Under the pieces are notes generated by a model, which saw only the letters and a program-made list of their open reading frames with translations, was not told the origin of the DNA and ran no database searches. Made by a program: the position numbers and the translations under genes. Below, piece after piece: positions 1 to 24,224 of a stretch of DNA of 24,224 bases (its first letter is position 1; every line of letters begins with the position of its first letter). Source of the DNA: a virus. The stretch lies in IMG/VR virus record IMGVR_UViG_3300036398_005366, positions 1 to 24,224 of that record. One strand, 5' to 3'.

Positions 1-231
1 GGCTGAGTCGGAATGGCGATGTCGATATGCGCATCCAAGCCGTCCACGATCCGCCTGGAAATCTCGGCTCGCGTGCCTTCCGTATCGAGTCCCATGGATA
101 TAACGACAACGGACGGGTCGCTCGCGGCTGTTGGCTGAGTCGGAATGGCGATGTCGATATGCGCATCCAAGCCGTCCACGATCCGCCTGGAAATCTCGGC
201 TCGCGTGCCTTCCGTATCGAGTCCCATGGAT
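1..231. repeat. Tandem direct repeat, 132 bp period
   Basis: Bases 1-99 are identical to bases 133-231. The period of 132 bp equals 44 codons, so the repeat stays in frame in the minus-strand SAP-like gene. Identity runs from base 1, so the left boundary is not visible and the real repeat may be longer or have more copies. Perfect identity points to a recent duplication, or to an assembly effect if base 1 is a contig end. Confidence 0.95.
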
Positions 232-311
232 TCCGCGATGGCAATCACATCCGTTTTGCGGGGCAGTTCGGCAAGTGATTCGATGGTGTGAGGCGTAGCG
301 GATTCGTTCAT
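1..311 (-). CDS. SAP-like tandem-repeat protein, 3' end outside window
   Basis: The frame is open from ATG at 311 to the window edge, giving 103 residues with no stop. Residues about 21-49 read like a SAP/HeH helix-extension-helix motif: hydrophobic helix, then GLDTEGTRAEISRRI, then a second helix. Such motifs usually bind DNA or occur in phage head and terminator-type proteins. From Ser28 the protein repeats with a 44-residue period; Ser72 starts a second copy identical as far as the window shows. The start follows the stop of the upstream gene by 13 bases, without a Shine-Dalgarno sequence. DNA-binding function is inferred from the motif only. The number of repeats and the C-terminus are unknown. 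Confidence 0.72.
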   Translation of the reverse strand, partial: MNESATPHTIESLAELPRKTDVIAIAESMGLDTEGTRAEISRRIVDGLDAHIDIAIPTQPTAASDPSVVVISMGLDTEGTRAEISRRIVDGLDAHIDIAIPTQ

Positions 312-324
312 GGTGTCGGGTTGG

Positions 325-996
325 TTATCGGATTTTGACGTTGAGACCAGCTTGGAAGTCGGTCACTTTCTGGAGCATGACATCCTGGTCCAGGCAGGTA
401 AAGGCGAAAGGATACTCAGGGTCGCCGGCACACTTGTTCTTCCGCTTGCGCACGTCCCTCCAGTGCGCGTCGAACGTCGAGTCGGAGATCGGCTCCGCTA
501 CCACGCCGTCGTCCACCTTCGGATAAACCTCCCGCAGATCCTCGAACATGAACTCAGGACGCGGCGGACGCTCCCATCGTTGCCACAGGCGCAGGGCCAG
601 CTCCGCGGCTTTCTGCACTTCCATGGGCGCGTAGATGAAATACTCGCGATGCGTCGGCTCGATCTGGAACTTGCTGTGATAGACCAGCAGCGTCACGATG
701 TATGGCACCTGCGCACGCACAAGCGACTCGCGAATCGGATCTCCGGACTGTCCGCTATCGTCGTAATTGCCGACGCGAGCCATCCCCTGGATGTAGTAGG
801 TCCGCATCTGCTTGGCGGACAGCACCGCGCCGTGCTTCGGATTATCCACGGGCCGCCCGAGATGATCCCGCAACTGCACATTTTTGAAAATCTGCGCGTG
901 TCTGGCTGTGTTTTCCATGCCCCAGTAATGCGTCGCCGCCCGGATTCCGTCAACCCGTTTCTCTCTAAGCAAATTACGTTTCGCGCCGGGTATCAT
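325..996 (-). CDS. Hypothetical protein, 223 aa
   Basis: I do not recognise this protein. The frame is open up to ATG 1101, but residues encoded by 997-1101 use codons rare elsewhere here (ATA, AGA, GTA, TCA) and overlap a cluster of GTATCAT sites, so I prefer ATG 996; ATG 918 is also possible. The protein has a mixed central part (SKFQIEPTHREYFIYAPMEV), a Trp/Arg/Pro-rich stretch (LRLWQRWERPPRPEF) and a charged C-terminal third. No signal peptide or membrane segment is visible. It lies downstream of a 190-residue unknown across a 172 bp spacer, and 13 bp before the SAP-like gene. No Shine-Dalgarno sequence precedes either start. Confidence 0.72.
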   Translation of the reverse strand: MIPGAKRNLLREKRVDGIRAATHYWGMENTARHAQIFKNVQLRDHLGRPVDNPKHGAVLSAKQMRTYYIQGMARVGNYDDSGQSGDPIRESLVRAQVPYIVTLLVYHSKFQIEPTHREYFIYAPMEVQKAAELALRLWQRWERPPRPEFMFEDLREVYPKVDDGVVAEPISDSTFDAHWRDVRKRKNKCAGDPEYPFAFTCLDQDVMLQKVTDFQAGLNVKIR

Positions 997-1155
997 GGGT
1001 CGGTGCAGTGTATTTGACAATCCGTGATACCCTGGTCTCGTGCGCGGCGCCCCCGAACGCGTTGAGCTACCGCGTCTTACAGATTTCGACTCGAGTATCA
1101 TTTTGCCTCTTTTGAACTTCCCGATCGAGTATCATTTAGCCGTTTGCATGATACC
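989..1155. promoter_or_regulatory. Cluster of five GTATCAT-type sites
   Basis: GTATCAT occurs on the plus strand at 990-996, 1095-1101 and 1129-1135, and on the minus strand at 1148-1154. GTATCAC occurs on the minus strand at 1024-1030. The sites at 1129 and 1148 form an inverted pair with a 12 bp spacer. Those at 1095 and 1129 lie in a 17 bp direct repeat (1091-1107 and 1125-1141) with one mismatch. The preferred ATG at 996 lies inside the first site. This fits an operator or activator array for the downstream gene, but no regulator is identified and the role is inferred. Confidence 0.4.
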
Positions 1156-1168
1156 TTTCTTCTGGGTC

Positions 1169-1741
1169 CTATAATGCTGGCGGCAAAACCACCTCGCGCG
1201 TGATGCGCAGAGTCTCGAACTTTCCAGGCTCCAATTTCAGCGTGTGGATGTAGTATCGGGTCGGCAGATTCAGCCACCGCGTCAGTTCCTGTTTCGCCCG
1301 TGGAACACTGCCCTTGGCTGGCTTCGGCATGCCTGGCTCTTGCAGGGATTTCAACCGCATCAGGTAGAGTGCGGTGTCTGACGTCGGCAGCGTGGCGACG
1401 TTCGGCGAGATCATGTGATACTCCGCGCCCCTGGAGCCGCCGCTGCCTTCTTCGCGCGCCTGCGTGGACTTCTCGCGAGACTCGATCAGCTGCGCTCGTG
1501 CTGCGATCAGATCGACCAGCTGCAGGTCGCCACGATCGGACGCCGCCAGGTTATCGTCCACTTTCGCTTCCCGCAGCCGCTTCAGATCTTCGGCTTGCAT
1601 CGCGGCGTATGCTTCCAAGGACAGAAGCTCTACCCGGATGTCTTTTGCGACGCCTTCGGAATCGCGGTAGTTGAGGATCTCGATCGTGGTGCCTGGCGCT
1701 GCGCTCAGTAGCGCGGCTTTGATTTGTGTGATGTCGTTCAT
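1169..1741 (-). CDS. Hypothetical protein, 190 aa
   Basis: Not recognised. ATG 1741 is chosen over the in-frame ATG 1783 because the latter lies inside the hairpin of the terminator at 1769-1804 and would give an N-terminus encoded by terminator sequence. The protein starts with a small mixed domain (TTIEILNYRDSEG), followed by a charged, probably helical segment (residues about 45-100), and a C-terminal part rich in Leu, Pro and Lys. No membrane segment is seen. It is the first gene after the terminator that closes the virion block, so it probably belongs to a separate transcription unit, although I cannot point to a convincing promoter. No Shine-Dalgarno sequence is visible. Confidence 0.78.
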   Translation of the reverse strand: MNDITQIKAALLSAAPGTTIEILNYRDSEGVAKDIRVELLSLEAYAAMQAEDLKRLREAKVDDNLAASDRGDLQLVDLIAARAQLIESREKSTQAREEGSGGSRGAEYHMISPNVATLPTSDTALYLMRLKSLQEPGMPKPAKGSVPRAKQELTRWLNLPTRYYIHTLKLEPGKFETLRITREVVLPPAL

Positions 1742-1768
1742 GATGATGTGATGGTTGTTGGTGTACGC

Positions 1769-1804
1769 AAAAAGCCCGGTCACCGCACTGGGCGATGACC
1801 GGGC
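1769..1804 (-). terminator. Intrinsic terminator after the virion block
   Basis: On the minus strand a perfect 9 bp stem (GCCCGGTCA / TGACCGGGC, bases 1774-1782 and 1796-1804) with a 13-base loop is followed directly by five T residues (1769-1773). It lies 32 bp after the stop of the 491-residue gene and before the next gene start. This is a textbook Rho-independent terminator. Confidence 0.87.
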
Positions 1805-1836
1805 AGATGAACCGCAAAGAAATTCTACATTTTGTC

Positions 1837-3312
1837 CTACGCGCTGGCCACGGCGTCCGACGCAACCGCCGGCTCGAGAATCGGAGACTGCTCCTGCTTC
1901 ATCGCCATGAACTGATCGACAGGGTCCGGGTTGTTCGGCTGCAACCGTTCGCCCTGCTCCTGCATCATGTCGCCGCCCTCGGCATCCTCACTCATGCCGC
2001 CGGCAGAGTCAGACGTGAGTTCCTCCTGCATGGCGTCGCTGACTGCCGGATCTCCGGACGGCATCCGACCTTCAAGCGCGGGGTCCGCCGCCAGCATATC
2101 GTCGCTGATTGCCGGGTCTTCGGCCATCATCTGTTCGAGCTCTGCGGAGAGCTGTGTGTCCGCCGCGGTCTTTTCCAGAATCTGCGGACGGAAATAAGTC
2201 AGCTGCAGCAGGGTGGCAATTCCGGCGAATTTTTCGATCTGCTCTTCGCCGTGCGACAGGACCTCGTCATACAGACTCGGCACGAGATCGGCGAACTCCG
2301 CAGCGGCCAGCGCTGCGACAACGGGCCGGAGCCTGGCGGACTTGCAGATCGCAACCGCCGCAAGCGCGCGCTCTGGTAGCGGCAGCGGCTCATCCGATGC
2401 TCCGCGGGCGAACTCCACCAACGCTTCCATTCCGCCGTCGCGCTGGGTTTGCACCATCCCGGCGATACCATCCCGGGCTGCCTTGTGCAGCAAGTCCGAG
2501 GTGACACACACCGATGCCGATTTTTCGTGGGCCATCTGATCCACAGCCAGCATCAGGAATTCCTGGGCCGCAGCTTCACAGTCCGCCTCCGCCCACAACG
2601 TCGCGGCCGACTTCAGCTGCTCTTCGTCGCCAACCTCCGGCTCACTCAGGTGGCCGTCGGCAGCCACCTGGCGCACGCGCTTCGGGTATCTGGACTTCGG
2701 TGTCTGGACTGTCGGAAAGGCTTTGCGCAGTGTCGCGAAAGTGACCCCGCCGGCCGCGAGCGCAGCCAGCAGCGGCAGCGCCACAGGCGTCGCCGAGATC
2801 AGGTCATACAGATTCATCTTGGCATCCACTGCCGGAGCCGCCGCGGCACGTTTCGACACCTCGAGGTCCGCGGCGAGAAGCGCCTCGCCCTGCGCTTCGT
2901 CCAGCAGCTTCTGCTTGTGCTTTTTCTGCAGGTAATTGTAGACGGCCTGGGTCAGCGCGTAAGCGCCGCCGGCGCCCAGAATGCCGCCCGTGACAGCCAA
3001 CCCGGGCGCGATCCACCGATTCACGTCTGACGCAGACTTCTGCTGCGGGTGCGGGGATGAGATGTAGAGCGTGTCGTCGTTCAGGCGCGATTTGTCCGCG
3101 AGCTCGTTCTCCTCGCGCAGCGACTTCAGATAGTTCAGCAGCGCCACGACCGCGCTGGCGCCGGCCCCCAGGGCCATGCCGCCGACGGCCATGTTGCGCA
3201 CGAGACTTGTTCCGCGCGCGTCTTGCGCGGCGGCTACATCCGGCGAGTTGACCGTGCCGGTGAGTTTACCGGCGGCTCCTCTTGCTACAGTTTCGATCAG
3301 GTTGGTTGGCAT
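1837..3312 (-). CDS. Gly/Ala-rich membrane-type protein, 491 aa, likely virion-associated
   Basis: Not assigned to a known family. Three hydrophobic Gly/Ala-rich segments lie at residues about 41-63, 101-121 and 172-195, separated by basic or charged stretches. A long, probably helical region (about 225-390) follows, then an acidic, Met/Asp/Pro-rich, probably disordered tail (390-491). The short motif EKSAS is at 263-267, with relatives QKSAS (91-95) and EKTAA (380-384). The gene is last in the run that starts with the portal gene, 4 bp after the preceding stop, and is followed by the terminator at 1769-1804. Position and composition suggest an internal or membrane-interacting virion protein, perhaps acting during DNA ejection; this is inference. 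No Shine-Dalgarno sequence is seen. Confidence 0.85.
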   Translation of the reverse strand: MPTNLIETVARGAAGKLTGTVNSPDVAAAQDARGTSLVRNMAVGGMALGAGASAVVALLNYLKSLREENELADKSRLNDDTLYISSPHPQQKSASDVNRWIAPGLAVTGGILGAGGAYALTQAVYNYLQKKHKQKLLDEAQGEALLAADLEVSKRAAAAPAVDAKMNLYDLISATPVALPLLAALAAGGVTFATLRKAFPTVQTPKSRYPKRVRQVAADGHLSEPEVGDEEQLKSAATLWAEADCEAAAQEFLMLAVDQMAHEKSASVCVTSDLLHKAARDGIAGMVQTQRDGGMEALVEFARGASDEPLPLPERALAAVAICKSARLRPVVAALAAAEFADLVPSLYDEVLSHGEEQIEKFAGIATLLQLTYFRPQILEKTAADTQLSAELEQMMAEDPAISDDMLAADPALEGRMPSGDPAVSDAMQEELTSDSAGGMSEDAEGGDMMQEQGERLQPNNPDPVDQFMAMKQEQSPILEPAVASDAVASA

Positions 3313-3316
3313 GGTG

Positions 3317-3796
3317 TCAGAACTGCATGTATTGGACTTCTTGGTAAGTGATGAACACGACCCAGGAGCCTTCGTAGGGTTGCTTTTCCAGCACGGAGAT
3401 CGCCAGCGTCGGCGTCTCCGGGTCTGCGGATGCTTTCAGCAGGCGGTTGTACTCGGCCAGGTCCGCCGGTTTCGATAGTGTGAGTATTTTGGTCTCGGGG
3501 TTGACGAGTCGCACGGATGACGGCTGCTCCGCCATCTGCCCGCGGATGGACGGTTTGCTTCCCCACCTGGTATCGGTCGGTCGCGTCGGCGTTTCGTCGT
3601 CATCCTTGGTTGCGTCCTTGTCGTCCGGACCCGCGGGCGGACGGTCTTCAAACCGATCCGCATCGACTTTCGCGAACTTCTCCTGGTCCTCCGCCGAAAG
3701 CGCGGAGGCGGATTTTTCAAACATCTCTTCAGCGCTATCCATCAGCGCGGCTTCCTGCTCTGCGGGCGTTGAGCGTTTTGTTTTCGCGTCAGACAT
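3317..3796 (-). CDS. Acidic hypothetical protein, 159 aa
   Basis: Not recognised. The N-terminal half is highly charged and probably disordered, with a helical start carrying FEKSAS (residues 26-31) and an Asp/Lys/Pro-rich middle (about 45-80). The C-terminal 60 residues look folded (NPETKILTLSKPADLAEYNRL and a beta-like end with EGSWVVFITYQEVQY). ATG 3796 overlaps the stop of the upstream gene by 8 bp, and the gene ends 4 bp before the 491-residue gene, so translation is probably coupled. A disordered acidic N-terminus with a compact C-terminus would suit a scaffold-like or accessory virion protein, but that is speculation. Confidence 0.83.
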   Translation of the reverse strand: MSDAKTKRSTPAEQEAALMDSAEEMFEKSASALSAEDQEKFAKVDADRFEDRPPAGPDDKDATKDDDETPTRPTDTRWGSKPSIRGQMAEQPSSVRLVNPETKILTLSKPADLAEYNRLLKASADPETPTLAISVLEKQPYEGSWVVFITYQEVQYMQF

Positions 3797-4373
3797 TGTA
3801 GCGTGAGCGTGTTGTTTTTGCGGCGGGTTGAACTTCGTTCGCCATGTCCTCCTCGATGTCGTTCTTCAGCTTTCGATACGCCTTGACCTTCTCCATAATG
3901 ATCGCGTTCTCCGCCGATGACTGCTCGGCGTTGCGTGACAGCAGAAACGCGAGCGAACCCAGTGCAGTTCCGGTGAGCGCACCGCCGGCTGTGAGGGTCT
4001 TGAGGATGTTCCCGCCGATGTTGTCATGCAACGCCACGGCGGCCGGCAGCAAGGCAGCCCCGGCCTCCTTGCGCAGCTCCTCCTGGTTTGCGAGCGCGCG
4101 ACGGACACTGTCCGTGAAGCGCCGATAAGAGGCGTGCCACGTCGCAGTTTTTTCGAGGTTGCGGAAGAGAATGCACACCGGCGAATGCGCGTCGCCGAAT
4201 CCTTCAAAAAGATCTGCGGCCAGCTTGCACAGCTGACGCTCAAAAGGGATGCCCTCTTCGCTGGTCATGACGCGCTGTCTGCCCTGCCGACGCAGCATCT
4301 CGTTGCGTCCGATTCCGAACGCGGAAGCGGCCAGTCCTTGTCCAAACGCGAATCCTACAGCGGTTGCATTCAT
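3789..4373 (-). CDS. Small Gly/Ala-rich membrane-type protein, 194 aa
   Basis: The frame is open upstream to 4829, but that part lies over the preceding gene. ATG 4373, five bases after the upstream stop, fits the tight spacing of this cluster. The protein has an N-terminal Gly/Ala-rich hydrophobic stretch (residues about 2-22) and a second clear hydrophobic segment (about 122-146, including GGALTGTALGSLAFLL). A basic helical region lies between them and a charged C-terminus follows. It shares this layout with its neighbours of 287 and 491 residues. The role is unknown; membrane or virion-internal location is inferred from composition and from the nearby portal gene. Confidence 0.8.
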   Translation of the reverse strand: MNATAVGFAFGQGLAASAFGIGRNEMLRRQGRQRVMTSEEGIPFERQLCKLAADLFEGFGDAHSPVCILFRNLEKTATWHASYRRFTDSVRRALANQEELRKEAGAALLPAAVALHDNIGGNILKTLTAGGALTGTALGSLAFLLSRNAEQSSAENAIIMEKVKAYRKLKNDIEEDMANEVQPAAKTTRSRYNV

Positions 4374-4378
4374 AAATG

Positions 4379-5242
4379 TTACAGATAGTCGGTGATTGAA
4401 ACTTGTCCCAGAATGTTGCGGCTCGGACCGGCGTCGTAGCCATACCCCATCGCGCCGCCCAGCATACCACCCGCAATCATTGGTAGCAAGCCTTTGGAGC
4501 CCAGAAAACGCACGGCCAGCGCGCCAATGCCGGCACCAGTCGCAGTGCGGAGTAGGCGATAGAGGTCCTCCTGATCGGAAGATCTGGCACTCGCAAGAGC
4601 GCGCAGGATCAGCGCGCGCTGTCCGGAGTTGATCGACGGATCGCTGTTCAACAGTTGAATGACGAGAGGCAACCAGTCCGTCGCTGCCTGCTTTGAGAGC
4701 CACGCCTCGCGGCGGTTGTGCTTGCTCTGCGCCCATGCAGTGCCGGCCGCGCCAACGCCGCCGGCAAGCAGCGCAGCCATGAGCGCGCGCTTGATCGGAC
4801 TCCCACCCTCCCGCTTGCTGGGTCCCCACAGATAGCCACCCACTCCGCCGGCCAGCGCCGACAGCAGCCCGGCCGTTCCGACGGCCTTGCCCTGCGACGA
4901 ACTCCCCCAGTCAAGCGCCTTGCCGATGCCGCTGGCAATCGAATCGTTCCACTGCCGCGCGGGGGTTTTCGGAATGCGCTGCAGCGGCGCATACCCGTTG
5001 TTGGCCGCTTCTTGCAGATGCATCATCCGGTAGGCCGGATCGAAACTCAGCTTGTACTCGTCGGGAGTCATATACACCCGGGAGTCGTCTGGCGAGAGCC
5101 CAATGGAAGCCTTCGGATGTTGGAACGAAATTTTACCGTCAGGTTCGTTCCGAAAATCCCACACCTCGCCCTGCAGGTGGTGCGGAATGGACTTCGGAAC
5201 CGCGCCGTGCGGTATGAGCGGATGCACGATCTCCTCGCTCAT
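4379..5242 (-). CDS. Gly-rich membrane-type protein, 287 aa
   Basis: Not recognised as a family member. The N-terminal 100 residues are soluble and rich in Pro and His. Gly/Ala-rich hydrophobic segments follow at about 120-139, 152-171 and 234-268; the last could be two helices or a re-entrant pair. A mostly helical stretch (180-230, with LSKQAATDWLP) lies between them. The ATG at 5242 overlaps the stop of the upstream 79-residue gene as ATGA. It is preceded by GGAGGA at 5248-5253, five bases upstream, one of the few good ribosome binding sites here. It probably belongs to the virion-internal set after the portal gene. Ejection or membrane-pore function is only a guess. Confidence 0.84.
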   Translation of the reverse strand: MSEEIVHPLIPHGAVPKSIPHHLQGEVWDFRNEPDGKISFQHPKASIGLSPDDSRVYMTPDEYKLSFDPAYRMMHLQEAANNGYAPLQRIPKTPARQWNDSIASGIGKALDWGSSSQGKAVGTAGLLSALAGGVGGYLWGPSKREGGSPIKRALMAALLAGGVGAAGTAWAQSKHNRREAWLSKQAATDWLPLVIQLLNSDPSINSGQRALILRALASARSSDQEDLYRLLRTATGAGIGALAVRFLGSKGLLPMIAGGMLGGAMGYGYDAGPSRNILGQVSITDYL

Positions 5243-5478
5243 CGCCGTCCTCCACTTCCGTTCCCGACGTGCGGGGAGTTCTGTCCTGGATACTTTGCCA
5301 CCCAGTTCTCCGAGTCAAACCGGTCCGCTGCGTCTGTCGCACTTCCACGCGGAGTCGCCGCGTGATCGTGGTCGAAACTCAGTTCGCCTTCCGTCAACTT
5401 CTTGGACGCGGCTGCGGCAACTTCCTGCACCGCCGCCTCGCGGAGTTTTCGTGGGTATTGGGATTTCTGGTGAGACAT
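5239..5478 (-). CDS. Small charged protein, 79 aa
   Basis: Not recognised. The protein is hydrophilic, with a basic start (MSHQKSQYPRKLREAAV), an Ala/Lys helix, an Asp/His-rich middle and a Gly/Asn/Arg-rich end. It lies between the portal gene, whose stop is 18 bp upstream, and the 287-residue gene, which it overlaps by ATGA. The 3' end of this gene encodes the Shine-Dalgarno sequence of the next gene, so it may serve translational coupling. Reality as a gene rests on position, the ATGA junction and plausible composition. Confidence 0.68.
   Translation of the reverse strand: MSHQKSQYPRKLREAAVQEVAAAASKKLTEGELSFDHDHAATPRGSATDAADRFDSENWVAKYPGQNSPHVGNGSGGRR
5248..5253 (-). promoter_or_regulatory. 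Strong ribosome binding site of the 287-aa gene
   Basis: GGAGGA on the minus strand lies five bases before ATG 5242. It is notable because most starts in this window lack such a site. It supports this start and suggests a raised translation rate for this gene. Confidence 0.8.
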
Positions 5479-5496
5479 CGCATCGAGACTATACGA

Positions 5497-7368
5497 TTAT
5501 TGCTGCTGTCCGGCAAGCATTTGCCCGACTTGGGCGCGACCTTGCGAACCAGCCTGCGCGCGCATCTTTTCCATGGCGTCTTTCGCCGCGGCGTAAAGCG
5601 TCGGATTGATTGCCTCGGCCCGCTGCATCTCCTTGCGGTGCGAATTCGGCTGCTGCGTGTGCATCTGGATCCACTGCTGGGCGATCTCCTGGGCGCGCTG
5701 CTGCACCATGGTCGGGTCAGCATTTGTATCGACGGCGTAATCCAACGGAGAAGCGGGGGCGCCGCCTGCGCCGGCCGCCGCACCAGCCCCGCCCTGAGCG
5801 GTCTGCTGCATGGACTGCTCGGCCGCTGCCATTGCGAGATCGGCCATGGAACCCTGCGTGCGTTCCTTCTCGTAATTCTTCGCAAGCTCTTCGGCTCCGC
5901 GCTGAATCTCCTGATCCTCCTCGATGGCCCGAATGTTCGCGGCCTCCGGGTCGGTGACTCCGATGTCCGGGTAGACATCCTTTCGGGGGATCTCGCGGTT
6001 TGCGGCGAGCTGCATGCGCAGCTGCATCCACTCGGCGTTGTATGCCACGACCGGACGCTTGAGTCGCACCTCCATCTCCTTCGATTCGAAGGCTCGCTGC
6101 ACCGTGCGCGCGATAAATTTGAGCAGCCCGTCGAGTTCTGCGTAGAGCCACTCATACTGCCGCTCGAACATGCGAATGGCATTCGGCAGCTGCTCCGGAT
6201 TCAGCGTGCCACGGAATAATTCACGCGGGAATCCAAGCCCGTCGAACAGCTGGTTGGTGTATGCCTCCACGACGTCATACAGCACCATGGCCTTGCCTCC
6301 GCCGTCGAAGGTCTGCATCTCGATCGGGAACGGCACCGCGTGGATCGATGTGGCGTCCCTCCGGCGCGCGGCGATCATGTTCTGCATCTCCGAGCGCCAG
6401 CGCGACATCAGTGTGGTGAGCACGGCGTCGCCGATGTTTCCACCGAAGTTCGGACTCAGCACTCTCGTCGGATGCAGGAATTCCTGCGCGACGGCGAAGT
6501 CCGCCTTCCGGTAAATCGCCAGTTGGTAGAGCGCATCGTAGTGCATCAGCACTTCCGGCACTGCCCATCCGGAATCGGAGACTCCGCACGGCGTCGGCGA
6601 TCGAAAATGATGCACCTCGCCCTTGCGGAATCGATAGTCCTTGTTCTTCGAGATCGCCTCCAGCAGACCGCGCGGCGTGTTGTTGATCTCGTGCAGCTTG
6701 TTGTGCTTGACCCTGGCCTCCATGTCCGGAGGAATCCGGTAGATGTATTCCGTCGTGTCCGCGTGGTGCGGCGAGTCCAGATCCACGTAGCGCGGGTCCA
6801 GGAAGATGATGGAGAAGCGGTCAGGCGCAGCAGACGGCTTGTCGCGGAATTCCAACCTCACAGTCGGCAGATCGGCCATCTTGCGCTTTTGTTTCGGCAG
6901 CTTCGCCGCCGCTGCCATGTCCGGCACCTCGTAAACCATATCGGACCAGTGATACTTCACCAAATGTTCCGGAAATATGTCCAACGAAATGGCGCGCTGG
7001 AGTCCGTCGCGGTTGTCGACGAGCCAGCGATCGAACGGCTCGACGCAGCGGACGAACGCCTGGCCGTAGATGGCCCACTCTGTGCCGGCCTTCTGCATCT
7101 TCGAGAAGATGCGCAGCGTTTCCGTCAGCAGCCGCTCCAGCTTCTTCTGTTCGTCCTTGTCGCCCGCGTCGACGAATTCGATCCCGGTGATGAAATAGGA
7201 AATTACCCGGTTGCATACTGCTCCGTACAGACGGTTGGTCCGGTAGAGATAGAGACACAAGTCGAACGTGGACTTGATGTCGCTCGGGAATGAATCTGTC
7301 GACGGAAGCAGGAATGGATCTCCAAACTTTTTGGAACCGTTCAGAAAGGAGTTGGAGATGACGGCCAT
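5497..7368 (-). CDS. Phage portal protein, 623 aa
   Basis: This is most likely the portal, the dodecameric ring at the capsid vertex through which DNA is packaged and ejected. An N-terminal helical part (TNRLYGAVCNRVISYFI, about 44-60) is followed by the usual clip/stem-like pattern with EWAIYGQAFVRCVEPFD (about 97-113). A typical portal signature lies near 379-387 (GFPRELFRG), followed by long helices (390-425). The last 130 residues are rich in Gln, Ala and Gly and likely form the barrel or a disordered tail. The length is normal for a portal. ATG 7368 is 13 bp after the upstream stop, without a Shine-Dalgarno sequence. No terminase or major capsid gene is in the window. The assignment is from motif recognition, not a database hit. 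Confidence 0.87.
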   Translation of the reverse strand: MAVISNSFLNGSKKFGDPFLLPSTDSFPSDIKSTFDLCLYLYRTNRLYGAVCNRVISYFITGIEFVDAGDKDEQKKLERLLTETLRIFSKMQKAGTEWAIYGQAFVRCVEPFDRWLVDNRDGLQRAISLDIFPEHLVKYHWSDMVYEVPDMAAAAKLPKQKRKMADLPTVRLEFRDKPSAAPDRFSIIFLDPRYVDLDSPHHADTTEYIYRIPPDMEARVKHNKLHEINNTPRGLLEAISKNKDYRFRKGEVHHFRSPTPCGVSDSGWAVPEVLMHYDALYQLAIYRKADFAVAQEFLHPTRVLSPNFGGNIGDAVLTTLMSRWRSEMQNMIAARRRDATSIHAVPFPIEMQTFDGGGKAMVLYDVVEAYTNQLFDGLGFPRELFRGTLNPEQLPNAIRMFERQYEWLYAELDGLLKFIARTVQRAFESKEMEVRLKRPVVAYNAEWMQLRMQLAANREIPRKDVYPDIGVTDPEAANIRAIEEDQEIQRGAEELAKNYEKERTQGSMADLAMAAAEQSMQQTAQGGAGAAAGAGGAPASPLDYAVDTNADPTMVQQRAQEIAQQWIQMHTQQPNSHRKEMQRAEAINPTLYAAAKDAMEKMRAQAGSQGRAQVGQMLAGQQQ

Positions 7369-7381
7369 CGGTTAAAGCGTG

Positions 7382-8188
7382 TCAGTTTGCGCGCGGACGA
7401 TCGAAGTCCAGCCTGGCTGCCCCGGCGACATTAGCGACGGATTTGCCGACCTCCGGGAACCGCGCGCTGGCGCTCTTCTCGCCCTCCGCAATGGGCTCGC
7501 CGGTTTCGTCGTCAACGCGATCGCTCGGTCGTCCGGAAACGACCGAAGGAACTCCGTCATGTAATACGCCTTGTTTTTCCACGCTGGCAGACTGAGGCAA
7601 AAAGCAGAGCAAGTCAATCCCAACCCCCGGATAAAGCTGCATCGGCGGCGCCAGGCACAGCACGCGCACGCGCGGGGAATCGCGGTGCTCCAGAAAGCTG
7701 ATCTCCAGTTCAGATCCCGGGTGCGGCGCGAACATCGACTCCGAAGATCTCACCATGATCAGCAGCAGGTGCTTGACGCGATGCAGATGCATCGGCTCGG
7801 CGCTGCTCCACGCGACTGGTGATTTGACGTCGCCAATCGGCGTGTGGAACACCAGCGTGAGTTTCTTCCTGGTGCGATCGCTCAGGCACTTGGCCACGGC
7901 CAGCAACTCGCTCTCTGCCTCGGTGCCGAGCAGTTGCACAAGCACCGGTGGTATGCGTATTCCCGCTTCGCGAACCGTGACAATGGGCGAGTCCGGAATG
8001 TCATACTCCGGCGTCGGGACCGCAGGAATGCGAATTGTGGCCTGCTCGATTTCGTCCGCTTCGATGACCTCGCTCAGGTCTCCGCTGCGCATTCTCGCCA
8101 CCAGCGCGTCGGTGGCGTCACCTGGGTTCGGGGGTCTGGATCCGGACTTCGCGCTCGAGTCCGGCGGCATGGTGGGTTGTGAGTGCAT
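7382..8188 (-). CDS. Hypothetical protein, 268 aa
   Basis: Not recognised. The N-terminal 40 residues are rich in Ser, Pro and Gly. The centre (about 50-200) has alternating hydrophobic and polar strands (RIPPVLVQLLGTEAESELLA, KKLTLVFHTPIGD, RVRVLCLAPPMQLYPGVGI), suggesting a beta-rich domain. The C-terminal part is charged and carries EKSAS (237-241). ATG 8188 would overlap the upstream gene by 71 bp, far more than any other pair here; GTG 8101 or ATG 8092 would reduce or remove the overlap. The gene directly precedes the portal gene, so a virion or assembly role is plausible but unproven. Confidence 0.75.
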   Translation of the reverse strand: MHSQPTMPPDSSAKSGSRPPNPGDATDALVARMRSGDLSEVIEADEIEQATIRIPAVPTPEYDIPDSPIVTVREAGIRIPPVLVQLLGTEAESELLAVAKCLSDRTRKKLTLVFHTPIGDVKSPVAWSSAEPMHLHRVKHLLLIMVRSSESMFAPHPGSELEISFLEHRDSPRVRVLCLAPPMQLYPGVGIDLLCFLPQSASVEKQGVLHDGVPSVVSGRPSDRVDDETGEPIAEGEKSASARFPEVGKSVANVAGAARLDFDRPRAN

Positions 8189-8834
8189 TGATTCTGGTAA
8201 TGTGACGTTCGACTAGGTCGTAGGTCATGGGTTGCTTGTCGATTCTGCCGTCTATTTTGTGGTGCCGGCTGACGAACATACGGCGCTGTCCATCTGCGCC
8301 CCGTTCCATCGTCGCGACGATTCGGTGCGGTGCGAATTTGTCAGCCAGCGGTATCAGCTCCGGGTGCTGCGTCAGGGAGACGTCCACGCTCGTCGGCCAG
8401 CCGGCGTCGTAGCGCAGCGTGAACCAGCCGCGTAGCCCGAACGCGTTGAACGCGAGAACGCAGATCGACAGCGCGCAATCGGTGGCCAGCTGCATCGCTT
8501 CCGAGAAAGTTGCCGCCGACGCCCATCCCACCATGGCCTCCACGCAGGTGCGCGTCACCCGCGCGGGTGCCACGCTGCTCAGCGGCTGGCCGACGACGTC
8601 GCAGATGCGCGCAGCCCGCCCGGTTCGCATCCGTCCGCGATACGGCTTGCTTTTGGAAAGCAGCCGCTTGGCAGTAATCTGCGAGCAGTTCAGCAGCTTC
8701 GCAACCGCAGCGCAGCGGTTCGGGAAGCCGTCGGCATACGAGGACAGGTATTGCATCAGCAGCGGAGTCGACTCCGCTGGCAGCAGACGGTTCTCCGCCC
8801 TGCCGATGACACCACCGGCCGGTCCCGCTGACAT
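8118..8834 (-). CDS. Hypothetical protein with possible helix-turn-helix, 238 aa
   Basis: Residues about 37-63 (FPNRCAAVAKLLNCSQITAK plus LLS) resemble a helix-turn-helix with a short basic extension (KPYRGRMRTGR). The rest looks like an alpha/beta domain with a hydrophobic helix (ATDCALSICVLAFNAFGLRG, about 118-137) and strands such as GWFTLRYDAG. ATG 8834 abuts the stop of the upstream 60-residue gene (TAAATG). A DNA-binding role, for example a regulator or small-terminase-like protein, is possible from the motif alone; I cannot choose between them. It sits between the RNA polymerase-like genes and the portal gene. Confidence 0.75.
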   Translation of the reverse strand: MSAGPAGGVIGRAENRLLPAESTPLLMQYLSSYADGFPNRCAAVAKLLNCSQITAKRLLSKSKPYRGRMRTGRAARICDVVGQPLSSVAPARVTRTCVEAMVGWASAATFSEAMQLATDCALSICVLAFNAFGLRGWFTLRYDAGWPTSVDVSLTQHPELIPLADKFAPHRIVATMERGADGQRRMFVSRHHKIDGRIDKQPMTYDLVERHITRINALTTHHAAGLEREVRIQTPEPR

Positions 8835-9017
8835 TTACTTCGAGCCCATGATAGTCTTGAAGAATCCGGACACGTTGCGCTCGCGCCGCGTGTCCTGCTT
8901 CACATAACTCGCATTCAGCGCGCTGCGGCGGGGCTCCGCAATGATCGCTGTGCTGTTGCCGTAACCTTGGTGGCGGGCGTTGCGGATCTGCTCTTGTGTG
9001 GGTTGGGATTGGCTCAT
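8835..9017 (-). CDS. Small basic protein, 60 aa
   Basis: Not recognised. The protein is polar and Gln/Asn/Arg-rich, starting MSQSQPTQEQIRNARHQGYG and ending in FFKTIMGSK. It fills the space between the polymerase-like gene (4 bp gap) and the 238-residue gene (stop abuts next ATG). The frame continues upstream to 9134, but that part lies over the end of the polymerase-like gene, so ATG 9017 is preferred. Its reality rests on exact fit between neighbours. Confidence 0.62.
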   Translation of the reverse strand: MSQSQPTQEQIRNARHQGYGNSTAIIAEPRRSALNASYVKQDTRRERNVSGFFKTIMGSK

Positions 9018-9021
9018 GGAA

Positions 9022-10833
9022 TTAGTCGGGTAGTTTGAGGGTCTTCCCCCGCAGGTTGCTGGGGCTGACCCACTCCTTCTTACCCGTGCGCCGGTTGACG
9101 AGCAACTGATAAATTCGACCGTCAGATCCGACACGTGCGCCGTGCGCCAGTCGGACGTCGATGCCGGCTTTTTCAGACTCCGGCCCCGCGATCGGATCCA
9201 CGAAGCCGAACTGCGTGGCGCTGACTGCCGTCATGTCGTCCGTGATGGCATTCGGGTCGCCGATGCCGCCGGGTCCCATCTTGGTGATGCGACGCTTCTG
9301 CTCGAGGATGTGCATCGGGTTGATCTCCTCCAGCGCTGTGACCAGCGGATTGGACTTGAGGTAGCCCATCGTGTATCCGCCGAACGCGTCCGGGCCCACA
9401 GGGTCCAGGGTGCGCATGCGGCTCAGCCGTCCCATCATCGCGCGCAGGGCATGTCCGTGGTCGAGCTTGATGCGCTCGGCCATCAGGCGGTCCACCGTGT
9501 GGACGCGGTCGTTCGGCAGGCTGTCGCGGTCGTCCGTCTCAGCCAGGCCGCGGTTCACGGCCAGCAGCTTCTCGGTGGCAGCCAGCAGGCCGTCGATGCC
9601 CACCGGTGCATACTTCTCGTGCTCGTCGTCGTCCGCCAGGTAGCGGTGATGCGCCATGGGCGACTTCATCGGCGCTTTCGGCATCGGCTTCGGGACACCG
9701 ATCGGGACGTAGGTCGATGCCGCCTTCGCAAACGCAGTCGGGCCATAATCCTGCGGATTGGCAAGCTGGTCCTCGTAAATGGGCACCTCACCCATCAATT
9801 GCCGAAGGGCGCGCGCCGTCACATTGCCGTGCAGCGCGTTATCCCGATGGGTCAGGTTGAACCGATCCGCCACCCACTTCCGACGATCGTCAGGCGTCTT
9901 GTCGAAATTCCTGATGAAGCCCTGCCGGGTGTTGAACGTCATGACGTCATCATCCACCATCTCCACCCGATGCAGCGGCTCATCCTCCTCTGGCTCGATC
10001 TCGGGATGTTCCAGCCCCTGCGCGACGAGGTAGGCGCGCAATTTCTCCAGTGCGACATCAGCGTGCTTGTCCTCCACCGATGCGTGCACATCCCCGGTGT
10101 GGGCGTCATTCACGGCCAGGCCCGAAGCTTGCAGCTCCTTGAGGATCGCGTGCCAGTTCTTCCGCAGCCCCACGCCCTGCAGCTTGTCGCCGGACAGCCG
10201 GAAAGTCTTCGCCATCTTTTCCATCGGAAACTCCAGATACTTCGGATCAATCTTCCCCGTCGGATGGATGATCTGGACGTGCGGCACGTCGCCGGCATAC
10301 CGGCCGTGCCCGGGCTCGAAGTGCTTCCACAGTTCCTTCGGATTCTTCGCGCGCTCGATGAGCTGCTTGATCTCATCGATCTTCAGGTCGTGATGCCGCG
10401 CGGCAAGGATCGGCTCCTTCTCTTCGTCCGACATGGCGTCCCACTCCTCGTCGCTCAGATGTCCCCACAGCGACTTCCCTGGGGCCAGCTCGACGCCGTG
10501 CAGGCGCGTGTCTGGCGCGTCCCGCAGCAGGGCTTCGAGATCGATCCGCAGCGGCACAGACTTCCGCTGGTTCATCGGGTGCGTCGCGTCGCCCTTGATG
10601 CGGTCCGTGTCGGGCTGGCCGAAGAATGCGGACGGGCCGGCGAACGACGCCTTCCACGGTTCCTCCTTCAGCTTCTTCTCCCGGAATGCCAGCCACTCGT
10701 CGGCCGCCTTGCCGGGGCGCGCGAGTTCCAGCAGGTGCCGGTTCTCCGGGCGCGCAAGGATGTCGCCGGACAGCAGCCCGTGCTCACGGACGGAGTCCAG
10801 CGTTTCTTCGGGGATGTAGGACAGGAGTTTCAT
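9022..10833 (-). CDS. RNA polymerase beta-like protein, fork-region piece with large N-terminal extension, 603 aa
   Basis: Residues about 412-590 follow the RpoB pattern. DDRDSLPNDRVHTVDRLMAE (434-453) matches the conserved DDIDHLGNRRVRSVGELL stretch. NPMHILEQKRRITKMGPGGI (505-524) matches the [20 protein letters not shown] fork/rifampicin-pocket segment. SATQFGFVDPIAGPESEKAG (538-557) matches THYGRVCPIETPEGPNIG. The protein then stops at 603, so the catalytic hybrid-binding part of beta is missing. Residues 1-410 are not recognisable RpoB. They start MKLLSYIPEETLDSVREHGL and include SVPLRIDLEALL; the pattern faintly recalls ADP-ribosyltransferase-like folds, but this is weak. FAKAAS lies at 368-373. 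ATG 10833 overlaps the upstream stop as ATGA. It is probably one subunit of a phage multisubunit RNA polymerase; whether it is packaged in the virion is unknown. Confidence 0.78.
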   Translation of the reverse strand: MKLLSYIPEETLDSVREHGLLSGDILARPENRHLLELARPGKAADEWLAFREKKLKEEPWKASFAGPSAFFGQPDTDRIKGDATHPMNQRKSVPLRIDLEALLRDAPDTRLHGVELAPGKSLWGHLSDEEWDAMSDEEKEPILAARHHDLKIDEIKQLIERAKNPKELWKHFEPGHGRYAGDVPHVQIIHPTGKIDPKYLEFPMEKMAKTFRLSGDKLQGVGLRKNWHAILKELQASGLAVNDAHTGDVHASVEDKHADVALEKLRAYLVAQGLEHPEIEPEEDEPLHRVEMVDDDVMTFNTRQGFIRNFDKTPDDRRKWVADRFNLTHRDNALHGNVTARALRQLMGEVPIYEDQLANPQDYGPTAFAKAASTYVPIGVPKPMPKAPMKSPMAHHRYLADDDEHEKYAPVGIDGLLAATEKLLAVNRGLAETDDRDSLPNDRVHTVDRLMAERIKLDHGHALRAMMGRLSRMRTLDPVGPDAFGGYTMGYLKSNPLVTALEEINPMHILEQKRRITKMGPGGIGDPNAITDDMTAVSATQFGFVDPIAGPESEKAGIDVRLAHGARVGSDGRIYQLLVNRRTGKKEWVSPSNLRGKTLKLPD

Positions 10834-11147
10834 AACGTCGCGCAGGTTGGTTGCGGCATGCTGCGTATCCAGACTGCCTCCACCCTGTGCTCGATCCCGC
10901 TCATGCCCAAAGGAGGGCGATGAGTAGTGACGTATTCAAGCGTTCCGCGCATGAGATCAGTCACCGCCTTGATTTGAGCATCGCACGTGTCTGACAATTC
11001 TTGCGTCAGAGTCCCGTCGCCGGGCAGAGAGATTACCATGAACCACATGTCTTCGTCCGCCGCCTTGCGTATCTCGAAAGGCAGAGCGAAAACTCCCAGC
11101 GCCTCATAGCCTCCATGTTGTGCTTGTGTCATTTGTGATTGTGTCAT
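10830..11147 (-). CDS. Hypothetical protein, 105 aa
   Basis: Not recognised. ATG 11147 lies one base after the stop of the 75-residue gene and 11 bases after GGAGGA at 11159-11164. The frame opens further upstream, but that would overlap the preceding gene. The first ten residues are a doubled MTQSQ/MTQAQ caused by a 15 bp tandem repeat, so ATG 11132 could also serve. The middle has alternating strands (EDMWFMVISLPGDGTL) and a helix. It overlaps the next polymerase-like gene by ATGA. The context suggests an accessory protein co-made with the RNA polymerase pieces; no function can be read from the sequence. Confidence 0.7.
   Translation of the reverse strand: MTQSQMTQAQHGGYEALGVFALPFEIRKAADEDMWFMVISLPGDGTLTQELSDTCDAQIKAVTDLMRGTLEYVTTHRPPLGMSGIEHRVEAVWIRSMPQPTCATL
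11118..11147 (-). repeat. 15 bp tandem repeat doubling a start codon
   Basis: The first 30 bases of the 105-residue gene are two copies of ATGACACAAKCACAA with one mismatch, giving two in-frame ATG codons at 11147 and 11132. Confidence 0.8.
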
Positions 11148-11148
11148 T

Positions 11149-11376
11149 TTATTGTAGATCCTCCGGTTTGCTGTATCCCCCAAGTGAGCACTCAGACACG
11201 CGCTCCGTGCCAGGTATCTGCACTCGGTAATGACGCACCTGGAATCTTACATCATCCCGAGGTTGCCTAAGCCCGCACGTGAGCAAATTGATCACATCTT
11301 CTTCCTGATCCCTGGTAGGCGGGGCAGCAGACTCCGTCGTAATTTCCACCTCGAATTTGTGCGTGGTTGTCGTCAC
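11149..11376 (-). CDS. Hypothetical protein, 75 aa, between direct repeats
   Basis: Not recognised. It starts with GTG 11376, overlapping the upstream stop as GTGA, six bases after GGAGGA (11383-11388). The start is Thr-rich and strand-like (MTTTTHKFEVEITTES), with a charged middle and a second strand region (VRFQVRHYRVQIPG). Its last residues, GYSKPEDLQ, nearly copy the end of the upstream protein, GYIKPEDLS. This is because a 20 bp direct repeat flanks the gene. The layout looks like a gene inserted, or produced by local duplication, with its junctions preserving the ribosome binding site for the next gene. Confidence 0.7.
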   Translation of the reverse strand: MTTTTHKFEVEITTESAAPPTRDQEEDVINLLTCGLRQPRDDVRFQVRHYRVQIPGTERVSECSLGGYSKPEDLQ

Positions 11377-11399
11377 GACAGATCCTCCGGTTTGATGTA
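11156..11399. repeat. 20 bp direct repeats flanking the 75-aa gene, each with a Shine-Dalgarno sequence
   Basis: Bases 11156-11175 and 11380-11399 are identical except for one position. On the minus strand each copy encodes the KPEDL end of a protein and contains GGAGGA. The copy at 11383-11388 serves GTG 11376 (six-base spacing), and the copy at 11159-11164 serves ATG 11147 (eleven-base spacing). Spacing between copies is 224 bp. Confidence 0.85.
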
Positions 11400-12860
11400 G
11401 CCCTCCAGCGCCAGCGTCATCAGCTCCCCAGGTCCAGGGGTGCCGACCGCGTCAGCGCCGCGACCGCGCGCCAGCTTAGCCAGGCGTTCGCGCTCGGAGT
11501 CGTCGAAGTCGTGCCGCTGCATGTAGTGGCGGACATACTCCTTGCGCCGGTAGCCTTCCATCCCCTCCTTGAAGTCTTCCCGCTGCTTAGCGGGCAGCAG
11601 CTTCAGCGGGTCGATGCCCCAGTTGACCAGGGCGAACGCGCGGCGTGGTGTCGGCTTGGCCTCGAACTGCGCGCCGGTCCGAGCCTTGAAACTTTTCCAC
11701 CTGGCGATCTGCTTCTCGTCTGTCTCGCCGCGGCGACCGGTGTGGTAGTTCTCATACCACTGCAGCCAGCCCTGCTTGTCGGTGTCGTCCAGCCAGTGCT
11801 CCGGCCACGCGCGCATGGACGCAAGGCGCGGACCTTTGCCGCCGTAGATCGCGTTGTAGGACTCCTTGAGTTCGTCCGGCGTGAAGTCCGGGGAGAACGC
11901 TGCGCGCTTGGTCAGCGGCACGTCGAACGATTCCCACTGTCCCCAGATCTGTTCGGGCGTGAAGTCAGGATCGAACGGGACGGCTGCCGCCTTGGTCATG
12001 CGGTCGGCTGCGTCGATCGCGGTCCCCGCCATCCTCCAGCTTGCCGCCTTCTCGTGGCTGTAGAGGTTCGGCAGGTTCTGCTTGAGAATCGACTCCGCCA
12101 CCTGGGCGCGGTCCAGCGCCGCCCGGATGTCCTTCACGCGGTCCTCTGGCGCACGCGCGGGGTCGCGCTCCCACTTTGGGATCACCTTGTTGTACACGCG
12201 GTCCAGTGTATGCCTCGAATACTTCGCCCGGTTGGCTTCGAGAATCTCCGGCCCCCACCGACGCGCGAGCTCCTCGTCCGTCACCCCGAGGTCCTTGAAC
12301 ACCGAGTAGGCGTGCAGGTCCGACGATCCCACCTTGAGACGATACTGCGCCGTGCGCGGGTCGAACGACACCCGCAGGGCCGAGCCGGTGCCGGGGCGCA
12401 CGTTCAGATGCGTCTCGAGCTCGCCATTGTCCCGGCGTCGCGTGTAGGCCCCAGGCAGCAGGCGCGACTGCATGGCTGGGGCATACTCGGATCCGTTCTC
12501 GATGAACGTCCCGCGCTCCGTCAGGTAAGGCACTCGGGCCAGCGTCACATTCTTGCGCTCGTCGAGCACCTCGTTGGTCACGTCGTCCACGAGCCGCATC
12601 GTTCCGCGCAGCCGGCGCACGAGCGACTTGTCGTCCAGCAGCGCCTCGCGTTGCTCGGCTTTGGTGAACCTCGCCGGACCGACATGCTTCATGTCTTTCA
12701 GCTCCAGCCGGACTCCGCCGTAGGCGTAGCCGTTGACGTAGCGCTGCATGGACTGCATCACAGAGGTATCGATCGCCTCCCGCGTGGCGTCGGAATCTTC
12801 CGGGTCGCGCAGCGTGACGCCTTCTGGCGGCTCAGGGATGTCGGAGGATGGATTCGGCAC
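11373..12860 (-). CDS. RNA polymerase beta-like protein, N-terminal protrusion piece with inserted domain, 495 aa
   Basis: Residues about 60-205 follow the N-terminal part of bacterial RpoB. The RpoB pattern 'IPLMTERGTFIINGTERVIV' is mirrored by VPYLTERGTFIENGSEY (110-126). It is followed by SRLLPGAY (like QLHRSPGVFF), then LRVSFDPRTAQYRLKV (162-177, like the FEFDPKDNLYVRIDRR segment) and FKDLGVTDEEL (188-198, like LRALGYTTEEIL). After about 260 there is non-RpoB sequence. HEKAAS is at 269-274, a doubled TKxAA...PDFTP element at 289-328, and a Trp-rich block (GWLQWYENYHTGRRGETDEK, 364-383, with QIARW and WGIDP) that I recall as a small module of unknown function in other proteins. It starts with GTG 12860. 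The rest of beta is split into the gene at 9022-10833 and at least one piece not in this window. Confidence 0.76.
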   Translation of the reverse strand: MPNPSSDIPEPPEGVTLRDPEDSDATREAIDTSVMQSMQRYVNGYAYGGVRLELKDMKHVGPARFTKAEQREALLDDKSLVRRLRGTMRLVDDVTNEVLDERKNVTLARVPYLTERGTFIENGSEYAPAMQSRLLPGAYTRRRDNGELETHLNVRPGTGSALRVSFDPRTAQYRLKVGSSDLHAYSVFKDLGVTDEELARRWGPEILEANRAKYSRHTLDRVYNKVIPKWERDPARAPEDRVKDIRAALDRAQVAESILKQNLPNLYSHEKAASWRMAGTAIDAADRMTKAAAVPFDPDFTPEQIWGQWESFDVPLTKRAAFSPDFTPDELKESYNAIYGGKGPRLASMRAWPEHWLDDTDKQGWLQWYENYHTGRRGETDEKQIARWKSFKARTGAQFEAKPTPRRAFALVNWGIDPLKLLPAKQREDFKEGMEGYRRKEYVRHYMQRHDFDDSERERLAKLARGRGADAVGTPGPGELMTLALEGYIKPEDLS

Positions 12861-12866
12861 GTACAG

Positions 12867-12895
12867 CTTTTACCGCAGTCTGTCACTCGTTGCAA
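12867..12895 (-). promoter_or_regulatory. Possible promoter of the RNA polymerase-like operon
   Basis: TTGCAA (12890-12895) and TAAAAG (12867-12872) are 17 bp apart on the minus strand. A start near 12860 would make the mRNA begin at or next to the GTG codon. Each box matches the sigma-70 consensus at only four of six positions. The case rests mainly on similarity to the better promoter at 20882-20911, which also uses TTGCAA. Confidence 0.3.
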
Positions 12896-12904
12896 TCCGT
12901 TACA

Positions 12905-15553
12905 TTATCGGTTCAGGTGTTTCTCCAGGAAGTCGTGCTTCGCATCGTCCGCCTCGTTCGTGTAGTCCAGCACCAGCTCCAGGTCCGCATTCGCGCGCGC
13001 AGACTTCTCGTGCAGTCGGTCAAACGACTCCTTCGGAATTTCGTCAGGACGACGCAAGATCTGCAGCGGCTTGCGCGTGGTGGACCGCACCCATTCCAGG
13101 ATGTTCTTGTCGTGCATCTTTCGCATGCGCGACATCACCGTGACCGGCTCGGCGCCGCACTGCTCCGCCAGCGCATCCACGTCGAACTGCCACCAGCCGT
13201 CCTTCTCCACGCCGACGTCGAAGATCGCGTCGCGCGTTTCCGATTCCTTCTTCGTCATGGTCGGAATGACTTCCTCAAACCGGATGCGATGCTGCCGCGC
13301 GGCGTCCGCGTCGTGCGCGAAGATTCGCTCACCCAGGCAGAACGACATGATGGCCTGGGTCGCGAACGGATCGATCGAAGCCCGCTTGCATATCTCATCG
13401 CGCGACGCCGTGATCGCCCCGTTGGCGCCCTCACGCATCTGACTTGCCGCCTTGAAGAACGCCTTGATGTCCTCCGGCGTTGGATTGCCGCAGCGGATGA
13501 AGTGCTTCCGCGTGCGAATGCCCTCAGGAGTCGGGATGATCGTGCAGTAGGAGTCGAGACCGTCTCTGCCTGCGCGACCCGCTTCTTGCGCCAAAGCCAC
13601 CAGAGTGCCCGGGATGTCGAAGTGCACCACGTGTCTGATATTGCTTTTGTCCACGCCCATGCCGAACGCGTTCGTGGCCACGATGACTGCCTCGGGGTCC
13701 GCCATGAACTTGTCCTGGTTGAACCGACGATCCGGCTGCAGCATTCCGCCGTGGTAGAAGTAGACCGGGCGGTTGGTGTAGCGGCTGATGGCCGCCGCGT
13801 ATTCCTCCACCCTCTTACGCGTGGAAGCGTAGACGATGGTCGGCCCCTCGCAGTTCGCAGCCACCCAGGGTGCGGCCTCCGACATGCGGTCCAGGAACAG
13901 GGACGCCAGATGCAGATTCGTGCGGCGCGGGTAGTGGTAGATCAGCTTGGCCTTGAGGATGCCCAGACCGCTCCGCACCTCCGCCTCAGCCTCCTCGGAC
14001 AGCGTCGCAGAGAACGCCGCCACCACTTTCGGCTGCACCTTCTGGATGAACTCCCCGGCGAACTTGTAGCCGGGACGGAAGGTGTCCGCCCAGTCATGGA
14101 ACGTGTGACAGTTTCCTATCACGACAACTTTTCCGCTGCGTCGAACCACGATGCACCCGGTGGGTACAGTCACGCAGTAGACCATTCCGTCGTAGTCCGT
14201 CACGCGCTTCCTGAATTCCTGCGTGTCTACGGTTGGCTCGCCCAGGCGAATGAACAACCGGTGTACATCGCTGAATGCGTCCGACCTGTGATCCACCTGC
14301 AATGTTTTTCGGGCGCGCAGTCCAGCGCGTATGCAGACTTCCTGGAAGTAGTCTGTGTTGTCCTCCACCGTGCTGCTGTAGTAACCCAGCGAATCGCTGA
14401 CGTCGCTACCATCCCAGGCGATGCATTCGTCGACCAGCGCGCGACAGGCATCAGCCGACAGATCGTTGTAATCAAGCACCTCGCGCATGATCTTGGAAAG
14501 CCCGGGCACCCCCGTCACGATGAACCTTCGACGGCTACCATCTGATCGGTCTTTTACCTCGTTGAAGGCATAACCGCCGTCTTTCATGATCTGCAGGAAT
14601 CGCTTGATCTTTCGCTGCTTCACGAACGAAAACGCAGCAGACGATTTGCTGTGGGCGTTTCCGTCCGCCTGAAAAGCAGTCTGAAGACGCTCCCAAGGTG
14701 TCAATGCGGAGCGTCCAGTGCCGGCGCCGGCTGCGGCTCTCATACGCCACATGTAGCTGAACTTGGCGTCCGCGGCAGTTCGCTTTCGCCAGCTGCCGTC
14801 AGCCCTGTAAACCAGCAGATCGTGATTCGGAGTTACCGAGATGTCTATGCCGCTGGTCGATTCGATGTGGATCATCTCTCCTTTGTGCCGCCTACGTATG
14901 ACGCGCGACGGAACGACCAGCGTCATCTCGTGCGTGTCCGGATCCACCTGAGCCACCTGATCTGCATCGTCCAGTGCATCGAATCTCACGAATCCACGAC
15001 CCGTGAGAATCTCAACGTCAGGCGCAAAGCACTCGTCCATCGCCACAAAATCAGGCGGGAACTGCGACACCACGTTCGACCACTCCGGATTCGAGAAGCG
15101 CTCCGGGCTGACCAGCATGAACTGCAGCGTGCCCGACGCCCAGTCCCGCAGCACCGAGGCGTTGTGTCCGTCCGTCTCCTGGCTGGAGATGGACGCCGCA
15201 GCAAGCCCCTTGCGCTGCATGGACGTGGCCTGGTCACGCATGAGCGCGATCAGCGGGTAGATGACGATGGTGCGCCAGCCCATGCACAGCGTCGGCACAA
15301 CGAAGCATGCACTTTTCCCAGACCCGGTTGGCAGGATCGTGATCGTGTCCCGCTGCGCCATGATGGACTTCACCGATCGGTCCTGCCCCTCCCGGAGCGT
15401 GCTGAACCGCAGGCTGTTCAGGACCGCCGGCATCTTCTTCATTCCCTGCATCAGCGCCTGTATTTCGGCGGTGGTTGTTACGGCTTTCCGCGCTTCGATC
15501 GGAGGACTTTCAGTTTCGGATTCTTCGGGTTTCGGTTTGGTCAGAGTCGACAT
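12905..15553 (-). CDS. RecQ-like superfamily 2 DNA helicase interrupted by an intein, 882 aa precursor
   Basis: The order of helicase motifs is RecQ-like: FSTLREGQ (50-57), Walker A ILPTGSGKS (73-81), AFSATL (513-518), VATNAFGMGVDKSNIRHVVH (625-644) and QEAGRAGRDG (656-665). A C-terminal helical and winged-helix-like region (690-882) follows. The Walker B box is split: FVAMDE ends at 174 and CHTFHDWADTFRPGY starts at 482, so the spliced protein of 575 residues carries DECH in place of DEAH, followed by the RecQ-type W-x-x-x-FRPxY. The enzyme should unwind DNA during replication or recombination. ATG 15553 overlaps the upstream gene by 13 bp. LHEKSAR lies at 847-853. I see no RecQ-type zinc-binding cysteine set or HRDC domain. 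Confidence 0.95.
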   Translation of the reverse strand: MSTLTKPKPEESETESPPIEARKAVTTTAEIQALMQGMKKMPAVLNSLRFSTLREGQDRSVKSIMAQRDTITILPTGSGKSACFVVPTLCMGWRTIVIYPLIALMRDQATSMQRKGLAAASISSQETDGHNASVLRDWASGTLQFMLVSPERFSNPEWSNVVSQFPPDFVAMDECFAPDVEILTGRGFVRFDALDDADQVAQVDPDTHEMTLVVPSRVIRRRHKGEMIHIESTSGIDISVTPNHDLLVYRADGSWRKRTAADAKFSYMWRMRAAAGAGTGRSALTPWERLQTAFQADGNAHSKSSAAFSFVKQRKIKRFLQIMKDGGYAFNEVKDRSDGSRRRFIVTGVPGLSKIMREVLDYNDLSADACRALVDECIAWDGSDVSDSLGYYSSTVEDNTDYFQEVCIRAGLRARKTLQVDHRSDAFSDVHRLFIRLGEPTVDTQEFRKRVTDYDGMVYCVTVPTGCIVVRRSGKVVVIGNCHTFHDWADTFRPGYKFAGEFIQKVQPKVVAAFSATLSEEAEAEVRSGLGILKAKLIYHYPRRTNLHLASLFLDRMSEAAPWVAANCEGPTIVYASTRKRVEEYAAAISRYTNRPVYFYHGGMLQPDRRFNQDKFMADPEAVIVATNAFGMGVDKSNIRHVVHFDIPGTLVALAQEAGRAGRDGLDSYCTIIPTPEGIRTRKHFIRCGNPTPEDIKAFFKAASQMREGANGAITASRDEICKRASIDPFATQAIMSFCLGERIFAHDADAARQHRIRFEEVIPTMTKKESETRDAIFDVGVEKDGWWQFDVDALAEQCGAEPVTVMSRMRKMHDKNILEWVRSTTRKPLQILRRPDEIPKESFDRLHEKSARANADLELVLDYTNEADDAKHDFLEKHLNR
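14111..15031 (-). other. Intein with LAGLIDADG-like insert, 307 aa, in the helicase DEAH box
   Basis: The intein runs from Cys175 to Asn481 of the precursor. Block A is CFAPDVEILTGRGFVRF, block B is ISVTPNHDLLV with the T-x-x-H pair, and the end is YDGMVYCVTVPTG...VVVIGN followed by extein Cys482. The usual penultimate His is Gly here. The middle (about 345-425) has the pattern of a LAGLIDADG homing endonuclease (ACRALVDECIAWDGS, then GYYSSTVEDNTDYFQEVC). The acidic residues of one helix motif look kept, but I cannot tell whether the endonuclease is active. Removal exactly rebuilds the helicase Walker B motif. Boundaries are inferred from intein block rules. Confidence 0.93.
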
Positions 15554-15990
15554 GATGATAGTTGCACGGCGATGATCATGGAGAGGTCATCGCCGACTTT
15601 GAATGTGTGGAATAAACCTCGACATCTCATGCGTTGCAGCGCCGCCAGCATGTCCGCCCACGGATCGGCGACAGCCAGCCATAACGACTCCGGGCCGGAT
15701 GCGGTCGTGTCCTTCACCACATACATCGACCCCGGCGTCGACAGCAGATGTTCCGCAAGCGGCGTCGACTCCTCGTTCATGATGTCCGTCGCGACAGCCG
15801 CCACCCACGGATACAACCCGTGGGTGGCGACGATCAACAGCCGCAGGGGTGAGTCGGCCGGCAGGCTGTCCACTGCCGCGGTCTTGACATCGTCGAGAGC
15901 GTCAGACGCCGGCACTCCCAGCAGCTTCGCCAGCATGCGGCTGACGACCGAGTCCGATGCCTTCACCGGCGACGGTGCGTGACGCTTCAC
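15541..15990 (-). CDS. Hypothetical protein, 149 aa
   Basis: Not recognised. It starts with GTG 15990, overlapping the stop of the RecA-like gene as GTGA, with GGAGGT (15997-16002) six bases upstream. It overlaps the helicase start by 13 bp. The sequence looks like a compact alpha/beta protein: an N-terminal helix (VVSRMLAKLLGV), a strand-rich centre (LRLLIVATHGLYPWVAAVAT) and a C-terminal strand pair (GLFHTFKVGDDLSMIIAVQL). It has no membrane segment and no zinc motif. Sitting in a coupled trio with recombinase and helicase, it may be an accessory factor of one of them; this is inference from position. Confidence 0.76.
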   Translation of the reverse strand: MKRHAPSPVKASDSVVSRMLAKLLGVPASDALDDVKTAAVDSLPADSPLRLLIVATHGLYPWVAAVATDIMNEESTPLAEHLLSTPGSMYVVKDTTASGPESLWLAVADPWADMLAALQRMRCRGLFHTFKVGDDLSMIIAVQLSSCRL

Positions 15991-17426
15991 GGCACCACCT
16001 CCGGCTCGGCGCCGTCATCCTCGTCCTCGTCATCAGCGACGTCGTTCTCGGCGGGCACGATATGTTTGATCGCCCGCGCATACCCTTCGATGTCCAGCTG
16101 ACCGCCGATATACTCGATGTGCTCAGGGTGCGTATGCAGCGCGCGCATCAGCTCCTCGGGCTTCACAGCCACGCAGCCCAGCGCATCGCAGGTGTAGAGG
16201 TCCTTCTCGACAGTCGTACCGAGGAACTTGTTGGTCACCATCCAGGTAGCGGTCCGGTCTGCGTAGGTGAACGCGGGTGCCTGATAATCCTCAGTGTCCT
16301 CATGGCGGTCGAAGAACAGCGTCATGTCGCATGTCCTGCCCCTTGGTCCATAGGAGTTTTTCAGCAGCATCACACGCAGGACATGCCCGTAGACCTCCTT
16401 GTTGCCGTCCTTCGCGCGAATGTCCGTCGTCGACATCATGGTCATCCGATAGGCGCACAGGCGCTTCATCGCCCGACCGCCGACACGCGTGTCGTTCTTC
16501 AGCGGGCTCGGCGCCATATAGGACGGCAAGGGCTTGGCGGCCATGTCGACCTTGTCGTTCTGCTTGTTGATGAACACCACCGTGGTGTTGTTCTTCTCCA
16601 TGAACGCCGGCAACCAGCGCGCCATTCCCTGCGCATGCTTCGAGTGTCCGAAGTTGGATCCGTCCACCGTGTCCTTGGGCGCTTCCTTCTTCGCGTTGGC
16701 GGCCAGACCCCAGTCCGTATTGCCTACGGCCTCGCTCTTTGACATCAACCCGCTCCACGGATCAGCGAAGAAGAAGATCGGATTGCCTTTCGTTTCGGGA
16801 TCGCTGTCGCACCTCTTGCGCAGATCTTCGACCGTCTTCCGGAGCGTGTCGTCGAACTGCGGCAGCGACCTGGCTTCAGTGTATTCGATCGAGTTGACCT
16901 TGATGACCGCCAGCTTCGGGTCGCGGTCCATGATGCGCTTGATGCGCTTGTCGGACATCTGCTTGCCCTCGCACTCGCAGTAGATGGCGTAACAGCCCAT
17001 ATCCAGCAGCCGGCTGATCCAGTCGAACACGAACGTCGTGCTGCCGACGCCCTCCTGCGCGATGATCTCGATGGCCAATGGGTAGCGGAAACCGATCGAG
17101 CCCAGCATGTTCTGGAACTGCAGTTCGTCGTATGGAATCATGTTCCTGCGCAGCATGGCCGGGGTGAACAGGCGGATGGGCCGCTGCTTCGATCGCTCAT
17201 GCAAGACGTCGATGCTCTTGCGGATGTTCTCGGTCATCTTGCTGAGGACCTTCACCCTGTTACCGGCGTCGACCCGCGGCTTGAGCAGCAGCGGCTGGAA
17301 CTTGTCCGGGTCTTCGATCTGGAGCTCGGCGGGCGTTTTGGTTGGTCTCCGCGCGACTTTCTTGGGGGCGGGTTTTGCAGCCGGCACAACGGGCTGCTTC
17401 TTGGGTGTGCGTTTTTTAGCTGGCAT
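15987..17426 (-). CDS. RecA/UvsX-like recombinase with altered Walker A, 479 aa
   Basis: The RecA core is visible. The strand/P-loop region IEIIAQEGVGSTTFVFDW (119-136) aligns with the RecA EIYGPESSGKTTL segment. The following GCYAIYCECEGK (144-155) aligns with the RecA strand ending in DAE. IFFFADPWSGL (217-227) aligns with the Walker B strand. VVFINKQNDKVD (283-294) aligns with the NQ..K segment, and VGGRAMKRLCAYRMTM (315-330) with GGNALKFYASVRL. The P-loop Lys is Ser129. The protein is longer than RecA because of a Lys/Pro/Ala-rich N-terminus (1-31) and an acidic tail (465-477). It probably forms filaments on single-stranded DNA in phage recombination, but the missing Lys raises doubt about ATP hydrolysis. 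ATG 17426 follows a hairpin, and the gene overlaps the next by GTGA. Confidence 0.88.
   Translation of the reverse strand: MPAKKRTPKKQPVVPAAKPAPKKVARRPTKTPAELQIEDPDKFQPLLLKPRVDAGNRVKVLSKMTENIRKSIDVLHERSKQRPIRLFTPAMLRRNMIPYDELQFQNMLGSIGFRYPLAIEIIAQEGVGSTTFVFDWISRLLDMGCYAIYCECEGKQMSDKRIKRIMDRDPKLAVIKVNSIEYTEARSLPQFDDTLRKTVEDLRKRCDSDPETKGNPIFFFADPWSGLMSKSEAVGNTDWGLAANAKKEAPKDTVDGSNFGHSKHAQGMARWLPAFMEKNNTTVVFINKQNDKVDMAAKPLPSYMAPSPLKNDTRVGGRAMKRLCAYRMTMMSTTDIRAKDGNKEVYGHVLRVMLLKNSYGPRGRTCDMTLFFDRHEDTEDYQAPAFTYADRTATWMVTNKFLGTTVEKDLYTCDALGCVAVKPEELMRALHTHPEHIEYIGGQLDIEGYARAIKHIVPAENDVADDEDEDDGAEPEVVP
15997..16002 (-). promoter_or_regulatory. Ribosome binding site for the 149-aa gene
   Basis: GGAGGT lies six bases before GTG 15990 and supports that non-ATG start. 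It lies inside the 3' end of the RecA-like gene. Confidence 0.75.
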
Positions 17427-17432
17427 ATGATA

Positions 17433-17474
17433 GGTAAAGGAACAGAGACACCGGGGAGGACGGCCTCCCCGGTG
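17433..17474 (-). terminator. Strong hairpin between the 580-aa and RecA-like genes
   Basis: A perfect 11 bp stem (CACCGGGGAGG / CCTCCCCGGTG, 17449-17459 and 17464-17474) with a four-base loop is followed on the minus strand by a pyrimidine-rich TCTCTGTTCCTTTACC. It lies after the stop at 17503. The T run is broken, so it may be a weaker terminator or an RNA-stabilising hairpin rather than a full stop. Confidence 0.55.
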
Positions 17475-17502
17475 CTCAAGTTACTGTTGGTGTGGGTGTC
17501 GT

Positions 17503-19245
17503 TTAGTCGAGCAGTTCCATCAAGCCGGAGACCACGTCATCCGGCAGTTCCGTGCTGCGGCCTTTGTCGGTGGCGTTCCACGCGCGTTCGACCAAGACTT
17601 TGGCCTTCTTCTGCTTGTCGGCGGCGAGCCGCTGGAAGCTGCCGGCGTCAGGAAACAGCCGCGTATGCATGCCCTCCAGTGTCACCTCGCCTGCTGCTGA
17701 ACCAGCGGGCACCGTGGGCGGTTCCTCGTCATCCGGCACCATGGGTGGTTCTTCGTCGGCTGGCACCATGGGTGGTTCTTCGTCGGCTGGCACCATGGGT
17801 GGTGCGTCATCACCTGCCGGCAGAGTGACCAGCCCGGACTCCTCCAGGCTGACCCACGTGTTCGGCCTGATCATGACTTTGACGCCTTCGATCTGTCCGG
17901 CGTCTGTCATCGCCTGGAGTTCCGCCAGCGTTTTCTTCGCCGGTTTCACGCCTGACGCGCCCGCCCAGAACGGCGAGGCGAGGTCGCCCGCCTTCGCGAT
18001 CGGTGCGTCAGCAGGCGCGCGCTCCTTCGGAGGGGACGTGCGTTCTGGCATCGGCGGCTTCGCGTTGGTCGGAGCGAGACGCGAAGCAGCAGGGCCTCCG
18101 CCGGTCACAGCGGCGACTGGATCGCCGTCGTCCGGCGCGGCTTCGCGCGACGTACGGCTCGCGCGCGACGTGCGAGTCTCCGCGTTATCTGGCGACTCTC
18201 CGTCCGGCGTGCGCGAGGCGGCTCCCGCTGTGAGGCGGACATATTCAGGACGGTCTGCGGGCAGTTCCCCGCTGTAGCGCTGCGCGCAGGCGCCGCGAAT
18301 CATTTCCATCGTGACGGCCGCGTCGTAGGTCTTGATCATGTGATCCACCTGCTCCTCGTAGGTGGGGATGTTCCAATTCGCCGGGTCCGGCAGCAGGAAG
18401 CGGCTGGCCAGCACCTCCGCGCTGATCTTGTGGATCTTCGGCTTTTCGTCGAGGATCTCGGCCCGGTCCGTGAAGCAGATCACGTTGGTGTCATACGGGT
18501 CCTTCGGGTCCAGGTTGACCTTGTCAATGTGCCATTCCAGCGCGCTGGTCGGGTCGGTCGGATCGCCCAGCAGGTAGTGCGGCCAGTTGGGATCGCGCGC
18601 CGGCCCGTCATCCGAGCGGTGCGCCCAGCGCATCTGCTCGATGCAGTAGGAATACGCCGCCTGCGTGATGGCAAGGACGCCGTTGTGCCAGCTGTGCTCC
18701 TTGGTGATGCAGCGCGCCAGCGCAAAGAAACGCAGCGAGCGTCCGGGCACCAGGGCGTTTTCCTTCATGGACGGGGCCTTCAGATAGAAGTCCTTCTTGG
18801 AATCGCTGAACGCCTTGTTCCGGCGAATCCAGCGATTGAGGTCATCGAACGCGTCCGCGACATCATCGTTGCTGAGGGTCTCGCCTCCGATCATGTTGCG
18901 ACGATTCGACGGTGAGAGCCAGTGCTCCTTCTTCTCGCCGAGGAACGGGTAGCACGTCAGCGGCAGCGCGAACGCGTTCGGCGTGAAGTGCCGCGGCAGA
19001 CGCTTGTCGGGTGTGTCGCTCCAGCATGCTGCGACCGAGGCGGCGAACGCCTTGTCGTCGAAGGAGAGCGTCCAGTCGTAGGACGGCAGCAGGAAGCCGC
19101 GGAGTTTGGCGTCGATCGACTGCTTGCCGATCATGTAGAGCTTGAATGCGTCCCCGCCGCGCGGCGTGGCGCCCAGCAGTGGGCGCCAATCGCCCTCTCC
19201 GTAAGCGGCATCGGCATCGACAACAGGTGTGAATTTCTTGGACAT
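17503..19245 (-). CDS. Hypothetical protein with disordered, repeat-bearing C-terminus, 580 aa
   Basis: Not recognised. Residues 1 to about 335 look folded, with aromatic-rich strands (AFKLYMIGKQSIDAKLRGFL, PSYDWTLSFDD) and many Trp residues. Residues 340-440 are low-complexity, rich in Ser, Arg, Pro, Asp and Ala. A short folded-looking segment (about 435-475) precedes four tandem nine-residue repeats of the PADEEPPMV type (about 477-513), and a helical end follows. ATG 19245 has no Shine-Dalgarno sequence. Hairpins lie both before and after the gene, so it may have its own transcript level. Between DNA-binding-type genes and the recombinase, a single-stranded DNA-binding or replication scaffold role is conceivable but not shown. 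Confidence 0.83.
   Translation of the reverse strand: MSKKFTPVVDADAAYGEGDWRPLLGATPRGGDAFKLYMIGKQSIDAKLRGFLLPSYDWTLSFDDKAFAASVAACWSDTPDKRLPRHFTPNAFALPLTCYPFLGEKKEHWLSPSNRRNMIGGETLSNDDVADAFDDLNRWIRRNKAFSDSKKDFYLKAPSMKENALVPGRSLRFFALARCITKEHSWHNGVLAITQAAYSYCIEQMRWAHRSDDGPARDPNWPHYLLGDPTDPTSALEWHIDKVNLDPKDPYDTNVICFTDRAEILDEKPKIHKISAEVLASRFLLPDPANWNIPTYEEQVDHMIKTYDAAVTMEMIRGACAQRYSGELPADRPEYVRLTAGAASRTPDGESPDNAETRTSRASRTSREAAPDDGDPVAAVTGGGPAASRLAPTNAKPPMPERTSPPKERAPADAPIAKAGDLASPFWAGASGVKPAKKTLAELQAMTDAGQIEGVKVMIRPNTWVSLEESGLVTLPAGDDAPPMVPADEEPPMVPADEEPPMVPDDEEPPTVPAGSAAGEVTLEGMHTRLFPDAGSFQRLAADKQKKAKVLVERAWNATDKGRSTELPDDVVSGLMELLD
17708..17815. repeat. Four 27 bp tandem repeats coding for PPMVPADEE
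   Basis: Units are at 17708-17734, 17735-17761, 17762-17788 and 17789-17815. The two middle units are identical and the outer two diverge. The period of 27 bp keeps the frame of the 580-residue gene and gives acidic, proline-rich repeats. Confidence 0.92.
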
Positions 19246-19278
19246 AGGTATTTTGGTTTCTGCGTAGTTTCTGAGTGC

Positions 19279-19308
19279 GCAAAGGCGGACCGAATGGTCC
19301 GCCTTTGC
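19279..19308 (-). terminator. Perfect hairpin between the 215-aa and 580-aa genes
   Basis: A 13 bp perfect stem (GCAAAGGCGGACC / GGTCCGCCTTTGC, 19279-19291 and 19296-19308) has a four-base loop. The T residues are inside the 3' stem arm and the sequence after it is not T-rich, so termination is likely only partial. It lies 29 bp after the upstream stop. Confidence 0.5.
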
Positions 19309-19337
19309 AGTGATTGATCCTCGTGTGTGTCGGTGAG

Positions 19338-19985
19338 TTAAGCGCTCTGAACTTCGGTCGCTTCCTCTTCGCCTTCCTCATCAATGGCGTCGGGGTCCAT
19401 CTTGCTGTCGGACGGCTTCGTCGCTTCGCGGCGGCTCGCCGCGTTCAGCTTGATCTCGACTGAGTTTTCCGTCGTGTTGACGACCCGCCCGAGATTGCCA
19501 AGCCGCGTCGATGTCTCAACCGGCTTGCCAGACGCGAACAGCCTGTCCAGCTCGAGGATGATCGCGGCCGACTGCTCGAAGCGCACGTTGAACGGACGCT
19601 GGGTCACCCGGGCGACCACTCCGTCCAGATCGTATTGCACGATCATGGTGGTGACGCCGTCCTGCGACTTGGGCACGACTCCCGACCGGTAGAGCCGGTT
19701 CGGGATGATGTCGAGCCCGACTGCCTTGCCGGCGTCGTTGGTGTGCACGATGAACTGGTGGTTCTGCAGTCTGTCCAGTCCATCCGGGACCTCGCCAACT
19801 TCGTTGGTGCCTGCTGCGTAGAGGAACAGTGCTTTCGTGGTCGGGCTGTGCTGCTGGTAGCTGCTGCCGTCAATGTAGGAGAGAAGGACGATGTTCTTCC
19901 CTGTGTTCGGGTCGAGCCGCGTCTCAGGTGCGGTGATCCGTTTGGCGATGGTTCTGGTGGCGGTTGCGCGTGATTTGATTTTCAT
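19338..19985 (-). CDS. Hypothetical protein with acidic C-terminal tail, 215 aa
   Basis: Not recognised with certainty. The N-terminus is basic (MKIKSRATATRTIAKRI). The middle is strand-rich (KNIVLLSYIDGSSYQQHS, TTMIVQYDLDGVVARV, FNVRFEQSAAIILELDRLF), and the last 15 residues are strongly acidic (DEEGEEEATEV). A strand-rich core with an acidic tail is the layout of many single-stranded DNA-binding proteins, and the place among replication genes fits, but no OB-fold signature is clear. ATG 19985 overlaps the stop of the zinc-ribbon gene as ATGA. A hairpin follows at 19279-19308. Confidence 0.79.
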   Translation of the reverse strand: MKIKSRATATRTIAKRITAPETRLDPNTGKNIVLLSYIDGSSYQQHSPTTKALFLYAAGTNEVGEVPDGLDRLQNHQFIVHTNDAGKAVGLDIIPNRLYRSGVVPKSQDGVTTMIVQYDLDGVVARVTQRPFNVRFEQSAAIILELDRLFASGKPVETSTRLGNLGRVVNTTENSVEIKLNAASRREATKPSDSKMDPDAIDEEGEEEATEVQSA

Positions 19986-20527
19986 GTTTTAGCGGAGCGT
20001 TCATACTCCGCGCGCAATTTAGCCGCCTCGTTCTCCGCCTGCAAGGTTTTTTGTTCAATCTCTTGAAGCAAGTCCGGATTGGTCGTCGTCTGAATCCGGT
20101 GCTGCTGGCAGAACTGCTCGTGCTCGATCACCGGCGTGCTGAAGGATGCCGGCTTGCACTTCGGGCAGGACGCGATGTGGTAGTGCCGCCCGTTCTCAAA
20201 CACGAAACCCGTCGCCTGCTTGCCAGGCTTGTAGAACCCCATCAGCGACCGGCATCCCAGACAGACGATGCGTGGCCAGTTCTTGAACTCCTTCCGGCAA
20301 TCCTCACACAGCAGGTCCGTGTAGTTGATGCCGGGCGCGATCATCACGCCCTTGCAGAACCGTCCGCTGTGCCACTTCACTTCCCACGCGATCACGTCCA
20401 GCAGCTTGCCGCAGAGGCACGGCTCGTAGCGCGTCAGCTTCAGATCTGATGCCGACTGAGTCGAGACGCCTCGCAGCATCTCCAGCATCGCGGGCGTGAG
20501 CTTGAAATCATCAGGCTGGTCAGTCAT
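19982..20527 (-). CDS. Multi-cysteine zinc-ribbon protein, 181 aa
   Basis: Cysteine pairs occur as CLC (37-39), CEDC (74-77), CLGC (89-92) and CPKC (121-124), with further Cys at 58 and 140 and nearby His, suggesting two or more zinc-binding knuckles. The last 30 residues are a charged helix or coiled coil (LLQEIEQKTLQAENEAAKLR). ATG 20527 is preferred; ATG 20563 is in frame and would add a Cys-rich dozen residues. Neither has a Shine-Dalgarno sequence. The gene follows a hairpin at 20593-20623 and overlaps the next gene by ATGA. It is likely a nucleic acid-binding accessory protein, possibly transcriptional; function is inferred only from zinc motifs and context. Confidence 0.8.
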   Translation of the reverse strand: MTDQPDDFKLTPAMLEMLRGVSTQSASDLKLTRYEPCLCGKLLDVIAWEVKWHSGRFCKGVMIAPGINYTDLLCEDCRKEFKNWPRIVCLGCRSLMGFYKPGKQATGFVFENGRHYHIASCPKCKPASFSTPVIEHEQFCQQHRIQTTTNPDLLQEIEQKTLQAENEAAKLRAEYERSAKT

Positions 20528-20578
20528 GGCGGCAGTCGAGCAGCACACGCCGATGCAGTCCATCGGAATTTCGTCAGC

Positions 20579-20623
20579 CAGGTAAAGAAGATGAAGAGCC
20601 GGGGACCATGTCCCCGGCTCTTC
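20579..20623 (-). terminator. Strong hairpin upstream of the zinc-ribbon gene
   Basis: A perfect 13 bp stem (GAAGAGCCGGGGA / TCCCCGGCTCTTC, 20593-20605 and 20611-20623) with a five-base loop is followed on the minus strand by ATCTTCTTTACCT. It lies 43 bp after the stop of the 68-residue gene. The pyrimidine-rich tail supports intrinsic termination, with an imperfect T run. Confidence 0.63.
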
Positions 20624-20665
20624 CCACGCGAAGTCATTCCACGCTTATGCCCTGCGGCTCAGGTG

Positions 20666-20872
20666 TTACCCTTTGCCGTATCCTATGCGGGAGGCGGCAT
20701 AAGCCGCGCCTCCCAAGCAGGCGAGTGCCGGTATCGACAAGACGATACCGTTACCAAGACCTTTCAGCACCGCCACGACGGCGGCAGCTGAGAAGCCTAT
20801 GCCTGCCAGGATCGCCACCGCGCAAGCGGCAGCACCCAGAGCACCTATGATCATTTTGATGAGGTCATTCAT
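20666..20872 (-). CDS. Small membrane protein, two hydrophobic helices, 68 aa
   Basis: ATG 20872 starts a protein with two hydrophobic segments: residues about 7-29 (IIGALGAAACAVAILAGIGF within it) and 34-57. The end is short and basic (SRIGYGKG). The frame extends upstream to 20971, but that would cover the promoter at 20882-20911 and give a polar Ser/Arg-rich start. With that promoter the mRNA would begin three or four bases before the ATG. The gene is bounded downstream by the hairpin at 20593-20623, so it may be a single-gene transcript. A holin-like or other inner-membrane role is possible from size and topology, but not shown. Confidence 0.66.
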   Translation of the reverse strand: MNDLIKMIIGALGAAACAVAILAGIGFSAAAVVAVLKGLGNGIVLSIPALACLGGAAYAASRIGYGKG

Positions 20873-20881
20873 GTGCAATAC

Positions 20882-20911
20882 ATTATGACACGCCAGGCTG
20901 CGCTTTTGCAA
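20882..20911 (-). promoter_or_regulatory. Sigma-70-like promoter with extended -10, short or absent leader
   Basis: On the minus strand TTGCAA (20906-20911) and CATAAT (20882-20887) are 18 bp apart. TG at 20889-20890 makes an extended -10. The expected start at about 20875 lies only three or four bases before ATG 20872, with no room for a Shine-Dalgarno sequence. The site lies wholly in the 52 bp gap after the 50-residue gene. Confidence 0.6.
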
Positions 20912-20924
20912 GGAGCGCGACGCG

Positions 20925-21077
20925 TCAGTTAAGCGTGCCGTCGCCGCGGATGTCGCCGAACTGGAGGGCATACACGCCCACGAAATATGGGTCCGTGGTG
21001 CCGTAGCCGCTCTGGCACGCCTCGGCGCCTGCCTCGCGCAGCATGATGTTGCCGAGCTCGATCATTGTTTTCGTCAT
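20925..21077 (-). CDS. Very small protein, 50 aa
   Basis: Not recognised. ATG 21077 overlaps the stop of the HNH gene as ATGA. The frame extends further upstream but would lie over the HNH gene. The protein starts MTKTMIELGNIMLREAGAEA and ends in a Gly/Tyr/Asp-rich stretch (SGYGTTDPYFVGVYALQFGD). No membrane segment is evident. Its reality rests on the ATGA junction and on filling the gap before the promoter. Confidence 0.5.
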   Translation of the reverse strand: MTKTMIELGNIMLREAGAEACQSGYGTTDPYFVGVYALQFGDIRGDGTLN

Positions 21078-21790
21078 TGGTGTTTTGGCTGGGGTAGTCC
21101 GGCGAGCGCCCGCTGCAAACGCAGAACGTAGGCGCGTAGAAACTCGAAGAATTCGTCCTCCGTCCTGGTCCACTTCAACGTGTTGCAGTCGTAGCAGGCG
21201 ATGCGGAAGTTCGCCGTGTGGTGTGCGCCTCCTCGATCGCACGGGGTAGCGTGATCGACTGAAGTTGCTTCCGGGCGTAGTGGATCAGTGCAGTAGTAGC
21301 ACTCACCTCGTTGTCGCTCGAATATCTGCAGCAGGTCTTGCGGTTTGCAGACGTAGTCCAAATCCTTCAGCGCCACTTTGCTCACCTTCACGCCGCGTCG
21401 TTTGGCCAACGCTTGTCGGCCGGCGGTGTTACACGTGTATGCTTTCTTGCGCCACCATGCCTCGTCAAAACCAGAAGACCGGCGAGAGTCCGAGTTGTAG
21501 ACGCGCGTCAGACAAGTGTCGCATATCTTGTTCAACTTTTCCTGGCATCGTCGATTCTTTCTCGGTGAGAACTCGCTGAGAAGCTTATGTCGAAAACATT
21601 TCACACAGACACGCCGCCCAGACGCGTCGTCCGGCGCGGCTAGGAGTGCCAGCTTTTTATCTCGCCGCTTTTTCGCGATTTCCTCTTTGTTGTAGCTGCG
21701 GACGCACGCCAGACACCTCCCTTTGGATTTGCCACCGGAATAGTGTATCGGCGCTCCTGTGTCGCAGTGCGGGCATATAGGATCGTTCAT
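21074..21790 (-). CDS. HNH endonuclease with several zinc knuckles, 238 aa
   Basis: Counting from ATG 21790, the C-terminal HNH core has CYYC (164-167), the catalytic DH pair (179-180, VDHATPCDRGG), Asn194 and CYDC (199-202). Additional CxxC pairs are CPHC (6-9), CLAC (26-29), CVKC (62-65) and CDTC (90-93), giving likely two zinc ribbons for DNA contact before the nuclease. A TTG at 21799 overlapping the polymerase stop is an alternative start. It cleaves DNA; as a free-standing gene next to the DNA polymerase gene it is most likely a homing endonuclease that spreads itself into related phages, a common arrangement. A packaging or recombination role is less likely. Confidence 0.92.
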   Translation of the reverse strand: MNDPICPHCDTGAPIHYSGGKSKGRCLACVRSYNKEEIAKKRRDKKLALLAAPDDASGRRVCVKCFRHKLLSEFSPRKNRRCQEKLNKICDTCLTRVYNSDSRRSSGFDEAWWRKKAYTCNTAGRQALAKRRGVKVSKVALKDLDYVCKPQDLLQIFERQRGECYYCTDPLRPEATSVDHATPCDRGGAHHTANFRIACYDCNTLKWTRTEDEFFEFLRAYVLRLQRALAGLPQPKHQ

Positions 21791-21795
21791 GGCGA

Positions 21796-24224
21796 TCAAC
21801 TTACACCATACGCAGTCTTGACGTCAACAGGCTTCTGTAGGTGCCCCAAACCCGCGAGCATAAGCAGATTGGGGTGCTGCTCTAAAAACTTCAACTTGCT
21901 GGAAGGTGCGTGAAACTCTCGATCATCCAACGTCCGCTGATCCTCATCGTTCGGTCGTGTAGACCACCGGTAGTTGAACTCGTTCTCGATAGAGTAGCGC
22001 AGCGTTCTAGCTCCGCGCTCATCGTTGTAGTCCCAGGTGTTCAACTCAGACATGCAGAGCGTGTGTAACCGCGCGACGAGGAATCGCTCCTCTAGCGGAG
22101 CCAGCGTCACGACGGAGTCATATAAACAGATCATCGGACGCGCTTTCATTCCCAGTCTACGATACGCCATCAGCAACCAGTTACACGCTCGCGCTGAGGT
22201 GCTTGCAACTGATTCCTGCATGGCGTAATTCTTCATCTCGCGACCCAGGGCGCTGTCGATCGAGTTGCGCGTGCGCCAGCTCACGCCGCTACCGGCCGAG
22301 TGCGTCAGGCAGTGACGAATGCGTCCGGACGCTGCGCGATACATACCACGCTCCTTCGGCGTCCTGGCCATCTCCTCCAGGAACTCTGTCGCGCGCGGTT
22401 GACGTTCGCGTATAGCTTCCAGCCCACGCTCGCCGGTACCCTCCTCCGGCTTGACGCCGGTGACAGCTTCGATCTGTCGCTCTAGCGAATTTTCAGAGGC
22501 GCCATAGGCGCTAGAAAAGTTGAGTACCTTCCCGGCCGCTCTATCCTTCTTGGCCTTCATCATCTCGCGATACTTACCGTATGTGCTCTCCACCAGCGAC
22601 CAGTGAATGTCGTAGCGAGTGTGTACCACGGCGCCGGACTCGTCCCGCAGCAAATCGCTCTCCTCGACCTTACCAAGACACACACCATCCGCCCATACGT
22701 GCATCAGGAATTTCGGGTTTTGCGCATTCTCCGGGATGCCAGATGTCTTCGCGTCAGTGAACGCCACCCTCACCACGGTCGCGCCATACATCTTACTCTT
22801 CAGTCTCGCCCACTCGGGGTCCGGATCAAACAGAATGCGCATCAGATCCTTGTCCCCGGAGATCATCGCCAGCGCGACCATCTCAGCCGTGACGTAATCG
22901 CTCTCGACCAGCACGTAGCCTTCCGGAGCCTGCACGCACGACCGTATCGACGGCAAGTCGTCTGCGTCCCTGTCGACCCATCGCAGCAGATTCTCCGGCA
23001 GGTCGCCTTCCTCGTGGGCTTCCTTCACGCAGCGCGCCACAGACGCCGAGATGCGCCTGTTCACGAAGCTCGGCCAGTTGAGCACGTTTGGGAAGAACGT
23101 CCGCGGCCGGCCCGTCTCCGTCGATGACGTCTGCGGGTGGATGCGGCCGTCGCTCTGCAGCCACAGGTGCAAGCCGTTCTCCTCGATGACTTCCTCGCCG
23201 GTGTCCTCGTCGATCTCGATCGTCGGCTCCTTCAGGAACGCCTTCGACAAGTTGCCGACGGCGTTCAGGTTCAGAAGCTCGTCGATGGCGGGCAGCTGCT
23301 CCGAGAGAATCGCGAGCGTCTGCTTGTCCACCGCGGGCTTGTAAAGCGACTGGCGGTCCTCAGGCAGCTCCAGCACTTTCTCCCACGCCATGGACGGCAG
23401 GCCCTTGGCCTTCTGGTTGGTGGACTTGATCGGGACGAGCTCCTCGAAGTCGAACAACCAGCGCACCATCTGGTCAGGAGACCGGATGTTGAACGCCGGG
23501 GAATCCTCCCAATGGGCGATCCACTTGTTCCACTTCGGCACCTCCGCGAGCTTGCCGGCGTCGAGCAGCATCTGCTTCACCTGCGTGCGCAGCAGCTCGC
23601 CGTCATGCGCCACGATCGCCGGCAGGCACAGCTTAGTCGCCGCGACACCGAACGCCTTGATGAGCTTCGACCTGAGCTTCGACTCCGCCTCCGCAGCCAC
23701 CCGTCGCTTGAACGTCTTGTCCAGACGCAGCTTCGCGAAGGTGAACAGGTGACGCAGGTCGTCCATCATCGAGATGTCCATCGGCAGCCCGGTCATGCAG
23801 AACTCGACGAACACGTCCGATGAGAACGGACCGAACATGTCGCGGTAGTAGGCCCACAGCCGCTGCGCCTCCAGCTGCCGCTTGATCAGCGGGTAGGCAC
23901 GATACGGCGTGATGACGTCAGCCGCAGCGTAGGGATGCAGGATGGCGCTCGGGATGAAGCCGTAGCCGCCCTTGCAGAGATCCTTATTCTCGCGCTTCCA
24001 CATGACGAGCTCTTGGTCGTATCGACCCAGGCTCGTGTATTGCATTGCGATGCGCTCCAACCCGAGGTCCGAGCTTTCGTCGGAAACCTGCTGCGCAAAC
24101 TCCGTGTCCATTTCCAGCTTCCCGTAGGTCTCCATCCCGAGCCAGTGCTGCATCCACGGGGCGTCCGCCGGGAAGTGGTGGCCGATGTAGCGGACGCCGA
24201 GGCGTGCGAAGGTGCTCGCGATCG
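21796..24224 (-). CDS. Family A DNA polymerase with 3'-5' exonuclease, 5' end outside window
   Basis: The frame is open to the right edge. Translation there reads RYIGHHFPADAPWM, like exonuclease motif II, and continues with HPYAAADV, like exonuclease motif III (Y-x-x-x-D). ATG 24153 is therefore internal. Counting from it, TGRP..FFPNVLNWP (347-361) matches the conserved GR..S..PNLQNIP region. Motif A is SDYVTAE (418-424), motif B is R538-x3-K542-x7-YG with Phe546 in the nucleotide-selecting position, and motif C is LYDS (677-680) instead of VHDE. About 110 residues lie between motifs A and B. This is the replicative polymerase of the phage. The gene is followed after five bases by the HNH gene. 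Confidence 0.96.
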   Translation of the reverse strand, partial: IASTFARLGVRYIGHHFPADAPWMQHWLGMETYGKLEMDTEFAQQVSDESSDLGLERIAMQYTSLGRYDQELVMWKRENKDLCKGGYGFIPSAILHPYAAADVITPYRAYPLIKRQLEAQRLWAYYRDMFGPFSSDVFVEFCMTGLPMDISMMDDLRHLFTFAKLRLDKTFKRRVAAEAESKLRSKLIKAFGVAATKLCLPAIVAHDGELLRTQVKQMLLDAGKLAEVPKWNKWIAHWEDSPAFNIRSPDQMVRWLFDFEELVPIKSTNQKAKGLPSMAWEKVLELPEDRQSLYKPAVDKQTLAILSEQLPAIDELLNLNAVGNLSKAFLKEPTIEIDEDTGEEVIEENGLHLWLQSDGRIHPQTSSTETGRPRTFFPNVLNWPSFVNRRISASVARCVKEAHEEGDLPENLLRWVDRDADDLPSIRSCVQAPEGYVLVESDYVTAEMVALAMISGDKDLMRILFDPDPEWARLKSKMYGATVVRVAFTDAKTSGIPENAQNPKFLMHVWADGVCLGKVEESDLLRDESGAVVHTRYDIHWSLVESTYGKYREMMKAKKDRAAGKVLNFSSAYGASENSLERQIEAVTGVKPEEGTGERGLEAIRERQPRATEFLEEMARTPKERGMYRAASGRIRHCLTHSAGSGVSWRTRNSIDSALGREMKNYAMQESVASTSARACNWLLMAYRRLGMKARPMICLYDSVVTLAPLEERFLVARLHTLCMSELNTWDYNDERGARTLRYSIENEFNYRWSTRPNDEDQRTLDDREFHAPSSKLKFLEQHPNLLMLAGLGHLQKPVDVKTAYGVS

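Follow-up and report, generated by a model that had tools for sequence, protein, structure and literature searches.

The closest described relatives of the polymerase reported here are found in Salmonella phage Arash (gp206 and gp216; OQ632216, PMC10585845) and in the Vibrio phages D69, D148 and D181, which have beta and beta' domains in common with it. In Arash and D69, beta and the N-terminal part of beta' form one chain of 1,525-1,527 aa, which is annotated just as beta in Arash and as hypothetical in D69, and the C-terminal part of beta' is a second chain. The virion data given in PMC10585845 place Gp206 as the most-detected protein, with 3,516 spectra, alongside 1,210 for Gp216, 877 for the portal Gp204 and 467 for the sigma Gp10, and its authors mention carry-over as an alternative explanation of this detection.

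The phiKZ and AR9 enzymes, like the one reported here, have split beta and beta' subunits, lack alpha, and break beta' after the double-psi barrel, and the phiKZ nvRNAP is described as active without alpha or omega although its subunits are split (PMC8287921). For the virion polymerase of the phiKZ group, section 3.4.3 of PMC7824862 describes a beta of three polypeptides, which corrects the preliminary description of the present locus, where phiKZ-type beta was said to be split in two; in the literature within reach of the search, most subscription papers and preprints lying beyond it, this was the only source found for a three-piece beta. The origin of split phage polymerases is disputed, being that of relics in PMC7824862 and of independent splits in section 5 of PMC7598289. 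The mReC phages (PMC7481178) also encode a multisubunit enzyme, whose sequence can still be aligned to the beta and beta' of cells, and in that work Weinheimer and Aylward (2020) treated beta and beta' as two subunits, setting aside the RefSeq phages with a fragmented beta'. Finally, Thermus phage P23-45 has a virion-packaged polymerase homologous to the cellular enzymes, described in PMC10770324 as unsplit and fused into the tape measure.

The window analysed here, i.e., the whole stretch of 24,224 nucleotides, corresponds with 100% identity to G001:106084-130307, within a 184 kb contig whose ends overlap exactly by 127 bp. The relative G005 has a 181-bp end overlap (99.4% identity), and both genomes look complete because of these overlaps. 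A length of 127 bp is also a common assembler k-mer length, so the circularity of G001 is an inference. The features of the window are collected in the table.

Table. Features of the window; beta2 residues 1-400 have no counterpart in the G005 homologue.
Feature	Position	Strand	Basis
Portal protein, homologous to Arash gp204	5497..7368	-	phrog_2739 0.0035; Arash portal 4.3e-31
beta2, 603 aa	9022..10833	-	ORF call, Pfam, PRK00405
beta2 residues 401-603, RpoB fork region	9025-9633	-	
RNA_pol_Rpb2_3 match, beta2 residues 500-568	9130..9336	-	Pfam E 3.7e-6, above cut-off
beta2 residues 1-400, N-terminal extension	9634-10833	-	
Acylphosphatase-like stretch, beta2 residues ~204-270	10024..10224	-	homology via L088 phage protein
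Small ORF between beta1 and beta2, 117 aa	10830..11183	-	no family at cut-off
Small ORF between beta1 and beta2, 75 aa	11149..11376	-	no family at cut-off
beta1, N-terminal RpoB fragment, 495 aa	11373..12860	-	ORF call, profiles, Foldseek
beta1 residues 276-495, extra WY..GRR domain	11376-12035	-	
beta1 residues 1-275, protrusion and lobe	12036-12860	-	

The preliminary description had read the two larger genes as a protrusion-bearing RpoB piece and a fork piece carrying RRITKMGPGGI and PIAGPESEKAG, each enlarged by hundreds of residues and separated by two small genes, and the ORFs, the minus strand and the motifs all agree with it. The expectation that Rpb2 profiles would recognize both pieces held for beta2, which matches RNA_pol_Rpb2_3, and not for beta1, for which the Pfam search gave no match. 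Nevertheless, beta1 matches positions 72-232 of PRK00405, the NCBIfam RpoB model (E 5e-9), and a profile of its residues 1-275 with their relatives matches solved RpoB chains (best 8.9e-10). The AlphaFold model of beta1 (mean pLDDT 68.8) points the same way, with RNAP beta entries among the Foldseek matches listed (best E 6e-11, at a TM of only ~0.2). Beta2 matches PRK00405 positions 317-483 (E 1.1e-13), and its C-terminal end precedes the catalytic hybrid-binding domain in the alignment, as had been proposed; its AlphaFold model, from 15 rows, has a mean pLDDT of 39.

The ~220 residues added at the C terminus of beta1 form a domain that also occurs as small stand-alone phage proteins, in Vibrio pVa-21 (E 4e-5), Cobetia Carin-5 (6e-3) and Flavobacterium immuto (7e-3). 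The ~400-residue extension of beta2 is absent from the 220-aa homologue of G005. Its residues 204-371 match an ORF of the phage L088 (2e-17), which itself matches Acylphosphatase PF00708 (9.1e-7), and the acylphosphatase region of the window beta2 gave no Pfam match of its own; DUF7167 scored 0.001 on the extension, under its cut-off. The first 203 residues were found in only five IMG/VR contigs, all of one near-identical group, and it is a hunch that the extension may have an ADP-ribosyltransferase fold. As for the small ORFs, the 75-aa one repeats at its 3' end both the final 15 bases of beta1 and the Shine-Dalgarno-like GGAGG of that gene, and a start at ATG 11147 would shorten the product of the other to 105 aa; a convincing match to either was sought in G005, and none was found. 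The Rfam search of the window gave no match.

A third beta piece, implied in the preliminary description, starts 4.0 kb beyond the window (beta3; G001:134297-136210, 637 aa, Rpb2_6 E 2.2e-46), ~13 kb downstream of beta2 and behind the portal module, with the portal gene lying between the two. It carries the catalytic double-psi barrel (PF00562 9.2e-45) plus the C-terminal part and matches PRK00405 positions 542-1049 (E 1.9e-47), so that beta1, beta2 and beta3 tile this model in order, with scores far under the whole-protein cut-off, as fragments should have. In an alignment of 12 betas, of which two are bacterial, all 12 retain the catalytic lysines that correspond to K1065 and K1073 of E. coli. 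The search for beta' pieces was likewise fruitful: beta'1, with NADFDGD, is present in G001, where it holds an intein, and in G005, where it is free of one, and beta'2, the bridge helix/trigger loop part, matches the rpoC model TIGR02386 in G001 (4.1e-46), as well as Rpb1_5 (6e-10 in G005, 8e-4 in G001) and, under the cut-off, Rpb1_4 (8.2e-5 and 1.7e-4). The parts of a multisubunit, two-barrel RNAP are thus all found, i.e., a beta barrel with both lysines, a beta' barrel with NADFDGD, and a bridge/trigger part, and the predicted core polymerase consists of five chains: beta1, beta2, beta3, beta'1 and beta'2. The alpha subunit (PF01193) was found in none of four records by a search that was positive in 13 of 14 control genomes. 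A sigma-like gene (G001:64605-65369) matches Sigma70_r3 (4.4e-7, above cut-off) and Arash gp10, and the search of G001 for Sigma70_r2 gave none. No T7-type polymerase was matched in four records, but the controls gave no match either, so that this result carries no weight.

These sequence comparisons are best explained by a cell-like multisubunit RNAP of a ~184 kb tailed phage, an uncultured bacterial virus. A scan of genome contigs returned two relatives; one, at 45% identity, lies on a MAG contig assigned to Oscillospiraceae, by which the host is not fixed. The Acinetobacter "phage" MD-2021a was dropped as a relative, being bacterial DNA with an rplJ-rplL-rpoB-rpoC operon. The homologous beta (beta3, 30% identity over 97%, E 1e-80) and beta' (beta'2, about 28-29%), together with the common portal, MCP (8.2e-29) and terminase (6.9e-24), place the phage by homology in the Arash-type polymerase family, with further matches for sigma (5.1e-13), gp222 (2.2e-33) and gp236 (5.1e-27). 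Arash also shares the beta' break after NADFDGD; its first chain, on the other hand, corresponds to four genes in the window phage. The mReC capsid protein is PF07068 (PMC7481178), for which G001 has no match; PF07068 was found in none of six records, the control genomes likewise all falling under the cut-off, and the G001 homologue of the Arash MCP had no Pfam match at E up to 1. On the mReC trait of a phage beta/beta' clade apart from cells, the present trees show only that the phage rows separate from a single bacterial outgroup.

A phiKZ-type identity was not borne out by the features compared. The phiKZ group has two paralogous enzymes and no sigma factor, whereas the window phage shows one enzyme (a single Rpb2_6 match in each of 7/9 records searched, none in two partial ones) and its genome carries a sigma-like gene. 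The breaks also differ overall, one of them lying at the lobe end, with the barrel and the C-terminal part unseparated. The beta3 profile is much closer to bacterial RpoB (2.6e-83) than to chain 7s00_C (2.8e-30), which, with its length of 665 aa, we take to be AR9 gp089, and the AR9 g089 match begins at about beta3 residue 24-28. A three-piece beta as such is already known; what differs here is the breakpoints and the enzyme not being of the phiKZ type.

We consider it probable that the phage encodes a five-chain, non-covalent, virion-packaged, sigma-using RNAP that arose by fission, of which the window holds the first two beta genes. Packaging, raised as a possibility in the preliminary description, is supported by homology, because Gp206 and Gp216 of Arash are among its most-detected particle proteins (PMC10585845); the five-chain enzyme would be packaged likewise, its chains sharing only ~28-30% identity with those of Arash, and, once injected, it would transcribe the early genes with the phage sigma-like protein. 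It is unlikely, by comparison, that the enzyme is made after infection for middle or late transcription only and stays out of the virion, like the phiKZ nvRNAP. The nvRNAPs of the phiKZ group are likewise split and alpha-less (PMC7598289, section 5; PMC8287921), and the beta2/beta3 break lies near the start of the AR9 nvRNAP beta-C, but the homologous chains dominate the virion proteome reported for Arash (PMC10585845), the polymerase genes flank the portal, and the one Rpb2_6 gene per matching record makes no second multisubunit enzyme evident.

With regard to the fission itself, the same domains occur in relatives as one ORF of ~2,060 aa, as two ORFs, or as three, and this alignability from a single chain to five makes the direction of change testable. 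The five domains were concatenated into an alignment of 48 rows and 1,935 columns, and in the tree built from it the five-chain pair is nested in the fused class (support 100/100, 100/100, 100/98 and 100/99), which favours a fission origin, and the AU test rejects placing the five-chain form outside that class (p 5.1e-9). The trees recover the five-chain form as a single clade, with SH-aLRT 100 in the first tree and 100/100 with beta3 alone, among 82 records of which the majority are fused. All trees used LG+G4, without a mixture, and one bacterial outgroup, and the first was seen ahead of the tests. Fission is thus the most likely origin of the five-chain form, and its ancestor would have had beta and beta'N joined in one polypeptide. 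That separate chains are instead ancestral, the one-, two- and three-chain forms having arisen by fusion, is improbable: section 3.4.3 of PMC7824862 makes that case for phiKZ-group phages, and with beta3 alone the AU test (p 0.0675) leaves room for the five-chain clade to branch off before every fused form, but the concatenated tree, the single clade among mostly fused records, and the single-chain beta of cells all argue against it.

In all nine records whose beta3 ORF lacks other domains, beta1, beta2 and beta3 are kept as separate ORFs; all five genes are shown in two of them (G001 and G005) and four in G007 and G011, beta'1 still coming directly after beta3 in G011, in line with fission, and the remaining records are partial contigs, either searched for beta' without success or left out of that search. 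Between G001 and G005, the NG86 dN/dS values are.139/.945 and.202/.810 for the N and C parts of beta1,.106/.949 for the beta2 core,.116/.931 for beta3, and.172/1.35 for beta'2, and between G001 and G003 they are.012/.104 for the beta2 N extension. Purifying selection acts on all tested pieces (ratio about 0.11-0.25). A gene in three pieces set apart by unrelated genes, with a beta2 that finds no support in AlphaFold, might suggest the decaying pseudogene remains of an RNAP in a phage dependent on the host polymerase, but these ratios, the frames open in 9/9 records, and the retained NADFDGD and catalytic lysines make this very improbable. Rejoining of the pieces after translation through split inteins, or through frameshifting, is scarcely credible, for while the RNAP genes of these phages often hold inteins and beta1 and beta2 of G005 overlap by ATGA, no intein family matched the window beta1 or beta2, which gives no sign of trans-splicing, other genes intervene between these two, and the clean beta2 end and beta3 start lie 13 kb apart. 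The inteins were seen at the fork in beta2, GTGSYD in beta3, NADFDGD in beta'1 and others, sites that do not match the breaks, so intein-driven fission was also rejected.

The breaks fall between beta domains, at about 416-419 and 620-637 in E. coli numbering, and for this reason the five chains would assemble non-covalently as one beta/beta' core, as in the phiKZ and AR9 enzymes. Severinov and co-workers reportedly cut E. coli beta within its dispensable regions and obtained a functional RNAP from the fragments. These regions are given as 226-350 (I) and 938-1040 (II) in PMC2939025, so that the cuts of that laboratory construct differ from the natural breaks found here. The extra domains are located at the lobe break, which would have become an attachment site for accessory domains. 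A joint reading, offered tentatively and given less than an even chance, is that the five-chain form dates from a recent fission and is no pre-cellular relic, that its chains enter the virion and then the host as separate proteins, to be assembled there, and that the lobe break serves as a docking platform on which each lineage carries a domain of its own, of the WY..GRR, acylphosphatase-like or 2H-phosphoesterase-like kind.

Within one enzyme family, the clade spans from one chain of ~2,060 aa to five, and thus illustrates in what way an essential enzyme of ancient origin may come to be divided, with natural beta breakpoints now on hand for studies of assembly. The family also has a cultured member, whose polymerase is its most-detected virion protein, and, if the joint reading is true, the accessory domains at the lobe break would serve host takeover or polymerase delivery.

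Both open reading frames (ORFs) that the preliminary description had read as pieces of an RNA polymerase beta subunit are present, at 11373-12860 (beta1, protrusion and lobe) and 9022-10833 (beta2, fork), on the minus strand, and the RpoB assignment of beta2 is borne out by a match to Rpb2_3. For beta1, a Pfam search gave no match, and the RpoB assignment stands on an N-terminal profile run against solved RpoB chains (8.9e-10). One curated RpoB model is tiled in order by beta1 (model positions 72-232), beta2 (317-483) and beta3 (542-1049), the last being the piece with the catalytic lysines. The AlphaFold model of beta1 (mean pLDDT 68.8) is good at residues ~20-260 and 390-495, and the 50 matches listed by a fold search with this model include RNA polymerase beta entries from transcription complexes, one of which is the Mtb beta B1-B2 fragment, at low TM-scores (~0.2).

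Rpb2_6 had no match inside the 24,224-base window, which alone is too short to settle the missing beta piece. The window is found with 100% identity at 106084-130307 of the longer IMG/VR contig G001 (184,016 bases). The ends of this contig share an exact 127-base overlap, and those of its relative G005 (200,158 bases) overlap by 181 bases at 99.4%. The third beta piece that had been predicted and the beta' pieces were all located in G001, i.e., beta3, beta'1 (beta'N, with NADFDGD) and beta'2 (beta'C, bridge helix and trigger loop). Rpb2_6 has a single match in each of seven of nine records and none in the other two, both partial, while Rpb1_2 matched in three of nine and Rpb1_5 in two of seven. 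A ~130-base tandem duplication is also seen at the left end of the window (1-311), and G001 has the same.

Polymerase genes and portal gene on contig G001, in gene order from beta1
Feature	Position in G001	Length	Remarks
beta1	117448-118935		first in gene order
two small ORFs			between beta1 and beta2
beta2	119475-121286
portal	122940-124811		between beta2 and beta3
beta3	134297-136210
beta'1	178250-181384	1,044 aa	NADFDGD
beta'2	22709-24562		Rpb1_4/Rpb1_5 weakly; rpoC TIGR02386 4.1e-46

By alignment to Salmonella RpoB (1,342 aa), the first break was mapped to about residues 416-419, where the lobe ends, and the second between 620 and 637, where no residues are lost or duplicated relative to the Salmonella phage Arash. 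Given that the match of AR9 nvRNAP beta-C (g089) starts at about residue 24-28 of beta3, the second break is close to that of the AR9 enzyme. The equivalents of K1065 and K1073 are conserved in all 12 aligned rows (two bacterial), and positions 516, 526 and 531 of the rifampicin pocket are E, Q and T instead of D, H and S, from which resistance to rifampicin would be expected.

The number of chains varies among the relatives. An IMG/VR scan with the beta3 alignment returned 229, and the best 80 of these, together with Arash and the Vibrio phage D69, were typed with our own profiles (82 records, with near-duplicates; 72 of the 83 rows in the tree are different). Beta and beta'N are fused in 34 records, with a beta'C ORF seen in 27 of them; all five domains occupy a single ORF in 21, mostly of 2,044-2,092 aa if insertion-free; beta stands alone in 10 (beta'N separate in nine) and beta3 in nine, and eight are odd or cut by contig ends. 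Beta1 and beta2 are separate ORFs in all nine beta3-alone records, two of which (G001 and G005) show all five genes and two (G007 and G011) four. Apparently complete single-ORF beta-beta' polymerases were noted in L092, L104, L110, L121, L124 and other records. In L089 (6435-12847), beta1 is separate and followed by an unrelated 257-aa gene, with beta2-beta3-beta'N still fused, and this break is an independent event. In L090 (8531-12997), a stop codon within the beta3 domain splits the beta-beta' ORF into frames of 680 and 808 aa, which may be a real break or a sequence error. Two records named "Acinetobacter phage MD-2021a" (CAKLQH020000005, CAKLQF020000005) were rejected as phage because they hold a bacterial ribosomal-protein/rpoBC operon, and the same seems to hold for several "phage" contigs of Listeria, Staphylococcus and Salmonella that lack annotation and in which rpoB was matched.

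The direction of change, fission or fusion, was addressed with LG+G4 trees and a single outgroup, the AU tests being run after the first tree had been seen. In the beta3 trees, the beta3-alone rows (nine in the first, eight in the second) form one clade nested among the beta-beta'N fused forms, with supports of 99/97, 100/99 and 94/87 in the second tree; the AU test on beta3 only did not reject the opposite placement (p 0.0675). With the five domains concatenated (48 rows, two of them five-chain; 1,935 columns), the nesting has at least 100/98 at all four relevant nodes and the opposite placement is rejected (p 5.1e-9), and we thus read the five-chain form as a probable product of the fission of a fused ancestor.

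The hundreds of residues proposed to be added to each piece were confirmed, as beta1 residues 276-495, found in all seven close relatives examined and undetected on beta1 of G010 and G011, and as a beta2 extension that includes residues 204-371. Five contigs, all from one near-identical group, carry this extension. It is missing from G005, where beta1 and beta2 overlap by ATGA, and is similar at residues 204-371 to an ORF of L088 (2e-17) with InPase and Acylphosphatase matches. In the fused relative L067, ~415 residues separate the beta1 and beta2 domains within the single ORF, and the C-terminal end of G011 beta1 resembles a 2H phosphoesterase on visual inspection. The lobe break is thus an attachment site for domains in several lineages. 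The beta'N ORF of G011 (L068:13626-16214, 863 aa) starts instead with a WY..GRR domain, similar to that of beta1 residues 276-495, followed by a NUDIX match (4.1e-7) and then by beta'N; the stretch between its domains is lysozyme-like by eye.

At the junction itself, the 15 bases CAAACCGGAGGATCT at the end of beta1 are the Shine-Dalgarno region ahead of beta2 in G005, and recur where the inserted 75-aa ORF (window 11149-11376) ends, as if the junction had been duplicated on its insertion. The fork intein of beta2 is variably present or absent within one near-identical group (L003, L004/L011 and L002 versus G001 and L001), and so is mobile there. An insertion of ~640 aa with a LAGLIDADG_3 match stands right after NADFDGD in beta'1 of G001, and the G005 homologue is without it. 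Among the neighbouring genes, a RecQ-like helicase ORF (12905-15553, minus strand; DEAD, Helicase_C) has its DECH box split by an intein at 14109-15027 (Intein_splicing 6.3e-7, below the cut-off), a stretch missing from the G005 homologue, and an HNH-endonuclease-like ORF by eye (21074-21799, minus strand; CxxC, HxxN pattern) adjoins the family A DNA polymerase gene.

The count of three beta pieces is not new, as a three-piece beta is already printed for the phiKZ-group virion enzymes (PMC7824862, section 3.4.3), which corrects the earlier statement that phiKZ-type beta is split in two. On the other hand, those enzymes have other breakpoints and belong to another lineage, the window enzyme being much nearer to bacterial RpoB, and the window phage differs in its single enzyme, its sigma-like gene and the chain-number series among its relatives. 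No description of this one-, two-, three- and five-chain series was found in the open-licence papers searched.

Finally, the suggested packaging of the polymerase in the virion gains from homologous chains present in the Arash virion, and for the window phage extends from these by homology. A simple caller gave 180 ORFs on G001, and profiles of the 85 with a G005 homologue were compared with Arash; ten matched, including portal, capsid, terminase, sigma gp10 and polymerase chains, with two structural proteins matching strongly and one weakly. Beta1 and beta'1 were missed by the caller, hidden under antisense ORFs. In the Arash mass spectrometry reported in PMC10585845, Gp206 ranks first among the detected proteins (3,516 spectra, 128 unique peptides), and Gp216 (1,210), portal Gp204 (877) and sigma Gp10 (467) are also recorded; gp206 (L047:19194-23771), annotated as RNA polymerase subunit beta, has beta'N with the metal-binding DYDGD in its last 400 residues. 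The explanations offered there for the virion polymerase are early transcription and also carry-over (PMC10585845). No alpha homologue was found in any of the four records searched, and the split phiKZ and AR9 enzymes are described as assembling without alpha (PMC8287921; PMC9209446). The five chains would likewise form one core, which would be packaged, enter the host with the DNA and transcribe the early genes, presumably with the phage sigma-like protein.
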